Virus record (IMG/VR): IMGVR_UViG_3300044714_000074
Coordinates: 1-64,000 of that record
From: a virus
Reading direction: 5' to 3' (one strand)
DNA length: 64,000 bases
Under the pieces are notes generated by a model that did not search any database, had not been told where the DNA came from, and worked only from the letters and a program-made list of their open reading frames with translations. A program made the translations under genes and the position numbers. Shown in pieces: positions 1 to 64,000 of this stretch (within the stretch, counting starts at the first letter, position 1; every line of letters begins with the position of its first letter).

Positions 1-21
1 GCCAGCCGTTTTCAAGCCGCA

Positions 22-204
22 TTATCTCTTGCGGAGCCCCCCCCCGCCGCCCCCCCCCCCCCCACGCTGGTAGGCCTCCTCGACGTAGAGCGTCGTCGGG
101 TCGACCATCTCGAACTTCGGCAGCCGCTTGCCGACCTCGGCCGGCTCGATGCCCTGGAGCGACGCGGAGCCGAGCGGGCGGATCGAGCGAAGACCTTCAG
201 TCAC
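22..204 (-). pseudogene. ParB-like nuclease-domain protein, N-terminal fragment interrupted by G-tract
   Basis: Starts at a GTG that overlaps the RusA stop (GTGA), the usual junction in this genome. Residues about 28-47 (PKFEMVDPTTLYVEEAYQR) resemble the start of ParB/sulfiredoxin-like domains found near phage terminases. The frame then enters a run of glycines and stops at once. In another frame after the tract an open stretch continues (APQEIMRLENGW), so the intact gene probably continued to the left. Phage ParB-like proteins are DNA-binding or nicking proteins. The exact role here is unknown, and the break may be a sequencing error rather than real decay. Confidence 0.5.
37..63. repeat. 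Interrupted poly-C (poly-G) tract
   Basis: Nine C, G, CC, G, then fourteen C. It falls inside the leftward ParB-like ORF, where it would encode a run of glycines directly after the conserved YQR. It may be a phase-variable homopolymer or a poly-G sequencing artefact. The ORF is nonsense beyond it in the current frame. Confidence 0.8.
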
Positions 205-662
205 GGTAGGCTCCCCGTTTCAGGTTCGGCGAAAACCTCTAGCTGGCAAATCTCGACTCGAAGCCGCGGCCGCTCGTCATATAGCTTCGAGACCTTGGCC
301 TCGACGATCTGCGAATCGTCGGCAAAAACGATGGAATTGAGGGCATCGGCCGCCGCTTTGGCGATGTTATCCCAATCCGGCCGGCCAGGGCGTACGGTCC
401 CGGCCAAAGCGGCATCCCGCTTCCTATTCGACCAACTGGTCGGGACGCCCATAAACGCTGTCACCGTGATCGCCAGCGGCCCCAGGATAGGCGGCCGGCC
501 GCGCATGGCCACCTTTGCCGTCAGGGCCAAGGCGCGCTCGTAGGCCCGCGTCTTGGCCGGTGTATAGGCATTAACGAAGGAGCGACCGGCTTTAGGGGCG
601 ACCACGCGGAATCGAGGCCGCCCCTTACCGATAGGTTCGCCGCGGAGCTCGACGACGATCAC
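201..662 (-). CDS. rusA: RusA-family Holliday junction resolvase
   Basis: A 153-residue protein matching RusA in length and motifs: GRPRF at residues 14-18, a P-x-SWS turn near 74-78, and the RPDWDN...DAL block at 94-107 followed by the acidic pair D115-D116. RusA enzymes are dimeric, metal-dependent endonucleases that resolve four-way DNA junctions. In phages they process recombination or replication intermediates before packaging. It is first in overlap with the ParB-like fragment and reads toward the terminase side if the genome is circular. Confidence 0.88.
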   Translation of the reverse strand: MIVVELRGEPIGKGRPRFRVVAPKAGRSFVNAYTPAKTRAYERALALTAKVAMRGRPPILGPLAITVTAFMGVPTSWSNRKRDAALAGTVRPGRPDWDNIAKAAADALNSIVFADDSQIVEAKVSKLYDERPRLRVEICQLEVFAEPETGSLP

Positions 663-665
663 GGC

Positions 666-1082
666 CTATTCGGCGGCGACGGCCGATTGCGTCGGGAACT
701 GATGGACGTTTTCGGGCTCCGCGTCGGCTTCCTCTTCATCGGCCTCACCCTCCGGCATAGGCAACCGTTCCGCCGATGCCGCCCGCTCGTTCAAACCGCT
801 GATGTCGCGGTAGTGATCGAGGCAATCGAAGAAGTCGGCCAGCTTCTCCGGCTCCATGCGATCGGCCTGGACGATGATTCGGAACGCCTTGCGGTGGAGA
901 TGGTTTTTCTCGACGGCAAGTTTGATTTCGGAGCCCAGCCCGCCGGAGATTTCGCTGATGTTGTTCTGCGCCTTCCGGGCCGACGACATCAGCTCGCGCA
1001 ATTTCCGCTGCGAGATTGCCGGCCGGACATCCGATTCCGTGGCGGCCTCGGTCGTCTTCGTCTTTTTCGGTTTTCGAGCCAT
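666..1082 (-). CDS. Hypothetical charged helical protein
   Basis: A 138-residue protein with a lysine-rich start (MARKPKKTKTTEA), a predicted helical core (residues about 25-95) and a strongly acidic tail. No catalytic motif is visible. It resembles small alphaproteobacterial nucleoid or DNA-associated helical proteins only in general composition, and I do not assign a family. It lies three bases upstream of rusA in the same operon, so co-expression with DNA-processing functions is likely. Confidence 0.7.
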   Translation of the reverse strand: MARKPKKTKTTEAATESDVRPAISQRKLRELMSSARKAQNNISEISGGLGSEIKLAVEKNHLHRKAFRIIVQADRMEPEKLADFFDCLDHYRDISGLNERAASAERLPMPEGEADEEEADAEPENVHQFPTQSAVAAE

Positions 1083-1097
1083 GATCTTCTCCTCGGT

Positions 1098-1283
1098 TCA
1101 GTGTTTCGTCGAATGGGCGGCTTCGTCATCCAAAGCGATTTCGCGCATGGATTCCGCAATGATTTCTGCCGCACGGCGGTCGCAACCACCGGAGACGGCC
1201 ATCAGCCAAGCCAAGGTGTCCCGGTCCAACGGTAGGACCAGGGCGACGGGCTCGCGGTCATCTTCGGCAGAGTTCAAAGCCAT
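1098..1283 (-). CDS. Small hypothetical protein
   Basis: A 61-residue product beginning MALNSAEDDREPV. The longer upstream reading of this frame looks like a shadow of the regulator gene, so the internal ATG at 1283 is preferred. A helical core follows (DTLAWLMAVSGGCDRRAAEI). Function unknown. It lies between the regulator and the helical protein, in the same orientation. Confidence 0.55.
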   Translation of the reverse strand: MALNSAEDDREPVALVLPLDRDTLAWLMAVSGGCDRRAAEIIAESMREIALDDEAAHSTKH

Positions 1284-1347
1284 GGCGGCGGCTTTAAGCG
1301 ATTCGGAGTTTGAAAGCCAATAGTTTGAGAGGAAAATCCACAACCCG
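1284..1347. other. Short intergenic gap
   Basis: 64 bases between the regulator stop and the small leftward protein. I see no terminator or promoter in it. Confidence 0.5.
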
Positions 1348-1623
1348 TTACTTGCGGCGCGGCCTCTCGAAAACCTCCCGGTCCATGAATATGCCTTCCA
1401 GGATCGGGGTTTCGGCGTTGGCCGGCCAGGTCGCCCGGCATCTCGCCAAGAATTTGTCGAGCTTCTTGAGGGTAATGGACAATGTTCCGGCCCGTAACTC
1501 ACTGATAAATGTGGAATTTCCATAAAGACGGCGGCTTACCGTCTTGTCAGTGATGCCCTCGGCCAACTGATAGGCTTCGACCAGGGCGAGGATGTTTTTC
1601 CGGGCGATTGCATCTGTGGACAT
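1348..1623 (-). CDS. HTH transcriptional regulator (phage repressor/Cro-like)
   Basis: A 91-residue protein. The segment TVSRRLYGNSTFISELRAG (about 28-46) reads as a helix-turn-helix, with a recognition helix around STFISELR and a following dimerising helix (LKKLDKFLARC). This pattern is common in short alphaproteobacterial phage regulators. It is the first leftward gene next to the divergent control region and has a good Shine-Dalgarno (GGGAGG) before ATG 1623. The dyad at 1647-1680 is its most likely operator. Whether it controls lysogeny or only early/late timing cannot be told. Confidence 0.65.
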   Translation of the reverse strand: MSTDAIARKNILALVEAYQLAEGITDKTVSRRLYGNSTFISELRAGTLSITLKKLDKFLARCRATWPANAETPILEGIFMDREVFERPRRK

Positions 1624-1646
1624 GGCGGCCTCCCTATCACGGCGGT

Positions 1647-1680
1647 CTCAAACCGGCAAGCCGACGGCTTGACATTTGAG
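1647..1680. promoter_or_regulatory. Divergent operator candidate: nested dyad with TTGACA element
   Basis: The core is a perfect dyad CAAGCCG-A-CGGCTTG at 1657-1671. It is flanked by outer arms CTCAAA (1647-1652) and TTTGAG (1675-1680), also inverted but offset by one base. TTGACA (1669-1674) overlaps the dyad and points rightward. A weak -10 (CATACC) lies 17 bases downstream, ahead of the first early gene. This layout fits repression of the early operon by the adjacent HTH protein. Confidence 0.55.
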
Positions 1681-1730
1681 AGAATTTTCCGCATACCAAT
1701 GATGCTTTGCCAACCGAAAGGGGCACTGAA

Positions 1731-1901
1731 ATGACCGAACCTCTCACCGTTCAAGGCTTCTACGCGACGCGGGTCGCCGCCCGCCGGGTCGGCCGATTCG
1801 TCATGCTGACCGCGCTTGTCGCGCTCTCCCTCCTACTCGGTGCCTGCGTCATAGCGGCAACCGTGATCGACATCCTCTTCGTGTCGTGGAGGCTGTCGTG
1901 A
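1731..1901 (+). CDS. Small single-span membrane protein
   Basis: A 56-residue protein starting MTEPLTVQGF after a clear ribosome-binding site (AAAGGGG). A basic stretch (RVAARRVGR) precedes one long hydrophobic segment with a second hydrophobic part near the C-terminus. It is the first gene of the rightward early operon, and its TGA overlaps the GTG of the next gene. Role unknown; first-gene small membrane proteins in phages are often host-takeover factors. Confidence 0.6.
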   Translation: MTEPLTVQGFYATRVAARRVGRFVMLTALVALSLLLGACVIAATVIDILFVSWRLS

Positions 1902-2242
1902 GCGAGAGTAAGCATACGCCAGCACCGTGGATTGCAGACTTTGCCACTTATGGGGGCCCGACGATCCGAACACCGCTTGTGAATGCGGTTGGTGGATATG
2001 CCATCGCGCATATTTTGCGGAGTCCAAATCAAACTGACCCGCAAGTAACGGTCGCCAATGCGCGCCTGATCGCCGCGTCACCGGATTTGCTGGAAAAACT
2101 CAAAGCCGCACTCCCCTATGTCGAGCGCGTCGCCGCAACTGCACCAACCGAGCCTAGTCGCATTCAAAAACAGCGAGAGGCATCAAAGACGGCAGCAGAA
2201 ATCCGCGCCGCCATTGCCAAGGCCACCGAAAGCGAATCATGA
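1898..2242 (+). CDS. Conserved phage early protein (HTPxPW / ANARLIAASPDLL type)
   Basis: A 114-residue protein read from GTG 1898, overlapping the previous stop. It begins SESKHTPAPW and contains ANARLIAASPDLLEKLK (about 53-69). This pairing is characteristic of a very common but uncharacterised phage/prophage early protein. An in-frame ATG four codons upstream is possible. Function unknown. Confidence 0.75.
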   Translation: MSESKHTPAPWIADFATYGGPTIRTPLVNAVGGYAIAHILRSPNQTDPQVTVANARLIAASPDLLEKLKAALPYVERVAATAPTEPSRIQKQREASKTAAEIRAAIAKATESES

Positions 2243-2478
2243 GAACCGCTGACGCCAGCAACGAAGCGATGTTCGTCACCGACGGCGAACTTCCTCTGGT
2301 CGTCGCCGTGGAAACCGCCGTCCAGATCATCTCCGAAGTCCGCCGGCTGTCTGATCCCGACGCCGTCGAACTGATCACCGCCCGCGTCCGGGCAATCCAC
2401 CAAGCCGGAATAACCGCCGGCGCCACCTTGGCGCAGATCGCGGTGCAGCAGGCGTTCGCGCCGAAGGAGAAGCCATGA
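2239..2478 (+). CDS. Hypothetical early protein
   Basis: A 79-residue product joined to both neighbours by four-base ATGA overlaps. Mostly helical and alanine-rich, with no recognised motif. The tight coupling supports that it is translated. Confidence 0.65.
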   Translation: MRTADASNEAMFVTDGELPLVVAVETAVQIISEVRRLSDPDAVELITARVRAIHQAGITAGATLAQIAVQQAFAPKEKP

Positions 2479-2687
2479 CCCGCGCCGAGATCGCCACGTC
2501 CACCGACCGCGCCGCCCTCGACGCCGCCCATCTCCGGGCATGGCAGACGCATGATCTGGAAACCCAACTCCGAGTCCTGCACCGGCTCGGTCAACTCGAC
2601 GGCGTCACGCTGCGCCGGATGCGGGATCGCCGCGATGCGGACCAAAAAGATGCGGATGAGGAACGGGAGTTCGGAGGACATTGGTGA
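2475..2687 (+). CDS. Hypothetical early protein
   Basis: A 70-residue, strongly charged helical protein with a C-terminal acidic/basic cluster. It overlaps the previous gene by four bases (ATGA), and its stop overlaps the next ATG (TGATG). Function unknown. Confidence 0.6.
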   Translation: MTRAEIATSTDRAALDAAHLRAWQTHDLETQLRVLHRLGQLDGVTLRRMRDRRDADQKDADEEREFGGHW

Positions 2688-2743
2688 TGGCCGAATACGT
2701 CACCTTGGAAGGAAAATGCTTCAGCGCCGAGGTGGCGCTGTGA
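2687..2743 (+). CDS. 18-codon ORF, possible leader or gene remnant
   Basis: It starts MAEYVTLEGK. Its ATG overlaps the previous stop and its TGA overlaps the GTG of the next gene, exactly as real genes do here. It could be a translational coupler, or the 5' remnant of a gene replaced by the AT-richer gene that follows. Confidence 0.35.
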   Translation: MAEYVTLEGKCFSAEVAL

Positions 2744-3240
2744 AAGCCGGTGGGGTGGAATTTTTCCCGGATAGGGACACATTGCATCGAGCATACGGCT
2801 CGATCGGAGCCCGCTTTTCGAGGGTCTCATCGGTTGATGCAATTTGGGTAGTTGGTCTGGTTTATTTTCTTTCTGGCGAAAGAACTGGCGTTGTGAAGAG
2901 ACTACTTCTTCCTGATCCAGAAGGCACCGCACTCCGACATGTCATGGAAACCGCAAATGTCGCAGAAACGATTAAAAACATCAAAGATGTAACGGCGGCT
3001 GCCAGAAAGGGAGGAACAAAAGTTAAGTGGTACGACAATTTTTTGTATCACAGCATAATTTTGGCTGACCTAGACAAGCCGTCAGGATGGATACACGTCG
3101 AATCTGTTTTTCCCTATTCCAAATCAATGAAACGACCAAGTTGGACGCTATCCAAACGACAATCCGAAGAAGCCGTAATGGAGATGAGGCGGATTTTTGA
3201 TGAGATTTGGCATGCTGCAAAGGAGCCGCCGTTGTCATGA
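2740..3240 (+). CDS. Hypothetical protein, AT-richer than neighbours
   Basis: A 166-residue protein read from GTG 2740. The C-terminal half contains KVKWYDNFLYHSIILADLD and a conserved-looking WIHVESVFPYS-KS-KRPS segment. I do not recognise the family. The base composition (runs such as attaaaaacatcaaagatg) differs from the GC-rich flanks, which suggests recent acquisition. An ATG at 2716 with GGAAGG just upstream is an alternative start. Confidence 0.6.
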   Translation: MKAGGVEFFPDRDTLHRAYGSIGARFSRVSSVDAIWVVGLVYFLSGERTGVVKRLLLPDPEGTALRHVMETANVAETIKNIKDVTAAARKGGTKVKWYDNFLYHSIILADLDKPSGWIHVESVFPYSKSMKRPSWTLSKRQSEEAVMEMRRIFDEIWHAAKEPPLS

Positions 3241-3356
3241 TATCAGCACCCGTTAATTGCCGTTTCGACGAATCATTGCGCCGCCATCAACAATTTTTGG
3301 ATGACTGGCTGCAGCGGTTTGAGGCTGTGATCGAGAAAGCAAAGGAAATGCAATGA
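3237..3356 (+). CDS. 39-residue hypothetical protein
   Basis: It begins MISAPVNCRF and ends with a helix (WLQRFEAVIEKAKEMQ). Its ATG overlaps the upstream TGA and its stop overlaps the ERF start (ATGA), so it is translationally coupled to the ERF gene. Function unknown. Confidence 0.5.
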   Translation: MISAPVNCRFDESLRRHQQFLDDWLQRFEAVIEKAKEMQ

Positions 3357-4201
3357 CCAAAACCAAACCAGCCGAACCGGCATTGTTCGAACAAGGAGTC
3401 GAGTCGACTCCGCCTGGACCGGTTGCCAGCAAAAAGCGCAGCGTCGCAACTGTGGAAAAGTTGCCGCCGCCAGCGCCCGACAACATGCTGGCGATCATCG
3501 CCAGCGCCGCCGCGAATCCGAACGTCGATGTCGCCAAGATGAAAGAGCTTCTGGCGATGCAACGCGAGATAGCCACCGAGCAAGCTCGCATGGCTTTCAC
3601 CGAAGCGTTTATCGCGATGAAGCTGCCGACCATCCGCCGCGACGGCAGGATCGAGATCGAAGGCCGGCACGGCAAGAAGGGCGGCGCCATGCGCTACGCC
3701 ACCTTCGAGAACATCAACAGCGTCATCGAACCGATCTTGCGGCAGCACGGCTTCGCGATGTGGTTCGAGCCCGACATCGGCGAAGACGGCAAGATCGTCA
3801 TGCGCGGCCATCTCGATCATATCCGCGGCCACGGCAAATCCTGCGCGATCTCGCTTCCGCTAGAGACATCCGGCGCCAAGAACAACGTTCAAGGCGTCGG
3901 TTCCTCGATCAGCTACGGCAAGCGTTATGCCGCAATCGCGCTACTGAATATCGTCAGCCACGCGCCGGAAGATCAGGACTTGGATGGCAACGCGCCGCCG
4001 AGCGAGTTCGTGACCGATGAGCAACTCGACCAACTCGTGAAGGCTTGCGAGGTCGTCAGTGCGCCGCAAGACAAGCTGGTCGCATATCTGAACTCGAAAC
4101 GACCGAAGGGCCATCCAGAACTTGATGCGCTGGCGCGGCTCCCGGCCTCTCGTTTCCAGGAAGCGCTCGACACCATCAAAACCTATAGGCCGAAGCCATG
4201 A
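3353..4201 (+). CDS. erf: ERF-family single-strand DNA annealing protein
   Basis: A 282-residue protein with the ERF core at about 43-200: ERF-type helices (MLAIIASAAANPNVDVAKM), then RYATFENINSVIEPILRQHG, and GVGSSISYGKRYA (about 182-194). ERF proteins form rings that anneal complementary single strands in phage recombination. The next gene is a YqaJ exonuclease, so the pair forms a lambda-Red-like recombination module. The C-terminal tail (about 205-282) probably binds partners. Confidence 0.88.
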   Translation: MTKTKPAEPALFEQGVESTPPGPVASKKRSVATVEKLPPPAPDNMLAIIASAAANPNVDVAKMKELLAMQREIATEQARMAFTEAFIAMKLPTIRRDGRIEIEGRHGKKGGAMRYATFENINSVIEPILRQHGFAMWFEPDIGEDGKIVMRGHLDHIRGHGKSCAISLPLETSGAKNNVQGVGSSISYGKRYAAIALLNIVSHAPEDQDLDGNAPPSEFVTDEQLDQLVKACEVVSAPQDKLVAYLNSKRPKGHPELDALARLPASRFQEALDTIKTYRPKP

Positions 4202-4821
4202 GCGAGCAGGGCACAGACGAGTGGCTGCAGGAGCGGCTCGGCAAGGTCACGGCGTCGCGGTTGTCCGATGTCATCGCCAAGACGAAAACCGGATGGGGCG
4301 CGTCACGCGCGAACTACATGGCGGAACTCATCGCCGAACGCCTCACCATGACGCCAGCCGAGAAGTTCACCAATGCTGCCATGCAGTGGGGACTCGATAC
4401 CGAGGCCGAAGCCTGCTCGGCTTACGCCTTCCGGCATGATGCCGACTTGCAAGAGGTCGGTTTCATCCCGCATCCGAAGATCCCGATGACAGGCGCGAGC
4501 CCGGATCGTTTAGTCGGGGAGCTTGGTCTAGCCGAGATCAAATGCCCGAATACGGCGACGCATATTGACACGTTGCTCGGCACTCCGATCGCCGACAAGT
4601 ACATCGTTCAGATGCAATGGCAGATGGCGTGTACCAGCCGGAAGTGGTGCGATTGGGTTTCCTACGATCCGAGGATGCCGGAGAACATGCGATTGTTCGT
4701 GAAACGGGTGATGCGCGACGATACGCGAATCGCCGAACTGGAGCGCGCCGTGATCGACTTCCTCAGAGAGCTCGATGAGAAAACATCGGCGCTGCGCGAA
4801 CGCTACGGAGCCGCCGCTTGA
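4198..4821 (+). CDS. YqaJ-family PD-(D/E)xK exonuclease
   Basis: A 207-residue protein with the YqaJ signature: WLQERLGKVTASRL near the N-terminus, GASPD (99-103) and EIKCP (113-117). These supply the D and E-x-K of the PD-(D/E)xK nuclease centre, followed by a QMQWQM motif. These enzymes resect 5' ends to make 3' single strands for the annealing protein encoded immediately upstream (four-base overlap). Confidence 0.9.
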   Translation: MSEQGTDEWLQERLGKVTASRLSDVIAKTKTGWGASRANYMAELIAERLTMTPAEKFTNAAMQWGLDTEAEACSAYAFRHDADLQEVGFIPHPKIPMTGASPDRLVGELGLAEIKCPNTATHIDTLLGTPIADKYIVQMQWQMACTSRKWCDWVSYDPRMPENMRLFVKRVMRDDTRIAELERAVIDFLRELDEKTSALRERYGAAA

Positions 4822-5378
4822 GCCGCAGCCAAGCCATAGCCTACGTCTGGCGCGAAGTTGAGATCGTCGATCCACAAACCGGAGAGACGACGAAAGTTGG
4901 CGCCATGGTGCCGTCTATCCGCTATCGGAAAATAGCGGAACGGCTGTTCGGCGCCGGCGGCGAACATGTGCTGGAGGAAGTTGCAGAACGGTCGCGCGCC
5001 AGTCATTCGCATTATTTCGCCTCTCTGAACGATCTCTTTGAGAACGTTCCAGAGAGAATGGAAGCCCGCTGGCCGACTGCCGAGCATTTCCGCAAATGGC
5101 TTCTGATTGAGACCGGCTGGTTCAACGAAAAAGAATTTGATCTCCAATCCGAAAAACACGCCAAGGCGCTCGGCACGTTCATCCGCACCAACGACGCCTT
5201 CGCCCGCATTTCGATTCACGGCACCAAGGTGATCGTCCGCACCGCGAAATCGCAATCGCTCAAAAATATGGGCGCCGAGGACTTCCGACGCTCCAAGGCA
5301 GACGTTTTAGACCTCGCTAGCCAATTAGTTGGCGTCACGCCATCGGTCGCATCGAAGAACGCAGGGAGAGCAGCATGA
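4818..5378 (+). CDS. Conserved hypothetical phage protein of the recombination cluster
   Basis: A 186-residue protein from a TTG start overlapping the exonuclease stop. The middle segment (SHYFASLNDLFENVPERMEARWPTAEHFRKWLLIETGWF) is typical of an uncharacterised alphaproteobacterial phage protein that often follows exonuclease genes. No catalytic motif is evident. Role inferred only from position: an accessory to replication or recombination. Confidence 0.7.
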   Translation: MSRSQAIAYVWREVEIVDPQTGETTKVGAMVPSIRYRKIAERLFGAGGEHVLEEVAERSRASHSHYFASLNDLFENVPERMEARWPTAEHFRKWLLIETGWFNEKEFDLQSEKHAKALGTFIRTNDAFARISIHGTKVIVRTAKSQSLKNMGAEDFRRSKADVLDLASQLVGVTPSVASKNAGRAA

Positions 5379-5593
5379 CCCCGCAAGATGACCGCTACGC
5401 CGGCCGGCGCGACCGCGTCGTCGTCCAGGTCTTCGAGAAATGGGCCAACGGAGCGACATTAACTGAGGAGCGCGAAGCGGATTTAATGCTCCTCGTCACC
5501 GCCGCCGCCGATCTCACCTACAACTCCCGGATCAACGATCTGGACTGGGAGGAGGCGGCGCTGAAGTATTTGAGGGAGAGTAACGAGCGATGA
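5375..5593 (+). CDS. Hypothetical early protein
   Basis: A 72-residue acidic helical protein containing VFEKWANGATLTEEREADLM. Four-base overlaps with both neighbours support translation. No family recognised. Confidence 0.6.
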   Translation: MTPQDDRYAGRRDRVVVQVFEKWANGATLTEEREADLMLLVTAAADLTYNSRINDLDWEEAALKYLRESNER

Positions 5594-6483
5594 GAGAGGT
5601 TTTTGTTGAGAGAATATTTAGAACCGACAGTCTCGATGTGATCGAAAAGGCCAACGTCATCATTGACGAGTATCAGGCGCAGGGCTTCACCTTGACGCTG
5701 CGCCAGCTCTATTACCAATTCGTCGCACTCGGTTTCCTCGCCAACAAGCAATCCGAATATAAGCGCCTTGGCTCGATCATAAACGATGCTCGGCTAGCCG
5801 GGATGATCGATTGGGCCGCGATGGAAGATCGTGTCCGGAATCTCGACACGCTACCGCATTGGCCAGACCCACACGACTTTCTTGGAGATGCCCCGGCTTG
5901 GTATCGAGAGGATTTATGGTCCAGTCAGCCCGTCAATATCGAAGTGTGGATTGAAAAAGATGCGCTCGCTGGCGTGATTGAGCCGGTCTGCCGACGATGG
6001 CGGCTCCCATTCCTTGCTTGCCGTGGTTACGTCTCGCAGTCCGAACTCTATTCGGCAGGCAAGCGATTTTTCAAAGACGCCTGCGATAATAAGCGCCGCA
6101 CGCTTGTACTACATCACGACCCGAGCGGCATCGATATGACACGCGACAATTTGGAGCGGCTGCGGATGTTTTCCGATACGGCGCTAGGCTCAACCGTGGA
6201 CGTAAAGCGCATCGCCCTCAATTTCGATCAAGTGGAGCAGTACGATCCGCCGCCAAATCCAGCGAAGGAAACCGACAGTCGCGCGAGCGGCTACATTGAT
6301 CGATACGGCGGCGAATCTTGGGAACTCGATGCGCTCGACCCTGCGGTAATTGACGGGCTCATAGAGGCCGAGGTCCAGGCGGTCATCAACATCAAAAAAT
6401 GGCGCAAGGCGATGAAGGCCGAAGAAGAAAACCGTGAGCGCATCCGGGATGCCGCCCGATGGCTCGAAGATAATTCGGAATAA
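5590..6483 (+). CDS. TOPRIM-domain protein (Spo11/TopoVI-A-like phage protein)
   Basis: A 297-residue protein. The N-terminal part has TLRQLYYQFV (36-45), a winged-helix-like motif with paired tyrosines. It is followed by IEVWIEKDAL (117-126, candidate TOPRIM glutamate E122) and LHHDPSGIDM (174-183, the D-x-D-like site). This order matches phage proteins related to topoisomerase VI A/Spo11 and JetD-type TOPRIM nucleases. It probably cleaves or nicks DNA. Whether Y41 or Y42 is catalytic is inference. Confidence 0.7.
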   Translation: MREVFVERIFRTDSLDVIEKANVIIDEYQAQGFTLTLRQLYYQFVALGFLANKQSEYKRLGSIINDARLAGMIDWAAMEDRVRNLDTLPHWPDPHDFLGDAPAWYREDLWSSQPVNIEVWIEKDALAGVIEPVCRRWRLPFLACRGYVSQSELYSAGKRFFKDACDNKRRTLVLHHDPSGIDMTRDNLERLRMFSDTALGSTVDVKRIALNFDQVEQYDPPPNPAKETDSRASGYIDRYGGESWELDALDPAVIDGLIEAEVQAVINIKKWRKAMKAEEENRERIRDAARWLEDNSE

Positions 6484-6485
6484 TC

Positions 6486-6719
6486 ATGCCCCGCCCCGTC
6501 CGCCGACGCAGCGGAACGAAACTCCGCACCGCCTTCGATTACGAGACCGGGCGCAAGATCATCGAGATCGTCGACGCCCGCGGCAGGATGGTCGGCGTGA
6601 TTCGGCCCTGGGAGGGAGACGACACCGCCGTCGTCATCGATTCGTTTCATGTCCGCGACGTCATCAACGGCAACGACCGCGTGACGCAGGTTCCTAGAAT
6701 GATGGTGAGGTTTACATGA
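6486..6719 (+). CDS. Hypothetical small basic protein
   Basis: A 77-residue protein with an arginine-rich N-terminus (MPRPVRRRSGTKLR) and a beta-rich remainder. It lies two bases after the TOPRIM gene and overlaps the next gene by four bases. The family is not recognised. Confidence 0.55.
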   Translation: MPRPVRRRSGTKLRTAFDYETGRKIIEIVDARGRMVGVIRPWEGDDTAVVIDSFHVRDVINGNDRVTQVPRMMVRFT

Positions 6720-6916
6720 GACTACCAACGAAGGACGAACTGATCGGCGCGCTGGCGATGGCGCTGTCCGCCGGCATGTTGATTCTCGTCGCCTGGGCGC
6801 TATCGGAGCCGTGCCGGCCGAATACGCCGACGCTGATGATCGGCGACGCGATCCTGGTCGCCGGGTGCAAGCCGCACGAGGGAGGGTGGACGTATGCAAT
6901 TCAACATCAACAATGA
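6716..6916 (+). CDS. Small membrane protein
   Basis: A 66-residue protein with one hydrophobic span (about 10-30) and two cysteines in the C-terminal part (EPCRPNTP, AGCKPHEGG) that could pair if periplasmic. Function unknown. Confidence 0.55.
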   Translation: MRLPTKDELIGALAMALSAGMLILVAWALSEPCRPNTPTLMIGDAILVAGCKPHEGGWTYAIQHQQ

Positions 6917-7136
6917 GGTTAGAATACAGCTGACGGACCTTGGCCGTACTATTCACCGCCAGAACTTCGAGAAGCTACTTCCGGACTTAGCTTATGAGCC
7001 TCCGATAGAGGACGCCGATGGGTGGTCATCGTGGCAACTCTGGAAACTGGCGCATGAGTTCGGCGCTCATCTCTACAATGGTTGCGATCCGCCGTTCAAA
7101 AGCTGCATCGAGATTCCGGAAAAGGGCACTCAATGA
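6894..7136 (+). CDS. Hypothetical protein
   Basis: An 80-residue protein starting MQFNINNEVRIQLTDLGR. The residues DGWSSWQLWKLAHEFG recall small phage proteins that follow this pattern, of unknown role. It overlaps the previous gene by 23 bases and the next by four. Confidence 0.6.
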   Translation: MQFNINNEVRIQLTDLGRTIHRQNFEKLLPDLAYEPPIEDADGWSSWQLWKLAHEFGAHLYNGCDPPFKSCIEIPEKGTQ

Positions 7137-7453
7137 GCCGCGTCGCCGAAACTCTCGATCCCGGCCCCTACAGCGGTCTGCCAGGGTTCAAGACGGGCGG
7201 AACCAGCCGGGAGGCCGCCAGGGCCGTCGCCGGCGAAGCCTCCAACCTCCGGGAAAGGGCCCACGCCGCCCTAGCGGCGGCCGGCTATGGGGGTCTGACC
7301 GCCGACCAAGTTGCCCTAGCCCTCGGGCGGGATCGCTTATCAGTGCGGCCCCGCCTTAGCGAGATGGCCGCTTTATCGAGGATTGTCCGGACCGGGGAGC
7401 GCCGGCGGAACGAGAGCGGGCTGAGCGCCGCGGTCTGGCGGGTGGCGCCATGA
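7133..7453 (+). CDS. Winged-helix DNA-binding phage protein
   Basis: A 106-residue protein from ATG 7133 (ATGA overlap). The segment GLTADQVALALGRDRLSVRPRLSEM (about 51-75) is a helix-turn-helix followed by a wing-like RIVRTGERRRNESG. Short proteins with this pattern are common in phage early operons and are thought to bind DNA in replication or regulation. Confidence 0.65.
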   Translation: MSRVAETLDPGPYSGLPGFKTGGTSREAARAVAGEASNLRERAHAALAAAGYGGLTADQVALALGRDRLSVRPRLSEMAALSRIVRTGERRRNESGLSAAVWRVAP

Positions 7454-7779
7454 GCCATACCCTCAACGCAAAACTAAGTTGCCTCCAGTCGTTCATAGAC
7501 GAGTTCGGATGGGCCAGAAAAGAGACGGGTTCGCCTGAACAGCTAACCCTGGAAATCCTCAAGGAAATCCATGCCGATCTCCGCGCCCGCAAGCCCGGGG
7601 CGGCGATCAAGGCGCTTCAAGCCTTGGAGTTCCAGGTCGATCAGGCGCGGAAGGCGAAGGCCCGGCTCGGCTACGTCGACGTCGGTCATCACCAGGCGCT
7701 CGGCAACGACGTTCTCGCGCACTGGCCGGTGATCCGGCGCGGGCTTGAACTTGCGGCTGAAACGGAGACGACGCGATGA
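7450..7779 (+). CDS. Hypothetical helical protein
   Basis: A 109-residue helical protein, probably containing a coiled coil (AAIKALQALEFQVDQARKAK). It overlaps both neighbours by four bases. It is translated immediately before the HerA-like ATPase and may be its partner; that is inferred only from coupling. Confidence 0.6.
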   Translation: MSHTLNAKLSCLQSFIDEFGWARKETGSPEQLTLEILKEIHADLRARKPGAAIKALQALEFQVDQARKAKARLGYVDVGHHQALGNDVLAHWPVIRRGLELAAETETTR

Positions 7780-9554
7780 ACGTGGAAAAGATCATAGACG
7801 TCGCCTTCGCGCAGCACACCGCGATCGTCGGCAAGACCGGAGCCGGTAAAACCTCTACCGAGAAACTGGCCGTCGAGCACGTCGTCGAGCGCGGCGCCCG
7901 CGTCTGCGTCCTCGACACCATCAAGTCGGACTGGTGGGGCATCACGTCGAGCGCCAGCGGCAAGCGGGCCGGCCTGCCGTTCAAGATTCTCGGCGGTCCG
8001 CGCGGCCACGTCCCGCTGCACTCCAACGCCGGCAAGGTGATCGGCCAACTCGTCGCCACCGGGAAGCTGCCGCTGTCGATCGTCGACATGGCCGACTTCG
8101 AGGCCGGCGGCGTGCAGCGGTTCTTCGTCGACTTCGCGCAGTCGCTTTTCCGCAACATGCGCGGCGTCGTCTATCTGGTGATCGAGGAGGCGCACGAGGT
8201 CGCCCCGAAGGAGCGCGCCGGCTTTGGTGCCGAGAACCTTTCGATCCATTGGGCGAAGAAGTTGGCGACCGGCGGCCGATCGAAGGGCATCCGCTTGGTC
8301 GTCGCCACGCAGCGCGTTCAGTCGCTCCACAACGCCGTGCTCGGAAGCTGCGAGACCTTGATCGCTCATCGGTTGACGACGCCGGCCGACCAGGAGCCGG
8401 TTCTGAAGTGGCTCAAGGCGAACGCCGACAAGGAGACGCAGGCCAAGGTCGCCGAGTCGCTTTCGTCGCTCCCGACCGGCACCGGCTACGTCTGCTCCGG
8501 CGAGGCGCAAATCTTCGAGCGCGTCGAGTTCCCGAAGTTCAAGACCTACGACAATTCCAGGACGCCGACGGGAGAAGAAGCCGACGTCGACGTCGCAACC
8601 GCTCCGGTCGATCAGGACGAACTGCGCTCCATCATCGGCGATGCCGTTGCCGCTGCGGAGGCCGACGATCCGAAGGTGCTGCGGAAGAAGCTGGCCGACA
8701 AGGACAAGGAGATCGGCACCCTCCGGAGCGAGCTGGCGCAGAAGCTGGCCGCGCCGGTCGCCGATCCCGACGCGGAGTTGGCGGTCGAGAAGCGCGGCTT
8801 CGAGCAGGCCGAGAAGAAGCTGACCGCCGCGATGCGGCGCGAGCTCGGTCGCAAACTGAAGGAAGGCCTGGCGATCATGCGGCGCCACGCCGCCGACGCG
8901 CTGGACCGGATCGACGAGGAGATGAAGGAGATCGACGCGAAGGACGCCGAGTTGGCGGTCGCCTTTGCGCCGGCCGCAACGGTTCGGCCAGTGGTGCGTC
9001 AAACGATCAGCCCCGCGCAACAGATGACCGCTCCGGTGCAACGAAAGCCCGTCCAGGCGAAACCCGGTGCCGCGAACGGCCACGGCATCGAGCGTCCGCT
9101 GCAGGTCATCATCGACGCGATTCGCTGGTGGAACGTCATGGGCATCCCGGCGCCTAGCCATCCGCAGGTCGGCTTCGTTGCCGGCTATTCGCACAAGTCC
9201 GGGACCTGGGCGACCTATCTCAGCCGCCTCCGCTCCGCCGGCCTGATCGAAGGCCGCGGCGATCTCATGCTGACGGAGCAGGGCGCCGCCGCCGCCAACG
9301 AACCCGCCGCGCCGCCGTCCGGCGAGCAGCTGCGCGCCACCGTCATCGGCAAGGTCGACGGATCGCTGGCGAAAATCCTGACGCCGATCCTCGACGCTTA
9401 TCCCGGCGGCTTGACCCACGAGGCCGCCGGTGCGGCCGCCGGCTACAGTCCGGCGTCGGGGACGTGGGCAACCTACTTGAGCCGACTGCGGTCGCTCGAA
9501 TTAATCGAGGGGCGCGGCGAACTCAAAGCGCAGGACTGGCTATTTCCGTTTTAA
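7776..9554 (+). CDS. HerA/FtsK-like P-loop ATPase with duplicated C-terminal winged helix
   Basis: A 592-residue protein. The N-terminal ATPase has Walker A GKTGAGKT (19-26), Walker B VVYLVIEEAH (131-140) and a sensor-like VVATQR (175-180), matching the HerA/DUF87 family of hexameric DNA pumps. A coiled-coil stretch (about 290-395) follows. The end holds two copies of a small winged-helix module, each containing SGTWATYLSRLRS. HerA-type motors translocate on double-stranded DNA, often with a nuclease. In this early operon it could serve replication, recombination or DNA clearance. No NurA-like partner is visible. Confidence 0.8.
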   Translation: MNVEKIIDVAFAQHTAIVGKTGAGKTSTEKLAVEHVVERGARVCVLDTIKSDWWGITSSASGKRAGLPFKILGGPRGHVPLHSNAGKVIGQLVATGKLPLSIVDMADFEAGGVQRFFVDFAQSLFRNMRGVVYLVIEEAHEVAPKERAGFGAENLSIHWAKKLATGGRSKGIRLVVATQRVQSLHNAVLGSCETLIAHRLTTPADQEPVLKWLKANADKETQAKVAESLSSLPTGTGYVCSGEAQIFERVEFPKFKTYDNSRTPTGEEADVDVATAPVDQDELRSIIGDAVAAAEADDPKVLRKKLADKDKEIGTLRSELAQKLAAPVADPDAELAVEKRGFEQAEKKLTAAMRRELGRKLKEGLAIMRRHAADALDRIDEEMKEIDAKDAELAVAFAPAATVRPVVRQTISPAQQMTAPVQRKPVQAKPGAANGHGIERPLQVIIDAIRWWNVMGIPAPSHPQVGFVAGYSHKSGTWATYLSRLRSAGLIEGRGDLMLTEQGAAAANEPAAPPSGEQLRATVIGKVDGSLAKILTPILDAYPGGLTHEAAGAAAGYSPASGTWATYLSRLRSLELIEGRGELKAQDWLFPF

Positions 9555-9568
9555 CAGGGAGAACGACG

Positions 9569-9931
9569 ATGACGGAAGAACAACTGCTTGAGCGACTCCT
9601 CGTCGAGGCGACCTACAACGGCCGCATCATGAAGGAGCGGGACGACGCGCTCGCCACGATGGAGAACGCCGGGAAGGCGCTCGCCGCGACGCAAGAGAAG
9701 CTGAAGCACGAGACGCACGATCTCAACAACGCGCGGCAGGCGCTCCGCATCTCCGACGAGGCGCGGCGGCGGGCCTATCACGCGCTGATCGAGCTTCTCG
9801 ACGCGGCGACGAATTATCGAGCGGCCGTTAGCGGGAAGCGGAGCCGCGCGGAGCGCGTCAAGATCGCGCTGGTTCTCCACAACAAGATCGAGGCCGCGCA
9901 AGAGGTCTACAACGAAGAAGTTCCTTTTTAG
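9569..9931 (+). CDS. Coiled-coil hypothetical protein
   Basis: A 120-residue protein from ATG 9569 behind a good RBS (GGGAGAA). It is almost entirely helical with a long heptad-like stretch (about 15-75) and ends NEEVPF. Function unknown. Confidence 0.65.
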   Translation: MTEEQLLERLLVEATYNGRIMKERDDALATMENAGKALAATQEKLKHETHDLNNARQALRISDEARRRAYHALIELLDAATNYRAAVSGKRSRAERVKIALVLHNKIEAAQEVYNEEVPF

Positions 9932-9939
9932 GTGCGCCG

Positions 9940-10551
9940 ATGGCGAGGTTATACCGGCCGCACGTCCCGCTGAGCGTCCGCTGTCAGGTGGCGGAGCGGC
10001 AAGCCATGGAGGCTCCGTCGCTCCGCACCGGATTTTACCTGACGGTCGACTGGTCGGGTCACCAAGCGAAACGGCTGGAATGCCTGCTCGGAATACTCGC
10101 GACGCGCTTCGGCTGCGAAGTCAAGGATCTTCGCCTCGACCACAACCCGGCGCTCGCGACCCGGATGAAGCGTAGCCACTTCAACGGCAAGAAGTGGATC
10201 GCGTTCTACTCGCCAGACGCCAACGATCCGAACTATCTGGTCTACCGCGAGAAGCACGATCACCACATCAAGACGAACGTGCGCGGTGACGGCGCTCAGC
10301 ATCCGGACCGCGTCCTAATCAAGCGGGAGCGGAGGCGGCAGAGGGCCGAATCGATTCCTCCGAGGAAAGCAAGCGGATTCCAGAAAAGACGGTCCGGGTT
10401 CAAGCGCAACTTCACTTTAGGCGTCAATAAATCGAAGCCGAAACTGAAGTCGAGGTCGTTCCAGCAGATGAGATGCGCGATCGGCGCGCGGTGCTTCTGC
10501 GACCGGCAAAGGCGCAAGCGCTGCGGCAACTACAGGCAGGTGGGAAAATGA
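9940..10551 (+). CDS. HNH-like conserved protein
   Basis: A 203-residue protein. The core carries LRLDHNPALATR (about 63-74), PDANDPNYLVYREKHDHHIK and RGDGAQHPD. Its histidine/asparagine spacing is like the HNH-related domains found in alphaproteobacterial phages. The C-terminal third is a long arginine/lysine-rich tail with a CFCDRQRRKRC motif. It is likely DNA-binding and possibly a nuclease. The catalytic assignment is uncertain. Confidence 0.55.
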   Translation: MARLYRPHVPLSVRCQVAERQAMEAPSLRTGFYLTVDWSGHQAKRLECLLGILATRFGCEVKDLRLDHNPALATRMKRSHFNGKKWIAFYSPDANDPNYLVYREKHDHHIKTNVRGDGAQHPDRVLIKRERRRQRAESIPPRKASGFQKRRSGFKRNFTLGVNKSKPKLKSRSFQQMRCAIGARCFCDRQRRKRCGNYRQVGK

Positions 10552-10766
10552 CGACGAAGGCCGAAGACGCCCTCCGCGCGCTCGCGCTCCGGACGCTGGA
10601 GTACGTCGGGATCGAGCCGGACCCCGTTCACGGCGACGTCCTCGACTCCGACGCCGAGATGCGATCGCTCGCGCTCGACGCGCTGAAGATGCTCGGCGTA
10701 GACGCCGCCCACGAGCTGCGGCGCTACCTGCGCCGGAAGAAGATCAGCACCAGGAGGAACGCATGA
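10548..10766 (+). CDS. Hypothetical protein
   Basis: A 72-residue helical protein from ATG 10548, overlapping the previous stop (ATGA). It has an acidic core and a basic tail (RRYLRRKKISTRR). No family recognised. Confidence 0.55.
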   Translation: MTTKAEDALRALALRTLEYVGIEPDPVHGDVLDSDAEMRSLALDALKMLGVDAAHELRRYLRRKKISTRRNA

Positions 10767-10924
10767 GCCAGAAGATCGGGCCGCGCGAGCAGGCCCTCCG
10801 CGACGCGCGGGAGCGGGAAGCGAAGGCGGCGAAGCCGACCCGCGAGGCCCTGGCTGCGGCGCTCCCGGCGACGTCGGGCGTGAAGCCGAAGAAGCGAAAG
10901 AAGGTCCGCCGTGGCGCTCGATAA
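10763..10924 (+). CDS. Small basic protein (53 residues)
   Basis: It begins MSQKIGPREQALRDARE and ends with a lysine/arginine cluster (VKPKKRKKVRRGAR). Preceded by AGGAGG-like bases and coupled to both neighbours. Possibly nucleic-acid binding on composition alone. Confidence 0.55.
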   Translation: MSQKIGPREQALRDAREREAKAAKPTREALAAALPATSGVKPKKRKKVRRGAR

Positions 10925-11111
10925 ACAGCGGTACAAATTCCACGCGGCGTTCGGCTATCTTTTTCCGCCGACTTCGCCAACGATGGTGCAAAAATGCTGG
11001 ATGGCGGTGAAGCGGTCTTTGCCATCTGAAGATTTGGACACGCTGATCTCGGCGATGCTCGAAGCCGGCGTAGAAAAGTCGAACAGCGAGAAGCGGAGGA
11101 CGAAGCGATGA
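10911..11111 (+). CDS. Hypothetical protein
   Basis: A 66-residue protein from GTG 10911, overlapping the end of the basic protein by 14 bases and the next gene by four. No motif recognised. Confidence 0.5.
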   Translation: MALDKQRYKFHAAFGYLFPPTSPTMVQKCWMAVKRSLPSEDLDTLISAMLEAGVEKSNSEKRRTKR

Positions 11112-11362
11112 GCGACGACGACGAGTTCATCGTGGCGGACGCGATCCCTGGTGTCGTTCCGGCGACCGCGTGCCATATGCCGACTCCGGTCTCGCGCGAT
11201 GAGGCGACGATCTATCGGCACTTCCGCGATCTTATCATGCGTGCCCACTGCGCCGACAACCGGCCCTCCCATCGCTGCGCCGGTACGATCAGCATCGACC
11301 GTACTTCGATCACCTTGAACTGTCCGCGCTGCGGGGACGCCCGCAAGATCATCGAATCGTGA
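11108..11362 (+). CDS. Zinc-ribbon-like small protein
   Basis: An 84-residue protein. A CPRCG motif (about 73-77) and an upstream HRC/CAG pair (C58) could form a single zinc ribbon. Overlaps with both neighbours support expression. Role unknown. Confidence 0.55.
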   Translation: MSDDDEFIVADAIPGVVPATACHMPTPVSRDEATIYRHFRDLIMRAHCADNRPSHRCAGTISIDRTSITLNCPRCGDARKIIES

Positions 11363-11625
11363 AAACGCAAGCGACGGAGGAAATGATGAAGGCGACGATG
11401 GAAAGCACGGACAGGATCGTCCCGGTGAGGACCGGCGACGGCCGAACGGTCCGGGTGCGCGTGTGGGAAGGCAAGACGGAGCGCGGCGTCCCCTTCGTGG
11501 CGTACATCGCGATGATCCAATGCGCGGTCGAACACGATCAGGCCGAGCTCGAGCGCGATCTCGAAGAGCACAAGCCGCCGACGGCGGAAACGCTGCGCGC
11601 GATCGACGCGAGGTTCATTCTGTGA
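11359..11625 (+). CDS. Hypothetical protein
   Basis: An 88-residue protein from GTG 11359 with a small beta-rich core (VPVRTGDGRTVRVRVWEGK) and an acidic helical tail. It is coupled to the next ORF by GTGA. Family unknown. Confidence 0.5.
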   Translation: MKTQATEEMMKATMESTDRIVPVRTGDGRTVRVRVWEGKTERGVPFVAYIAMIQCAVEHDQAELERDLEEHKPPTAETLRAIDARFIL

Positions 11626-11913
11626 CCCCGCGCACCGTCGACGAGATCGTCTCCGCCGTCGCGATCGCGGCCGGCATATCGTCATGGACGATCCGCGACC
11701 TGACCTGCCGGACCTCACCCGGTCGTCGTCGCGCGTCACGTCTGCTTCTACGTCGCCCGCAAGGAGACTAAACTATCGTTCATGAAGATCGCTCACGTCT
11801 TTGGATCGGACGATCACACGCTGACGCTTCACGGATTCAACCGGGTGTCGGTCGCCAAGGCGAACCACGATCCGGAGACGATCCGGCTGCTGCGCAAGGT
11901 CGAAAGGGAATAG
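11622..11913 (+). pseudogene. DnaA domain IV-like protein, broken by a one-base frameshift
   Basis: Frame 1 (GTG 11622 to TAA 11771) gives TVDEIVSAVAIAAGIS, then goes out of phase. From about 11716 the +1 frame continues VVVARHVCFYVARKE and IAHVFGSDDHTLTLHGFNRV, ending at TAG 11913. Joined, these reproduce the order of the DnaA C-terminal domain: helix, ARH...YLAR, then the FG-x-x-DHT recognition signature. The downstream half alone could start at ATG 11782. Domain-IV-only proteins bind DnaA-box-like sites, so an intact version would be an origin binder or regulator. The break may be a sequencing error. Confidence 0.6.
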
Positions 11914-11915
11914 CG

Positions 11916-12695
11916 ATGGGTGAGAACAGCAAAATCGAATGGACCGACCACACGTTCAATCCCTGGGTCGGATGCACGAAGGTCGGTCCGCCTTGCGACA
12001 ACTGCTATGCCGAGGCGTGGGCCAACCGATGGGGTAAGGTTACGTGGGGTCCGCACGGCGAGCGCAGGCGCACCAGCGATGTAAACTGGAAAGCGCCTCA
12101 TAGGTGGAACGCGGACGCGAAGCGTCTCGGCCGCCGCGCTCGCGTGTTCTGCGCGTCCTTGGCGGACTGGCTCGACAACCAGGTCTCCGACAATTGGCGC
12201 GAAGATTTAGCCTGCCTGATCGAGGCGACGCCGCATCTCGATTGGCTGCTCCTCACGAAGCGGATTCAGAACTTCGGAAAGCACGCGCCGTGGCACGACG
12301 ATGATATTCCGTCAAACGTCTGGCTTGGGATCACATGCGGCGATCAAGGCGAGTTCGATCGAGATTGGTGGCGGCTTCGGGCGCTTGAAGCGCCCGTTCG
12401 GTTCATCAGTTACGAACCAGCGCTCGGCCCGCTGCGCGTCGAACACATCGTCGTTGACATTGCTCCCGACTGGATCATCTGTGGCGGAGAGAGCGGCCCG
12501 CGGGCGCGCATGATGGACCCAAGATGGGCCGCCAATCTTCAGCGCGATTGCCGCGACCGGCCGAAGCCGATCGCCTTCTTCATGAAGCAGATGACGGGTA
12601 AGGCGCCGATCCCGCCCGACCTGATGGTCCGGCAATTTCCCGTTGCGGATCGTGCAGCATCATTAGAGGCTGTTCAATGCGGAGAAAAACGATGA
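11916..12695 (+). CDS. Phage Gp37/Gp68 family protein (DUF5131), copy 1
   Basis: A 259-residue protein beginning MGENSKIEWTDHTFNPWVGC. Cysteines C20, C27 and C30 form C-x6-C-x2-C near the N-terminus, followed by family blocks RVFCASLADWLD, LTKRI, NVWLGITC, RFISYEPAL and CGGESGPRARMM. The three-cysteine cluster and barrel-like repeats recall radical-SAM-fold enzymes, but the reaction is not established. A second copy lies at 57526-58239. It overlaps the DHH gene by four bases. Confidence 0.85.
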   Translation: MGENSKIEWTDHTFNPWVGCTKVGPPCDNCYAEAWANRWGKVTWGPHGERRRTSDVNWKAPHRWNADAKRLGRRARVFCASLADWLDNQVSDNWREDLACLIEATPHLDWLLLTKRIQNFGKHAPWHDDDIPSNVWLGITCGDQGEFDRDWWRLRALEAPVRFISYEPALGPLRVEHIVVDIAPDWIICGGESGPRARMMDPRWAANLQRDCRDRPKPIAFFMKQMTGKAPIPPDLMVRQFPVADRAASLEAVQCGEKR

Positions 12696-13588
12696 AACCA
12701 CTTTGCATCTACCACGGCGGGTGCGACGACGGATTTGCGGCGGCGTGGTGCGTCCGCGCTGGTATGGGCGAGGAAGTCGAGTTTTATCCTGGCGTCTATC
12801 AGAAAGAGCCGCCGCCACATGAAGGCCGAGACGTGCTCTTTGTCGATTTCAGCTACAAGCGGCCCGTGCTTAACGCCATGGCCGAGCGCGCCAGTTCAAT
12901 CCTGATCCTGGACCACCACAAAACCGCCCAAGAGGATTTGGCGGACGTTGCCGAAGCGCCACGCCTAGTTGATTGGCGCAGCGCGGCCAAGATTGATGGA
13001 AGCGGCAATAAGATGTTCGCGCTGTTCGATATGGAGCGCAGCGGTGCGGCCCTCGCTTGGGACTATTTCATCGGCGACGGGAGTTCGGCAGGATGGTCGC
13101 CTGCCACGGCCAAACACTACCGGAAATTCATCGACTACATCCAGGACCGTGATCTATGGCGCAAGCAATTGCCATGCGGCGATGAATTTACGATTGCCTT
13201 GAGGTCATACCCGCAAGAGTTTTCCGTGTGGGACGGTCTTGTTGTGAAAGGGCCACAAGAACTGATTATGGAAGGCCGCTCTATCCAGCGTTACTATCGG
13301 CTTCGCGTTGATGAATTGAAGCGCGCTGCATACTCGGCAGAGCTTGGCGGCGCCGGCTGCTGGATTGCTAACGCACCGTATTTTGCCGCGAGCGAAGTTG
13401 CTGGCGAACTCTCTGAGCATACCGGCTTCGGCGCCTGCTATTTCGAGGTTGAGGCCGGGCGCTTTCAATACTCGCTACGTTCACGCGGCGATTTCGACGT
13501 GAGCGCGATTGCGCGAAAGTTTGGCGGCGGCGGACACAAAAATGCTTCCGGCTTTTGGAGCCAAGGGACCGTACATATTCCGCATTGA
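12692..13588 (+). CDS. DHH/DHHA1 family phosphoesterase
   Basis: A 298-residue protein from ATG 12692 (GGAG upstream, ATGA overlap). Motifs: YHGGCDDGFAAAW (7-19), VDFS (51-54), ILDHHKT (72-78, the DHH motif) and C-terminal FGGGGHKNASG (DHHA1). These metal-dependent enzymes hydrolyse short oligonucleotides or cyclic dinucleotides (NrnA/NrnB/RecJ-like). In a phage it could recycle nanoRNA or remove a cyclic-nucleotide defence signal. The substrate cannot be read from sequence. Last gene of the early operon. Confidence 0.85.
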   Translation: MKPLCIYHGGCDDGFAAAWCVRAGMGEEVEFYPGVYQKEPPPHEGRDVLFVDFSYKRPVLNAMAERASSILILDHHKTAQEDLADVAEAPRLVDWRSAAKIDGSGNKMFALFDMERSGAALAWDYFIGDGSSAGWSPATAKHYRKFIDYIQDRDLWRKQLPCGDEFTIALRSYPQEFSVWDGLVVKGPQELIMEGRSIQRYYRLRVDELKRAAYSAELGGAGCWIANAPYFAASEVAGELSEHTGFGACYFEVEAGRFQYSLRSRGDFDVSAIARKFGGGGHKNASGFWSQGTVHIPH

Positions 13589-13900
13589 AAAGACCTTAAC
13601 GGACGGCGCCCCTGAAACGGGGACGGGCGCCGACCTTTCGGCCGACGCCCGCAGGGCAAATGACACTCTGACGCAACAAGCCGCCGATATAGGCGAGCGA
13701 GCGGATCGACACAAGAACGAAAAAGGCCGCCCACGAGGAGCGGCCCAAGTTTGGGGGGATAGACCGTCCCCACAAAGGAGGACACTTGTCTCCTATATCA
13801 TCAGGTGGTTGGTCCGCGCTAGCAGCCTTTGCAAATCGACGGCGACGGCGACCAGTCCGGAGGAATGGGCGGGACTTGGCTCGGCGCCATCCGGTCGCAA
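13589..13900. other. Convergent intergenic region (312 bases)
   Basis: No credible gene on either strand; small ORFs here are arginine-rich shadows. It holds nested GC-rich inverted repeats just after the DHH stop (GGCGCCC...GGGCGCC) and the hairpin terminator at 13721-13753. It separates the rightward early operon from the leftward late operon. Confidence 0.7.
13721..13753. terminator. Bidirectional hairpin terminator
   Basis: AAAA, then stem GGCCGC (13725-13730), a nine-base loop, stem GCGGCC (13740-13745), then CAAGTTT. A-rich on the left and T-containing on the right, it could stop transcription from both converging operons. Confidence 0.6.
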
Positions 13901-14365
13901 TCAATCATGTTGCTGCAACGACCCGAGATGAAAGGGGCGGCCTAAGCCGAGCCCCGTACCGCCTCCGATGAGGGCATCGCCGGCAATCAGGATCAGCGCG
14001 ATCAAAGCCACGACTGTGATGATGAATCGAATCGCTTCAACGATCGGTGCGCCGATTCCCATGTTGGCGGCGAGCCAATTCAAGAACAGATCGACAAGGT
14101 AGAGGACGACGATCAGCACCAGAACGCCGACCGCAAAGATCACGATCGATTCCGGTGATGCCGCCAGGCCGGCGCCGCCGAAGCCAAGGACGCCGGCGAC
14201 CGCGAGAACGAACGCGATGAGGATCAGGCAGCCGATCACGACCTTCGCTATCTTGGCGAGGAAGGGGTCCTTGGCGACCCTGTCGATCGTGAGGAAGAAG
14301 ATGAAGCCGATCGCAAATAGCACGATGATGCTGATAAGGAAACCCAACAGCGATGATCCGTTCAT
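13901..14365 (-). CDS. Polytopic membrane protein
   Basis: A 154-residue protein with four hydrophobic segments (about 5-27, 42-65, 72-95, 112-133). It is the last gene of the leftward late operon, next to the lysis/envelope cluster. It could be a holin-type pore or an exclusion protein. Nothing in the sequence decides. Confidence 0.65.
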   Translation of the reverse strand: MNGSSLLGFLISIIVLFAIGFIFFLTIDRVAKDPFLAKIAKVVIGCLILIAFVLAVAGVLGFGGAGLAASPESIVIFAVGVLVLIVVLYLVDLFLNWLAANMGIGAPIVEAIRFIITVVALIALILIAGDALIGGGTGLGLGRPFHLGSLQQHD

Positions 14366-14432
14366 GTCGCAATCCTCCGGCCCTGAGCAATTTTGACCAG
14401 ACGATTAGGCTGGCGGGGCGCGACATGGAAAC

Positions 14433-15149
14433 ATGCCAGAGACGGAATCGTTCCAGACCTACGCCGACGAGGCCATGACCGCCGCGCGCGACGCGCGAAG
14501 CGACGAGGAACTGCTCCGCTTGCTCGAGCTGGCGGTCGTGTGGAGGCGGGCGGCGGCCTTAGAACGGACGATGACGGCGCGCGCCGAGAGGACCGGCACC
14601 GGCGAGCGGGGCATGATCCACCATCTTGTCATGGATGAGCCGCCACGCGCCGCTCCAGGTATTGTCGGCCGAGATCGCCGGAGCCATCAGGTGACGGACC
14701 CCAGAGATCAGAGTGGCGACCAGGAAGGCGACGAAGAGGATCAGCACCGGTCCCGGCGGTGTCCAAGAGAACGAAACGATGTAGGCCGCGGCGTAGGCGG
14801 CCGAGATGCTCAACGCGCAGAGGAAGAGCCGCTGCGCCCCGCGCAGCAGCGCCAGCGGGCAACGAAAGCCGGCCCCGGTCGTCACCGCGAAGGCGAGAAA
14901 GAAGATGATCAACGCCGACGATGCCAAGGTCCAGACCGCGGCGCAGCGGATCGTCTCCTGGCTGAAATAGGGAGCCACGATGTCGAACATGCTCATTCTC
15001 CTGGTTCCACTTTGGCGGCCGACCATTTGAGCCGGCTCGCCGCCACCCGGATGCCGGTGATGATGGGAAGCCCCGCGGCACCGACCGCGAACGTTGCAAA
15101 GCCGCTCGGCTTGAAGCCGAGAAGCGGCGGCAGTACCGGGCCGCCGTAG
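14433..15149 (+). CDS. Doubtful plus-strand ORF with a protein-like N-terminus
   Basis: The first 50 residues (MPETESFQTYADEAMTAARD, then ELLRLLELAVVWRRAAALE) look like a genuine small helical alphaproteobacterial protein. From about 14560 onward the ORF runs antisense through the membrane-protein gene and becomes Arg/Gly-rich low-complexity. Either a small gene has lost its stop codon, or only the N-terminal part was ever coding. Confidence 0.3.
   Translation: MPETESFQTYADEAMTAARDARSDEELLRLLELAVVWRRAAALERTMTARAERTGTGERGMIHHLVMDEPPRAAPGIVGRDRRSHQVTDPRDQSGDQEGDEEDQHRSRRCPRERNDVGRGVGGRDAQRAEEEPLRPAQQRQRATKAGPGRHREGEKEDDQRRRCQGPDRGAADRLLAEIGSHDVEHAHSPGSTLAADHLSRLAATRMPVMMGSPAAPTANVAKPLGLKPRSGGSTGPP
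14559..14996 (-). CDS. Membrane protein of the lysis/envelope cluster
   Basis: A 145-residue protein from ATG 14996 (MSMFDIVAPYF) with three hydrophobic segments (about 20-45, 60-82, 87-110) and a basic cytoplasmic tail. Its start overlaps the stop of the upstream gene (ATGA). Holin or accessory lysis role possible by context. Confidence 0.6.
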   Translation of the reverse strand: MSMFDIVAPYFSQETIRCAAVWTLASSALIIFFLAFAVTTGAGFRCPLALLRGAQRLFLCALSISAAYAAAYIVSFSWTPPGPVLILFVAFLVATLISGVRHLMAPAISADNTWSGAWRLIHDKMVDHAPLAGAGPLGARRHRPF

Positions 15150-15301
15150 GAACCGACACCGGTGCCGACGACGATGGAACTCACCACCCCGAGCACTGTC
15201 GGCCTCGATCCCTGGGTCGCGAAGGCGGCGCAGACGCCGCCGGTAAACGCCGCGAAGACGTCCGACGGGTTGACCCCGATGTGGAGGAGAAACGCTTCCA
15301 T
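14993..15301 (-). CDS. Small membrane protein, holin candidate
   Basis: A 102-residue protein (MEAFLLHIGVNPSDVFAAF) with glycine/alanine-rich hydrophobic stretches at about 14-28, 36-60 and 66-86, and a charged C-terminus. Size, topology and position next to spanin- and lipase-like genes fit a holin. No family match is certain. Confidence 0.5.
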   Translation of the reverse strand: MEAFLLHIGVNPSDVFAAFTGGVCAAFATQGSRPTVLGVVSSIVVGTGVGSYGGPVLPPLLGFKPSGFATFAVGAAGLPIITGIRVAASRLKWSAAKVEPGE

Positions 15302-15376
15302 GGCTTCATCGTTCCTCTTTTGCGTTGATAGTTTCTACCCAACGAACGGCAACGCCCGTCTGTATAGTGTCATCTT
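15302..15376. other. Intergenic gap in the lysis cluster
   Basis: 75 bases between the spanin-like stop and the holin-candidate start. On the minus strand it contains AT-rich stretches that could hold a promoter, but I see no clear -35/-10 pair. Confidence 0.4.
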
Positions 15377-15799
15377 TTAGGGCGGAAGCGGCGAATTTTT
15401 TCTAACACCGGAATTGTTGTTGTCGATGATGATCAGGGCCGCGGCGATCTGGCGATTGATGTCGGTGATCTGAGACTGAATCTGGTCGATCTCTTTGGCG
15501 ACGGCCGAGTTCGTCGCGTCCGCAGTCTTCTGGTCGACCGGATCATGAGGAACTCTGGCTATCAGATTTTTGAGATCTTGCTCAAGGATCGTGACCCTTG
15601 CCTTGAGATCGTCGGTTTCATCCCGCGCCGCATAATCGTGCTGCTGGCGTATGAGATCGCCGCGAATTTCGTCGGTAATCTTGTTGACGTTGGTGAACTC
15701 GGTCTGGGTGACCACCCATTGGGCGGACACCATGAGCCCGACGAGCGCCGCCGCCGCCGCGATGTTCTGCCAGGAAATATCCTGGTTACCCGCCGGCAC
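15377..15799 (-). CDS. Candidate inner-membrane spanin (Rz-like)
   Basis: A 140-residue protein read from GTG 15799, chosen because GGAGGGAG lies at ideal spacing. A short cytoplasmic start is followed by one membrane segment (about 12-30), then a long heptad-rich coiled coil (about 40-125). This N-in single-span coiled-coil layout is that of i-spanins, which bridge to an outer-membrane lipoprotein and fuse the two membranes at lysis. The lipoprotein at 16806-16979 could be its partner. It overlaps the lipase end by 14 bases. Confidence 0.5.
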   Translation of the reverse strand: MPAGNQDISWQNIAAAAALVGLMVSAQWVVTQTEFTNVNKITDEIRGDLIRQQHDYAARDETDDLKARVTILEQDLKNLIARVPHDPVDQKTADATNSAVAKEIDQIQSQITDINRQIAAALIIIDNNNSGVRKNSPLPP

Positions 15800-16481
15800 C
15801 GCTCCCTCCGGAAGCGAGCGCATGTACCGCGGCCACATAGTTTTTCACGTTGTGGCAGGCGAACGCATCAATCATCGGCGTGCCGAACTGCGTCAGCGGA
15901 ACCTGCTGGTAGGGAAAGTCCGGCAGCGTGAACGGAACCTGCGGCACCGGATCGTCGCCATACTTGTAGGCCGTCGTTGGGACCGACGTTGCGATCGCGA
16001 CAAACTTGGCACCCCCTACCCGCGGCGGCGCGAACAGCGCGACCTTGGCGGGCGGTGTACCATCAAGCACGAACTCCGCGGCCAGCCGCTCGGCGATCGC
16101 CGCGCCGAGGCTGTGCCCCGTGACGGCGAACGGCCCCTTGGCGGCGATCGGGGCCAGCTTCGTCAGGACAATCATCGCTGATGCGTCGAATCCGGCGTGC
16201 ACGAGCCCGAGCTGCGGGTGCTCGATCTTGGGATGGTTCCAGACACCGATGGTGCAGAATAGCTGCGCGACGGGGAGGCTTAGCGCGTTGACGGCGAAAA
16301 AATCGAGCATCCACCCAGGTAAGTTGTGAGTTCCCTCGATCGCGATGATGTTGAAGCCGTCGGGCCGCGTGGTCACGAAGGCGCGAACGGCGTTGTCGAT
16401 GTACTCGACGTAGGGAACGGCGTCCGGCGCGTACGTCGCCGCGCAAAGATCGACCAATTCGCTGTCCGTGGGAAGCTGCAT
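15786..16481 (-). CDS. Class-3 lipase-like serine hydrolase
   Basis: A 231-residue protein from ATG 16481 (MQLPTDSELVDLC), its start overlapping the previous stop. The lipase nucleophile elbow GHSLG (122-126, Ser124) is present. YGDDPVP (D176 or D177) and FACHNVKNY (H210) complete an alpha/beta-hydrolase triad in the spacing of the fungal-type lipase_3 family. No signal peptide is visible. In a lysis cluster it may attack membrane phospholipids or outer-membrane acyl chains at release, as with mycobacteriophage LysB in concept, though of a different family. Confidence 0.8.
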   Translation of the reverse strand: MQLPTDSELVDLCAATYAPDAVPYVEYIDNAVRAFVTTRPDGFNIIAIEGTHNLPGWMLDFFAVNALSLPVAQLFCTIGVWNHPKIEHPQLGLVHAGFDASAMIVLTKLAPIAAKGPFAVTGHSLGAAIAERLAAEFVLDGTPPAKVALFAPPRVGGAKFVAIATSVPTTAYKYGDDPVPQVPFTLPDFPYQQVPLTQFGTPMIDAFACHNVKNYVAAVHALASGGSGAGG

Positions 16482-16699
16482 CAACTTTCCCCCGCCTGGG
16501 TCAGCGCGTTGTGAGCATCGGCGACGACGCGGCGATGAACGGTCACCATGTCGAGGAAGAGCCCGGCGTCGAACTGCTTGATGGCCTCGTCGATCGGCTC
16601 GCCGCCGGTGACCTTCGCCCAAGCCGCCGCGTAGAGGCCCTTCACCGATTCGGCGAAACCGTCGTCGAGCGCCTTGAGCACATCGTCGTGCAGGCTCAT
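16481..16699 (-). CDS. Hypothetical helical protein
   Basis: A 72-residue acidic helical protein (MSLHDDVLKALDDGFAESVK) from ATG 16699, coupled to both neighbours by TGATG/ATGA overlaps. Longer upstream readings of this frame are shadows. Small proteins of this type in lysis cassettes are uncharacterised. Confidence 0.6.
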   Translation of the reverse strand: MSLHDDVLKALDDGFAESVKGLYAAAWAKVTGGEPIDEAIKQFDAGLFLDMVTVHRRVVADAHNALTQAGES

Positions 16700-16809
16700 T
16701 GCCGGAGTCCTATCGCCACGCCGATCGCGAATCCGACGAATAGCGCCATCGCGATCTGGAACGCGAGAGCGTTGACGAGTCTGCGCCACCAAGGAAAGCG
16801 TCGGCTCAT
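16696..16809 (-). CDS. 37-residue single-span membrane peptide
   Basis: It starts MSRRFPWWRRLVNALAFQ. A basic-aromatic head is followed by one 20-residue hydrophobic span. It sits between the small lipoprotein and the helical protein with four-base overlaps, so it is likely translated. Possible pinholin, antiholin or signal-anchor regulator of lysis. Confidence 0.5.
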   Translation of the reverse strand: MSRRFPWWRRLVNALAFQIAMALFVGFAIGVAIGLRQ

Positions 16810-16979
16810 GGGCGATCCGCATCCCGCATGCAGGCGGCGTAGTAACCGGGCCCATCCCTTCGTGCCATGTCCTTGCAAATGGCCTTCCAGCAGGCGTGAT
16901 CGCACTTGGCGACCGCTGCGCCGGGAATAGCACAGCCGGTCAGGGCGAGGAGGAACGCCAGCGCGACGATCCTGCGCAT
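16806..16979 (-). CDS. Small lipoprotein, candidate outer-membrane spanin
   Basis: A 57-residue protein beginning MRRIVALAFLLALTGC, a signal peptide ending in a lipobox (LTGC, lipidated Cys16). The short mature part contains several cysteines (CDHACWKAIC). This size and lipobox fit o-spanins (Rz1-like), though it is not proline-rich as classical Rz1. It lies in the lysis cluster two genes before the lipase. Confidence 0.6.
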   Translation of the reverse strand: MRRIVALAFLLALTGCAIPGAAVAKCDHACWKAICKDMARRDGPGYYAACMRDADRP

Positions 16980-16982
16980 GGT

Positions 16983-17234
16983 CTACGCCTTGGGAGCGCT
17001 GCTCGGTGCTGGCGACGCCACGACGGCGTCTTCGTGAACCTTCTTCATGTTGAAGTTGCGCACGAAGCTGTAGATCGCGGCTGCCGCACCAAGCGCGATC
17101 GGCGCCGCGCCGGTCACCAAGTTGGCCCAGGTCGAGGCGTCAATGCCGTGAGCGCCGGCCCACGTCGAAGTGCCGGCGATGACAGCTAGCACGACGTAAT
17201 TCTCGGCCTCGTTCTTGTTCGGGATCGGGTTCAT
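16983..17234 (-). CDS. Holin-like small membrane protein
   Basis: An 83-residue protein from ATG 17234 (MNPIPNKNEAENYVV). It has two hydrophobic segments (about 11-27 and 36-56) and a charged cytoplasmic tail, the layout of many class II holins. It follows the hairpin terminator of the outer-membrane protein, so its expression may depend on readthrough. Confidence 0.55.
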   Translation of the reverse strand: MNPIPNKNEAENYVVLAVIAGTSTWAGAHGIDASTWANLVTGAAPIALGAAAAIYSFVRNFNMKKVHEDAVVASPAPSSAPKA

Positions 17235-17255
17235 TTTGGAAGGTCCCCTCCAGTG

Positions 17256-17296
17256 AAGAAAAATCGGCGCGCCTTGCCGAGCGCGCCGATTCAATA
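17256..17296 (-). terminator. Rho-independent terminator after the outer-membrane protein gene
   Basis: A perfect 11-bp stem AATCGGCGCGC (17262-17272) / GCGCGCCGATT (17281-17291) with an eight-base loop. On the minus strand it is followed by TTTTTC. It lies about 30 bases past the porin-like gene stop. Confidence 0.85.
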
Positions 17297-17320
17297 CCAC
17301 TGTGGCGTGCGCCGCACCAG

Positions 17321-18118
17321 TTACTTGATGCCGAGGTCGTAGTGGATGCCGGCCATGTACCACGTCGTCATCTCGGCGCTTGCATGGACGCCGAGAGGGG
17401 TGCCTCCGGCGGTGGCGAAGAGGCCGTTCATGTCGACCCCTTTGTTCGCGAACAATATTTGAGCGTAGACGTTGAGCGAGCCGTTGTTCGGCAGGCCGTT
17501 GGTGCCGAGCGTCTGCCAGCGGTAGCCGGTCTTAGGACCAAAGGAGAAGTTGAACGTCTGGCCTTGCAACGAACCGAAGGTTCCGTTGATTTCGGTCCCC
17601 TGTCCGACAATGCCGAAGTACGGGCGTGGGGTGGCCGCGACGTTGACCGCAGCCGGCAGCAGGCTCGTCGGATTGAACGTCGGGAACGGATTGTTGAGGT
17701 TGCTGCCGATCGCCGCGAAGAATTGATTGACCACTTCCGCGCCGACGTCTAACTCCGCACTGACGGCCCATCGAGAATTGACCGAGCCAACGGTGTTGGC
17801 GCCGCCGATGTTCTGATACTTGCCATCGACCTCGACTTGGCACCACGTTCCGCCGATGCAGGCGTTCCAGATGCGGCCGACATCGCCGACGACACTGCCG
17901 CCGCCAGCGGTGAGGTTGCCGCCGGTTAGGCTGAACGCAGTGCCAGAGACGTCGGAAGCGGCGATCGAGCCTTCCGTACCGGCGCCAATGTACCAGCCGG
18001 AACTCGCGGCGGTGGCGAAGGCTCCTGGTGGGGCCTTGGTCGGCATGTCGGCGGCGAAGGCGGAGGTCGCGAACGCCGCGGCCGCCGCAAGGATGATAGA
18101 GGTTTTCAAAAAACGCAT
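17321..18118 (-). CDS. Outer-membrane beta-barrel protein (Hyphomicrobiales Omp25/porin-like)
   Basis: A 265-residue protein. A clear signal peptide (MRFLKTSIILAAAAAFATSAFA, cut after AFA) is followed by ADMPTKAPPG, the hallmark mature start of Hyphomicrobiales outer-membrane porins and Omp25/31-type barrels. The rest alternates aromatic and small residues as in beta strands and ends HYDLGIK. The gene has its own RBS (AGGAG), a dyad upstream and a strong terminator downstream, so it forms an independent unit. It may be a host-derived moron that masks a receptor or changes permeability. No phage virion role is evident. Confidence 0.8.
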   Translation of the reverse strand: MRFLKTSIILAAAAAFATSAFAADMPTKAPPGAFATAASSGWYIGAGTEGSIAASDVSGTAFSLTGGNLTAGGGSVVGDVGRIWNACIGGTWCQVEVDGKYQNIGGANTVGSVNSRWAVSAELDVGAEVVNQFFAAIGSNLNNPFPTFNPTSLLPAAVNVAATPRPYFGIVGQGTEINGTFGSLQGQTFNFSFGPKTGYRWQTLGTNGLPNNGSLNVYAQILFANKGVDMNGLFATAGGTPLGVHASAEMTTWYMAGIHYDLGIK

Positions 18119-18176
18119 GGCGATTCGCTCCTGAGTTGATTCGAGGAAAGCGAAGCCATCTTAAGCCGGCAAGGTG

Positions 18177-18194
18177 TGTTGTTACCGCAACACT
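18177..18194. promoter_or_regulatory. 18-bp dyad upstream of the outer-membrane protein gene
   Basis: A perfect inverted repeat GTGTTG-TTACCG-CAACAC about 60 bases before ATG 18118, in the short gap between the RlpA-like gene and the barrel gene. It has no T-run, so an operator is more likely than a terminator. I could not identify a convincing -35/-10 pair beside it. Confidence 0.4.
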
Positions 18195-18200
18195 CGTCTT

Positions 18201-18548
18201 TTATGTCGAGGCCGGCGCGGGAACCACTTCGATGGTGACGTCGCCGAGCCCGGCCTCGTCGGTGATGCCGATGGCGTTGGCGGCGATCTTCATGAGGTCA
18301 ATAATTCTATCTGGAGGTGCGGGGCCTCTATCGACGATCTGCACAATCACAGGATCGCTCGCGGCCGGGTAGCCGCTCGGCGCGAAAAACTCGCGTTGGA
18401 CCTTGACGAAGGTTCCGAGCGGCAGCGTCTTGTGGGCGGCGACGTACTCGTTCCAAGCCGCGACGGGATGCCCCGACCAAGCCGTCTTCTCGCTGCCCTC
18501 GGTGCGCCAGATGGAGGCGACGCCGGATTCCGTGTAGAAGTCGGTCAT
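18201..18548 (-). CDS. RlpA-like double-psi beta-barrel protein
   Basis: A 115-residue protein from ATG 18548 (MTDFYTESGVASIW). RlpA landmarks are AAHKTLPLGT (37-46, H39), VDRGP (72-76, D73) and RIIDLM-KIAANAIGI. The His/Asp pair equivalent to the catalytic residues of Pseudomonas RlpA is kept, which supports lytic transglycosylase activity on denuded glycan. There is no signal peptide or SPOR domain, so export would need a holin. It is tightly coupled to membrane and DUF1906 genes, consistent with lysis. Confidence 0.75.
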   Translation of the reverse strand: MTDFYTESGVASIWRTEGSEKTAWSGHPVAAWNEYVAAHKTLPLGTFVKVQREFFAPSGYPAASDPVIVQIVDRGPAPPDRIIDLMKIAANAIGITDEAGLGDVTIEVVPAPAST

Positions 18549-18829
18549 AATTGCATCGCCTTTTTCTTCGGCACTGTATGCCATCGCTTGATCGAAACAA
18601 CGAGAAATGGTCCTACAAAATATCCGGCGATGAAAAACGGCGCGTAGGCATAGTTAGTCAGCGACGCGCCTATTCCGGTCAGCTGGCACACAGCCTGGAG
18701 CGCGGAGATCATGCCGACGCAGATCGCGCAGTTCCGCTCTGCCCAGTGCACCCACATAATGCCGGAGCCCTCGTAGAACGCTCCGCACCCGAACACAACA
18801 AATGCGGAGACATAAAACTGAACGGTCAC
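18545..18829 (-). CDS. Polytopic small membrane protein
   Basis: A 94-residue protein with three hydrophobic segments (about 4-22, 35-55, 60-82) and a basic C-terminus (KRWHTVPKKKAMQL). Its ATGA overlaps with the DUF1906 and RlpA genes place it in the lysis module; holin-like by context. Confidence 0.55.
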   Translation of the reverse strand: MTVQFYVSAFVVFGCGAFYEGSGIMWVHWAERNCAICVGMISALQAVCQLTGIGASLTNYAYAPFFIAGYFVGPFLVVSIKRWHTVPKKKAMQL

Positions 18830-19770
18830 AGCTCCGCTTCTATCTCGGCGATGAAGCCCTTCGCCGGAGCCGCAGCGACATCAGCCGCGAGTTTGGGCGC
18901 GTCCCCGGGATTGTAGATCGCGACGCCGGCCTGTTTCAGCAGCGCCTCCACAGCCCCGCCCCAGGCCAATTCGGGGAAGCCGTTCTTGGCCAGCCACGCC
19001 TTGAGCGCGACGTTCGTCGCGTTGCCGCTGGCGTCGTCAATACCGAGCGGCGGCGTCTGGCCGGCCTTGTTGAGGAGGACCTGGTTGATCGCGGCGTTAA
19101 AGGTCGCGTTCTTCGGGACGCAGCCGTTGAACGGTAGCCGCGCGCCGACATCGACGGTTGGAGTATGCAGCGAATCGGGATCGACGTTGATGACGCCGCC
19201 ATTGACCGTGAGGTTGGCGACCGCGCGCTGGATGACGTCGTAGTCGCCCGCCGCGGCGTCCGCCGCGCTGTCGTCGAAGCCCATCGACTGGGTTTCCCAC
19301 CGCAGGACGATGACGCCGTCGTTCTTCAGCTTGTTGATGAGGTAGCCACTGCCGTAGCAGCCGATCTGATAGCCGGCACCGAGCGCTGCAGCGAATGCCG
19401 CGTAGTACGCCTTGACCGCGTCGTACTGGCTCTCGGCGATGTCCATGTCGGTCGTCGGGCAGACGATGCAGCCGAGACCGGGCGGCAGGCCGACTGTCAG
19501 CATGAAAGCCTTGCAATCTTCCCCGTCTGCAGTGCCGGCCATCGCGCCGGACAGCGAGCGGTTCGCGGTGGTCTCCCACACGATCGCCAGATTGATACCG
19601 AGCAGGCCGAGAAGGATCGCCTCGGGCTGCTGGATCTCTTTCCACTCGTTCGACGGTCCCGACGCGGCATAGCGCCAGACGAAGGTGATACTGGCGGCGT
19701 TCAGGCCAGCGGCATAAGGAGATGTGTCGACGCATGCGTCGAAGCCGGTCGTGTTCGGAGGGTTCGTCAT
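18826..19770 (-). CDS. DUF1906 (Rv2525c-like) glycoside hydrolase-like protein, endolysin candidate
   Basis: A 314-residue protein. Residues 9-32 (GFDACVDTSPYAAGL, then FVWRYA) match the first strand of the DUF1906/GH25-like TIM barrel. It continues with strands ending in ILLGLLGINLAIVWETT and GCYGSGYLINKL, typical of this family. The last 90 residues form a separate small domain. Phage members are thought to cleave peptidoglycan. With the adjacent holin-like and RlpA-like genes this is the best endolysin candidate in the window. There is no signal peptide. Confidence 0.72.
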   Translation of the reverse strand: MTNPPNTTGFDACVDTSPYAAGLNAASITFVWRYAASGPSNEWKEIQQPEAILLGLLGINLAIVWETTANRSLSGAMAGTADGEDCKAFMLTVGLPPGLGCIVCPTTDMDIAESQYDAVKAYYAAFAAALGAGYQIGCYGSGYLINKLKNDGVIVLRWETQSMGFDDSAADAAAGDYDVIQRAVANLTVNGGVINVDPDSLHTPTVDVGARLPFNGCVPKNATFNAAINQVLLNKAGQTPPLGIDDASGNATNVALKAWLAKNGFPELAWGGAVEALLKQAGVAIYNPGDAPKLAADVAAAPAKGFIAEIEAEL

Positions 19771-19961
19771 CGCGCCTGCTCCTTTGCGGCGGCGTCCCGC
19801 CGCTCCTGCGCCAGTTGATTATATTCTGGCGCCGTCATGTTGTGATCTTTCAGCCAGTCGAACTGCGTCTGAGTCATCGGTTTCTGCCCGACGCCCTGCA
19901 TTCCGATTCGTTTCCATGGAAAATCATCACTCGTTGCCATTTTGGTTTCATCCCGCGTCAT
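19767..19961 (-). CDS. Hypothetical small protein
   Basis: A 64-residue protein whose ATG overlaps the preceding stop (ATGA). It contains PMTQTQFDWLKDHNMTAPEY and a basic helical tail. An internal ATG at 19940 is an alternative start. Function unknown. Confidence 0.6.
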   Translation of the reverse strand: MTRDETKMATSDDFPWKRIGMQGVGQKPMTQTQFDWLKDHNMTAPEYNQLAQERRDAAAKEQAR

Positions 19962-21280
19962 GGCAGAACCCGGATGTAAACCTGGACGTTGGCCGTCGCC
20001 GGGCTACCTTCCGCCTCCGTGATGCGAAAATACAGCGTCGGGTAGCCAGCGGCGGTTACTGAAATAGTCGAAACTCCGGAGATGTGCTGAAAATTGTTGG
20101 CGGTGGCGTCCGCCGTCGCGCTCACCGTAACGGACGTACTGTTGACAAGAGCCACGCCGGCGCCGCCCGCCGCCGTGAACACTGCGGCGCCGGCCGAGGT
20201 CAGGGAGGCGGACGCGCCGGTGATGTTGACCGACTCGACGTAGTAACGGCTGAAGCCGGATACCGAGGGTACCGGAAACGAAGTGTCGGCGAGGTTGTTG
20301 AAATTTACGCTGCTCAGATTGATCGAAAAGCCGAGGCCGCCGACGCCAGCTTGCGCGATGGGCGAGAACGAGATGCCGCCGGTCGATCCCGGCAATAGAG
20401 TGTTGGGATCACCCCCGGCAGTATCAACAACGCCGCTGCGGGAATCGATCAGGTATTTCGCGGCGGTGATGCCAGAGAAGCCGCTGAAGGTGATGCCAGC
20501 CAGGTCCATGAAAGAACCGTTGGTCATCGACACGACTTCGGTGAACGTCAGACTTGAGCCGCCCGTGATCGTAACGCCGGCATTGCTCGCTATCGAGCCG
20601 CCCTGAGTGCCATCAAACAAAGTAGTTGCGCTTGAGATGACGGATAGGTTGCCGTTGAAGATGATAAGCGCGCCAGCGTATGACGCACGAAGCATGGCCG
20701 TCCCGCTGCAATCCAGCGTCAGACCGGCCGCATAGACTATGGCGCTGTTGGCGACGATGCAGCCGTGAGTACCTTCAACTTGCAGGTTTTGGATTTGCCA
20801 GACTGAATTGACGTTGCGGGCTATGAAGGTCGGCTCAGTGGTGCAGTCGATAACGACATTAGATGGCGTCGAGGCATCGCCTGCGATGATCGCCTGCGGC
20901 GTCAGATTGTTGCCGAAGTTCGAGTTGCTGGCGAAATCAGGGAGAGCCTCGCACTCGTTATAAGTGCCATCGGCCAACTGGAACGTAAGAGTTTGATTGC
21001 CGAGATCGTAGAGCGGCGGGATCACGGTCAGCGCGTTCGCCAGCGTCTTGCATGGTGTCGTCGGCGACAGACAGCTGTTGCTGTCCGAGCCGGGCTGACA
21101 AGTAAACGCGCCACACGGAGACGTTGACGATGACGAATTGACATAAGCCGTCAACGACGCCGCGAGCAAAATTTTGGTCGGCTGTGGTGTTGGCTGTGGA
21201 CCGGGTCCAGGTCCGGGACCCTGCGCGAGGGCGGTTGAGCCGATAACCGCCGCGACGATCATTGCGAGGATAAATTTCAT
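19958..21280 (-). CDS. Exported beta-helix-like fibre protein
   Basis: A 440-residue protein with a Sec signal peptide (MKFILAMIVAAVIGSTALAQ) and a Gly-Pro-rich linker (GPGPGPGPQPTPQP). A cysteine-containing segment and a long repetitive beta region follow (about 90-400), with IIAGDAS, NVVIDC and GCIVANS rungs typical of pectate-lyase-like helices. Beta-helices often form phage receptor-binding or depolymerase trimers, but a signal peptide is not expected on a virion protein assembled in the cytoplasm. It lies in the fibre cluster. Catalytic residues are not identifiable. Confidence 0.65.
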   Translation of the reverse strand: MKFILAMIVAAVIGSTALAQGPGPGPGPQPTPQPTKILLAASLTAYVNSSSSTSPCGAFTCQPGSDSNSCLSPTTPCKTLANALTVIPPLYDLGNQTLTFQLADGTYNECEALPDFASNSNFGNNLTPQAIIAGDASTPSNVVIDCTTEPTFIARNVNSVWQIQNLQVEGTHGCIVANSAIVYAAGLTLDCSGTAMLRASYAGALIIFNGNLSVISSATTLFDGTQGGSIASNAGVTITGGSSLTFTEVVSMTNGSFMDLAGITFSGFSGITAAKYLIDSRSGVVDTAGGDPNTLLPGSTGGISFSPIAQAGVGGLGFSINLSSVNFNNLADTSFPVPSVSGFSRYYVESVNITGASASLTSAGAAVFTAAGGAGVALVNSTSVTVSATADATANNFQHISGVSTISVTAAGYPTLYFRITEAEGSPATANVQVYIRVLP

Positions 21281-21282
21281 CT

Positions 21283-21612
21283 TTAATAGACCACGACGCT
21301 GAATTTGTGACCGCCAGTTGCGGCGTTTACGCTGGTATTCGTAGTTTGGCCAGGAATCAGTTGCCAGATGCCGCCGGGAGGAATCCGGAAGTTGGTGCCG
21401 TTCACCCCGCCGGCAACGGTTGGACTCGCCGCGGCACCGACAGGGTTGATGACGAGATCCTCGGCGGCGGGCAAGTTGCCCTGATCGGCCGCCGACACCG
21501 GGTTTTGGATGAAGCCGCCATTTGGACCAGCGGCAACCGCGATCACCGGCGTGCCGCCGACGGTGACGACGGAGGCGGCGCCAGCGACGGGAGTGACGGG
21601 ATTAGCCGCCAT
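21283..21612 (-). CDS. Standalone fibre module (paralogue of the N-terminus of 23647-24723)
   Basis: A 109-residue beta-rich protein. It aligns along its length with the first about 110 residues of the 358-residue protein at 23647-24723: ANPV...VGG.PVIAV..GP..GG.I.NP, DQG, a late IPPGG, and QTT-SVNAAT-GHKFS at the end. It is probably a small virion decoration or fibre-attachment module. Confidence 0.65.
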   Translation of the reverse strand: MAANPVTPVAGAASVVTVGGTPVIAVAAGPNGGFIQNPVSAADQGNLPAAEDLVINPVGAAASPTVAGGVNGTNFRIPPGGIWQLIPGQTTNTSVNAATGGHKFSVVVY

Positions 21613-21613
21613 G

Positions 21614-23008
21614 TCAGCCGACCATTCTTAGTTCGGCGGCGACGTTGTCGTTCGCCGGCTCCAGGGCGCTCATCTCTTCCCAGACATGCAAATTGCAAAC
21701 TGGGGTTCCGGCGGCGGTCGAGCACCACGTCGTCGTGTTGGTCGAGCTGTTCTTCACGCAGACCTCGTAGGTCTGTTGCGATGACGTGTTGGGCGCATCA
21801 TAGGCATCGGCCGTGACCGAGAACACGCCGACACCGGATAAACTCAATGGCAATGTGTTTCCCACTGCAGTGGTGCAGGCGCCGCTGCCGCCGGACGCTC
21901 GAAACACTTGCCACGTTCCGTCGCTGCCGGACAGGGCGGCCGTTCCGATCGCCTGGATGTGAATCAAGTTGGCCGCGCTAGTCGGCGTGATCGAAACGGC
22001 AGGAGCTCCACCGACGTAGGATGTCGTGGATGACTGCGTCTGCGACGATGTCGACACGACCAAATGCTGCACGATGTCGCCGGCCTTCTTCACTCCGGGA
22101 CCCATGAGTTGAACATATGTCGGACCGGTAGCCCACGTCCCCGCCGTCGACTCGGCGATGTCGATGTAGCCAATCTCGCGAACCGCCACGTTGGAGAGCG
22201 ACGATGTCGAGCAATAAGGCGTTTGCGCTGAGCTGCCGCCGGTCGTCCCGCTGGCGCTGCTTTGAAGCGCTTGCTCGTTGATCCCGACGATGCTCGGCCC
22301 CGACGAGTTCACGGAATTGTAGGCACACAGCGCGACCGTCCCGGCGTTGTTCGCCAGATAGACGCGGAGCCGGCAAAATATGCTGCTGCTCTGGCAACCC
22401 ATGGTGTGAGTCGACGCTATGGTGATGCTGAGCGCGCCGGTGATCGATTCGAAGACCGGATCGCCGTTCGCGATCGTCGCGTCGCGAAAGGCGACGAGGA
22501 TCGGGTTCGACGCGCTGGCGTTCGACCCGTTGTTGCCGACGACCGCGATGGTCAGAGCGTTCGTCGACACCGTGGCGTTGATCTGAAGGTTCGGCGGCAT
22601 GTTGAAGCCGAGCGACGAGTTTCCAACCGTCGACGCCGTGGTCGGCAGGTTGACCGGACCGAGCACCACGAAGCAGGAACTGTTGTAGGTCAGCAGGATC
22701 GGTTGACTGGTCACGATCTCGCCGCCGACAAGCGTCGTCGTCCCGGCGCCGTTCGGTTTGCAGAAGTGCGGCGGTGATCCGAAGCTATTGACGTTGAGCG
22801 TGGCATCGCCGGTGTTCGAGGCACCGGGATTGTAGATGATGATCGCGCTGACAAGATCGGCGTAGGACAGGACCTGCGGCGGCAGCGTGAGAGTCTGCGT
22901 GTTCGCTGAGCCGGCCCCGGTCCCGGCGTAGGTCGGAAACTGCGCGGCCGCCGGCGCCAGCATGGCTCCGAAGAAGAGTGCCGCAGCGACGAGGATTCTA
23001 GCGATCAT
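21614..23008 (-). CDS. Tail-fibre-like protein with signal peptide
   Basis: A 464-residue protein from ATG 23008, overlapping the previous stop. A signal peptide (MIARILVAAALFFGAMLAPAAAQ) precedes a typical tail-fibre N-terminal block (NTQTLTLPPQ, NTGDATLNVN, GGEIVTSQPILLTYNSSCF). A serine/threonine/glycine-rich beta region follows, with several cysteine pairs (MGCQSSSIFC). Cysteines and a leader suggest the product folds outside the cytoplasm. The family of the N-terminal block is normally found on virion fibres with no leader, so its destination is unclear. Confidence 0.7.
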   Translation of the reverse strand: MIARILVAAALFFGAMLAPAAAQFPTYAGTGAGSANTQTLTLPPQVLSYADLVSAIIIYNPGASNTGDATLNVNSFGSPPHFCKPNGAGTTTLVGGEIVTSQPILLTYNSSCFVVLGPVNLPTTASTVGNSSLGFNMPPNLQINATVSTNALTIAVVGNNGSNASASNPILVAFRDATIANGDPVFESITGALSITIASTHTMGCQSSSIFCRLRVYLANNAGTVALCAYNSVNSSGPSIVGINEQALQSSASGTTGGSSAQTPYCSTSSLSNVAVREIGYIDIAESTAGTWATGPTYVQLMGPGVKKAGDIVQHLVVSTSSQTQSSTTSYVGGAPAVSITPTSAANLIHIQAIGTAALSGSDGTWQVFRASGGSGACTTAVGNTLPLSLSGVGVFSVTADAYDAPNTSSQQTYEVCVKNSSTNTTTWCSTAAGTPVCNLHVWEEMSALEPANDNVAAELRMVG

Positions 23009-23640
23009 GGCTTGTAGCTCCAGACGTTGCTGCCGTAGTAGCGGAAATAGGCGCACTGCCCGTTGACGTTCAGTTGGACGGACGCGGCATCGGCGATCGT
23101 CATGCCGGCCGGGGCGTTCACCGTCACCGGATAGGCGTTGAAGTTGTGGTTGAGATCCTCGATCGCGTAAAGCTGACCGGCTACCGCCGCCGAGGGAAGC
23201 GTCGTCGAAGATGTCGCCAGCGACGTGCTGCGGTTGAGCCCCACCGCACCGCCGGCGTCGGCAGTCGACATCGTGAAGGCGCCGCTCGCAGTGACGATGC
23301 GTGACGGTGACAGCGAACCGGTCTGCTGGAGCGCGGCCATCTGGCCAGCCGTGAGGAGGTTCGCGAAGAGATCGCCGGCGAGCCACGTCTGCGCGACGGT
23401 CCCTTCCTGGGCGCGCACCATCGTCGTGATGGTATCGCCGGAGATCGCTGTGCAGTAGACGATCTCCGTCAGCAGCCCGGTCGCGGCGTCGTTGAAGGTG
23501 GCGGCGAACTCCTGGCCGGCGCTCGGCGTCGGGAAGAGCGCCCCGGTGCCGGAGGCCAAGGTGACGGAGGTCGCCGCGGCCGAGATCGGGCCGGCGATCG
23601 TCGTTGACGCATCGTTGGCGAAAATGAAAGCGGTCACCAA
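23005..23640 (-). CDS. Tail fibre/collar protein
   Basis: A 211-residue protein without a leader. The N-terminal half (FANDASTTIAGPISAAATSVTLASG) is a domain common in phage fibre-associated proteins. The C-terminal part has DLNHNFNAYPVTVNAPAGMT and ends WSYKP, typical of small fibre or hinge proteins. Coupled to the following fibre gene by ATGA. Confidence 0.7.
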   Translation of the reverse strand: MVTAFIFANDASTTIAGPISAAATSVTLASGTGALFPTPSAGQEFAATFNDAATGLLTEIVYCTAISGDTITTMVRAQEGTVAQTWLAGDLFANLLTAGQMAALQQTGSLSPSRIVTASGAFTMSTADAGGAVGLNRSTSLATSSTTLPSAAVAGQLYAIEDLNHNFNAYPVTVNAPAGMTIADAASVQLNVNGQCAYFRYYGSNVWSYKP

Positions 23641-23646
23641 GCCCTC

Positions 23647-24723
23647 CTAGACCGCCACGATGAACGTGGCTTGAAACGGCAAAGCAAGAACGCCCGAATC
23701 GATGCCCTCTTTGAGTACGCTTGCCAGGGCCGGCGGGTTCGGCCCGCTGTTGAATTGCGTGACCAGGTGGTTGAACGCCATCCTGTTGTAGCCGAATCGG
23801 TTGAACAATGCACCCCCGAGAATCGTCCTCGAGCCGCCGCCGAGCCGGATGGCGACGACACCGTCGCTGCCGAAACTGACGTCGACGATGTAGGTCTGGT
23901 CGATGTTCGGAGCCGTTCCCTGCGGACCGTAGAGGAATCGCATGATCCGGCGCTTCAGCCAGCGGACGTTGAAGACGTTCCCGTCGCCCTTGTAGAAATT
24001 CCAGGTGATGATCCGCTTGAAGACGTCGTCGGAGGTCGCCGTCACGTTCGACGGGCCCACGACCTTCGTCGCGTTGAAGGCGTGCGTATTGAAGGCGAAG
24101 GTGTTGTAGGGACCGATGTTTCGGTTCCGGCCCGAAGACAACGCCGGCCGAACGAACCCGTAAAGCCCCTCCGCCACCCAGTCCAGCAGCGAGCCGACGA
24201 TCTGCGCGCCGGTATAGACCGGCAGGCCGATCGTGGCGAACCACGTCACGTAGCTTTGCGCGAGCGCGTTCCAGGAAGCGACGAAGGCCTGGAGGTTGTC
24301 GTCGTCGGCGTACTGAACGTAGAGGTACGATGGGATCAGCGCGGTCAGCGTCGTCGGCCCCGCCGGCGGGAAGGTGCCGGGCTGCGGCGTCGGCGGGTAC
24401 GGCGTCTGAGGCTGAAGGACGTAGGCCGAGAACTTGTGTCCCGATGTCGCCGCGTTGACGCTGACGCTCGTCGTCTGGTTCGGGATCGTGAAGGCGCCGC
24501 CGGGCTGGATCGGGACCGACGTCGCGGTCTCGCCGACTGTCGCGTCCGCACCGGTGATGTCGACATAGAGTGGCTCGACGATCGCGATGCCCTGATCCTC
24601 GGCCATCGCCGGGTTGAGGATGGCGCCGCCAAGGACCGGGCCGAAGACAGCCGTGACGGCCTTCCCGCCGACAACAACCTCGCTGGCGACCGGGGCGTAG
24701 AGCGATACGGGGTTGGCGCCCAT
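23647..24723 (-). CDS. Tail/baseplate protein with N-terminal decoration module
   Basis: A 358-residue protein. Residues 1-110 are a divergent copy of the standalone 109-residue protein. The remainder contains helical parts and YN/FN repeats (YNTFAFNTHAFN; FNRFGYNRMAFN), seen again in the protein at 38929-39966. The position between fibres and the baseplate J protein suggests a baseplate-to-fibre connector (gpI-like position). Confidence 0.6.
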   Translation of the reverse strand: MGANPVSLYAPVASEVVVGGKAVTAVFGPVLGGAILNPAMAEDQGIAIVEPLYVDITGADATVGETATSVPIQPGGAFTIPNQTTSVSVNAATSGHKFSAYVLQPQTPYPPTPQPGTFPPAGPTTLTALIPSYLYVQYADDDNLQAFVASWNALAQSYVTWFATIGLPVYTGAQIVGSLLDWVAEGLYGFVRPALSSGRNRNIGPYNTFAFNTHAFNATKVVGPSNVTATSDDVFKRIITWNFYKGDGNVFNVRWLKRRIMRFLYGPQGTAPNIDQTYIVDVSFGSDGVVAIRLGGGSRTILGGALFNRFGYNRMAFNHLVTQFNSGPNPPALASVLKEGIDSGVLALPFQATFIVAV

Positions 24724-24745
24724 CGTTAATGTTTACTTTCGTTTT

Positions 24746-25390
24746 TTAGATCGCAACACAAGAGAACTGTCCGGTCGGCGTGCGGGCCATAAAATATTCG
24801 TTGATTCGACTCTGCATTTGGCGAAGGCATCCACAGCTTCGAGTATTACCGCTCATCAGCGATTTAGCCGCGACCATGATCTCGTTGCCGCAATCGCAGT
24901 GAGCGAGCCAGCGTCTTTGACCACGTCCAGCATCGAATTTTCGCGGCAAAACATGCAAGACGGTCAAATGACCAAATTTTTGACCAGAAAGGTTTTTTCT
25001 CATCCGACAGCCACATGATCTGGCGCGACCACAGTTCAACAATTTTATTTGAATTGCCGATTCGGCACCGCAATCACATTTGCAGAGCATCCATCCGCGT
25101 CCAGCTGTGGCCATAACCGTAAGCTGACCAAACCGCCTGCCGATTAGATCGCGTCGCAATTTTCTGCATCCGCATGTTTTGAGACCGCCCTTGGTCAGAA
25201 CACTAAGCGGAACCTTTCTATAATTTCCGCAATCGCAACGGCACATCCAACCTCGATTAGCTTTCCCGGTAATGACCAGCATTCCAAAACGAGAACCAAC
25301 AGGCGATTGAATCTGTTCTGCTGGTGACGATATGGGTCCACCAACAAATTCGACTGGAAAGCCAAAACCCTTGCGCCGAATGCTTCTCAT
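24746..25390 (-). CDS. Triple zinc-knuckle protein, probable mobile-element DNA-binding protein
   Basis: A 214-residue protein with three tandem units, each G-x-RFG-L followed by a C-x-CDCG cluster and a closing CGC: C50/52/54 with C73/75, C103/105/107 with C126/128, and C165/167 with C186/188. Such units are found as DNA-binding domains in phage homing endonucleases and freestanding phage proteins. No nuclease motif is present. The gene is AT-richer than its neighbours and sits between structural genes, so it is probably an inserted selfish gene. Confidence 0.65.
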   Translation of the reverse strand: MRSIRRKGFGFPVEFVGGPISSPAEQIQSPVGSRFGMLVITGKANRGWMCRCDCGNYRKVPLSVLTKGGLKTCGCRKLRRDLIGRRFGQLTVMATAGRGWMLCKCDCGAESAIQIKLLNCGRARSCGCRMRKNLSGQKFGHLTVLHVLPRKFDAGRGQRRWLAHCDCGNEIMVAAKSLMSGNTRSCGCLRQMQSRINEYFMARTPTGQFSCVAI

Positions 25391-25402
25391 TGACTCGTCC
25401 TA

Positions 25403-26845
25403 TTAACCTTGTGTCACGGTGATGCCGGAGCCGAGAGGATCGGTATAGAAGCTAGATTCGATGTCGCCGAAAACGAGCAGCGTCCCGGCCTGTGGCGGCG
25501 TCACGATGCCGTTGATCGAGACCGTGAAGGTCAGCACCGATATTTGCGAGGGATCGAGCACGCTCGCCACGGCCGTCTGGAAGGTGCTGTTCATGACCCC
25601 GACGTTGATCGGTTGTCCGGCCACGATCGAGTCGATGTAAGCCGCGATCGCCGGCGCCGCGAGCTGCGCGACGGCCGCCTGCGAGACGAAGTTCGGCTGC
25701 GCCGTGTTCCACAGCACCGCGATCGTCACCGCCTGCTGCGGCGGGTCGACGAAAATCACCGAGTAGGTGTTCGGGTAGTCGAGAAGATTGACGGAAACAT
25801 TGCGGAGATTCGGTGTCAGGACGCCGCCGCCGCTGTAGGCCGGGTAGCCGCTGGTGTTGATTCCGATGCTGAAGGACTTCTCGGTGAGAACGGTGACAGT
25901 GAACGATTCGCCGTTGAGCGGAATCATCCCCTGGATTCCGGTCGCGACCGCGACCTGCCCGCTCGAGTAGTTGTGGTTCAGGTTCGTCGTGATCACGGCG
26001 TCCGCGGCCTGCGTGACATTCGTGATCGCAAGCGTCGAGCCGACGAGCGTCGAGACGTCAAAAAGCGCCTGGAAGATCGCGAGCGCGACCTCGTAGGGAT
26101 CGCCGCCGCCGCAGATGACCTCCCAGCCACCACCGGCCGCCGTCTGCTGGATGACCGAGATCAGCCTTTGCTGGACCCCGGGAACAGTGCCGAGGAGCGT
26201 CTTGAGGAAGGTCGGCATCCCCTGCGCCACCGCCTGTCCGGCTTGGAGGACGCGGGCACGGTACTGCTCCGAGGTCTCCGCCGGACCGCCGGAAATCCCG
26301 GCCGCCGGGTTCGAGCAGGTCAGCACTATGCCCGACGGAACCGAGGTCACCAGGTTTGTCACGGTGCCGGCCGGGACCGCCCAGGAGCCAGCGATCGTCG
26401 CTTGGCAGAACAGCGGCGCCGAGGTTCCACCGGAGGCCACGACGCCACCGTCCTGGACGACGTACTGGTAGGTGCCATCGGAGACCGTGAAGCCGACCGG
26501 GATCACGAAGCCGACTGTCCCGGTGAACTCGACGTAGACCGACGTGTTCGTCGGCACCGCCGGCGCCGAGCCGGGACCGATGTAAATCTGGCCGAGCTCG
26601 AGCAGCGTGAAATCGTTGGCACCGAACGGGGTTAGCGAGTTGATGGTCTCGACGCGCGCCGAGTCGATCTCGGCGAGGCCGCCGACCTGCGTGCTGGAAA
26701 CGTCCTCGATTAGCGATCCCGGAAGCGACGACGTGTAACCCGGCACGGTCGCCGCGACAGAGGCGAGGAGCGCGGCGAGCAGCGCGGCCGGCGGCGTCGG
26801 CTGCGCGCCGGCGGCCGTGACAACTACGGGAATGTCCGCGCTCAT
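25403..26845 (-). CDS. Baseplate J-like protein
   Basis: A 480-residue protein matching phage baseplate J (Mu gp47-like): N-terminal GSLIEDVSSTQVGGLAEIDS, the middle VGFVIPVGFTVSDGTYQYVV and PAETSEQYRARVL. It forms wedge arms around the spike. Residues about 271-345 are an inserted beta domain with NHNYSSGQ and NGESF motifs, also seen in the sheath and in 29790-30299. It overlaps the W-like gene by four bases. Confidence 0.88.
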   Translation of the reverse strand: MSADIPVVVTAAGAQPTPPAALLAALLASVAATVPGYTSSLPGSLIEDVSSTQVGGLAEIDSARVETINSLTPFGANDFTLLELGQIYIGPGSAPAVPTNTSVYVEFTGTVGFVIPVGFTVSDGTYQYVVQDGGVVASGGTSAPLFCQATIAGSWAVPAGTVTNLVTSVPSGIVLTCSNPAAGISGGPAETSEQYRARVLQAGQAVAQGMPTFLKTLLGTVPGVQQRLISVIQQTAAGGGWEVICGGGDPYEVALAIFQALFDVSTLVGSTLAITNVTQAADAVITTNLNHNYSSGQVAVATGIQGMIPLNGESFTVTVLTEKSFSIGINTSGYPAYSGGGVLTPNLRNVSVNLLDYPNTYSVIFVDPPQQAVTIAVLWNTAQPNFVSQAAVAQLAAPAIAAYIDSIVAGQPINVGVMNSTFQTAVASVLDPSQISVLTFTVSINGIVTPPQAGTLLVFGDIESSFYTDPLGSGITVTQG

Positions 26846-27219
26846 TCCGGCACCTGCAGCACGGCGACTGCTCCCTGGTTCGTAACCACGTTTATCTTAT
26901 AACTCGGCGGATTGCTTCCCAATTTCGTGACGATCAGAGAGGCGAAGTATTGCGAGAACTGCTGCTGCGTCCGCGTGACGTAAAAATCCGGCTGAACCTG
27001 CTGGATGATGGTCTGCTGATCGGGGATGCCGTAGTTGGCGTAGAACGGCGATTCGCCGAGGTTCAGGAGCAAGACTTGGCACAGAGTTGTAAGCCAGACA
27101 GAATCATCGAACCCGTTCGCGTCGGTCGTGACCTCTTGCCAGTAAGGATAGCCGGCGGGCTGCGGCACCTTTCGGCTGCCGTCCGAATTGAGCGCGAAAA
27201 CGCGACCCCACGTTCTCAT
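26842..27219 (-). CDS. Baseplate wedge protein (gp46/GPW-like position)
   Basis: A 125-residue protein just upstream of J, the place of gp25/W or Mu gp46 proteins. It has WLTTLCQVLLLNLGESPFYANYGIPDQQTI, including the LGE-like motif of that family, and ends in a beta-rich tail. It probably joins the sheath base to J. Confidence 0.72.
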   Translation of the reverse strand: MRTWGRVFALNSDGSRKVPQPAGYPYWQEVTTDANGFDDSVWLTTLCQVLLLNLGESPFYANYGIPDQQTIIQQVQPDFYVTRTQQQFSQYFASLIVTKLGSNPPSYKINVVTNQGAVAVLQVPE

Positions 27220-27226
27220 GGTATCG

Positions 27227-28327
27227 TCATCCGATCACCAGCACCGAATATGTCACGGTCGCCACCGGCACTGTACCATTGAAAGTGTTCGTGACGGTGA
27301 GCGTGACTGTGTTCGTCGCCGAGACGTAGGCGGTAAGGATTATCAGGCCGTCGATCGCGGCGTTCTGTCCAAGAGAAACGGCATCGCCGACCTGCGCTCC
27401 GGCGACCGTGACGGTCTCGGTCTGCGAATCGAAGGCTCCGAGCGAGCCGCCGAAGTTTGTCGTGATCGAGCCGGCGAGAATGCGTGCGACTGCGACGCCG
27501 CCGTTGACGGTGAAGTTTCCCTCGATCGCGAGATCGGCTTCCGCCGTGAGGAGGCCTTCGATCGTCGCGGCACCCTCAGCGATCAGAAGCCCGGAGATGG
27601 TTGCCGGACCATCAAGGGCGATTGGTTCGCCGCTGGCTGGCGTGATCGCGACGCCGCCGGCCGACGTCGCGACGGAGTTCCCGAACTTGTCGATGAGGGA
27701 GAGCCCGCCGGCACCGGTGATTATTTCGTTGCCGTTGTCGTCGATAATCGAGACCCCGCTCGCAGTAGTCGCGATCTCGTTGCCATTCTTGTCGACGATC
27801 GAGATTCCGGTTGCGCTGGTCGTGATGGTGTTGCCGTTGCCGTCCTTCAGCACGTTGCCGGTCGACTTGATCGTGAGCGATGAGGTCTTGTCCGTCGTGC
27901 GGATGATCGCACCATCGGGACCGTAGATCACAACCGCGTTGGGATCGTCGGTCGGGCTCCAGTTCTTGTTGCCGATCGGCGACCAGATCAGCGTCGAGAG
28001 GTTCGCCCGCTGCGAGAGGTCCGCCGTCCCGCCGCCGAGCCCGCTGACGCCGCCGAGATAGGCGTCCGCTGTCATCACCCAACCGAGGCATCCCGGCTGG
28101 ATCGGCAGCCGGACGTACTCGGAACCGATCATCGGCACGGTGACGTTCGGCAGCGTATATGGCGTGTTCGTCAGCTCGAACTTGACCGTGACGATCCCGG
28201 AGCCGACCACCGAGACGATGGAGGCCGGGAGCGATTGGCCGATGATCGCCATCGCTCCGCGGACCTTCCGCTCCGCGAACTGGTTGAGCGTGCGGGCGAG
28301 CGGTGTTTTTTGGCTGCTGTCTGCCAA
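27227..28327 (-). CDS. Baseplate central spike protein (gpV/gp45-like)
   Basis: A 366-residue protein. The N-terminal OB-fold region contains VTVPMIGSEYVRLPIQPGC, like Mu gp45/gpV. The centre (about 165-235) has imperfect repeats of about 20 residues (SIVDKNGNEIAT, SIIDDNGNEIIT, SLIDKFGNSVAT) expected for a triple-stranded beta prism. The C-terminal third is beta-rich. It would form the membrane-piercing needle. No His-x-His iron site is evident. Confidence 0.75.
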   Translation of the reverse strand: MADSSQKTPLARTLNQFAERKVRGAMAIIGQSLPASIVSVVGSGIVTVKFELTNTPYTLPNVTVPMIGSEYVRLPIQPGCLGWVMTADAYLGGVSGLGGGTADLSQRANLSTLIWSPIGNKNWSPTDDPNAVVIYGPDGAIIRTTDKTSSLTIKSTGNVLKDGNGNTITTSATGISIVDKNGNEIATTASGVSIIDDNGNEIITGAGGLSLIDKFGNSVATSAGGVAITPASGEPIALDGPATISGLLIAEGAATIEGLLTAEADLAIEGNFTVNGGVAVARILAGSITTNFGGSLGAFDSQTETVTVAGAQVGDAVSLGQNAAIDGLIILTAYVSATNTVTLTVTNTFNGTVPVATVTYSVLVIG

Positions 28328-28342
28328 CGATGACCCCCGACT

Positions 28343-29368
28343 TTATGCCGCGGCCGCGGCGCCGACGAGCTTGTTCGGCGCCAAGTCTACCACGGTCACC
28401 CAGGAATCCGCCGTCGGTTGCCGGAAGTTTCCGACGTGCCGTAGCCCGGTGACATAGAAGCCGCCCTGGAACGTCGCGTTGAGGTTTATCAACGAGGTCG
28501 GCGCCGCCGACGAGTTCGTGATCAGCGCCTTCGGCATCGTGATGGCGCCGAAGTACGGAAGGTCGGCGCGCATCACGGTTTTCATCTGGATCGTAGCACC
28601 TTCGAGCCACGTCGGCTGGCCGATGAGGTCCTGGAAGGCGATCTGCACGTTGCCGGCCGGGTTGTCGCTGACGGCGATCGTCGATCCGGCGACCGAGATG
28701 TTCACTCCGGGATAGTTCGCGGTCTTGATGACGTCGAGGCTGGTCTGAAGGACGTACTGCGACAGCTGCTCCAGCGTCGGATAGAAGCCGACCTCATCGT
28801 TCGGCCGGACCAGGCCGGAGTTTATGTTGATCTTCACCGTGGAGCCGGGGAAGGCGGTCTGCAGCGACGTTTGCAGCGCCGACGCCAGCGTCGTCCCGGC
28901 CTTCCAGTTCAGCACGATGTTCTTCGGCTGCGCCAGCGTGCCGACGCCGCCCTTGGTCGACGAGTTTCCGAACAGCGGAACAATGACGAAGTCGAGCGTC
29001 TGGTCGGTCCCGATCCAGTTGCCGAACGCCTGGAAGATCGTCCCCTGGACGAGAAGCCCGGCCTGCGCCGGATTCGCCAGCGGGAGACCTTTTTGCATCC
29101 CGCCGTAGACCGCGATGTTCTTGCCGTTGAGATTGGCGGCTTGGTTGATCTCCTGGATACTAATTCCCCAGACGCGGAGGATGCCGGAGCCCTGCGGCGT
29201 CGCCTGCCCGATCACCGGAATATCCAATTCGATATTCCAAGCCGACGGCAAGGTTTGCCCATTGACAAATGATGTATAGCTCGCGCCGCCGAGCAGGCCG
29301 GCAAAGCCGGGCGGGACGAAGACCTGCCCGCTGCTCGGATCGGTGATGACGATCTTGTAGTACCTCAT
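28343..29368 (-). CDS. Baseplate hub protein
   Basis: A 341-residue protein between the spike and tape-measure side, where gpD/gp44 hub proteins lie. It starts MRYYKIVITDPSSGQVF. Features include LRVWGISIQEINQAANLNGKNI and a C-terminal GGFYVTGLRHVGNFR, which is typical of the hub (LysM-like turn and final H-x-G). It would form the central trimer or hexamer that carries the spike. Confidence 0.65.
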   Translation of the reverse strand: MRYYKIVITDPSSGQVFVPPGFAGLLGGASYTSFVNGQTLPSAWNIELDIPVIGQATPQGSGILRVWGISIQEINQAANLNGKNIAVYGGMQKGLPLANPAQAGLLVQGTIFQAFGNWIGTDQTLDFVIVPLFGNSSTKGGVGTLAQPKNIVLNWKAGTTLASALQTSLQTAFPGSTVKININSGLVRPNDEVGFYPTLEQLSQYVLQTSLDVIKTANYPGVNISVAGSTIAVSDNPAGNVQIAFQDLIGQPTWLEGATIQMKTVMRADLPYFGAITMPKALITNSSAAPTSLINLNATFQGGFYVTGLRHVGNFRQPTADSWVTVVDLAPNKLVGAAAAA

Positions 29369-29460
29369 GGGAAAAATTCGTCCGCCAGAGCGACGAGCGG
29401 AATCAACGGCTTAACGTCGAAGTGGACGACTTCTTGGGAAAATCTATTTTTTTCGTCCAC
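29365..29460 (-). CDS. 31-residue ORF
   Basis: It starts at GTG four bases after the DUF6527-like stop, and its TGA overlaps the hub ATG. It reads VDEKNRFSQEVVHFDVKPLI. The exact packing between neighbours suggests a real small tail protein (gpX position) or a translational coupler. Confidence 0.35.
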   Translation of the reverse strand: MDEKNRFSQEVVHFDVKPLIPLVALADEFFP

Positions 29461-29463
29461 CCT

Positions 29464-29793
29464 TCAGCACTCCTCGAAGACGCCGTTTGTCAGGTAACCA
29501 TGCCAGTGATAGCCGGGCTTTCCCTGGTCGGCGCCCTGATGATGGATTCCGATCGACGGTTTCAGCGTCATGTGCTGATCGTCTCCGGTGCGCGTCCACA
29601 TCGGCGTTCGATCTTCCGGCGCCCATGCCTCCGGGTTGAGCCGAACGAACGACCATCGTCCACACCCGCACGGACAGCAATGGCTGAAGCCGACAATCTC
29701 CTTACTATCCGGATGGAGCGTGAACTGGATCGCTCCCGGCTTGCCGGGCATCTCCAGCACGTCGACGATAAATGATGCGGCGTTGCGCTTCAT
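29464..29793 (-). CDS. DUF6527-like zinc-binding protein
   Basis: A 109-residue protein with CCPCGCGRWS (about 39-48), a tryptophan near 57, LKPSIGIHHQG (about 77-87) and YHWHGYLTNG. This order (cysteine knuckle, L-x-PSIG, final H/G strand) is that of DUF6527. That family occurs in phages and, from memory, beside bacterial ubiquitin-like conjugation genes. The cysteines and histidines probably bind zinc. Its location among baseplate genes hints at a tail role, but the function is unknown. Confidence 0.6.
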   Translation of the reverse strand: MKRNAASFIVDVLEMPGKPGAIQFTLHPDSKEIVGFSHCCPCGCGRWSFVRLNPEAWAPEDRTPMWTRTGDDQHMTLKPSIGIHHQGADQGKPGYHWHGYLTNGVFEEC

Positions 29794-30299
29794 TCGGAGG
29801 TCTCAAATTGATTCGCCTGCTCCCGAAACACCAGCGTCGACGTGAAGGGATCACCGTTCACGTCCAACAGGCCGCCGATCAGGTTGATGTTGTAGGCAAC
29901 CATCCCTAGGACCGTCGCCGCGCCGGGATCGGCCGCGATCGGCCAGGAGAATGCGCTCGGCCCGGTGATCAAACACGGCACCAGACCGTTGAAGGCGTCC
30001 GGCGAGCAGCCGGAGATCGTCAGACCCACGGTCGATCCGATCTTGTAGCCATGAGGATTGACCGTCGTCGCGATGGCGCGCCCGTTCGCCCAGGACAGCG
30101 CCTGGAGCGCGATACCCGTCGGCGAGCCGACGACGGCGCGGCAGCAGGTCAGCGAGCCATCCGGTGCATAGAGGTTCAGGTAGAAACGCTGGCCGAACAA
30201 ACTCCAAGTTATGACCGCGCTGTAAACCTCACCGTCGAGTTCCGGAGAGAATAAGAATGGAGAAACCGTCGTCGGAACAAAGTTGGTGAAAGTCGTCAT
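29790..30299 (-). CDS. Tail/baseplate protein with FCCH-like beta domain
   Basis: A 169-residue protein from ATG 30299 (MTTFTNFVPTTVSPFLFSPE). The first 60 residues are a beta-rich phage domain (WSLFGQRFYLNLY). Residues about 67-135 (ATTVNPHGYKIGSTVGLTIS, FNG, ITGPSAFSW) repeat the domain inserted in the sheath and J proteins. It overlaps both neighbours by four bases. Probably baseplate or tail-end associated. Confidence 0.65.
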   Translation of the reverse strand: MTTFTNFVPTTVSPFLFSPELDGEVYSAVITWSLFGQRFYLNLYAPDGSLTCCRAVVGSPTGIALQALSWANGRAIATTVNPHGYKIGSTVGLTISGCSPDAFNGLVPCLITGPSAFSWPIAADPGAATVLGMVAYNINLIGGLLDVNGDPFTSTLVFREQANQFETSE

Positions 30300-31042
30300 G
30301 GTCCATTCGCTCCGATGAGCGGCGACGCCACCCCCGAACCGACCGGGGCCTGCGCCGAGGGCACGACCGCAGGCGCCGCGATGCTTCCCGGATTGCCGAC
30401 CGCCGGTCCTAACCCGGACCAGGCCGGCGCGCCGCTGATCGGCACGCCGCCGCTTATCATCGACATCAGGTTGTTCTGCGCGTTCTGCGCGTCCTGGAGC
30501 GTCAGCAGCGGCAGCTCGAAGTCCCACTGCCAAGTGTTCTGCGCCTGCGCGTCGTCGCTCCCGGAAACATCAACAAGCCGGAGGAAGACCGCGTTGGTGT
30601 AGAGGAACGACGGCGTCGCCACGATGTACGTCCCGCCGGAGGCGTTGTGCTGCTTGATCACCGCCTGGAGCGCCATCATCGTCGCCAGCTTCGCAGCGTA
30701 GCCGGATGGATCCTTCACCGGGCAGATCATGCGCAGCGAGATGTTCGTCGGCTGCGCGATCACAGCGTTCGCCGCCACGGCCTGGTTGGCGAACGGATAC
30801 TTGCCGATCTGCTGCTCGAGAAGCGAAGCGCCGGCGATCGGGATGAAGCTCGCGAAGAAATCGTCGAGGTCAGTCAGCTCATCGCCGCCGGAAAGCAGGC
30901 CGTCGACGAAACTCAATGCCTGCGTGATCGCGACCACGGGCAGCATGCCGCCCGGAATGTTCTGCGCGATCCCGCCCTGGAAAATGATGGGCGATAATGT
31001 GAACGAGAGTTTGAAGGCCGCGAGGCCCGCCGAGATTCCCAT
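30296..31042 (-). CDS. Tail-tip/baseplate protein
   Basis: A 248-residue protein immediately downstream of the tape measure. It has the hydrophobic start GLAAFKLSFTLSPIIFQGG and a Gly/Pro/Ala-rich C-terminus. Position suggests a tail terminator, baseplate or DNA-circularisation-type protein. I do not recognise the family with confidence. Confidence 0.6.
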   Translation of the reverse strand: MGISAGLAAFKLSFTLSPIIFQGGIAQNIPGGMLPVVAITQALSFVDGLLSGGDELTDLDDFFASFIPIAGASLLEQQIGKYPFANQAVAANAVIAQPTNISLRMICPVKDPSGYAAKLATMMALQAVIKQHNASGGTYIVATPSFLYTNAVFLRLVDVSGSDDAQAQNTWQWDFELPLLTLQDAQNAQNNLMSMISGGVPISGAPAWSGLGPAVGNPGSIAAPAVVPSAQAPVGSGVASPLIGANGP

Positions 31043-31043
31043 G

Positions 31044-32735
31044 TCAGTTCTTCAGCCCGTTGACGGTGACGTTCGCGTTGCCGCCGGTGTTGTTGTTGAT
31101 CTCGACCTGGACCTTGTCGTAGCCCTTCACGCTTCTCGCGTATGCCACGTAATCGCGACCATAGGGACCTAGCTTCATATCATCGCCCCGAGCTTTTCCG
31201 CTATGATAGGCGGCAAGAACGCGATCGAGATTGCCGTGATAGCGTTTAAGCAAGTCGGCGAGAATGATCTTGGCGGTAGCCTCATTGTAGGCAACGTCCT
31301 GAAGCCTGCTCGGATCGCGGCCATACTGCTTCGCCGTGCCCGGCATGATCTGATAAAGGCCGGTCGCGCCATAAGGCGAGACGGCATGCTCCATTCCCGG
31401 ACGGCCTCTCGTTTCATCCTGTCGGACCAACGATAGAAGGTCGGTCATCGGATCGCCGCTGATTGGAATCTGCGGGAAGGATGCCCATGCACTGTTTCGC
31501 AATAGCCAATTCGCGGCTGGATTCTGTACGGTTTCACCGCGAGCAATTCGACGTGAATTTGCCGCCGCCAGGCGATCGCTGATTCGAGCGCGACCTTCCG
31601 TCTTGTCGCCGCCAAAGCCGAACCATGAAAGAAAGTGCCCAATCGCAGAAGCCATATTGCCGACACCAGTGACGAAGTTTTCAACTTTTGTCGCAAACTC
31701 GTCGGTTCCTATATAGGCGGCAAATTTCTCAAGGCCCTGATCGACAGTTTTAATCCAGCGCTCCAGCGCCGGACTGCCGAGGAAAGCGCGAACAACATTC
31801 TCGAAAGCACCAGATAGTTTATCGAGCCCCGGTGCCAGAGGCGCCAAGCCGCGCACAAAGGTGTTGAAGATCGACGTGCTGGCGTTGGAGAGCTGCGTCG
31901 AGAGGTCCTGCCACGACTTCTGGACGTCCTGCGGAAGGTCGAACTGCGTCCGGCGGGTGCCGTACTGCTTGAGCAGTTGCGCGAACTCGCCCGGCGACGT
32001 ATTGCGAAGCCGTTCCAGGTCCTCCGGGGAAACGAACTGCCCCAACTGGCGGGCGCCGATCACCTGCGCGAAGAGTGCCGGGTTCGTCGTGTCCGCGATC
32101 CTCTTGAGGTTTTGCAGAAGCGCCACGGCGGTCTGCGCGGTGTCGCCTGCGATCTCTCCTGGCGTCAGGCCGGCACCGAGAAGGCCGACGCGCTTGGTGA
32201 CGTCGAACTTCGCCCCGGCGACGCCGCCGAGGAAGGAATCCGGATCGACGAGCCGCGCGAAGTTGGAGAAAGCTTGCTGTTCGCCGTAGCCGAGGCCGAG
32301 CCCGAGCGAGGATCGGCGGCCGGCCGATACTCCAAGCGCCAGACGATCAATACCGAAGAGGCTACCAGCACCAAGCAACCCCGTAACAGCGGTAGTTATG
32401 GCGCCCCATCGCAAAAGCGACAGGGTGATGTCTTTGACATTGGATGCGACGCTCTTGGTGCTGCGCGCAATATCGCGCCATCTGTCGGCGGTCGTGCGCG
32501 TGATTCGGTCGGCTTCTTTTTGAGCGATTAGAGCCAGCTTTGCCTGAACATTTTGGGCCGCAAATTTGGCAACTAGCTTTTCAAAACCAGCACCCGTGCC
32601 CTTGATTTCCTGATTGATCTTTTGCCATGCGGCCGGGGTTGCCTGAAGCAATGCCTGATATTGCTTGTAAGTGTTGTAAAACTTTTGAAAATTGACATCG
32701 TTGACATCGATGTCGAGTACGCTGCGAACAGTCAT
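31044..32735 (-). CDS. Tape measure protein with lytic transglycosylase domain
   Basis: A 563-residue protein directly after the tail chaperone pair. The N-terminal half is helical with a hydrophobic patch (about 105-130). Residues about 440-540 form a soluble lytic transglycosylase domain: DETRGRPGMEHAVSPYGATG, YQIMPGTAKQYG, then RVLAAYHSGKAR. The tape measure sets tail length, and the enzyme domain opens peptidoglycan during DNA entry. At this size the tail would be short for a myovirus. It ends NVTVNGLKN. Confidence 0.85.
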   Translation of the reverse strand: MTVRSVLDIDVNDVNFQKFYNTYKQYQALLQATPAAWQKINQEIKGTGAGFEKLVAKFAAQNVQAKLALIAQKEADRITRTTADRWRDIARSTKSVASNVKDITLSLLRWGAITTAVTGLLGAGSLFGIDRLALGVSAGRRSSLGLGLGYGEQQAFSNFARLVDPDSFLGGVAGAKFDVTKRVGLLGAGLTPGEIAGDTAQTAVALLQNLKRIADTTNPALFAQVIGARQLGQFVSPEDLERLRNTSPGEFAQLLKQYGTRRTQFDLPQDVQKSWQDLSTQLSNASTSIFNTFVRGLAPLAPGLDKLSGAFENVVRAFLGSPALERWIKTVDQGLEKFAAYIGTDEFATKVENFVTGVGNMASAIGHFLSWFGFGGDKTEGRARISDRLAAANSRRIARGETVQNPAANWLLRNSAWASFPQIPISGDPMTDLLSLVRQDETRGRPGMEHAVSPYGATGLYQIMPGTAKQYGRDPSRLQDVAYNEATAKIILADLLKRYHGNLDRVLAAYHSGKARGDDMKLGPYGRDYVAYARSVKGYDKVQVEINNNTGGNANVTVNGLKN

Positions 32736-32741
32736 TTTCAG

Positions 32742-33502
32742 TTACCCCGCATTTCGCAAGTATCTCTGCCGAAATTCGTGGGCTGATTCATACTCCAAAT
32801 CGGCTTGCTTTATAAACTCAGAGAAGCCCTCCTCAGCCGCCCAACTCAGCGCGGCACCGACAACGGTTTCCCGTCCAGCGTTGCAGCCGCAGGAGCGGGC
32901 TCCTCGCTCGCAGGTGCAGGGGACGTCGTCTCGCCAGAATTGGCGGTCGCGGTCGACGTCGGCAAGGAAGCGGCGAACTCCGTAGAGTTCAACGACGAGG
33001 TTCGCGCACCCCAGAGAGCGGAAGCGGTCTCGATCATCTCCTTGCGCTGCGCGCGATTCAGCGTCGCATATACGGCAATAAAAAAAACGATGGCGTTCTC
33101 GACCTCCGCACGGTCCTCGTCGCCGATGATCTTGCGGTCGACTGCGATTTGAAGCGGGATCGGCTGCCAGCCGTTCTCCGAAGGCGCGATGACCATCGTG
33201 AGGCGCCTGATCTCCTCGACGAGGCCATTCTTGACGCCGACCACGCCGGCGGCGGAATCATCCTCCCAAACGCCGGTTTTCTGCGCTAGCTGCCGGAGCA
33301 GGCGCATCGCCATGCCGGGCCCGGCCGCGGCGCCGAGTCCCTGGTTGAAGATCGCGGAGAACGTCTGGCCGAGAATGAGGAAGTGCTGGTCGACGACCTC
33401 GCGCGAGAGCGGCGTCGAGTGGACGTAGGCCCGGACGGTCTGCTCGTCGTCCTCATAGATCGGGACGACGAAGTGAAGCCGCTTGTCGATCCTGAGCGCC
33501 AC
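32742..33502 (-). CDS. Tail assembly chaperone, probable -1 frameshift product (G/GT type)
   Basis: The zero-frame product is 218 residues (33502 to TGA 32846), with a disordered Ala/Pro/Thr-rich end. Past that stop, the -1 frame stays open to TAA 32742, giving LSWAAEEGFSEFIKQ and EFRQRYLRNAG. That looks like a genuine helical protein with no start codon of its own. A shifted pair just before the tape measure is the classic tail chaperone arrangement. A GGGAAAC heptamer is present near 32867-32873 but in the wrong phase for a standard -1 slip, so the exact site is unresolved. Confidence 0.6.
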
Positions 33503-33518
33503 GTAACGATTCCGAGGT

Positions 33519-33962
33519 TTAATTAAAGAGCGAAGAGTTGACGTAGTACACGCCGCGGCAGGAGACGCCCCACACCGGGGTCGTGCCGCCGAGGTTGAGC
33601 TCGCCGACCGTCTCGATCGCCATGTTGCTGACCTGATACGGCGAGAGCCCGGAGGTCACGTCCGGCCATACGATTCCGTCACCGATCAGGGCCAACAACT
33701 CCATCTGCGCCTTGTAGGCGTCGGAAAGCGGCTGCGTCTTGAGCAGCGGGATCGTCACCGTGACGCCCATGTAGGGCTGCGGCGACTGGACGACCCCGGT
33801 CATCGTGCCGTGCTGGACCGACGATTCGCCGTCGAGCCGCAGCGTGATGCCGGCCTTGTCGAGGTACGGCGCCGAGACGTTCAGCACCGGGAAGTCGGTC
33901 CAGGTCACCGCCGCCTTGAGGAGGTTGAGCGTGCCCTGATCGACCAGCGGGTTTCCGGCCAT
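33519..33962 (-). CDS. Tail tube protein
   Basis: A 147-residue protein immediately downstream of the sheath, the standard tube position. It is beta-rich (FPVLNVSAPYLDKAGITLRL, SSVQHGTMTGVVQSPQPYMG) and matches tubes partnered with DUF3383 sheaths (DUF3277-like) in size. It polymerises into the inner tube inside the sheath. Confidence 0.78.
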   Translation of the reverse strand: MAGNPLVDQGTLNLLKAAVTWTDFPVLNVSAPYLDKAGITLRLDGESSVQHGTMTGVVQSPQPYMGVTVTIPLLKTQPLSDAYKAQMELLALIGDGIVWPDVTSGLSPYQVSNMAIETVGELNLGGTTPVWGVSCRGVYYVNSSLFN

Positions 33963-33977
33963 GTTGCAGTTCTCCTA

Positions 33978-35615
33978 TCAGGCCGCGAAGTTGCTGACGG
34001 TGATGTTGATCGTGATCGACTCGAACCCGCGCAGCGGGGTGTAGACGATCGAGAAGCCGCCGTAGGAGCCCGCCGCGTATGCGTTCGGATTCTCCGCGAT
34101 GTAGTCCTGGAACGGCTCCGCGTTGACGACGGTGTAGCCGTCGTAAGTGCCGGCGTTCAGCGCGGCGGCGAAGTCGGCGGCGTCGAGCGTCGTCAGCTTG
34201 ACGGGATTGAGAACGAGACCGTTCGTGATCCCGGTCGTCATCGTCGAGATCAAGACCTGCTGGAGCGCGTTGATGCCCTGCTGGTCGTAATAGATCGGGT
34301 TGATCGGGTTGTTCGATCCCTGGATCAGCGCGGCGGTGACGTTGAGCTGCGCGTTGATCTGAACCCAATCGACGGAATACCAGAAATTGAACGGGTTCCC
34401 GTCCATGGTGTTGCCGCCGATCAGGATGTCCTCGGAAATCCCGCCCTGCGCGCCGGTACCGACGACATTGATGTTGCCGGCGTTGAGCTCCGAGAGGATC
34501 GAGGCGTTGCCCTGCGTCGGGAACGGCGTCACCCCGAACAGGTAAGAGAGGTTCAGCGGCGTCACTTTGTTCGTCGACGACGGCTTGTAGTTCAGCGTCA
34601 CCCAATAATCGGAGGCGTGGCTGAACTCCGTCGACGGGATTCCGGACGAGGCGTAGAGGCTTTGCAGCAATTCTCCAAGCTGCGTTTCCGCCCCGATGCT
34701 CGACGGCACGCCGAACTCGAGCGTTGCCGCCGTGGTCTGAAGCCCGGCCTCGAAGTAGCCATTCCAGCCGGCGGGCAGGTTGCCGGCGAGCTGGAAGGTG
34801 TCGCCGGGAAGCACGTTGTGGTTCGTCGTCGTGACGGCCGAGGCGACGCCCGCGGTCTGCGAGAGCGAGATCAAGGCGTTCTGCGCCCAGACACCGTATT
34901 CCGGGCACTCGACCATCGCGACGATGCTTTTCATCGCCGACGTGTAGGCCTGCCAATTCTGCAGGCTCGTCGTGACGAAGAAGTAGGTCTTCGCCGTCGT
35001 CGCCTCAAAGTTCGCGGCGAGCGCCAGGAAGGCGGCGTTGCCGTCCCAGTAGCGCGGCACGAGGTAGGAGTAGAAGACGCCGGGATTCGCCGCAATCCAG
35101 GTCGTCAGGAAGGCGCAGCCGTCCGTGGCGTTGCCGGCGCCGAGTTCCAGGACGTAGACGCCCTGGCCGGAGCCCTGCGCGAAGAACGTCGTCGCCATCG
35201 CCAGCAGTTCGGAAACGTCCTCCAGCGTGTAGATGATCGTCCCGGTCGCCGGGGAGGTCGTCGATGACGGCACCGAGAAGGTGAAGGTGCTGGCCCCGGT
35301 GATCGTGCAGTATTGCGCGCCGTTGTAACTGGACTGGTTCGCCCCGGCGACCGTCAGCAGCAGCTTGTCGCCAACGGTGAAACCATGCGGGGCCGTCGTC
35401 GTGGCCAGCGCGTTGCCGCCGCTCTGCGTGATGCTGGAGATCGCGAGCGCGCCGGTGAGGATCGGCGTCAGACTCGAAAGCTGCGCCAGGAGCGTCTTCG
35501 TTCCCGGCGACGTGTTCGTGGCGCCCTGCGAGATGAAGGCGCCGGTCTTCTGCAGCGTCGACGGCGTCGGCGCCGAGAGGACGCTGACATTCACCGCCAC
35601 TATGGGATTGCTCAT
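33978..35615 (-). CDS. Tail sheath protein (DUF3383 type)
   Basis: A 545-residue protein. The N-terminus (MSNPIVAVNVSVLSAPTPST, then GAFISQGAT) and the core around SLQNWQAYTSAMKSIVAMVE, SEDILIGGNTMDGNPFNFWY, and the C-terminal GSYGGFSIVYTPLRGFESI match the contractile sheath family DUF3383. Two beta-sandwich-like inserts are visible (about 57-130 with PHGFTVGD; a second with NHNVLPGD near 255-280). They probably decorate the outside of the sheath and resemble inserts in J and in 29790-30299. Confidence 0.88.
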   Translation of the reverse strand: MSNPIVAVNVSVLSAPTPSTLQKTGAFISQGATNTSPGTKTLLAQLSSLTPILTGALAISSITQSGGNALATTTAPHGFTVGDKLLLTVAGANQSSYNGAQYCTITGASTFTFSVPSSTTSPATGTIIYTLEDVSELLAMATTFFAQGSGQGVYVLELGAGNATDGCAFLTTWIAANPGVFYSYLVPRYWDGNAAFLALAANFEATTAKTYFFVTTSLQNWQAYTSAMKSIVAMVECPEYGVWAQNALISLSQTAGVASAVTTTNHNVLPGDTFQLAGNLPAGWNGYFEAGLQTTAATLEFGVPSSIGAETQLGELLQSLYASSGIPSTEFSHASDYWVTLNYKPSSTNKVTPLNLSYLFGVTPFPTQGNASILSELNAGNINVVGTGAQGGISEDILIGGNTMDGNPFNFWYSVDWVQINAQLNVTAALIQGSNNPINPIYYDQQGINALQQVLISTMTTGITNGLVLNPVKLTTLDAADFAAALNAGTYDGYTVVNAEPFQDYIAENPNAYAAGSYGGFSIVYTPLRGFESITINITVSNFAA

Positions 35616-35658
35616 GATTCGCTCCTCTCAGGGCGCCCGCAGCGCAAGGCTCCGTGGC

Positions 35659-36033
35659 TCACTGATAGGCGAACGAAACGACCTGACCGGTGCCGAGCTG
35701 AACCGCGATACCGACGAGGCAGGGAAACTCGATCGCAATGGGACCGACGGTCTCCGGGATAACCGCGACCTCGTTCGCCGTGGCGATCGCAGCCGTGGTC
35801 GCGCAATCGTTGATGGTGCCGGTGCCCGATCCCGCCACCAGGACGTTCGCGCGGACGATCGAGCCGGGAGCGGCCTTCAGGACGAACGGCGTTGAGCCGT
35901 TGGCGTACAGCTTCGTCTGCGTGCCGCTCAATGTGCTGATGGTGAGGTTGCCCGCGGCGTCGGCTTGCGCCGGGTTGGTCGTGCCGGCGGGGCGTTGGGC
36001 GTTCAACTGGACGGGGATCGGACCTTGCGGCAT
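35659..36033 (-). CDS. Small structural protein
   Basis: A 124-residue beta-rich protein (MPQGPIPVQLNAQRPAG; GSIVRANVLVAGSGTGTIND) without cysteine pairing or a leader. Between the sheath and the glycosyltransferase block. This pattern is common among phage decoration or head-tail proteins. Exact role unknown. Confidence 0.6.
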   Translation of the reverse strand: MPQGPIPVQLNAQRPAGTTNPAQADAAGNLTISTLSGTQTKLYANGSTPFVLKAAPGSIVRANVLVAGSGTGTINDCATTAAIATANEVAVIPETVGPIAIEFPCLVGIAVQLGTGQVVSFAYQ

Positions 36034-36058
36034 GGCGGATTCCTTTTCGTCGTTTGCA

Positions 36059-36994
36059 TCACGCCGGAGCGGTCATCGCCTCGGCGAATGGACACAGTCG
36101 CAACACTTCGTCGGCCACACTCACGTCCTCTGTAACAGAATCCGGATCGCCCTGCACGCAAATCCTGTGGCGGAAATTCCACCAGTGCATCGGCCGGGCT
36201 CCCCGGAGCGCCCAGGACAGGATTTGCCCGACGTCGATCGGCCACGGGTTGTCGCCCAAAACCTTGCTTTTCGGGGACATCTCGACGATCGCCATCTCGT
36301 CGGGGTCGGTGACCAGATGGATCTCGGAATGGCGGTAGTTGTCGACCAGGTCCATGTCGATCGTGCCGTCGAACTTGAGCGCGCGGTCCTTGACCACGGC
36401 TAAGGGATGAAGGTGGAAGGCCCGCAGGATGACCGAATCACCGTTTCGAAAGTAGATTCCCCACGGCAGATGGCATTTCCCGGTCGGCCAGTAGCAGGAG
36501 CGCGTGATCGGGTGCGGCCGCCGCAGCGACCAGGCCAGCAGGTCCCGCGCTGGAAGGGGCCCCGGCGCGCCTAGGAAGCCCGGCAGCGTGCGTGTCCCGC
36601 AGGTGACGATTGCTCGCTTGCCCTGGCGGAAACGCCACTCGGCGGCCACGAAGGCCTCCCTGGAGACCATTATATCGGCGTTGAGGAGGACGACCCGCTC
36701 GTTCGCCCTGGCGCTCTCGATCGCGTGGGCGTGGGCACCGGCCATCGCCCGCATCGGGTTCTTCGCCTTTTGCTCGGACGGCGCCGGGACAAGCGTCAGC
36801 TCGAGATCGCCGAGCGCCTTGGCGACGGCCACCGGATCGTCGGTCTGGACGACGTAGCGGACGTGGATCGAGCCGCGGTATTCGTCGTCGAGAGCGGCGA
36901 GCGCGGCGCGGTGGGTTCGCAGCACCGGGCCGAGAAACAGCTTCCGGTGATGATCGCCCCAGGCCGGGACGGCGACGATGAAGTCGCGGCTCAC
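36059..36994 (-). CDS. Glycosyltransferase-like protein, paralogue 1
   Basis: A 311-residue protein. The N-terminal strand VAVPAWG (7-13), TDD (51-53), and LNADIMVS (104-111, a D-x-D-like nucleotide-sugar/metal site) suggest a GT-A fold. The C-terminal part has HLHPLAVVKDRALKF, TIDMDL and SEIHLVTDPDE. The same landmarks occur in 53876-54769 and 56603-57502, so three copies exist. It overlaps the methyltransferase gene by four bases. The acceptor is unknown (virion, host surface or DNA). Confidence 0.65.
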   Translation of the reverse strand: MSRDFIVAVPAWGDHHRKLFLGPVLRTHRAALAALDDEYRGSIHVRYVVQTDDPVAVAKALGDLELTLVPAPSEQKAKNPMRAMAGAHAHAIESARANERVVLLNADIMVSREAFVAAEWRFRQGKRAIVTCGTRTLPGFLGAPGPLPARDLLAWSLRRPHPITRSCYWPTGKCHLPWGIYFRNGDSVILRAFHLHPLAVVKDRALKFDGTIDMDLVDNYRHSEIHLVTDPDEMAIVEMSPKSKVLGDNPWPIDVGQILSWALRGARPMHWWNFRHRICVQGDPDSVTEDVSVADEVLRLCPFAEAMTAPA

Positions 36995-37659
36995 CGCTTC
37001 GGTCCCACGCAGAGTGCGAGTCGGTAGTGGGCCATGGGCGAGAAGCCGGTATGAACAACCTCGTCCGACATCGAAAAAATAAATACGTTCTGGAAGAACC
37101 TTTGAAACGTATCTTGGAAGGCAGCGCCAGTCTTACAGTTGACGTGGCCGGCCCGACTTTGCGCCGAGGCGTGTGTTTGCGATTCGAGCGACGGGCACCC
37201 CGCAATAAAAACGCCATCGTCCCGGAGAGACCGCGTGATACTCGAAAGCGCCGCTATCTCCAGCGATGGCGCTATATGCTCGAGAACGTCAAGAGCATAG
37301 ATTGCCCGATAAAGGCGATTGGCGATCGGGCCATTGAGCGCAATATCGTGGACGATAAAGTTTAATGGCTCAGCCGCTTCGTCGGCATATTTTTTCCATG
37401 TCTCGTCAAAATCGACGAGGTCGAGATGATCGCCGACTTCGGCCGCTACGATTCTTGAACCAAAACCATCCCCGCAGCCGATTTCCGCGACCGGCGACAT
37501 ACCACCGATCATCTTCGCCACGAACTTGTAGCGCGCCAGCGTGAAGACAAGTCGCTTCGGATCGCGCCGGTAGGCCTCGCTCGCCATCGGCCCTAGCGTG
37601 ACCGGCTCGGCACCGAAGCAGGCGGCGTATTGCGGCTCTTTGGTCTTCACGGCTTCCAT
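36991..37659 (-). CDS. Class I SAM-dependent methyltransferase
   Basis: A 222-residue protein with motif I VAEIGCGDGFGS (57-68), LVDFD as motif II, and ALDVLEHIAPSLEI (motif IV region), the pattern of small-molecule or sugar methyltransferases. Located between a glycosyltransferase-like and an epimerase-like gene, it probably methylates a sugar. It overlaps both neighbours. Confidence 0.75.
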   Translation of the reverse strand: MEAVKTKEPQYAACFGAEPVTLGPMASEAYRRDPKRLVFTLARYKFVAKMIGGMSPVAEIGCGDGFGSRIVAAEVGDHLDLVDFDETWKKYADEAAEPLNFIVHDIALNGPIANRLYRAIYALDVLEHIAPSLEIAALSSITRSLRDDGVFIAGCPSLESQTHASAQSRAGHVNCKTGAAFQDTFQRFFQNVFIFSMSDEVVHTGFSPMAHYRLALCVGPKR

Positions 37660-38240
37660 CGGTGCACTCCCTGTTTGCGTCCGATTCCAACATCGACCAT
37701 CAGCGCGGCCAAGCTGTCAACCGTTTCACCAGTCACGCGCGTCGGCCGAATGATTGCCCCGTCGATCGCCTGGACGTAGGACTCGACCTGCGCTTTCTGG
37801 CGGGCGTAGGCGGTCCCGCCGCACCATTCGACGGCGTCGCTGCTGACGTAGACGATGAACGGCGAGGATTCAGAAAACTCCCGTTCCTTCTTGATCCACT
37901 CTAGCATCGTCACTTGGTAGCGCCGCGCGATAGCGATTTGCGCGTCGACGTTGACGACCCACGATTCGGCGGTCCCCTCGCAACTCGCAAAGCCCGGCTT
38001 CGCGGCAACGAGATAAACGACCTCTGCCGGCGGCAGCACGTTGGGATCGTCCGCGCTGAGATCGAAGAACAGCTTGCCGTCCGGCATCATCCAGCCGGCG
38101 TGCGGTCTGATTCGCGGGACCAGCGGGCCGGGCGGCTCCCGGCGCGTCGTCGCCAGAAAGTCGATCCCGCGCTTCTCCAGCTCCGCGCAAAGCGCGGTGC
38201 CGATCAGCCCATTGCCGCCGATCACGAGATGGCCGCTCAC
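37647..38240 (-). CDS. NAD(P)-dependent nucleotide-sugar epimerase/reductase-like protein
   Basis: A 197-residue protein with the dinucleotide-binding start LVIGGNGLIGTALCAEL (5-21), the catalytic-type segment YVSSDAVEW and YARQKAQVE (Y-x3-K), and RPTRVTGE, the order of RmlD/GalE-type short-chain dehydrogenases. It is shorter than typical (about 290), lacking most of the substrate domain. With the adjacent glycosyltransferase and methyltransferase it forms a sugar-modification cassette. Confidence 0.72.
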   Translation of the reverse strand: MSGHLVIGGNGLIGTALCAELEKRGIDFLATTRREPPGPLVPRIRPHAGWMMPDGKLFFDLSADDPNVLPPAEVVYLVAAKPGFASCEGTAESWVVNVDAQIAIARRYQVTMLEWIKKEREFSESSPFIVYVSSDAVEWCGGTAYARQKAQVESYVQAIDGAIIRPTRVTGETVDSLAALMVDVGIGRKQGVHRWKP

Positions 38241-38932
38241 AGCCGGCGCTCCAGGTTGTGCTTCAGCGCGACCTCGTAGCCGGGTGCCGTCTCGCGGGCT
38301 CCGGCGTCGCGGCGAAATAGCGCGACGACCGCGCGGGCACGCAGCACCGTCGTCGGCATCTCCGCGAACGGCGCGTCGTCGAGGTACGCTGTCGCGACCG
38401 TCATGCGGGTTTCGATCCGAAGCCGAACCGTCGCGCCGCGGCGAACCTCGCAGGTCCCTCCGCCGCCGAAGGACAGTCGACCATCCTCGACCAGGAAGCC
38501 GAACCCAGTTGGCATCAGCGCTGGCATGGCGCCATCATCGAAACCGAAGAATAGCGAAATGTCTTTCGTGCGGTCGAAGCGGAGCCGCGTCATCGCGACG
38601 TTCGCGCCGAGCGCCGTCCGCCAGGAGAAGGCCTGCAGCACCGCGACGCCGTCCATCTCCATCGTCTTGCGGACCATCTCGGAATCATTGAAGCGCTCGA
38701 TCGCCGCTGATCGTTCCGGATCGGTGTCCGGCGTGCCGAGGAACCAGTCGAATATCTTGACGAAGGAGCCCGGCAGTTCCGGCGGCGTCACCAGATGCCA
38801 GTCCGCCGGCGTCAGACCACGCGCCTGATAGAACACGGTCGTCACCGGATCCAAGAACATTTGCCCCAGATGCGCCGGCTGAACGATGCCACGCGGATCA
38901 TAGACCGTGACGTCACGAATCATCTCGTTCAT
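38237..38932 (-). CDS. Hypothetical protein of the sugar-modification block
   Basis: A 231-residue protein (MNEMIRDVTVYDPRGIVQPA). The first 110 residues are helical with WHLVTPPELPGSFVKIFDWF. The second half is beta-rich (ISLFFGFDDGAMPALMPTGF). No family recognised. ATGA overlaps on both sides couple it to the epimerase-like gene and the neck protein. Confidence 0.6.
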   Translation of the reverse strand: MNEMIRDVTVYDPRGIVQPAHLGQMFLDPVTTVFYQARGLTPADWHLVTPPELPGSFVKIFDWFLGTPDTDPERSAAIERFNDSEMVRKTMEMDGVAVLQAFSWRTALGANVAMTRLRFDRTKDISLFFGFDDGAMPALMPTGFGFLVEDGRLSFGGGGTCEVRRGATVRLRIETRMTVATAYLDDAPFAEMPTTVLRARAVVALFRRDAGARETAPGYEVALKHNLERRL

Positions 38933-39966
38933 GCCGCAAGTCCACCGACGTAGAAGGTCGGGACCGCCGACGTGATGATCTGGCGGGCGATGTCGCGCAC
39001 CCGGTTCTGGTGATACGAGATTTCAACCTCGAAGGTCTTCTTCATCGCGATCGTCGCTATCTCGCTTTGCGTCCGCTTCTCGTCGCGCGGCACCGGCGAA
39101 CTCATCAGCCCGAACAGGTTGGTGTCGAGACTGTACTGATTGAGGCAGTCGAGGAAGTCGAGCGCGTTATAGTTCCGCGTGCCCCACAGCGTGATTCTCA
39201 CCCGCTCCGCGCAAAGTTGAGAATGCGACGAGGTCTTACCGCCGATGTGCGGCGCCATCGCCAAGGCCCGCGTGCTCTCCGGGAAGATGTGCACGGTGCC
39301 GAACGGCGGCGTGAAATTCTCCGGAGCGAGGAACGACGGGAAGAGCGTCAGGCTCGGATTGCCGAAGCCGTAGGGCGGATCGTAGCCGTTCATCCCGAGC
39401 CATGCTGGCAAACTGTCGGAGACGACGACGTTGCGCGAGTCAAAGCCGGATAGATTGTCGACGATCTGTGTCTCCATGTCGGGATAGACGGCGAATCCGA
39501 CGTAATGCCAGAGGTCGGCCTGCCGGTAGAACGACGAGCGGCTCGAGAAGGCGAACTTGAGCCCGTGGTGCTCCGCGATCCAGAGCTCGTCGGGAGCGAC
39601 ATCGTTGAGATCGTTGATCTCCTGAAGCGACGTGAAGACCATCCGGTTCGCGGCGTAGGTCTCCGCCTCCTCCTGGCGGGTGTCGGTCGCGTAGTGCAGC
39701 GATCCCTGCGCGATGAAAAACGGGGCCGCGATCTTGATGTTCGGCGACTGATTGAAGCCGGCGCGGTTGAAGCCGGCGGCGTTGTAGATCGCCGAGTTGC
39801 CAAGCGTCTCGGCGCGGACGAAAAACACGTAGCCATCAAGTGGAAGAACCAGACGCCTGTACAAAGTGAATAAAATTTCTTGATTCAGCGAGATCGCGTT
39901 GACGCCCTCGGCGAGATCGGAGCCGAGCGGCGTATCAGCGGTGAGGGCTTCCTCGGCGTTCGCCAC
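38929..39966 (-). CDS. Large structural protein (neck/tail region)
   Basis: A 345-residue protein without a leader. It has YNAAGFNRAGFN (about 61-72), the same YN/FN repeat as 23647-24723, then a long mixed region with LGMNGYDPPYGFGNP and C-terminal FEVEISYHQNRVRDIA. Position between neck and sheath genes supports a virion component, perhaps tail completion or decoration. Confidence 0.6.
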   Translation of the reverse strand: MANAEEALTADTPLGSDLAEGVNAISLNQEILFTLYRRLVLPLDGYVFFVRAETLGNSAIYNAAGFNRAGFNQSPNIKIAAPFFIAQGSLHYATDTRQEEAETYAANRMVFTSLQEINDLNDVAPDELWIAEHHGLKFAFSSRSSFYRQADLWHYVGFAVYPDMETQIVDNLSGFDSRNVVVSDSLPAWLGMNGYDPPYGFGNPSLTLFPSFLAPENFTPPFGTVHIFPESTRALAMAPHIGGKTSSHSQLCAERVRITLWGTRNYNALDFLDCLNQYSLDTNLFGLMSSPVPRDEKRTQSEIATIAMKKTFEVEISYHQNRVRDIARQIITSAVPTFYVGGLAA

Positions 39967-39969
39967 GGC

Positions 39970-40323
39970 TCAGCCCTTCTTCCGGCTGCCGGCCTTCGCC
40001 TCCGCGTATTCCCACCCGGCGCGCTGAAGATGGCTCGCCGGCCACGCCAGCCGGTTGCCCTTTGCCGGCCGCGTCGAAATCCAGGACTGATCGGCTTGGT
40101 TCCACCTGAAGGCGATAGGATCAGCACCCGTCGGCGGCTTCAGCATGTGGACCGAGCCGTCTGCGGTGCCGGTCGGCGGCAAGCAGTTCTTCTTCCCGTT
40201 CGCTTCGGGCGGCAGATCTGGCGGTCCGGAATGGACGAGGTAGCCGATGCCGGGGACGAACTGGTGGTGCGTCGGTCTCTTCATCGCCTCGACGCGCGAG
40301 GCGAGTGGCGGCGTGAAGACCAT
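39970..40323 (-). CDS. Hypothetical phage protein
   Basis: A 117-residue protein with a proline-rich middle and tryptophans (FRWNQADQSWIS) and a basic end. It resembles small phage proteins between neck genes. No family assigned. Confidence 0.55.
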   Translation of the reverse strand: MVFTPPLASRVEAMKRPTHHQFVPGIGYLVHSGPPDLPPEANGKKNCLPPTGTADGSVHMLKPPTGADPIAFRWNQADQSWISTRPAKGNRLAWPASHLQRAGWEYAEAKAGSRKKG

Positions 40324-40338
40324 TGCGGCGACTCCCTG

Positions 40339-40800
40339 TCAATCTATCCAAGCGTGAAACGATGCCTGATACAAGCCCGTATCGATGAAGCTAGGCCGTC
40401 TCGGACCTTTTCTCAACTTGAGCCTGTGGTTGACGCCTTTTAGCGCCGCCTGGGTCGGCACGCCGGGATAGCCAAGTGCTTCCATCTCCTTGTTCGATAG
40501 AAACATCTTGAAGCGGTCCTCGATCTCCGAAGTCGCGGTGCCAAAAGGATCGTTCGACGGCGGCGCGCCGAGCAGGACGTTCTCCAGTGCGCCTTCCAGG
40601 GAGTTCTCCAAGTAGCCGGCGATGTCGGCCTGCCGCTCCTGAAAGAAGATTTCCATGATGTGGTAGCGGTTCTCAAGAAATTCAGCCACGTCGCCAGTCG
40701 TCACTGTGCTGGCCGAAGTCTTGCGGCGACGACGCCCCTTCCGCGGTGGCGGCTGGGCTTGGTTGTAAGGCAAATCTGCGACACCTAAATGGAGGATCAC
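40339..40800 (-). CDS. Neck protein whose 5' end was rebuilt by a homing endonuclease insertion
   Basis: A 153-residue protein read from GTG 40800, overlapping the GIY-YIG stop. It has LHLGVADLPYN near the start, TTGDVAEFLENRYHIMEIF, and C-terminal RPSFIDTGLYQASFHAW, typical of small phage neck/completion proteins. The original start (ATG CTG ACG CTT CAC TTA GGT GT) is stranded beyond the endonuclease at 41624-41646. The present GTG start and first seven codons appear to have come with the inserted element. Confidence 0.7.
   Translation of the reverse strand: MILHLGVADLPYNQAQPPPRKGRRRRKTSASTVTTGDVAEFLENRYHIMEIFFQERQADIAGYLENSLEGALENVLLGAPPSNDPFGTATSEIEDRFKMFLSNKEMEALGYPGVPTQAALKGVNHRLKLRKGPRRPSFIDTGLYQASFHAWID
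40781..40800 (-). repeat. Imported copy of the neck-gene 5' end
   Basis: It encodes V-I-L-H-L-G-V. The minus strand shares TTAGGTGT with 41624-41631 and differs from it mostly at synonymous-type positions upstream. It marks the downstream junction of the GIY-YIG element. Confidence 0.6.
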
Positions 40801-41594
40801 TGCACTGTCTCTGCATATCGCCAATGATATTTATAGGCGGAACGCCAATGGCCGCGTTTTCGACATACCGCAACAATAGCAGATGGTGAGGCTTTGGACT
40901 CGCCCTTCGATTTAAGCCAATCGACTGCAGCACGAACGGTCAAAAATAATTCTCCTGTCTCTTCGCAAATCACCTTTCTAGCCATTGGATGATTCCCACC
41001 ATGATAAGTGGGCGGACGATTTCCATTCTCAAGAGAGATACGACGTTTCTTTTCTCTATATTCCTTTTTTGAGGCTGTCATGATTATTGACGCATTGCGA
41101 CGCGCAATCATCTCTAGGTTTTTATTTAGTCTGCGAGCGACCTCTTGTTTTTTAGGAAGCACTCGTTGAGCGCTTTCAACCATTGCAGCTGTATGTTTTG
41201 CTTTATATTCCGGGTCTTTATATCTCAACAACATAGTTTCGCTTCGCCGCTGCTTTACTTCCGGTAATTTATTTGTCGCCCTAAGTGTTGCGGCGCGTTT
41301 TTGAATAAGTTCTGGCACTAATCGAATGCCATCTCCACCATTCGTCAAATTTACTAGCCTCGCCCCGAGAGCCCTGAACTGAGCGATCAGCTTCATTTCA
41401 TGATCAAAAGCGTTTTTCTCTTTGGCCCAATACTCAACAATTTCGACGATGAAACCTTTTTCCGCTGCGCGTTCACTCCACAATTTGCTTCGCCGGTTGG
41501 TATCCCAAGCTCTTTTGCGCGTTCCCTTCCCTACATAGAAAACGCCAGCGATTCTGCTGACACCAGATTGCCTATGAATGTAAGTGTAAAACAT
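40797..41594 (-). CDS. GIY-YIG homing endonuclease
   Basis: A 265-residue protein from ATG 41594 (MFYTYIHRQ). The GIY-YIG core is YTYIH (3-7), FYVGKGTRKRAW (19-30) and VNLTNGGDGI. A long basic helical linker leads to a C-terminal DNA-binding region with NHPMARKVICEETGELF and SAIVAVCRKRGHWRSAYKYHW, like NUMOD modules. The DNA is clearly AT-richer than its surroundings. It sits between the Tat-exported protein and the neck gene, splitting the latter's native 5' end. A GTG at 41627 is an alternative start. Confidence 0.88.
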   Translation of the reverse strand: MFYTYIHRQSGVSRIAGVFYVGKGTRKRAWDTNRRSKLWSERAAEKGFIVEIVEYWAKEKNAFDHEMKLIAQFRALGARLVNLTNGGDGIRLVPELIQKRAATLRATNKLPEVKQRRSETMLLRYKDPEYKAKHTAAMVESAQRVLPKKQEVARRLNKNLEMIARRNASIIMTASKKEYREKKRRISLENGNRPPTYHGGNHPMARKVICEETGELFLTVRAAVDWLKSKGESKASPSAIVAVCRKRGHWRSAYKYHWRYAETVQ

Positions 41595-41601
41595 CGGGCC
41601 A

Positions 41602-41646
41602 TTATAGCTCGATTCCCTCAAAAACACCTAAGTGAAGCGTCAGCAT
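41602..41646 (-). pseudogene. Stranded native 5' end of the neck gene
   Basis: ATG 41646 opens MLTLHLGV, then runs into element sequence and stops at 41602. MLTLHLGV matches VILHLGV of the neck gene 840 bases away. This is the displaced native start left behind by the GIY-YIG insertion. Confidence 0.65.
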
Positions 41647-41648
41647 CG

Positions 41649-41681
41649 TCACGCCGCCTTGTTGAGCCACGCCGGGGTCAT
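41649..41681 (-). CDS. 10-residue ORF (MTPAWLNKAA)
   Basis: ATG 41681 overlaps the stop of the exported protein, and its TGA lies two bases before the stranded neck-gene ATG. It may be a coupling leader or a remnant of a longer gene. Confidence 0.3.
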   Translation of the reverse strand: MTPAWLNKAA

Positions 41682-44600
41682 CGGTAGGTCGCCAAGATTC
41701 CGCTCGGGGTGACGTTCATAATCTGGCTGGAAAACGGAATGTCGAATATGGCACTCGCACACTTCGTGACAAGGGCCGGTGCGATGGTCGGTACGATGAG
41801 ATCGTTGGCGCCAGCTAGAATCGTAGGCGTCGCGTTGTATGTGGCGCAATAGACCAAGGCGCTTCCCTTAACATAAGGGACGGTGCTCACGCCGATTTTC
41901 TGGACGGCGTTGCTCGCCAATCCGGTGAATAAGTAGACGTAAGCACCGCGCGAGATGCCGGCACCGCTTCCCCAATTGATAGTGACCGTGACAGTTCCCG
42001 AATTGGCCGGGATCACGGCGCTGAAGATGAACTCGTTGGTACTGTTGCTTACGTCCGGGACGCTGATCGTGATGTTGCCAGCCCAGCCGGGGCCGGTTCC
42101 GCCGCTAAGCACGACGGTGCTGATCCCCGGCGAGTTCTGTGCCCCGCAGGCAAAGACGGCTAACCCTGCGGCATTGTTTCCGAACGCGGCGGTGAAGGTC
42201 TGCGCGGCTGGCGTCCCGTTGTAGAAATTTGATGCGATAAACGAATAGGTACCAGTCGCCGCTAGGGTGGGATCAACATATGGACCGAGCACGTTCTGTT
42301 CGATGATGCCCTGCCATTTGGCAGTGCTCTCATCACCGGGAAAATACCGCAGGCCGATCCATGCCAACGAACCGAGTTCAACAAATTGCGCTGGGTACGG
42401 CGCGTTGCCGCCGATCTGGCCGCCGACTCCCCCGCCGCAGGCTTCATAAAGCGCCGCATAGCATGCCTCTACGGTATAGGAACCAGATTGTCCGGTGTCC
42501 CAGGCCCAGTTCATCATATAGCTGAGAAATTGGCTGTTGCCTCCAAGCCCAGAACCGAGAGAGCCCCACAAATTGCTGTCGAGGGCGCCCCCAAGACTTG
42601 AGCCGCCCTCATAGAAGCCGAGTCGAATAGGCCCGGTGCCATAGATCACCCCGAAGGTGTCGGAGATCAAAGCCTGCTGCTGGATGAACGACGGCACGCT
42701 GTTGGCGAACGTTGGCGAGAGGCCGCTGCCAGACGCCGTAGTGGCGTAGCCGTTATCGGCGGCGCCAATCATGATAGACTCGGAGATTTGCTCCGCGAAA
42801 TACGTATAGATCGTAGGGTATTGGCTTGGGCTTGACGTGTGATTCGCGGCGCCGTTGTCCATCAGATCAAACAGCAGACCGTTGGCCGCATAGCCGGAAT
42901 ACTGGCCCGTGTTCGAATAGGTCAGACCTGTCGTGTTGATCGCGCCGCTTCCGCTGTTGCCGCCGTAGTTGGTGAACGAGAAGCTTGATGTCGTCGCCGC
43001 CGAGAGGACCACGTCCTGATTGTTGAGCAGCGAGCCGATTGTCCCCGCGCCGGTGTTGCTAAAGAAAAGCCGGACGATTTGTGCGGCGGTCAAGCCGGCG
43101 GCTGTTGCGGTCGTCGCTTGGCTTGTCTGATAGACGCCGGCGCCGCCGGCTGTGCCGGAAATCTGGCCGACGATGAAGGTGCCAGCAGGCACGCCGCTGC
43201 CGGTCAATAGAGCGCCCGGCGCGATGGTGCCGGTAACGCTGGTGATGGCAAGCTGGTTGCCGCTTGCCGTGCCGGTGAAAGTCGCTAAGCTGAACGGATT
43301 GCCGCCAGTACCGCACTGGCAGGTTGTCGTGGTCCCAACGCTTACGCTGGAAAATGAGCCGTTGTTGGCGCCGATCCCGGTGCTGCTCTCTCCATTGGCG
43401 AAATAAACCGCCATGTCCATTTCGTCGAACAAATTGCTTAAATTTAACCCGGCCGGAACGCCGCTGACACCGGGATTGTTGATAGCATACAGGGCGCCGG
43501 CAAACCCGGTCGTCGATACCGCTATGTTGGTTGCTTGAGTGCCAAGAGCACCGCGCCAACGCGACCGCTGCGTCGGTCCATAGACCGCGTTGACGATAGC
43601 CCAAAGCTGCGCAGTTCGGTAGCCGGCAAAGGCATAGGCTTGGCCCGAGGTCCCGGTGCCGGGATAAATCTGCGCCTCGCAGTAGTAAAAATTACCCTGC
43701 GCGAAGTTCCAATTTTCGTTGCCATATTCGAACTTGACCCAAAGATTGGAGTTTAAGTTCGATTGAAAAAATTGCGCGATAGCCTGCATCCCGGCATTCG
43801 TCATCGCGTTCGGGATGTTGTAGTGGACGTTGCAGCCGGTCAGGTTGGCGAGCTGACAGATGATGCTCGGATGCACACCGCTTTTTGGTCCATAGGGGCC
43901 GTTATACGAGCCGACGATGGCCAACGAAGTCATCGCCTCAGACGCGACGGTCTGAGAAATGTTGACCTGGTAGGTTCCGTTCGACCCAGTCGAGCCCGTG
44001 AGCTGCTGGACGACTACGGTTCCGGCCGCGAGCGCTCCGGTCGTATCGGATAACGCGACGTTCGGCCCGACGTTGCCCACATCGGCCGCAACGAGCCCGC
44101 TCACTGTCAACGTCGTACCGGAGATTGCACCCGTGAAGTAGGCTTGTCCTCGACCGTATTGAGCAATTGAGTTGTAGTTTGCGTCGGCAAACTGCGAGAT
44201 GTCACTGATCCCGCCGCCATCAATGATGTCGTTCCAATCCATGAAACGCAGGACGCCGAACGGTTGAACGTCGGCAACCCAGTCAGGATTAAAGTATTGC
44301 CCGGCCGCGACGTTGGCCGCATACTTGGACTGGAAGATTTTTATGTTATGCGGCGGGTCGCTTTTGTTGGTAACCGCGAACTGGACGCCGAGATTGTTCA
44401 CCCCGGTCGTACCTAGCGTTATTGTGCCGCTGTTGGCGCCGAACGACGACGAGCCGCCGCTGCCGGGGTTCCCGGTCAATGTCGCCGTCGCGGTGCCGCT
44501 CCATTCGACGGTGAACGTCGCGCCATACCACCACGGATTGCCGCTTAACGAAATGTATTGATAGAACGGTGTCGGCGTGAAAAAGATGCGACTTATAGAG

Positions 44601-44929
44601 GTCACATCGGACGGGCACGGGTTGTTCAATTCCCCGGTGCTCGGGTTGAAGTAGGCGGTCCCGCCGCCGGGCGATGCGGTGCCCACCGCGTTCCACGCCG
44701 CTTGACTATTTACCGTCCCGTTGAGTGTGCTGACGACGGTAGTCGTAGAGGCCGTCAGCCACCAGTTTAGAAATGGCACCTCGCCGGTATAGTAGGAAAC
44801 GCCGCCGACATTCATCAGCATGCCGCCGCTGGTCTGTGGCGGGATTCCGTGAACAGGCCATGCTGCGGCTGGCGACGTTGCGACCAGCGTCGCGGCCAGC
44901 GTGGCGGCCAGGAACTTGCGGCGCGACAT
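41678..44929 (-). CDS. Tat-exported glycoside-hydrolase-like giant protein
   Basis: A 1083-residue protein from ATG 44929: MSRRKFLAATLAATLVATSPAAA, a twin-arginine leader (SRRKFLA) with an A-x-A cleavage site. The centre has FEYGNENWNFAQGNF, a clan GH-A-like glutamate motif as in sugar hydrolases, preceded by ANLTGCNVHYNIPNAM. Two Gly/Thr-rich beta modules (GTTLTVSG...GTYQV and GNQLAITS...GVYQTSQ) are inserted. The C-terminal 200 residues are a beta-rich domain. An upstream GTG (45013) could add 28 residues. A phage-encoded, folded-exported polysaccharide hydrolase is unusual; it may act on capsule or matrix. Confidence 0.65.
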   Translation of the reverse strand: MSRRKFLAATLAATLVATSPAAAWPVHGIPPQTSGGMLMNVGGVSYYTGEVPFLNWWLTASTTTVVSTLNGTVNSQAAWNAVGTASPGGGTAYFNPSTGELNNPCPSDVTSISRIFFTPTPFYQYISLSGNPWWYGATFTVEWSGTATATLTGNPGSGGSSSFGANSGTITLGTTGVNNLGVQFAVTNKSDPPHNIKIFQSKYAANVAAGQYFNPDWVADVQPFGVLRFMDWNDIIDGGGISDISQFADANYNSIAQYGRGQAYFTGAISGTTLTVSGLVAADVGNVGPNVALSDTTGALAAGTVVVQQLTGSTGSNGTYQVNISQTVASEAMTSLAIVGSYNGPYGPKSGVHPSIICQLANLTGCNVHYNIPNAMTNAGMQAIAQFFQSNLNSNLWVKFEYGNENWNFAQGNFYYCEAQIYPGTGTSGQAYAFAGYRTAQLWAIVNAVYGPTQRSRWRGALGTQATNIAVSTTGFAGALYAINNPGVSGVPAGLNLSNLFDEMDMAVYFANGESSTGIGANNGSFSSVSVGTTTTCQCGTGGNPFSLATFTGTASGNQLAITSVTGTIAPGALLTGSGVPAGTFIVGQISGTAGGAGVYQTSQATTATAAGLTAAQIVRLFFSNTGAGTIGSLLNNQDVVLSAATTSSFSFTNYGGNSGSGAINTTGLTYSNTGQYSGYAANGLLFDLMDNGAANHTSSPSQYPTIYTYFAEQISESIMIGAADNGYATTASGSGLSPTFANSVPSFIQQQALISDTFGVIYGTGPIRLGFYEGGSSLGGALDSNLWGSLGSGLGGNSQFLSYMMNWAWDTGQSGSYTVEACYAALYEACGGGVGGQIGGNAPYPAQFVELGSLAWIGLRYFPGDESTAKWQGIIEQNVLGPYVDPTLAATGTYSFIASNFYNGTPAAQTFTAAFGNNAAGLAVFACGAQNSPGISTVVLSGGTGPGWAGNITISVPDVSNSTNEFIFSAVIPANSGTVTVTINWGSGAGISRGAYVYLFTGLASNAVQKIGVSTVPYVKGSALVYCATYNATPTILAGANDLIVPTIAPALVTKCASAIFDIPFSSQIMNVTPSGILATYR

Positions 44930-45014
44930 TCCGCGCCGCTCCCGGCGCGACGTGCTTACCGCGAGGAAGGTTGATACGTAGAGCGAGGCGATAAATTTTT
45001 TGATTTCGAACACA

Positions 45015-46232
45015 TCAGCCGCCGATGATGTGGCCGCCGCCACCGACGACTGGTGGATTGATTGTAAAGCCGCTGTTGCCCCCGTTATCTGACGAGTTAG
45101 TCGTCGTCAGCGTACCGGTCCCGGTTATCTTGAAGCCTATAAAGTTGCACCATGTGCAGGACGAATTGGAACCGATTGAAAGGGTTGCCACCCCGGTGCT
45201 ATTCGCGATCATGCCCAACTGCGCGCCGCTGGTGCCCGTACCCGTGATTGCTCCCGTGACCGTCGTAGTGGCGTTGTTTGGAAACTCAATGAGGTTCGCC
45301 CCGGTCAATGTCATGGACGCGAAGGTCGCGCCGCCACCGACGAAACTGACGCTATTGTTGGCTGTCGAGATCGGACTAGCGTTTCCAGTTATTGTTATCG
45401 CGCCGAATATTGATCCGGCTGTTGTGAAAGTGCGACCGCTCGTCGGCGTAGCCCCAGGAGTAACGATGAGCGACGCCGACGAGCAGCTTATTGTCCCGCT
45501 GACATTCCAGATCGTGCTGCCATTGGTATCGAGCGTCCATGTACCGGAACCGCAATTTATACTGCCAGCACCAGCCACCGAGCCGATGGTCACATTGGAG
45601 TTATTCGTTGTCGCATCAACCGTTCCCGCCGTGAGCGTCAGCACATAGCTTAAGGTCGAAGTCGAATTAATACCGTCCTCTAGCTCAAAGAAGCCGCCCG
45701 ACCCATTGAATGTGACGTTCTCAAGCGTGTTGTGAGACGGGTTGGTCCAGATTGTTGTCGGACTGACGGACGTGCCGGTCGTTGACGTAAATGCGATAGT
45801 GCGATTGGACCCTTCTGACAAAGTCAGACTGGCGTTCAAATAGAAATAATTTCCCGCCGTCGTTATGACGGTGCCGGTCGCCGTAATGGATAGCGTCCCA
45901 GCAAAGGCACCCTCGCCGTCACCAGACAGGTTCGTGTCGAGACTGTTGATCGTGATTGCGGCGGCAACGGTGGATGTGCCGGCGGTGAAGCCATCGAGCA
46001 CGATGTCGTCGTAGGGTGAGCTCGTTGCTGGAGTACAGGCGCACGATAAGCCGCCCGGCGTGGCCGACCACGCTGTAATCGTCCCCCAGTTCGTTCCCCC
46101 GATCCAGTAACAGGTATGGGCGCCCCCATGAACCGCCGTGCCGGTGCAGTTCGCCTCGGCCGGCGTCGGCACCAGCGCCGCACCAATCCAGACGCAGAGC
46201 GCGACGAGCGCGAGGCGGAGGAAGGTTTTCAT
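45015..46232 (-). CDS. Exported beta-rich repeat protein
   Basis: A 405-residue protein from ATG 46232 with a Sec leader (MKTFLRLALVALCVWIGAAL, cut near AEA). A cysteine-containing segment follows (HTCYWIGGTNWGTITAW, then LSCAC), then a long Thr/Ser/Gly-rich beta region (LSITATGTVITTAGNY, LTLTAGTVDATTNNS) like autotransporter passenger or beta-helix rungs, ending GGGGHIIGG. It is coupled to the small anchored protein upstream. Likely secreted or surface displayed. Confidence 0.62.
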   Translation of the reverse strand: MKTFLRLALVALCVWIGAALVPTPAEANCTGTAVHGGAHTCYWIGGTNWGTITAWSATPGGLSCACTPATSSPYDDIVLDGFTAGTSTVAAAITINSLDTNLSGDGEGAFAGTLSITATGTVITTAGNYFYLNASLTLSEGSNRTIAFTSTTGTSVSPTTIWTNPSHNTLENVTFNGSGGFFELEDGINSTSTLSYVLTLTAGTVDATTNNSNVTIGSVAGAGSINCGSGTWTLDTNGSTIWNVSGTISCSSASLIVTPGATPTSGRTFTTAGSIFGAITITGNASPISTANNSVSFVGGGATFASMTLTGANLIEFPNNATTTVTGAITGTGTSGAQLGMIANSTGVATLSIGSNSSCTWCNFIGFKITGTGTLTTTNSSDNGGNSGFTINPPVVGGGGHIIGG

Positions 46233-46399
46233 TTTGTCACCGTACAGGTCAGCCCGATCCGCCAGCCTTCCAGGCAAAGCTGCTCCGGCGTCATAGGCTG
46301 CGAGAAGATCAGCATCTTTGCGGGTGGCTGATAGTTATGTACGACGCTCAGAAGCATCACGCACCAAAATGCGACAATGGTGGCCAACACAAACTTCAT
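46229..46399 (-). CDS. Small signal-anchored protein (56 residues)
   Basis: It starts MKFVLATIVAFWCVMLLSVV, a leader or single membrane anchor, followed by a short periplasmic tail with two cysteines (LCLEGWRIGLTC). Its TGA overlaps the next ATG. Function unknown. Confidence 0.5.
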   Translation of the reverse strand: MKFVLATIVAFWCVMLLSVVHNYQPPAKMLIFSQPMTPEQLCLEGWRIGLTCTVTK

Positions 46400-46402
46400 G
46401 GC

Positions 46403-47866
46403 TCAGTTGTACCCGATGGTCAGCGACATCGCCGACGCCGTGGCGTTCGTCGTGTCGTTCGTCGCGTAGCCGCTGGTGACGCAGATGCTGATGCCGGTCG
46501 AGAACGGGATGCCGAACGGCAGCGGGATGTTGATGCCGCCGACCGAGGTCGAGGCCGGTATCTGGATTTGAGCGATCAGGTTCGTTGCACTACCGCAGCC
46601 GTTGAAGCCCGACGCGGCGTTGTAGAACCGCAGATAGTTCACCGTGGCAGAATTGTTCTCGGCGAGAATCCAATAGACCTGGCCGGCGCCGTTCTTGACG
46701 TTGGTGTGGTTGTCGCTCGCCGCCGGCTGCAAGAAGTACGTCGTGTAGCCGCCCGAGGTCACCAGCGAGGGAACGACGCCGTTGCCGTTGGCGACGGTCG
46801 GGGTCGTGTTCAGCGACATCGGCTGCGGCGTGCCGCTGGCGACGCCTTGGACACTTAGAACTTGCGTCGATGGTGTTCCCGCCGTGCCCGGCGCCGAACC
46901 CGCGATGGTGGTCGTGTCCTGCCCGACCGCGACGCGCAAGGTGCCAGTGCCAACAGCACCGGCTCCCACCGACGCCGTCGCCCCACCGATCTGAGTCAAG
47001 TTGACCGACTGGTTGGCGACCAGGGCACCGATGACATTGGTGCCGGCCGGGATGCTGGATTGAACGGCGGTTATCAGCGCTGAAAGCTGGTTGTAGAGTC
47101 CCTTGAGCAGCGCAACAACCGACCACGCATTGGTGCTGTTGTTCGCGGCGCTATCGGTCGTCGAGCCCTCTGCAGTATCGGCACCGTTGGCGATGGTGAC
47201 GGCACCGCCTCCACCGCCGCCACTGCTTCCTGTGCCGCCAGCGAACTGCGCGCAGCTTGTCATCTGCGTCAGGTTGACTTTCCCCGTCCCGGTCGCGGCG
47301 AAGACCGCCAGCGTGGTTGCCGGGCCGACGTTCAAAATGCAGAGGCCGCCCGTCGGCAACACCGGATTCGATGCCGACGCCGTGATGTTCGACGCGCCAA
47401 GCGCATAGTTGACGTTCACCGTGGTGCTCTGATCAGGGACGATCAGAAGCGCCGGGAAACTCTTCGTACTGGCAGGTAGCGCAACGCTGGCGGAAGTTGC
47501 GCTGCTCGACGTCGCCGATGCGCCGAGATTGCTGACCGACTGCGCGGTGGCGAGGCGCGGAGCGAAGCAGAGCGCCGCGGCGATCAACCCGGCGATTGCG
47601 ATCTTGCCGAGATGCTTCATGTAGGTCCCGCCTTTCACCTTGGCGAGATGCTCGTCGACGAGCGCCTCGGCCTTCTCCGCATCATCGCACGATTCCCCGC
47701 CGATCACAGCCGCGATCTCGAGGAGCGGGAGACCGCCATGCGCCGCGAGGAATTGCAACGTCCGGCCGGTCGTCTTCTCGATCGCCGCGCGGTGCGGCTC
47801 GACCAGATTCCACGGAACGCTGGTCCGCTTCTCCGATCCGGTCACCGGGAACGTCAGTCCGATCAT
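46403..47866 (-). CDS. Exported fibre-like protein fused in frame to a small upstream domain
   Basis: The frame opens at ATG 47866 (overlapping the previous stop) and reads an 82-residue soluble domain (MIGLTFPVTGSEKRTSVPWN, then LAAHGGLPLLEIAAVIGGE). Without a stop it enters a perfect signal peptide at ATG 47620 (MKHLGKIAIAGLIAAALCF, cut after ATA). The exported part (405 residues) is Ser/Thr/Gly/Ala-rich with fibre-like TTVNVNYALGAS and a C-terminal beta domain. The two were probably separate genes. Internal initiation at 47620 is likely, since a leader in mid-protein would not work. Confidence 0.6.
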   Translation of the reverse strand: MIGLTFPVTGSEKRTSVPWNLVEPHRAAIEKTTGRTLQFLAAHGGLPLLEIAAVIGGESCDDAEKAEALVDEHLAKVKGGTYMKHLGKIAIAGLIAAALCFAPRLATAQSVSNLGASATSSSATSASVALPASTKSFPALLIVPDQSTTVNVNYALGASNITASASNPVLPTGGLCILNVGPATTLAVFAATGTGKVNLTQMTSCAQFAGGTGSSGGGGGGAVTIANGADTAEGSTTDSAANNSTNAWSVVALLKGLYNQLSALITAVQSSIPAGTNVIGALVANQSVNLTQIGGATASVGAGAVGTGTLRVAVGQDTTTIAGSAPGTAGTPSTQVLSVQGVASGTPQPMSLNTTPTVANGNGVVPSLVTSGGYTTYFLQPAASDNHTNVKNGAGQVYWILAENNSATVNYLRFYNAASGFNGCGSATNLIAQIQIPASTSVGGINIPLPFGIPFSTGISICVTSGYATNDTTNATASAMSLTIGYN

Positions 47867-48381
47867 GAGATGCCCCACGTCGTCGGCCCGTAACTCTGGG
47901 CCAGACCGAGATATGTCCGGCCCCAAGGAGTCTTGAGGTTACCTAAATCTTTCAGCGTAAAATTCTTGGCGGCGTCCTGAACGACCATGGTCTCGCTCGT
48001 TGATTCATCCGACGCCGATTGTATCACGCCCGACACGAAGCCGAGGATGTTCCATTTCTTGCGCGAGTATTCAAAGAACGGCAGCGGCGGATTGCTGCCG
48101 TCTACCGTTGGCGCATCCGGCAAATCCTGCGCGTAGTTGAACACGTTGTCGGCGGCGAGGTTATAGACCGCGAGCGCGAAGATCGACCAGCCGCCGGAGT
48201 TCAGCACCGCGCCGGCCGAATCGGTCGACGGGACCGGGATGCACCGAAGCGCGGGATTGACGATCGCCAGGGCGACGGCGAAGGCCATCGCGACGACCGG
48301 GGAATCAGACGGAAGGATCGTCGTGCTGATCCCGACGACGTTGATGAGGAAGGCCTGGAACCCGGCGAGCGTCGGCTGCAT
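47863..48381 (-). CDS. Head-tail connector-region protein
   Basis: A 172-residue protein (MQPTLAGFQAFLINVVGIST) with a helical N-terminus and a C-terminal TPWGRTYLGLAQSYGPTTWG. It matches the size and position of head completion or connector proteins downstream of the capsid gene. No firm family. Confidence 0.6.
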   Translation of the reverse strand: MQPTLAGFQAFLINVVGISTTILPSDSPVVAMAFAVALAIVNPALRCIPVPSTDSAGAVLNSGGWSIFALAVYNLAADNVFNYAQDLPDAPTVDGSNPPLPFFEYSRKKWNILGFVSGVIQSASDESTSETMVVQDAAKNFTLKDLGNLKTPWGRTYLGLAQSYGPTTWGIS

Positions 48382-48399
48382 CCGTCCTCCTCGCCACGA

Positions 48400-49002
48400 T
48401 CAGGCTCGCGGGCGCGATCCTCGCTTCGCCCGGCCGGACGACGGCTTGCCCGATGACGGTCGGCCGGAAGCCGGGGCGGCCGCGGAAATGCGGTAGCCTT
48501 CCTCGATCCGCTTCTCGCCGGCCTCGCTCTGCTCTTCCTGCTCGAACTCGACCTCGACCGCCGGCGTCGGCTCGATCTCGATGCCCTTCGCCGCGAACTC
48601 GTTCGACACCGCCTGCGTGATCAGTTCGTTCGATGCGACCGCGGCTCGAGCCCGACGGTCGATTCCCTCCTGCGTGAGCAGCCCGGCGTTGAGGTCCATG
48701 ACGTAGCGGATGGTGTCCGCCGGCACCGGACGGTCGACGTTGAAGACGAACGGGATCTTGCCCCTGACGCGGGGAACCTCGGCGACGCCGACCATGCCGT
48801 ACTTGCCGAGCTGGCCGCAGATCGATTCGACCTGCTGAAGATGAAGGTCCTTGTTGCCGATCACCACCTGACGGCCCGGCGCCACCGGCTGCTTGTTGGC
48901 AGGCCGAAACGCGATTTCCGGAGATCCCTTCGGCGTGAAATCGAGGCGGTAGTAAAGCTCGTGATTCTGCCGCGTGCAGTTCGCGACGTACAGTCTGGTC
49001 AT
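48400..49002 (-). CDS. Structural/assembly protein with disordered tail
   Basis: A 200-residue protein (MTRLYVANCTRQNHELYYRL). The ordered region contains a Q-QVESICGQLGKYGMVG segment. The C-terminal 50 residues are acidic, then Ser/Arg-rich and low complexity. It lies between the capsid and connector genes and is common in this phage group, but uncharacterised to me. Confidence 0.6.
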   Translation of the reverse strand: MTRLYVANCTRQNHELYYRLDFTPKGSPEIAFRPANKQPVAPGRQVVIGNKDLHLQQVESICGQLGKYGMVGVAEVPRVRGKIPFVFNVDRPVPADTIRYVMDLNAGLLTQEGIDRRARAAVASNELITQAVSNEFAAKGIEIEPTPAVEVEFEQEEQSEAGEKRIEEGYRISAAAPASGRPSSGKPSSGRAKRGSRPRA

Positions 49003-49107
49003 GGTTTCGGTTCCCTGTGCTGGTGCGGAGGATGGCCTGCAGGCGTCCGAGTGCCCACCATCTCTCCCCGTCCCGGACTTCCTCGTCGGCCGATTCGGCT
49101 TCAGCCC
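49003..49107. other. Gap downstream of the capsid gene
   Basis: 105 bases between the major capsid stop and the next start. No convincing hairpin terminator is seen; small imperfect GC-rich repeats only. Confidence 0.4.
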
Positions 49108-50133
49108 TTACTGATACGTCATGCTCACAATCGTAAGCGCTTGGTAGCGCGGGGCCCATCCCGACGTGATCCTCCATTCCTGCACGAAGTCAGTCGCGCC
49201 GCCGGCGAGCGGCGAGATGATCTCGCGCGGCGCCGCCATGTCGCAGTACTGCGTCAGGCAGACGTTGTTGCCGGGCGCCATCTTGGCGAACTCGCTCGTG
49301 TTCACCGGCATGTCGCCGTCCGGTTTCGAGACCTCCGGCATCGCCAGGATCACGATGTCGGTGTCGGAGTTGACCCCGGCGCCCTGGAGCGTGTCGTCGT
49401 ACGCCCAGGTCAGATCGTCGCCGTTCGACATCAGGATTTCCTTGAGCGTTCCCGCAGTCGACTGCGTGCCGGCGCCGACGCGCTGGTACTGGACGAGTTC
49501 GACGACGTTGTACTCGAAGAGGCCGAGCGTCCGCTGCGGGCCGAGGATCGTGAACTTCTTGCCGATCCCGAGCTGGTAGGTCCGCGTCTTGATGTTCAAA
49601 ATCTGCTGCGCGAGGAAGAACGCCATCTGGCCGTTGTCGTAGGTGACCACGGTGTCGTTGCCGTTGGTGTCCGCCGGCAGGTTGACCGACGTCGCGCCCG
49701 GCGCGTTGAGCAGGCCCTCGCCGTTCTGCGGGTTGAAGCCGAAGAGGTTGGCGTCGCGGGCCAGCTGGAAGTGGGCCTGCCGGCCGCCGAGGCGGTAGGC
49801 CTCCGGAACGGCGAAGCCCCAACGACCACCGGCGGCGACGTCGTGATGATCATACTCGGCGCGCACCTTCTGCAGGTACGTCGGAGCCGAGAACATCGTC
49901 GCTTGGATGTCGACGCCGGGCAACTCGTTCATGCTCGCCGTGCCGGCCGCCATCTTGGTCCGCAGGTTCAGCTGCTTCATGTAGACGATGAGATCGTCCT
50001 CCGCGAGCCGAACCCGAAGCTGGCCGTCGGCGAGCGTGTCGACGAAGCCCGAGGCTTGGCTGTACTGAAGCAAAATCTCCGGCTCGATGAACGAGGGGTT
50101 CAGCGTCACGTAGGCGTGGGCTTGGATGGTCAC
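49108..50133 (-). CDS. Major capsid protein (DUF2184 type)
   Basis: A 341-residue protein. Characteristic segments are IEPEILLQYSQASGFVDTLA (15-34), NLRTKMAAGTASMNELPG and AAGGRWGFAVPEAYRLGG, with C-terminal EWRITSGWAPRYQALTI, matching HK97-fold capsids of the DUF2184 family. No N-terminal delta domain is visible; scaffold and protease functions are in the upstream NUDIX fusion gene. It has an isolated RBS and about 60-100 base gaps on both sides, fitting strong expression. Confidence 0.88.
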   Translation of the reverse strand: MTIQAHAYVTLNPSFIEPEILLQYSQASGFVDTLADGQLRVRLAEDDLIVYMKQLNLRTKMAAGTASMNELPGVDIQATMFSAPTYLQKVRAEYDHHDVAAGGRWGFAVPEAYRLGGRQAHFQLARDANLFGFNPQNGEGLLNAPGATSVNLPADTNGNDTVVTYDNGQMAFFLAQQILNIKTRTYQLGIGKKFTILGPQRTLGLFEYNVVELVQYQRVGAGTQSTAGTLKEILMSNGDDLTWAYDDTLQGAGVNSDTDIVILAMPEVSKPDGDMPVNTSEFAKMAPGNNVCLTQYCDMAAPREIISPLAGGATDFVQEWRITSGWAPRYQALTIVSMTYQ

Positions 50134-50192
50134 TGGGTCAGCTCCTTAGAAGAACGTGTTTCTTCCTCGTTCGCGAGCGCCGAAGAGAGCGC

Positions 50193-51080
50193 TCAAATCT
50201 GGATGACGGCGCACGCTCCGTTGTAGTTCCAGGTCGCGTAGCCAGTCGCCGAGGCGTAGGAGACCGTCTCGCAGTTCGTCGCCTGGACGTCGAGCACCTT
50301 GACGTTGAGCGCTTGGCTCGCCGAGCCGCCGACCGTCAGCGTGCCGCTGGTGATCGTCGAGGCGCCGAGGCCGGCCGCGGCCTGATAGGTCACCGACGTT
50401 CCGGAGGCCGTCAGCGCCGTGAAGGTGCCGGCGAGGCTGGCGAAGGCGCCGGTGCCGGAGAGGCCGGCGACGGTGATCGAGTCGCCGGCGTCGAACGTCA
50501 CCGCAACCGCCATCACCAGCGTCACGATGCCGGTGGTGTTGTTGTAGGTGCCCGACGAGATCGTCAGCGAGCCGAGGTAGGGGACGAGCAGCTGGTTCGT
50601 GAAGTCCCAGGAGACATTCGCCCCGATCGGGCCGGCGCGGAGGTCGATCAGCGCCGGGTCGCAAGCCACGGCGATGCGAGCCAGCGAGCCGAGCGGATAG
50701 ACGGCAACCTGCCCGTAGGAGCCGATCAGCGGCACCGGCGACTGCGGCGACGTCACCATTCCGTAGGCTTGGTCGAAGACCGAGAAGCCAGCAAGCGCGG
50801 TGTTGCCGGTCAGCGCGGTGGCGCGGCCGCAGATCGGGCCGAGCGAGTAGTTCGGGTTCGTGGTGCCGCCGGTGGCGCTGCCGGGAACATCCATGTAGAC
50901 GCCGACGCCGCCCCACATCGGGAGCGTCTCCGTGTTCGCCAGGAGGCAGCCGCGGAGCCGATAGCGCGTCGACGGATCGGGATAGGCGGTGCCCTGCCGA
51001 AGACCGGTCGAGGAGACGTTGAAAAGCCCGGCATTGCCGGCGGATTGAGCGTACGGGTTGAAGGTGACGGTGGCGGGCAT
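50193..51080 (-). CDS. Capsid decoration/structural cement protein
   Basis: A 295-residue protein directly upstream of the capsid gene (GRATALTGNTALAGFSVFDQ; SPQSPVPLIGSYGQVAVYPL), the pattern of phage cement proteins. Residues about 168-245 form an extra beta domain (ISSGTYNNTTGIVTL, FDAGDSITVAG) similar to inserts in tail proteins. It would sit on the outer capsid surface. Confidence 0.68.
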   Translation of the reverse strand: MPATVTFNPYAQSAGNAGLFNVSSTGLRQGTAYPDPSTRYRLRGCLLANTETLPMWGGVGVYMDVPGSATGGTTNPNYSLGPICGRATALTGNTALAGFSVFDQAYGMVTSPQSPVPLIGSYGQVAVYPLGSLARIAVACDPALIDLRAGPIGANVSWDFTNQLLVPYLGSLTISSGTYNNTTGIVTLVMAVAVTFDAGDSITVAGLSGTGAFASLAGTFTALTASGTSVTYQAAAGLGASTITSGTLTVGGSASQALNVKVLDVQATNCETVSYASATGYATWNYNGACAVIQI

Positions 51081-51147
51081 CGGTCTTGTGCTCCTGGAGT
51101 TGGTGCGCCTTCGGTTCCCTGTCGCGTCGGTCGGATCGGCGGCTCAA

Positions 51148-53088
51148 TCAGTTGCCGCCGAGCCCTCGCATCTTGAACTGGCCGGTGCCCTTGAGCTGGA
51201 CGTTCCCGACGAACCGGTTCATCCACGCCGCCGGCTCGCCGACGAAGGTCACGTAGGTATGACCGCCAACGGTTTTGCGGATTTCCCGCAGCTTTCCAGC
51301 TCCAACTGTAGCCGGGCTCATCGCGGTGCGGCTGGCGTCGGCGTAGATTTGCGTCTCGGCGACGGTAAATGCGGCGTCGTCGGCGAACGCGGAGCCGGAA
51401 ACATCGACCGGTTTCCAGGTCTGGCTGTGCTGCTTGAGGTCCTTCGCGATCCGGCGGCGGTAAAGCGGTGCCGTCTCGCCGAGCAGCGGGCGCGGCGCCT
51501 GCTGGCCGAACTTCGAATAGACCTCGTCGGCGCGGGCCTGCGCGTCGACCATGGCGTGGAAGTCGGAGTCGGCCTGCGAGGCCGGAATTTTCCTGGCCAG
51601 CTCGTCGATCCGCTTGTTGATGTCGGCGGAGTCGGCCTTCGCGGCGTCGGCCTTCTTCTTCTCTTCCTCGGCCTCCGCGTCGGCTTTCTTCTTCGCGTCC
51701 TCGGCGTCCTTCTTCGCCTTGTCGGCGGCGAGGCGCTCCGGGTCTTCGGCGGCAGCGGCGTCGGCTTTGCGCTTCTCTTCGGCGTCCTTGCGCTCCTTTT
51801 CGGAGGCTTCGAGCGAATCCATGCGCTTGCTCATGGAGTCGCAGAACTCGTCCATCTTGGCCAGCGTCTTGTCGAGCGCGGTGCCGGCAGCGGCGTCCGC
51901 CTTCTTCTTTTCCTCAGCTTCGGCGTCGGCCTTTTTCTTCGCGGCCTCGGCTTCCTCGGCGTCTTTTTTGGCCTTGTCGGCTGCCATTTCCGCGTCCTTC
52001 TTGGCCTTCTCTTCTTCCGGGGTCATCGCTGAGTCCTCTCTTGATTCGGATCGGATTCCGGTGGGCGGCCCCATCTTGTCCCAGACACCGAGGGGCGCAA
52101 TCGCGACGTGGTCGAGCAGGGACGGGTCACCTTCGATCAGCACCTTTCGCCCGTCGTCAGTGGTCAGCTTCGAGTTGACTTCCACGTTGTGGAAGAAGAC
52201 CGCAGGCGACGTCGAAAGCTGCTTGTCCTCCATTTCCCGGGCGGCATCGTCGTCGTAAATCTTGGCGATGCCCCAAACCTCGCTTCCAGCGATATACGGC
52301 AAAAAAATGCTTCCCACAACTCTTTCGGAGAACTCTTCCGAGTTGAGCATGGATTTTGCGGGATGCAGCCAGATCACTGGGAGCCCGTTGCAGCGCGTCA
52401 GGAACTCCTCGTTGAGATAGTTTTCCGGGTTTCTGTGGACGAACTCGTTGTGCTTGGTCCGGTAGGCGACGTCGGTCCCGGTGATCCGAATCGCGAACAG
52501 CATCACCCCGGCTTTATCGTCGCCGTAGTATTGCGGCGAGGTCAGACGGCCGTCGGCGATGGCGCGGGCGACGCCGAGTTCGTTCATGCCGAGTCGGTCG
52601 AGAGCGATCCGGCATCCGGGATGAAGCGGCTCCGGCGGCGCATCGAGCGGAGCCCACGCCCATCCGTCGTGCTCGTCATTGAGCTCCGGCGTGAACTCGT
52701 TGGTGACCTTCTGGACGAAAACGGTGAAGTCCACCGGTGGCAGCGCGATCGCAGGAGCGGGAATGAGCGGCTGCGCGGTCGCGACGCCAGGAGGAGCCGC
52801 CGGGGCGCCCGCGGCGACAGGGATCACCGCCGGCGCCCCGAGGCCGACCGCGGCTTGCGCCCCGGTAGCCGGTTTCGTTCTAGTGAGATAGCGGCGCTCG
52901 CCGTCGGGAAGGAAGCCGATCTCCTCCCTCGTCTCGCGGATGGCGCACTGCTCGGCGGTCTCGTCGCCTTCCTGGCCGCCGCCGGGGAAGTCGTAGCACC
53001 CGGGGCAGTCGGGCGCGCTCATCGTCCGCCGCAAGAACAGCGCGGTGTTGTTCAGGGAAACGAAGAGGATGCCGGCGGCTTTCATCAC
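51148..53088 (-). CDS. NUDIX-prohead protease (DUF2213)-scaffold fusion
   Basis: A 646-residue, three-part protein. Residues 1-160 are a NUDIX hydrolase with a full Nudix box from G37 through E43 to R51-E52-x2-E55-E56-x-G58. About 180-340 are a DUF2213 protease/maturation domain (TGTDVAYRTKHNEFVHR, LPVIWLHP, VGSIFLPYIAGSEVWG). About 355-500 are a very Ala/Lys/Glu-rich coiled coil, the expected scaffold. The C-terminal 140 residues contain a capsid-binding-type region. The NUDIX part may hydrolyse nucleotide derivatives or be a structural relic. Confidence 0.82.
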   Translation of the reverse strand: MMKAAGILFVSLNNTALFLRRTMSAPDCPGCYDFPGGGQEGDETAEQCAIRETREEIGFLPDGERRYLTRTKPATGAQAAVGLGAPAVIPVAAGAPAAPPGVATAQPLIPAPAIALPPVDFTVFVQKVTNEFTPELNDEHDGWAWAPLDAPPEPLHPGCRIALDRLGMNELGVARAIADGRLTSPQYYGDDKAGVMLFAIRITGTDVAYRTKHNEFVHRNPENYLNEEFLTRCNGLPVIWLHPAKSMLNSEEFSERVVGSIFLPYIAGSEVWGIAKIYDDDAAREMEDKQLSTSPAVFFHNVEVNSKLTTDDGRKVLIEGDPSLLDHVAIAPLGVWDKMGPPTGIRSESREDSAMTPEEEKAKKDAEMAADKAKKDAEEAEAAKKKADAEAEEKKKADAAAGTALDKTLAKMDEFCDSMSKRMDSLEASEKERKDAEEKRKADAAAAEDPERLAADKAKKDAEDAKKKADAEAEEEKKKADAAKADSADINKRIDELARKIPASQADSDFHAMVDAQARADEVYSKFGQQAPRPLLGETAPLYRRRIAKDLKQHSQTWKPVDVSGSAFADDAAFTVAETQIYADASRTAMSPATVGAGKLREIRKTVGGHTYVTFVGEPAAWMNRFVGNVQLKGTGQFKMRGLGGN

Positions 53089-53091
53089 GAT

Positions 53092-53370
53092 TTATCGGTC
53101 CCAAATCGGATGAATAGTGTTCGGCGCAATGCCGAGAATTTCGCGCAATACCGGAGCGTTGGTCGGGTCGATCTCGCTGACCGGATCATGGATTATTTCG
53201 ATGAAGTTCTTGTGGTATTGATGCTTCGATTTGAGAGCATCCCACTTCACTAACACTGTTTCGCCGCCGCGTTGGACTCTTATCAATTCGCCTTCTCGGT
53301 CAGCGTTTTTCCGAGGCGTCAACCATTCCAAACCCTTTTTGCTGAATCGACATCTTGGCATTTTAGTCAC
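53092..53370 (-). CDS. Hypothetical protein, AT-richer
   Basis: A 92-residue protein ([20 protein letters not shown]) with a small beta part and [20 protein letters not shown]. Composition is AT-richer than the flanking NUDIX gene. ATGA overlap with the next gene. Family unknown. Confidence 0.55.
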
Positions 53371-53591
53371 CTGCTACGAGCACAATACGCATCCATCCGC
53401 CCCATCACCGATTCCATCTTCGCAAAAACGTCCTCGATGTTGCGGCCGTGAAGTCGGGCGGTGTGATCGGAATCGCCGCGCGATTTATTGAGCGCAGCCG
53501 CAACGGCTTGCTTCTGCGGATGTCCAGCGTGCACCATTTCGCTGATGTTCTCGCTGATTGTTTCACGTGAAGTGCCGGACTTCAGCGGCAT
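53367..53591 (-). CDS. Conserved small phage protein ([19 protein letters not shown] type)
   Basis: A 74-residue protein from ATG 53591. The first 40 residues ([20 protein letters not shown], then [15 protein letters not shown]) are a sequence pattern repeated across many phages and prophages, with no known function. It sits between the portal-side and protease genes. Confidence 0.75.
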
Positions 53592-53595
53592 GGCG

Positions 53596-53871
53596 TCACC
53601 CGTTCCGCTCGCAGGCCTCGACAAACGCTTGAATCGAAGCCGCCTGACGATCAGCGGCGATGTAGCTGTCCTCCTGGCGGAACGTCCAGACGCCGTCCTC
53701 GTATCGAACGATCGAGAGTTCTCCGGCCATGTTCAGGTTGATCGGGAAGTAGAATCCGGTGTGATCATTGCTCGGCGTCCCGGTCTTGAAACCGGCCGCC
53801 TTCAGCTTCGCGACCAGCGGCGTCGCGATGAGCTTCTGAAGCTCGCGGTCCGTCATCTGGAGTTCGCGCAC
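53596..53871 (-). CDS. Hypothetical protein
   Basis: A 91-residue protein from GTG 53871 (ATG 53856 possible). A helical start ([19 protein letters not shown]) leads to a beta core ([20 protein letters not shown]). Unassigned. Overlaps are absent but gaps are only five bases. Confidence 0.55.
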
Positions 53872-53875
53872 GGGC

Positions 53876-54769
53876 TCAGGCCCTCCGTTCCCGGCGCTTC
53901 CTTAGCACGGATTCGCAGATCGCACGATCACCGGCCTGGTCATGGTCGCCCTCAATGGCGATCCGATGCTCGAAGAACCACTCGTGCAGCGGACTTGTCG
54001 CGTAGAGCCGGGCCCATTCGACGACGGTCTCCTCGTCCATCGGGCGCGCGCCGACGCCGAAAGTACGCTCCGGCGGCGACAGTTCGGCGAAGGCCGCCTC
54101 CGCCGCGTCGGTCACGACGTGGATCTCGTCCCGCGCGTAGGCCTCCGGCAAATCACAGTCGATCGTGACCCCATTGAAGCCGAGATCGCGGTCGACCACA
54201 GCGGCGAACGGGTGAAGGTGCCAAGCTCGCAGCACGACGCTTTTCCCGTCCCGAAAGAACACGTTGGAGCACATTTCCGAGCGCCCGGTCCCGAAGAAGC
54301 ACTCCGTCGTCGAATGGTGAGGATGCCGCATCGCCCACCGCAGAAGATCGGGCGCCGGCGCGCCAACCGGCGGCAGTGCGGCGCCGTCGGTCCGCGTTCC
54401 AGCCATCATCACCATCCCGGTCCCGGTCGCGATTCGCTTCTCCGCGGCCGCGAAGAGTTCGATCGAGCAGACCATGTCGGCATTGATGAAGCCGAGAACG
54501 TCGCCTCGTTTCGCCATCCTGATCGCTTCCTGGTGGCAGGCACCGAGGCGGTAGTGCGTCCCCTCGATCGGCGGGACCGGAAGCGTCGTCAGCGCGAGGC
54601 CGCGGCCGGCGGCCACCTCCGCTATCCTGGCGCGGTCGTCGGTGTGGACGAGAAGCCGCGCATCGGCCTTGGCGTGTCGGAGCGCGGCGGCGATCGCCGG
54701 CAGCGCCGACTTCTCGAAGGTGCTGAGACAGCGCTCGCCCCAGGCCGGGATGACGATGGTCCAGTTCAT
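53876..54769 (-). CDS. Glycosyltransferase-like protein, paralogue 2
   Basis: A 297-residue protein with the shared landmarks IVIPAWG (5-11), HTDD, INADMVCS (D-x-D-like site), TGRSEMCSNVFFRDGKSVVL, WHLHPFAAVVDRDLGF, TIDCDL and DEIHVVTDA. The C-terminus ends in a basic run (RKRRERRA). It differs from paralogue 1 throughout but keeps every core motif, so it is an older duplication. The acceptor is unknown. Confidence 0.65.
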   Translation of the reverse strand: MNWTIVIPAWGERCLSTFEKSALPAIAAALRHAKADARLLVHTDDRARIAEVAAGRGLALTTLPVPPIEGTHYRLGACHQEAIRMAKRGDVLGFINADMVCSIELFAAAEKRIATGTGMVMMAGTRTDGAALPPVGAPAPDLLRWAMRHPHHSTTECFFGTGRSEMCSNVFFRDGKSVVLRAWHLHPFAAVVDRDLGFNGVTIDCDLPEAYARDEIHVVTDAAEAAFAELSPPERTFGVGARPMDEETVVEWARLYATSPLHEWFFEHRIAIEGDHDQAGDRAICESVLRKRRERRA

Positions 54770-54774
54770 CCTCT

Positions 54775-55095
54775 TTATTGCCCAGAAATAAATAGTTCTT
54801 TGAGCCGCGCATTGGCGCGTTTGATCATTTCAAGCCGATCTGGCGTCTTGTCTTCAGAATAGCAATCAACATAAGGCGTATTATCGTTATTGCCGTTGTT
54901 CCGAAACTTTCCGCCGAATCCAAGTGCGCCCATGAAACGCCATTCTCGACAGACGAGCATTCCGCGCTCGTCGGATTTTGTAATACCGCGAACGAAGGCT
55001 TCACCATCGCGCGGATCAAAGACTTTGTGACCACATTCCTCAATCAAGATTTTGAGGATGGCGCAGGCTTGTTGATCTGTTATTTTTCGGTGCAT
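54775..55095 (-). CDS. Hypothetical protein, AT-richer
   Basis: A 106-residue protein (MHRKITDQQACAILKILIEE). RGMLVCREWRFMGALGFGGK is a distinctive central segment that I do not recognise. It sits inside the modification block. The composition suggests separate acquisition. Confidence 0.6.
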   Translation of the reverse strand: MHRKITDQQACAILKILIEECGHKVFDPRDGEAFVRGITKSDERGMLVCREWRFMGALGFGGKFRNNGNNDNTPYVDCYSEDKTPDRLEMIKRANARLKELFISGQ

Positions 55096-55098
55096 CGC

Positions 55099-55803
55099 TT
55101 ATCTGCGCCCCTTGTTCATAAACCGCTGCCAAGCCTTCTTGTACTCGTCCTCGGGATCGCCGTGCATCGCCCGATATTGCGCCTGAATCGGTATCTTGTC
55201 GCTGGTCGAATCTTTCCGCTTTTCGGCAACGACCACACTGACGAAGTCGCCGATCAACGTCCCCGGCGTCGCCGAGACCGGCTCGCCGCGGTGATACGGT
55301 TCCCATGGTATCGGCACCCACGGCCCGCCGTAGATTCCGTTCGGGAAGGCGAACAACTTGATCCAGCAGTCCTCGTAGCCGTTCGCGGCGAAGAAGTCGA
55401 AGAACCACTCCGGGGAAAAGCACAGCACAGCACCCTGGATCGCGGTGCCGTGCTCGACGAGCATCATCCGGCCGCCTGGTCTGAGCATCTTCGAAAGCGA
55501 TCGAATCGCCATCGCGGGATCGAAGACGTTGTCGAGGCAGGAGCCGTCGAAGATGAAATCGCAGATCGAGGCGTAGCGGTCCGGCAGCTCGACGTTGAGG
55601 TCCCACACAATGTCGGCGCCCTCATAGGCGGAGACGTCGAGCGCGTTGACGGTGACAACTTCCGGGAATTGCTGAAACAGTTCTGTGTCGGTGAGCGTCG
55701 ATCCCTCGACGGTCTGCCGTCCAATCAGCAGGACATCGCCGGCGATCGGCCGGAAGGCATTCTCGCGCTTCAGCTCCTCGATCACGGCGGGGAAGATGCT
55801 CAT
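55099..55803 (-). CDS. SAM-dependent methyltransferase-like protein
   Basis: A 234-residue protein. It has a Rossmann-like core with GDVLLIGRQTVEG as a degenerate motif I, VNALDVSAYEGADIVWDLN (motif II/III region), and SLSKMLRPGGRMMLVEHG, the post-motif-IV pattern of class I methyltransferases. The glycine loop is imperfect, so activity is uncertain. It is adjacent to the DNA methylase and glycosyltransferase paralogues. Confidence 0.6.
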   Translation of the reverse strand: MSIFPAVIEELKRENAFRPIAGDVLLIGRQTVEGSTLTDTELFQQFPEVVTVNALDVSAYEGADIVWDLNVELPDRYASICDFIFDGSCLDNVFDPAMAIRSLSKMLRPGGRMMLVEHGTAIQGAVLCFSPEWFFDFFAANGYEDCWIKLFAFPNGIYGGPWVPIPWEPYHRGEPVSATPGTLIGDFVSVVVAEKRKDSTSDKIPIQAQYRAMHGDPEDEYKKAWQRFMNKGRR

Positions 55804-56606
55804 GGCCGATAGGTCGCCGCGATATGACGGCTGAGAGGCAGTGGTATCTTGGCGACCATTGCGGACGCCATCTTACGGGCACTTACATTGCTGCTCGATG
55901 TTCGCGGAGACTTCCAACCAAAAGCGTTAGAATGCTTGCGATCATAGCCATCGGCATCTTTGTGCTTCAAGCCAGACAAGGCGTGGACTGGGTTTTGATT
56001 GGTCACTTTCTGGCCTGGCGATCCGATATTGAACCACGATCCGCCGCTGTTTTTGACACTCTCCGATTGGAAGGAACGTCCAGAACCGTCAAACCGAAAG
56101 CCTGGATTTTTATGGGCGCGCGAAGTGAACGGCATCAATGCCGGCACGTCGCCCCAAAGGTAGAAGCTGCCAAATGACCAGCGAGCACGCCCGACCCACG
56201 GCTGGGCACCCTTGACGTTCTCAATGATAAGCGGAACGCGACGCCCAGCCGCAAGAGACGCCTCGAATTGGATTCGCAGGCATGCCTTAAATAGACGCGT
56301 AAGCCGTTCAAGCTCCGCGCCAGTCGTATCGGCCCGGATCGCCGCCGCCTTGGCCTTCGCGCGCTTCCAAGGCATCGCCATGTAGGAGTATTCCTGACAC
56401 GGCGGCGATGCGACGATTAGGTCTGCGCCCCTGAACTGCGATCCGTGCAGCGTCAGCACGTCTTGCACGACCAGTTGCGCCGGATAGCGGTGCTCGCCGT
56501 ATTGGTGGCGCTCAATATCGAAGCCGATCACGTCGTAGCCCTCCGCTAGCAAGCCCTCGGTCCAGCCGCCGAGGCCGCAAAAGAGGTCGATTGCCAACGG
56601 TTTCAT
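55800..56606 (-). CDS. DNA (cytosine-5-)-methyltransferase
   Basis: A 268-residue protein with motif I DLFCGLGGWTEGL (7-19), motif IV VASPPCQEYS (65-74, nucleophile C70) and motif VI ENVKG (129-133). It is short for the family, and the canonical QRR-x-R motif is not obvious, so target recognition must be compact. No partner restriction enzyme is nearby. It is probably an orphan phage methylase giving protection from host restriction. It overlaps its neighbours on both sides. Confidence 0.85.
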   Translation of the reverse strand: MKPLAIDLFCGLGGWTEGLLAEGYDVIGFDIERHQYGEHRYPAQLVVQDVLTLHGSQFRGADLIVASPPCQEYSYMAMPWKRAKAKAAAIRADTTGAELERLTRLFKACLRIQFEASLAAGRRVPLIIENVKGAQPWVGRARWSFGSFYLWGDVPALMPFTSRAHKNPGFRFDGSGRSFQSESVKNSGGSWFNIGSPGQKVTNQNPVHALSGLKHKDADGYDRKHSNAFGWKSPRTSSSNVSARKMASAMVAKIPLPLSRHIAATYRP

Positions 56607-57502
56607 CGCCCCAGGATTCCCTTCACGGCCTCATCGTCGCCGCAGCCTTCCCCGGTCCCGACGATAACGATTCGCTGCGCCAGCATCCACCGATAGATCG
56701 AATGCTCGAGATGCTGGCCGGCGTAGCGTTTGGACAACGGGGGTAAGTCGGTGCGTTCTGGCGGTTCGTCGGCATCGCGCGATCCCGATGTCTTGCTCGG
56801 CGGTGACAGTTCGATCACGGCGAGCTCGTCCGGGCTGGTGACGAGATGAACCTCTGCCGGCTCGAAATTGGCAACGAGGTCCGAGTCGATCGTCGGCATG
56901 AACGGCAGCGCGCGACCATCGGCGAGAAGCGCCAGCGGGTGCGCCAGCCATAACCGGGCGGCGACGTTCGGCCCGGCTTGGAAATAAACCCGGGAGAGGT
57001 CGGCAGCGCGACCGTCCGGCCAAGTGCAGGCCGCCGCCATGGCATGCCGGTGCGACCATCCCCATTCCGATAGATCGCGGGAGCCGGCGCCGTGCGGCAG
57101 CACGCCCTCATCCTTGACCCTCGTCGCGTTGCAGCAGACCAGCTTCTTGTGCCGGCCGAAGAGCGCATCGCGGCAGGCCGTCAGCGTGTTCGCCGAGATC
57201 ACCATATCGGCGGTCAGGAGGACGACGACCTCGCCTGGCTTGGCGATCCGCATGACGTCCCGATGCGCCCGCGACATGCAGTGGAACCACTGCTGGCCGG
57301 CCGGAACCGGACGCGTCTCGATCGCCAGCTCCGGCGTTCTATGCCGCGACAGCCAGTCCGGCGCGTCGGTGTGCGCGATCAGCGTCACCGATTCGCCGAG
57401 TGCGCGGGCCGCAGCGCGGAGCATCGGGAGGCCAGCGGCGCAGAAGACATCGACGAACCGCTGGCCCCACACCGGGACGGAGACCAGCCAACGCCGTCCC
57501 AT
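56603..57502 (-). CDS. Glycosyltransferase-like protein, paralogue 3
   Basis: A 299-residue protein with VSVPVWG (7-13), HTDAPDW, LLTADMVIS (D-x-D-like site), RVYFQAGPNVAARLWLAHPL, TIDSDL and EVHLVTSPDELAVIELSPPS. It aligns with paralogues 1 and 2 at all core motifs. Encoded four bases before the DNA methylase, so its acceptor could conceivably be DNA, but a virion or host glycan is as likely. Confidence 0.65.
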   Translation of the reverse strand: MGRRWLVSVPVWGQRFVDVFCAAGLPMLRAAARALGESVTLIAHTDAPDWLSRHRTPELAIETRPVPAGQQWFHCMSRAHRDVMRIAKPGEVVVLLTADMVISANTLTACRDALFGRHKKLVCCNATRVKDEGVLPHGAGSRDLSEWGWSHRHAMAAACTWPDGRAADLSRVYFQAGPNVAARLWLAHPLALLADGRALPFMPTIDSDLVANFEPAEVHLVTSPDELAVIELSPPSKTSGSRDADEPPERTDLPPLSKRYAGQHLEHSIYRWMLAQRIVIVGTGEGCGDDEAVKGILGR

Positions 57503-57525
57503 CGAAGTCCCCTGTTATCGCCGCG

Positions 57526-58239
57526 TCAGTGCGGAAATTGTCGGACCAACAAATCGTCCGGTATTGGCGCTTTGCCGGTCATCTGCTTCATGAAGAACGG
57601 AATTGCTAGGCGCTCGCATGATGATTTTGTCCAGCGCGCCCACTCGGCAGGCATCATTCGCGCTCGCGGCCCACTCTCCCCGCCGCAAATCAACCAATCG
57701 GGGTGCGACGGTTCAAAAGGAATGGACAGTGGCGCAAGCGCAGGCTCGTAACTGATAAAGCGAATGCGCGCCGATATAGCCGCCAAGGTCGGCCAATCGC
57801 GATCAAATTCATCTTGATCGCCGCAAGTGATCCCCAGCCACACATTCTCTGGCGCTGTCGGCCACGGTGCTAGGCGCTCGTAATTCTGGATGCGCTTAGT
57901 CAGCAATAGCCAGTCGAGTTCTGGCGTAGATCGGATAAGGTCTGCCAAATCCTCACGCCATTGCCTCGGAACCTGATTATCAAGCCAATCCGCCAATGAG
58001 GCACAGAATACGCGCGGACGCTTGCCGGTCAGCCGCGCGGCTTTGGCCCACTGTAGAGGCTTCCGCCAGTTTGCCTCACTGGTACGCCTGCGATCCTCGC
58101 CAGGACCCCATTTAACGAGGCCGGATCGTTTCGCCCATCCCTCAGCGTAGCAGTTATCGCAGGGCGGTCCTACTTTCTGGCAACCGACCCACGGTTTGAA
58201 CGTGTGATCAGTCCACTCGATTTTGCTGTTCTCGCCCAT
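57526..58239 (-). CDS. Phage Gp37/Gp68 family protein (DUF5131), copy 2
   Basis: A 237-residue paralogue of the early-operon protein at 11916-12695. The start MGENSKIEWTDHTFKPWVGC, the C20/C27/C30 cluster, RVFCASLADWLDNQV, LDWLLLTKRIQN, NVWLGITCGDQ-EFDRDW and KQMTGKAPIP are nearly the same in both. Having one copy in the early and one in the late operon suggests it is needed in both phases. The reaction is unknown. Confidence 0.85.
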   Translation of the reverse strand: MGENSKIEWTDHTFKPWVGCQKVGPPCDNCYAEGWAKRSGLVKWGPGEDRRRTSEANWRKPLQWAKAARLTGKRPRVFCASLADWLDNQVPRQWREDLADLIRSTPELDWLLLTKRIQNYERLAPWPTAPENVWLGITCGDQDEFDRDWPTLAAISARIRFISYEPALAPLSIPFEPSHPDWLICGGESGPRARMMPAEWARWTKSSCERLAIPFFMKQMTGKAPIPDDLLVRQFPH

Positions 58240-58264
58240 CGGATTCCTCGCAGTGACGGCGCAA

Positions 58265-59119
58265 TCACGCCGCAAACTCCCCGCGCGCCCGTGCACGCGC
58301 TTCCTCTAGCGCCGCTTTACCTTTCGCCGTCAGCATTGATTCGGGAAGGTCTCTAAGTCCAAATTTCCACAAATAATAGCAGCGGCAGAAAGGAAGTTCT
58401 GCGGGGCGCTCGATTTCATCCACGTAACCCACGCCCGGCATCGGCTTGACCAAACCCGCCTTGTGCGCCCAGGAATCGCGGACCAGGAAAATATCCTTGC
58501 CGATGTCGCGCTCTTTGTGCGGCTCGCGCGCTTGGTATCCTGGCTGCCTCCAATTTGAGCGCCACTGCCCTGCTATCGCCCCGCCATCGGTGGCGAGGAT
58601 TTCTGATAGCGAAGCCGTGAGTTTGTGGCCTTGGTCGATCAGAACGCGCCGTTCTTCAAACGGCAGCGACGAAAGTGCCTTGCGAACATCCTTCTTGGTC
58701 TGCCGCGTCTCTGCGGCCGCAGTGCCACCTTTCGGGATCGACGTCGCCCACCCCTGGAAACGCTGCAGCGTCTTGTCGATGGCCTGGTCCCGATTGAGTT
58801 TTATCAGATTGGCCGACGCCATGATCCGGCGGTCGAGCTCGGAGCGGAGCGCCGGTCGTATCTTGTCAAGGGTGAAGCGCTCGACGCCAGGGTTCAGCTT
58901 CAGCAGGCCGCCCTGATCAACCATCTTTCGGTAGATCGAGGCCAAGCCGTCGCGAAGGGATTGCTCCAGCGATTCGGGGCGGATCATTGACCGCTGCGCC
59001 GCCTCGCGGATCAGGCGCGACCATTTCGCGACGCGCTCGACGGAATCGAAGCCATTCTCGACGAGATCGTTTATGGCCGCCGAGAGTACCGAATAGAAAT
59101 CATCCTTCGCCGCGGGCAT
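58265..59119 (-). CDS. Minor head protein (Mu gpF / SPP1 gp7-like head morphogenesis)
   Basis: A 284-residue protein downstream of the portal. A long helical N-terminal region is followed by the family's end motif. Here it is SWAHKAGLVKPMPGVGYVDE, then LPFCRCYYLWKF, equivalent to the H-x-N-C-R-C-x end of Mu gpF-type proteins. It probably binds the portal and DNA in the procapsid. Confidence 0.75.
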   Translation of the reverse strand: MPAAKDDFYSVLSAAINDLVENGFDSVERVAKWSRLIREAAQRSMIRPESLEQSLRDGLASIYRKMVDQGGLLKLNPGVERFTLDKIRPALRSELDRRIMASANLIKLNRDQAIDKTLQRFQGWATSIPKGGTAAAETRQTKKDVRKALSSLPFEERRVLIDQGHKLTASLSEILATDGGAIAGQWRSNWRQPGYQAREPHKERDIGKDIFLVRDSWAHKAGLVKPMPGVGYVDEIERPAELPFCRCYYLWKFGLRDLPESMLTAKGKAALEEARARARGEFAA

Positions 59120-59126
59120 GTGATCA

Positions 59127-59297
59127 TCACGCCTCGCCGAGCCGAATATGGCTCAAATCGACCCGGTGCTCGTATCGTTCGATCCTGATGACCGGGAGGA
59201 GGATGATGAGCGCGGAGTCGGACGGATCGCGGTGCACGGCGTCCGGGTTCTTGCTGCGCTGTTCGTAGTCGGCGAATCGAATAATGGTGGCCGGCAT
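59127..59297 (-). CDS. Small conserved protein (MPATIIRFADYE type)
   Basis: A 56-residue protein starting MPATIIRFADYEQRSKNPDA. This opening is frequent in small Hyphomicrobiales chromosome and prophage proteins, supporting the host guess. The remainder is hydrophobic/beta (LIILLPVIRIERYEH). Function unknown. Confidence 0.55.
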   Translation of the reverse strand: MPATIIRFADYEQRSKNPDAVHRDPSDSALIILLPVIRIERYEHRVDLSHIRLGEA

Positions 59298-59298
59298 G

Positions 59299-59493
59299 TC
59301 ATTCCACCAAGCGTAGAGTTGGTTTATTTGGCGTCGCCTCAGCGGTCATCGGCTTGGAAATAAATTCAAGCGCCTCTTGCAGAGCGGCAATCACTCTCGG
59401 CTTCTCTTCAGCCGCAGGATACAAGCACAAACTGTCTTTGGTCGTGTCGTATGAAAACCATTCCCCAATTTCATCTTTTACAACGATGATCAC
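59299..59493 (-). CDS. Hypothetical protein
   Basis: A 64-residue protein (MIIVVKDEIGEWFSYDTTKD). A mixed alpha/beta small protein, one base from its neighbour. Not recognised. Confidence 0.55.
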   Translation of the reverse strand: MIIVVKDEIGEWFSYDTTKDSLCLYPAAEEKPRVIAALQEALEFISKPMTAEATPNKPTLRLVE

Positions 59494-59511
59494 GGTCGCT
59501 TTCCCCTGTCT

Positions 59512-61074
59512 TCAAGCGTTCAGCGTCTTTCCGTTCAGGTGCCCGTTCGGCTTCGGCGTGTGCCCGGCGAGCGGCGCGAGGAGATCGGGCTCGGCATCAA
59601 TCTGGCGTCTTGCTGCCTTCCTGGCAACCCGGCGCTGCTCCTGCGAATCGTTCGCCGCGAACGGCTTCGGCTCCTTCGGCTCCTCGAGAGCCTGCTGCTG
59701 CGGCGGGACGTATTCCTCCAGCGCTTGGAGGTTGAGCTGCAGCGGGTTCTGGAACATCAGCTTGTCGCTGTTGATGTTGGCCTCCAGCCAACCCGCCACG
59801 ATCGCCTTGTTCTCGGGATCGAGCGCCGGCGCCAGAACTTCCCACACCGCGATGATCGCCTTGAGCTTGACGTCCGCCGTCTTGACCTTCTCGGAGTCCG
59901 GCTCCGTCAGCAGGTTCGGCCATTCCGCCGCGAACGAGTTCGACCACTTGTAGAAGGCGTCCTCGTAGCGGAGGTCGGCATACTCCGGGAAATCGTTCTG
60001 GATCGTCTTGTAGAACTCCGGCGTCCAGGCCCGGCGCATGATGATCGGGTCGAGGAAAGCGTAGACCGGCCGGATGTGGCGGCGAAAGGCGTCGACGAAC
60101 CCGGCGACGAGCTTGGCATCCTCGGTGCCCTCGCCGAAGCCCTCCGCGAAGGTCTCCTGCTTGAGAATAATCGCCGGCATGTCTGCCGCGGTCGCGATGT
60201 TCTCCAGGATGTTCTTGCGGGAATTGCCGTAGGCGCCGTCAATGTTCTGCATGTTCAACGTCTCGATCTTCTCGTCCGTGCCGATCGAGATCACGTTGCC
60301 GTTGACGACGGTGGCGTCCTTGACGAAGAGCCGCTTCAGACCGGCGGACGCCGACATGATGGCGTCGATGATCGCGCCGGCGGTTTTCAGCATCGCGATG
60401 AAGACGCCGGCCTTCTTGGTCACCAGGTCGTCGGTGATCATTGTCTGGATGAACGACTTCAGCGGATAAAGCGCCCGCTGGAAGACGGAGCGGCCGACGA
60501 AGCCGTAGGCCGATGTCGTGTAGGCGATATAGACCGGCCGCTCGTGCATGAGCGTGACCGTCCGGGAGCGATGATACGCCTTGCCGGAAACCGCGATCGC
60601 GGTGACCTTCATGAAGTCGATCGAGCCTGGATCCTGGTTCAGCACCAGCGAGCCGGCGGTGTTCAGCGGATCGAAGACTGAGAACGCGATCTTCAGGTCG
60701 GCGTACTGCTTCGGGTCGATCGGTTCGCTCGGTGGCACGTCCTCGCAGACCGTTGCCAGCGACCCGATTCCGTAGGCGCGAGAAACCGCGACGACGTTGT
60801 GCACGACCTCATCGCAGCCGTCGGTTTCCCATTGCTTGACGAACTGATCGCGAACCCGCTCCATCTCCGGACTGTCCGGGACGCTGATCGTGCGGGCCTG
60901 GCTCTGCGCCATCGTGATCGGCCCCTCGACCATCTTCTTGCCGAGCGGATGGTAGAGCCAGAGCGCCTTGCAGGTCTCGTAGGACGGCTGGTCGCCAGGG
61001 ACGATGTCTGGCGCGGTGAGCAGTTCGCTCAGCGCGTTGCCAAGGCCGGAGCCGTTGATGTCGACTTGGCCCAT
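59512..61074 (-). CDS. Portal protein (DUF1073 type)
   Basis: A 520-residue protein matching the anti-CRISPR-sized DUF1073 portals: SYETCKALWLYHPLGKKMVE, KQWETDGCDEVVHNVVAVSR, then PRAYGIGSLA-type wing, ILENIATAADMPAIILKQET and GEGTEDAKLVAGFVDAFR. The C-terminus is disordered. It forms the dodecameric DNA gate at one capsid vertex and lies between the terminase side and the minor head protein. Confidence 0.86.
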   Translation of the reverse strand: MGQVDINGSGLGNALSELLTAPDIVPGDQPSYETCKALWLYHPLGKKMVEGPITMAQSQARTISVPDSPEMERVRDQFVKQWETDGCDEVVHNVVAVSRAYGIGSLATVCEDVPPSEPIDPKQYADLKIAFSVFDPLNTAGSLVLNQDPGSIDFMKVTAIAVSGKAYHRSRTVTLMHERPVYIAYTTSAYGFVGRSVFQRALYPLKSFIQTMITDDLVTKKAGVFIAMLKTAGAIIDAIMSASAGLKRLFVKDATVVNGNVISIGTDEKIETLNMQNIDGAYGNSRKNILENIATAADMPAIILKQETFAEGFGEGTEDAKLVAGFVDAFRRHIRPVYAFLDPIIMRRAWTPEFYKTIQNDFPEYADLRYEDAFYKWSNSFAAEWPNLLTEPDSEKVKTADVKLKAIIAVWEVLAPALDPENKAIVAGWLEANINSDKLMFQNPLQLNLQALEEYVPPQQQALEEPKEPKPFAANDSQEQRRVARKAARRQIDAEPDLLAPLAGHTPKPNGHLNGKTLNA

Positions 61075-61081
61075 AGCGGGA

Positions 61082-61342
61082 TCAGTTTCTTTCTCTGCGC
61101 ACGCCTACGGTATTGGCGGCCTTGGTGATAGCCCCTTGCAGCATCTTCGGTTGGCGTGGCAAGTCCATCGTCTTTTTGCCATCAACTACCAGGAAGCCCC
61201 GCGTTTCGCAGACGCAGCATTCGTGTTCTCCGCACCAACCGCCATAACAATTCGGGCAGCCTATAATCTGGTCCAGAGATACGAGACCATCTTTCAATCC
61301 TTTAGTCTCGGTCACAGAATTAATTCTTTGTTTGAGTATCAT
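61082..61342 (-). CDS. Cysteine-rich zinc-binding protein
   Basis: An 86-residue protein from ATG 61342 (MILKQRINSVTETKGLKDGL). Cysteines at 29, 32, 37, 42, 43 and 45 form a compact zinc knuckle (CPNCYGGWC, then CCVCETRG). The C-terminus is basic. Found next to the portal gene. The longer reading of the frame upstream is a shadow. Function unknown. Confidence 0.62.
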   Translation of the reverse strand: MILKQRINSVTETKGLKDGLVSLDQIIGCPNCYGGWCGEHECCVCETRGFLVVDGKKTMDLPRQPKMLQGAITKAANTVGVRRERN

Positions 61343-61347
61343 TAGAA

Positions 61348-61737
61348 CTATCCCCTCAGCTTCATCGGCACCGAGCTCGGCGGCGGCGTGTGGACGATCG
61401 GCGCCTTCTGGATGCCGTCGGCAAAGGCGGATTGAATACCCTTGCGGACAATCGCAAGCGTGTTGATGTCGGACGAGACCGAGCCGGCAAGCAGGTTTCC
61501 CATCTGCCACGCCACGATGTTGAGGATCATCGTCGGGTGAACTCCTGGGGAAGAGACTAGCGTGCCGCGGAGCATCATCCCGAAGGCTTGGCGGACGATG
61601 GGCCCGAGCGCGTTCGCTGCGGCCTGCGCCGCCGCCATCATCTCCGGCGTCGGCTGCGCGACGGCTCCGGGGTTCTTCTCCAGGTGCTTGAGGACTTCCG
61701 CGACCATGTTGGGGTCGGCGCCGTTGCCTTCGGTCAT
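61348..61737 (-). CDS. Hypothetical structural-region protein
   Basis: A 129-residue helical protein with an Ala/Gln-rich N-terminal half (PEMMAAAQAAANALGPIVRQ) and a proline-rich C-terminus. Located between terminase-associated and portal genes. No known family. Confidence 0.6.
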   Translation of the reverse strand: MTEGNGADPNMVAEVLKHLEKNPGAVAQPTPEMMAAAQAAANALGPIVRQAFGMMLRGTLVSSPGVHPTMILNIVAWQMGNLLAGSVSSDINTLAIVRKGIQSAFADGIQKAPIVHTPPPSSVPMKLRG

Positions 61738-61943
61738 TGCGTCCGCTCCCTCAACACACGATTAGCAGCCTTGATGGCATCAACCGCCCGCCACCGCAGC
61801 AGCCAGTCCGGCTCCCACCACCGCCGCTTGACGCCCCAGAGAATAGCGATCCGCGTCAACTCGTGGCCGCGCACCGGCTTCCGGCCGATCAAGGCCGTCA
61901 TCGTGTAGCTGCGGTCTGAGTTCCAGGTCGGGCTGAACGACAT
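61734..61943 (-). CDS. Small basic protein
   Basis: A 69-residue protein (MSFSPTWNSDRSYTMTALIG) with a Trp/Arg-rich centre (WGVKRRWWEPDWLLRWRAVD). Its ATG overlaps the TGA of the stranded terminase end (TGATG), so before the HNH insertion it directly followed the terminase gene. Confidence 0.6.
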   Translation of the reverse strand: MSFSPTWNSDRSYTMTALIGRKPVRGHELTRIAILWGVKRRWWEPDWLLRWRAVDAIKAANRVLRERTQ

Positions 61944-62000
61944 CAGAAGCCCTCCGCGTTGCCGAGCACCACGCTGTAATCACTTTCATCCAATACCAAG
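61943..62000 (-). pseudogene. Stranded native 3' end of the terminase gene
   Basis: The minus strand here reads LDESDYSVVLGNAEGF and stop. It matches the last residues of the current terminase (IIALGNNDGF and stop), with mostly third-position DNA differences and GC-rich codons like native genes. Its TGA overlaps the next ATG. It is the displaced original end, left behind by the HNH insertion. Confidence 0.6.
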
Positions 62001-62015
62001 ATACGCTATCTTTGG
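61996..62015. repeat. Hairpin at the edge of the HNH element
   Basis: CCAAGATA-CGC-TATCTTTGG, an eight-base stem with a one-base bulge, flanked by CAATAC on both sides. It lies between the stranded terminase end and the HNH start. It may be a boundary or regulatory hairpin of the element. Confidence 0.4.
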
Positions 62016-62037
62016 CAATACTCAAAGGGAGTTCTTT

Positions 62038-62709
62038 ATGGTTGCCAGATGCGCCGCTCGCGACGAAGCAAAAGCAAAGGGCGAGCTTTTTTACTTTACG
62101 GGAATCCCATGTCCCAAAGGACACTTAGCCCCTCGCTATACGAGCGTCTATAAATGCACTGAGTGTGCGAAAGACGAATTGAAGGCGAAAAGAGAACAAA
62201 CTGCGGCCCGCCGAGCAGCCCGCCCTTTATCGGTGCGCGAGCAGGCTAAGGCCGATGGAGCTACCCGATACTTTACCGGAAAGGCGTGTCCGCGCGGACA
62301 TTTTGCTGAGCGCGCCACAGTCAATGGAGTTTGCGTTGAATGCCAGCGCGAAGATCGCCTGCGTCGAAATGCAGATGATCCAATCGTTAGAAAAAAGCGC
62401 GCTCAATATCGCAAGAAAAACGCGGAACGGTATCGGTCACATGTCCGCAATCGTCGCGCCGCCGCCAAAGCTATTCCGGGATCGCACACTAAGGATGATA
62501 TTCTGACGATCTTGGAGGCACAAAATTATCGCTGTGCATATTGCCGTCGATCAATTCGAAGAACTCATCATGTCGACCACATCATTGCCTTATCGAAGGG
62601 CGGCACCAACTGGCCAAGCAATCTTCAGCTTACTTGTTCCGGCTGCAATCTCCGCAAATGGAATAAGGACCCTGTCGATTTTGCTCAAGAACTCGGGAAA
62701 TTACTTTAA
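62038..62709 (+). CDS. HNH homing endonuclease with two zinc fingers
   Basis: A 223-residue protein on the opposite strand to the whole late operon, with RBS AAAGGGAG. Two tandem C-P-x-GH...C-x2-C fingers (C25/H29/C40/C43 and C84/H88/C99/C102) precede a basic helix and the HNH core: RCAYC, HHVDHIIALSKGGTNWPSNL, CSGCN. AT-rich compared with its neighbours. Its TAA overlaps the terminase TAA by two bases. The element appears to have replaced the terminase 3' end. Confidence 0.88.
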   Translation: MVARCAARDEAKAKGELFYFTGIPCPKGHLAPRYTSVYKCTECAKDELKAKREQTAARRAARPLSVREQAKADGATRYFTGKACPRGHFAERATVNGVCVECQREDRLRRNADDPIVRKKRAQYRKKNAERYRSHVRNRRAAAKAIPGSHTKDDILTILEAQNYRCAYCRRSIRRTHHVDHIIALSKGGTNWPSNLQLTCSGCNLRKWNKDPVDFAQELGKLL

Positions 62710-64000
62710 AAGCCGTCGTTATTTCCAAGAGCGATTATAGCCGCGTAAAGTGCGCAGTCTAAAAGATCATCTTCGCGTTTGGCTGCTTCCTTGTCGCCGA
62801 TTCGGAAGCCAACCAACTGGCCGAGCAAATGATTACGAGCCGTTTCTTTATAGGTTGTGGTCTTGTCGTAGGCTGGCCGGGCCATCTTAACCATTCCGCG
62901 GTAAAAATAGCCACTCACAGACAATGCCCGCTCATCCTTGCCCATGGCGGTCAGCTTCGATTCGATGGCATGCGCCGGCCAGCCGCGTCGAATAGATTGC
63001 TGGATCAAGACCATGCCGGAGTTCTTGTCCTCGATAAAAGCCCCTAGCGAACCCGTGCGCGCCTTGCAGGTGCGCGCCAGATGCTCGAGATGTTGGAAGA
63101 CGGTCGGCAGCCAGGTCTCGAGCAGCGCGCCTTCGATCTGGCGGATGTCCCAATCGAGGATGACGAGGTTGTGGGCTGGACCGACTGTGCCATCGGCGTT
63201 CACCGGCCGGATCGGATTGCGGACCACGGCGCAATAGATGACCGCGGTCCCGTCGTGCTCTTTGCCGGTCTTCGTGGCGGTGTCGATGACTGCGAAGACA
63301 CCTTCGCATCGAACAGGCAACTCCAATGGCTCACCATTGACCAGCAAGCTATCCCGAGTGAAAAAAGCGGCCCCTGAAAAATCGACGAAGTCAGCAAGGA
63401 ACTCCTGCTGATAAACCAGTGGCGGCGTGTTTTTCAGGAGATCGACGAAATAGGCTTCGCGCCTGAGCTGCCATTGTTCCAGAGTTTCGCCGGCGTTGCG
63501 CAGCGGGATCAGTGGATTGCTCATCGTCGGCGCGTGAAAATCAATGAAGCCGAACCGCGATATTTTTTCCCCTCGATCCTCATAGGGACAGATCGCGCGC
63601 ATCGGATTGTCGGGCTCGATGCCGTTCGTGTTCGACATAATGATCGCGGAGCCATCGTAATCCAACAGCGTGGGTTCGATCGAGCGCTGCCAAGTATCAA
63701 TGGCCTGCGGCTTTGCGAAGCCGAACTCGTCGATGATCACTCGGTGATACTTGCGTGACCGCCCGGCGTTCTCGTCCTCCAGTGACCAGAACTCGACCTT
63801 CCCGCCGGTGATCGATTCGATGATGCCTTCGGTTTTCGAGGACCGCTTCTTTGCCGCCTCGATCTGCTCGGCGATGACGTTGTAGGATTCGGAGAGCCGT
63901 TTGTGCTCCGGCGCGAACCAGCCGACCAGGCGCCCCTTGCAGGCGTCGGAGACCGCGATCGATTCGCCGAAAACGTTCTTACCCCACCTTCTTCCGCAGC
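62706..64000 (-). CDS. terL: Terminase large subunit, 5' end beyond the window
   Basis: The partial product begins at the window edge inside Walker A (CGRRWGKN). It continues through FAPEHKRLSESYNVIAEQIE, SLEDENAG and Walker B VIIDEFG to the nuclease half: IDTATKTGKEHDGTAVIYC, EDKNSG and REDDLLDCALYAAI. This ATPase-nuclease packages DNA through the portal. The last codons are AT-richer than the rest and appear to come from the HNH element. The internal GTG at 63740 is not the real start. Confidence 0.9.
   Translation of the reverse strand, partial: CGRRWGKNVFGESIAVSDACKGRLVGWFAPEHKRLSESYNVIAEQIEAAKKRSSKTEGIIESITGGKVEFWSLEDENAGRSRKYHRVIIDEFGFAKPQAIDTWQRSIEPTLLDYDGSAIIMSNTNGIEPDNPMRAICPYEDRGEKISRFGFIDFHAPTMSNPLIPLRNAGETLEQWQLRREAYFVDLLKNTPPLVYQQEFLADFVDFSGAAFFTRDSLLVNGEPLELPVRCEGVFAVIDTATKTGKEHDGTAVIYCAVVRNPIRPVNADGTVGPAHNLVILDWDIRQIEGALLETWLPTVFQHLEHLARTCKARTGSLGAFIEDKNSGMVLIQQSIRRGWPAHAIESKLTAMGKDERALSVSGYFYRGMVKMARPAYDKTTTYKETARNHLLGQLVGFRIGDKEAAKREDDLLDCALYAAIIALGNNDGF

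Follow-up and report, generated by a model that had tools for sequence, protein, structure and literature searches.

The closest described systems come from fungal mitochondria, where mobile ORFs (Allomyces atp6; Glomus/Rhizophagus atp6, atp9, cox2 and nad3) bring substitute C-termini to the genes they enter (PMC3630166). There an endonuclease gene has entered the 3' portion of an essential gene, the inserted C-terminus makes a functional hybrid, and the native C-terminus is displaced downstream. It is the native copy that most resembles the C-termini of relatives, and the two ends differ largely by silent changes (PMC3630166). In T-even phages the free-standing seg/mob endonucleases, of HNH or GIY-YIG type and without intron or intein, spread via cleavage and co-conversion of flanking sequence; mobE in nrdA and mobA in the topoisomerase gene split the host gene into two polypeptides, and no substitute gene end is described for these elements (PMC2988022). 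In engineered HomeR drives an essential gene receives a nuclease within its 3' coding part, along with a re-coded 3' end that rescues its function (PMC7968924). Gene 60 of phage T4 contains a 50-nt insert that ribosomes tolerate by bypassing, and which may protect the gene from the neighbouring homing endonuclease MobA (PMC5009743).

The locus described here lies in a stretch of 64,000 nucleotides of viral DNA (IMG/VR record IMGVR_UViG_3300044714_000074, positions 1 to 64,000), called the window below. It is probably a mobile HNH homing-endonuclease cassette that sits within the 3' coding part of the terminase large subunit gene, rebuilds the end of that gene and displaces the native one. Sequence comparison demonstrates how the locus is arranged, that relatives have such inserts at the same site, that the 3' end has been replaced (in near-isogenic pairs) and that the displaced tail is the native one. 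As in the fungal mobile ORFs, the endonuclease gene occupies the 3' part of an essential gene, the displaced end is the one closest to relatives, and the inserted end makes what, judged from sequence alone, should be a functional hybrid. The fungal elements are mitochondrial and of LAGLIDADG or GIY-YIG type, whereas the present one belongs to a dsDNA phage, carries an antisense HNH gene and sits in a terminase; unlike in the fungal case, its displaced end also holds the ribosome-binding site of the next gene. By analogy the fungal mobile ORF is the closest known kind, with the same working principle, but membership in it is not claimed, because the cassette is found in a virus record and has an HNH enzyme. 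With the T-even endonucleases the locus shares a phage-borne enzyme without intron or intein, but not the splitting of the host gene or the lack of a substitute end. The HomeR constructs are synthetic and CRISPR-based, whereas here the cassette is natural and the tails have diverged by descent. In the literature searched, which lay mostly outside subscription journals, no description of a doubled-end arrangement in phages was found. If the proposed reading holds, a substitute end lets an endonuclease gene with neither intron nor intein settle inside the coding region of an essential phage gene. The home-and-rescue logic known from engineering would then exist naturally, with occupied and empty alleles in near-isogenic phages, and the ends of terminase genes, which are in wide use as phage markers, could be foreign in origin.

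Terminase and HNH endonuclease genes

The terminase of the window matches the phrog_2 terminase large subunit (E 4.9e-16), relatives are 68-74% identical to it, and its AF2 model matches solved terminases, RNase H-type nuclease domains included. The body of the gene occupies 62769..63998 on the minus strand, with the N-terminus beyond the window. It is followed by a replacement end, predicted to be element-derived (DLLDCALYAAIIALGNNDGF-stop, 62706..62768, minus strand, GC3 0.40 vs 0.73 in the body), which starts at the DDLLD motif. This motif opens the last helix of the model (411-424) and, as in the family generally, would carry a catalytic aspartate. The frame closes with DDLLDCALYAAIIALGNNDGF-TAA at 62706, the last residues being IALGNNDGF. 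On the plus strand a convergent gene of 223 aa (62038..62709) encodes the HNH endonuclease, and the two stops overlap by 4 nt, which agrees with the original prediction that the terminase ends in these residues beside the HNH gene.

The HNH protein matches Pfam HNH (E 6.5e-12) and phrog_1035 endonuclease VII (E 9.3e-33), its motif is intact (HVDH...GGxNxxxNLQ...CNxxK), and there are two N-terminal CPxGH...CxxC repeats. Its nearest homologs in named phages, those of Synechococcus and Rhizobium, are about 35-41% identical; they were rejected as examples of the same arrangement, being co-directional with their neighbours and outside terminase ends. A shorter relative, 47% identical over its C-terminal half (L087, G004:C1:5446-5799), is carried elsewhere in the genome of a related phage (L022) whose terminase is uninterrupted. 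A group I intron or intein was likewise dismissed, as the terminase frame has its own stop before the HNH gene and the HNH gene is antisense; no Rfam match to an intron-like RNA was found at the locus. The leader of the HNH gene (61982..62037, plus strand) reaches from the displaced tail to the HNH start and has an AGGGAG ribosome-binding site ahead of the ATG. No promoter is predicted for it on the plus strand, where one is presumed to lie. At 61996-62015 the leader contains a near-perfect inverted repeat, CCAAGATA-CGC-TATCTTTGG, which may be an operator or may be due to chance.

Many phages have an HNH gene beside the terminase, and the enzyme could be thought of as a cofactor in DNA packaging that works together with the terminase, in the manner of HK97 gp74, and is retained beside it for that function. 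Phage FoX2, with a co-directional HNH gene between its terminase genes, would fit such a role, and for the same reasons of orientation and position it was rejected as an instance of the arrangement seen here. A cofactor is very improbable for the window, where the HNH gene is antisense; it is absent or decayed in most close relatives, and deleted copies (L034/L042) or a mere scar (L003) are met in otherwise intact terminase loci.

Displaced and current terminase ends

Beyond the HNH start the minus strand reads GTG GTG CTC GGC AAC GCG GAG GGC TTC TGA (61943-61972), that is VVLGNAEGF-stop; it is preceded by the codons for DYS, with which the displaced native terminase end, the best native-tail match in the window, starts at 61981 (61943..61981, minus strand). 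As had been proposed, this is a second terminase end whose TGA overlaps the next ATG. The ATG belongs to a small basic gene of 69 aa (61734..61943, minus strand, an ORF), the native neighbour of the displaced tail, whose GGAGG ribosome-binding site sits inside that tail. Pfam and phrog profile searches gave no family match for the basic gene and it has no relatives in viral_contigs, which is why the empty site of this phage itself was not found. No HNH-less relative ending in IIALGNNDGF directly before the basic gene was found, the latter being without relatives in viral_contigs, and no other gene family that explains the displaced segment was encountered.

The compositional part of the original prediction is borne out. 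The displaced VVLGNAEGF codons have 70% GC and GC3 1.0, and are GC-rich like the phage (terminase body 58% and 0.73), and the current IALGNNDGF codons, with 44% GC and GC3 0.44, are shifted towards AT like the HNH gene (52% and 0.475). The two 27-nt ends match at 15/27 nt.

A resemblance by chance, or one due only to a ribosome-binding site, would mean that the segment is no displaced terminase end at all. The GGAGG that it holds is indeed selected in its own right; the match, however, also covers the LGN codons upstream of the Shine-Dalgarno sequence. With a 30-nt weight matrix built from the ends of seven uninterrupted relatives, both strands of the 64-kb window were scanned: the displaced tail ranked first (34.8 bits), the terminase's own end second (27.1 bits) and the third-best site reached 15.5 bits, the best among 200 shuffled windows being 18.7. 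In a downstream scan for a second tail at 41 terminase loci, significant tails (z 7-10) were obtained in the window (z 10.3), L034, L064, L001 and L003, and the other 36 loci gave none at significance. Taken together with the near-isogenic pairs described below, in one of which the displaced tail equals the native one within flanks of 99% identity (L147 and L141), these scores make a fortuitous match extremely improbable for the window, and the pairs refute it for the whole class of loci.

Inserts at the same site in related phages

Uninterrupted relatives (L022, L030, L039 and others) have a single terminase end, ALGNAEGF-TGATG. HNH homologs occur at the same site and in the same orientation in L064, L088 and L089, and internally deleted in L034/L042, although the terminases that host them are only 43-65% identical. 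The L064 protein (222 aa) is 59% identical to that of the window, those of L088 and L089 55% and 42%, and the 4-nt stop overlap recurs in the window, L064 and L088. Behind the HNH genes the second tails read IDHFAYGAALALGDSEGF-stop in L064 and IDHFAYGVAAVAFGNAEGF-stop in L034, and in more decayed form LNVYSLAIALGSSTVF-stop in L089 and LDRSKYRQGGF-stop in L088, the last two being too degraded for significance of their own in the downstream scan. In L003 two tails flank a 55-nt scar that still encodes the end of the HNH protein (ELGRLL-stop vs ELGKLL-stop). L034 and L039 share the next gene (MWTT...), which stands behind the displaced tail in the former and directly behind the terminase in the latter; 140/180 positions are identical in the shared next-gene region, and since the 30-nt tails score 22/30 for both ends and do not discriminate, this pair gives shared gene order only.

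GIY-YIG genes or remnants are found directly behind the terminase, in sense orientation, in L147 (5258-5932), L065 (from 5250), L136 (from 5227) and L152 (from 3149). A second, GIY-YIG-associated insertion that regenerates a gene end had also been expected in the same genome as the window, and none was detected: the 73-kb record gave no hit with Pfam GIY-YIG or with the L147 protein, a weak test given that the L147 and L065 proteins themselves barely match Pfam. The predicted replacement of terminase C-terminal codons on insertion finds support in the same-site HNH homologs (L034/L042, L064, L088, L089) and in two near-isogenic pairs, and the second case in the same genome is not supported.

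Between the two terminase ends of L143 and L118 there are small ORFs (57 and 25 aa) without a recognisable nuclease, and a doubled tail therefore needs no nuclease in the present insert. These ORFs may be cargo or remnants of earlier elements. A scan for identity to the own tail cannot by itself establish the doubling in L118, L143 and L147, since the best second tail of each scores close to the shuffle maximum; in L143 and L147 the doubling is supported by flank comparison, and in L118 it is suggestive. Such nuclease-free inserts with the same doubled tail, together with the Shine-Dalgarno sequence of the next gene in the retained tail, would be expected from ordinary mosaicism, in which illegitimate or microhomology recombination put the terminase end and next gene of a neighbour phage before the resident end, with the nuclease as a passenger and selection discarding any product that lacked a complete terminase or an intact ribosome-binding site for the next gene. 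This explanation is rather unlikely. The HNH family, its orientation and the 4-nt stop overlap (window, L064, L088) recur among strongly diverged terminases, GIY-YIG genes or remnants have come to the same site as well (L147, L065, L136), and an insert or scar in about half of the rows of the window's 22-row terminase clade suggests targeting. Judged by the sequences, the site is a recurrent insertion hot spot across the terminase clade for two endonuclease families and small ORFs. As with free-standing homing endonucleases, the insert is sporadic, its site is fixed and relatives have uninterrupted alleles; as in the fungal mobile ORFs, the gene end is doubled and its native copy lies displaced beyond the endonuclease gene.

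Junctions in near-isogenic pairs

The terminase bodies are 96.3% identical between L141, which has one tail and lacks an insert, and L147, which carries a GIY-YIG gene. In the last ~150 nt of the terminase the value drops to 57-77%, and the displaced tail of L147 with its downstream region agrees with the native tail and next gene of L141 at 1488/1500 positions. The GIY-YIG frame of L147 continues straight into the displaced tail (HARNTGVAIALGNAEGF-stop). L138 (HNH; same contig as L064) and L143 (57-aa ORF) are 99.7% identical in the body, 43-77% over the last ~120 nt and 99.3% (894/900) from the displaced tail onward. One site in nearly the same phage thus holds two different inserts, and each comes with a terminase end of its own. 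Both pairs show flanking sequence co-converted at the insertion, and for the window composition suggests the same.

Composition and relationships of the tails agree with this. GC3 of the last 20 codons is 0.3-0.5 in the window, L034, L064, L003 and L065, with bodies mostly at 0.75-0.94, and 0.55-0.95 in most uninterrupted relatives, L004 (0.40) being an exception; the AT shift was measured at some of the insert loci only. The body of L138 is nearest to L143 (99%) and its tail to L034 (82%; both with HNH). The replacement tail of the window is nearest, though weakly (71%), to that of HNH-bearing L034, its nearest bodies being L003 and L001. The tails group by element rather than by terminase body. 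In L034 both tails contain AFGN and in L064 both contain GD, which hints at gene conversion between tails.

Proposed mechanism and age of the insertion

The cassette would combine the antisense HNH gene with a terminase C-terminus that has diverged and shifted towards AT, and would be inserted at, or just past, the codons of the conserved DDLLD nuclease motif. As it would bring its own copy of the C-terminus, a complete terminase would be rebuilt, and the native 3' end, now cut off, would remain downstream, where it provides the next gene with its ribosome-binding leader. The HNH enzyme would cut uninterrupted terminase genes near the insertion site, and the cassette would then be copied from an occupied donor during repair. 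Crossing over would take place within the terminase body on the left and within the tail on the right, which would make the displaced tail the right homology arm as well. This role as an arm, and the GGAGG site that it provides for the next gene, are the probable reasons why the displaced tail has been kept. The diverged copy of the terminase end would protect the carrier from its own enzyme, and the near-isogenic occupied and empty alleles make this proposed protection by recoding directly testable.

HNH and terminase identities run in parallel (0.59/0.65, 0.55/0.54, 0.42/0.43), so much of the HNH distribution could go back to one old insertion followed by losses; as the values track each other, these distances were discarded as proof of transfer. 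The parallel, together with the scars and internal deletions in L003, L034 and L136, would suit an HNH cassette that was inserted once, long ago, and has since passed on by vertical descent, being lost many times and moving little in recent times. That the whole history was of this kind is unlikely, given that L138 (HNH) and L143 (other insert and tail) differ so little in their bodies, that the frameshift-type tails discussed below cluster across three terminase clades, and that a tree of 49 terminase bodies implies eight changes between the insert and single-tail states, at least five of them forced by well-supported branches. For the HNH class an old insertion with many losses, alongside recent exchange at the site, is a possible history.

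Frameshift-type tails in relatives

A TGA closes the terminase frame at DD-L-L-TGA in L001, L118 (with near-copies), L142, L143 and L147, and the tail is encoded in the +1 frame. The break lies between the terminase codons for DDLL and DC, in L118 at 2940-2960. The sequence there, CTT TGA C, is the motif of the bacterial RF2 frameshift and is located at the insertion motif DDLLD, so that in terL it looks like a programmed frameshift of RF2 type. It is invariant across the five diverged lineages while the adjoining leucine codon varies, which makes a sequencing error unlikely. In comparison to T4 gene 60, where 50 nt are bypassed (PMC5009743), the shift in these relatives would be by +1; the window terminase does not have the frameshift motif. 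Four of the five tails of this type have the remaining four as their nearest neighbours, and in L001 the nearest three belong to the type; the bodies that carry them fall into three clades. More tentatively, and with some doubt, the site may be viewed as a battleground of natural home-and-rescue cassettes, HNH in antisense and GIY-YIG in sense orientation, with cleavage-resistant ends, one tail lineage of which would evade cutting by means of the +1 frameshift at the target motif, much as the bypass of T4 may do against MobA.
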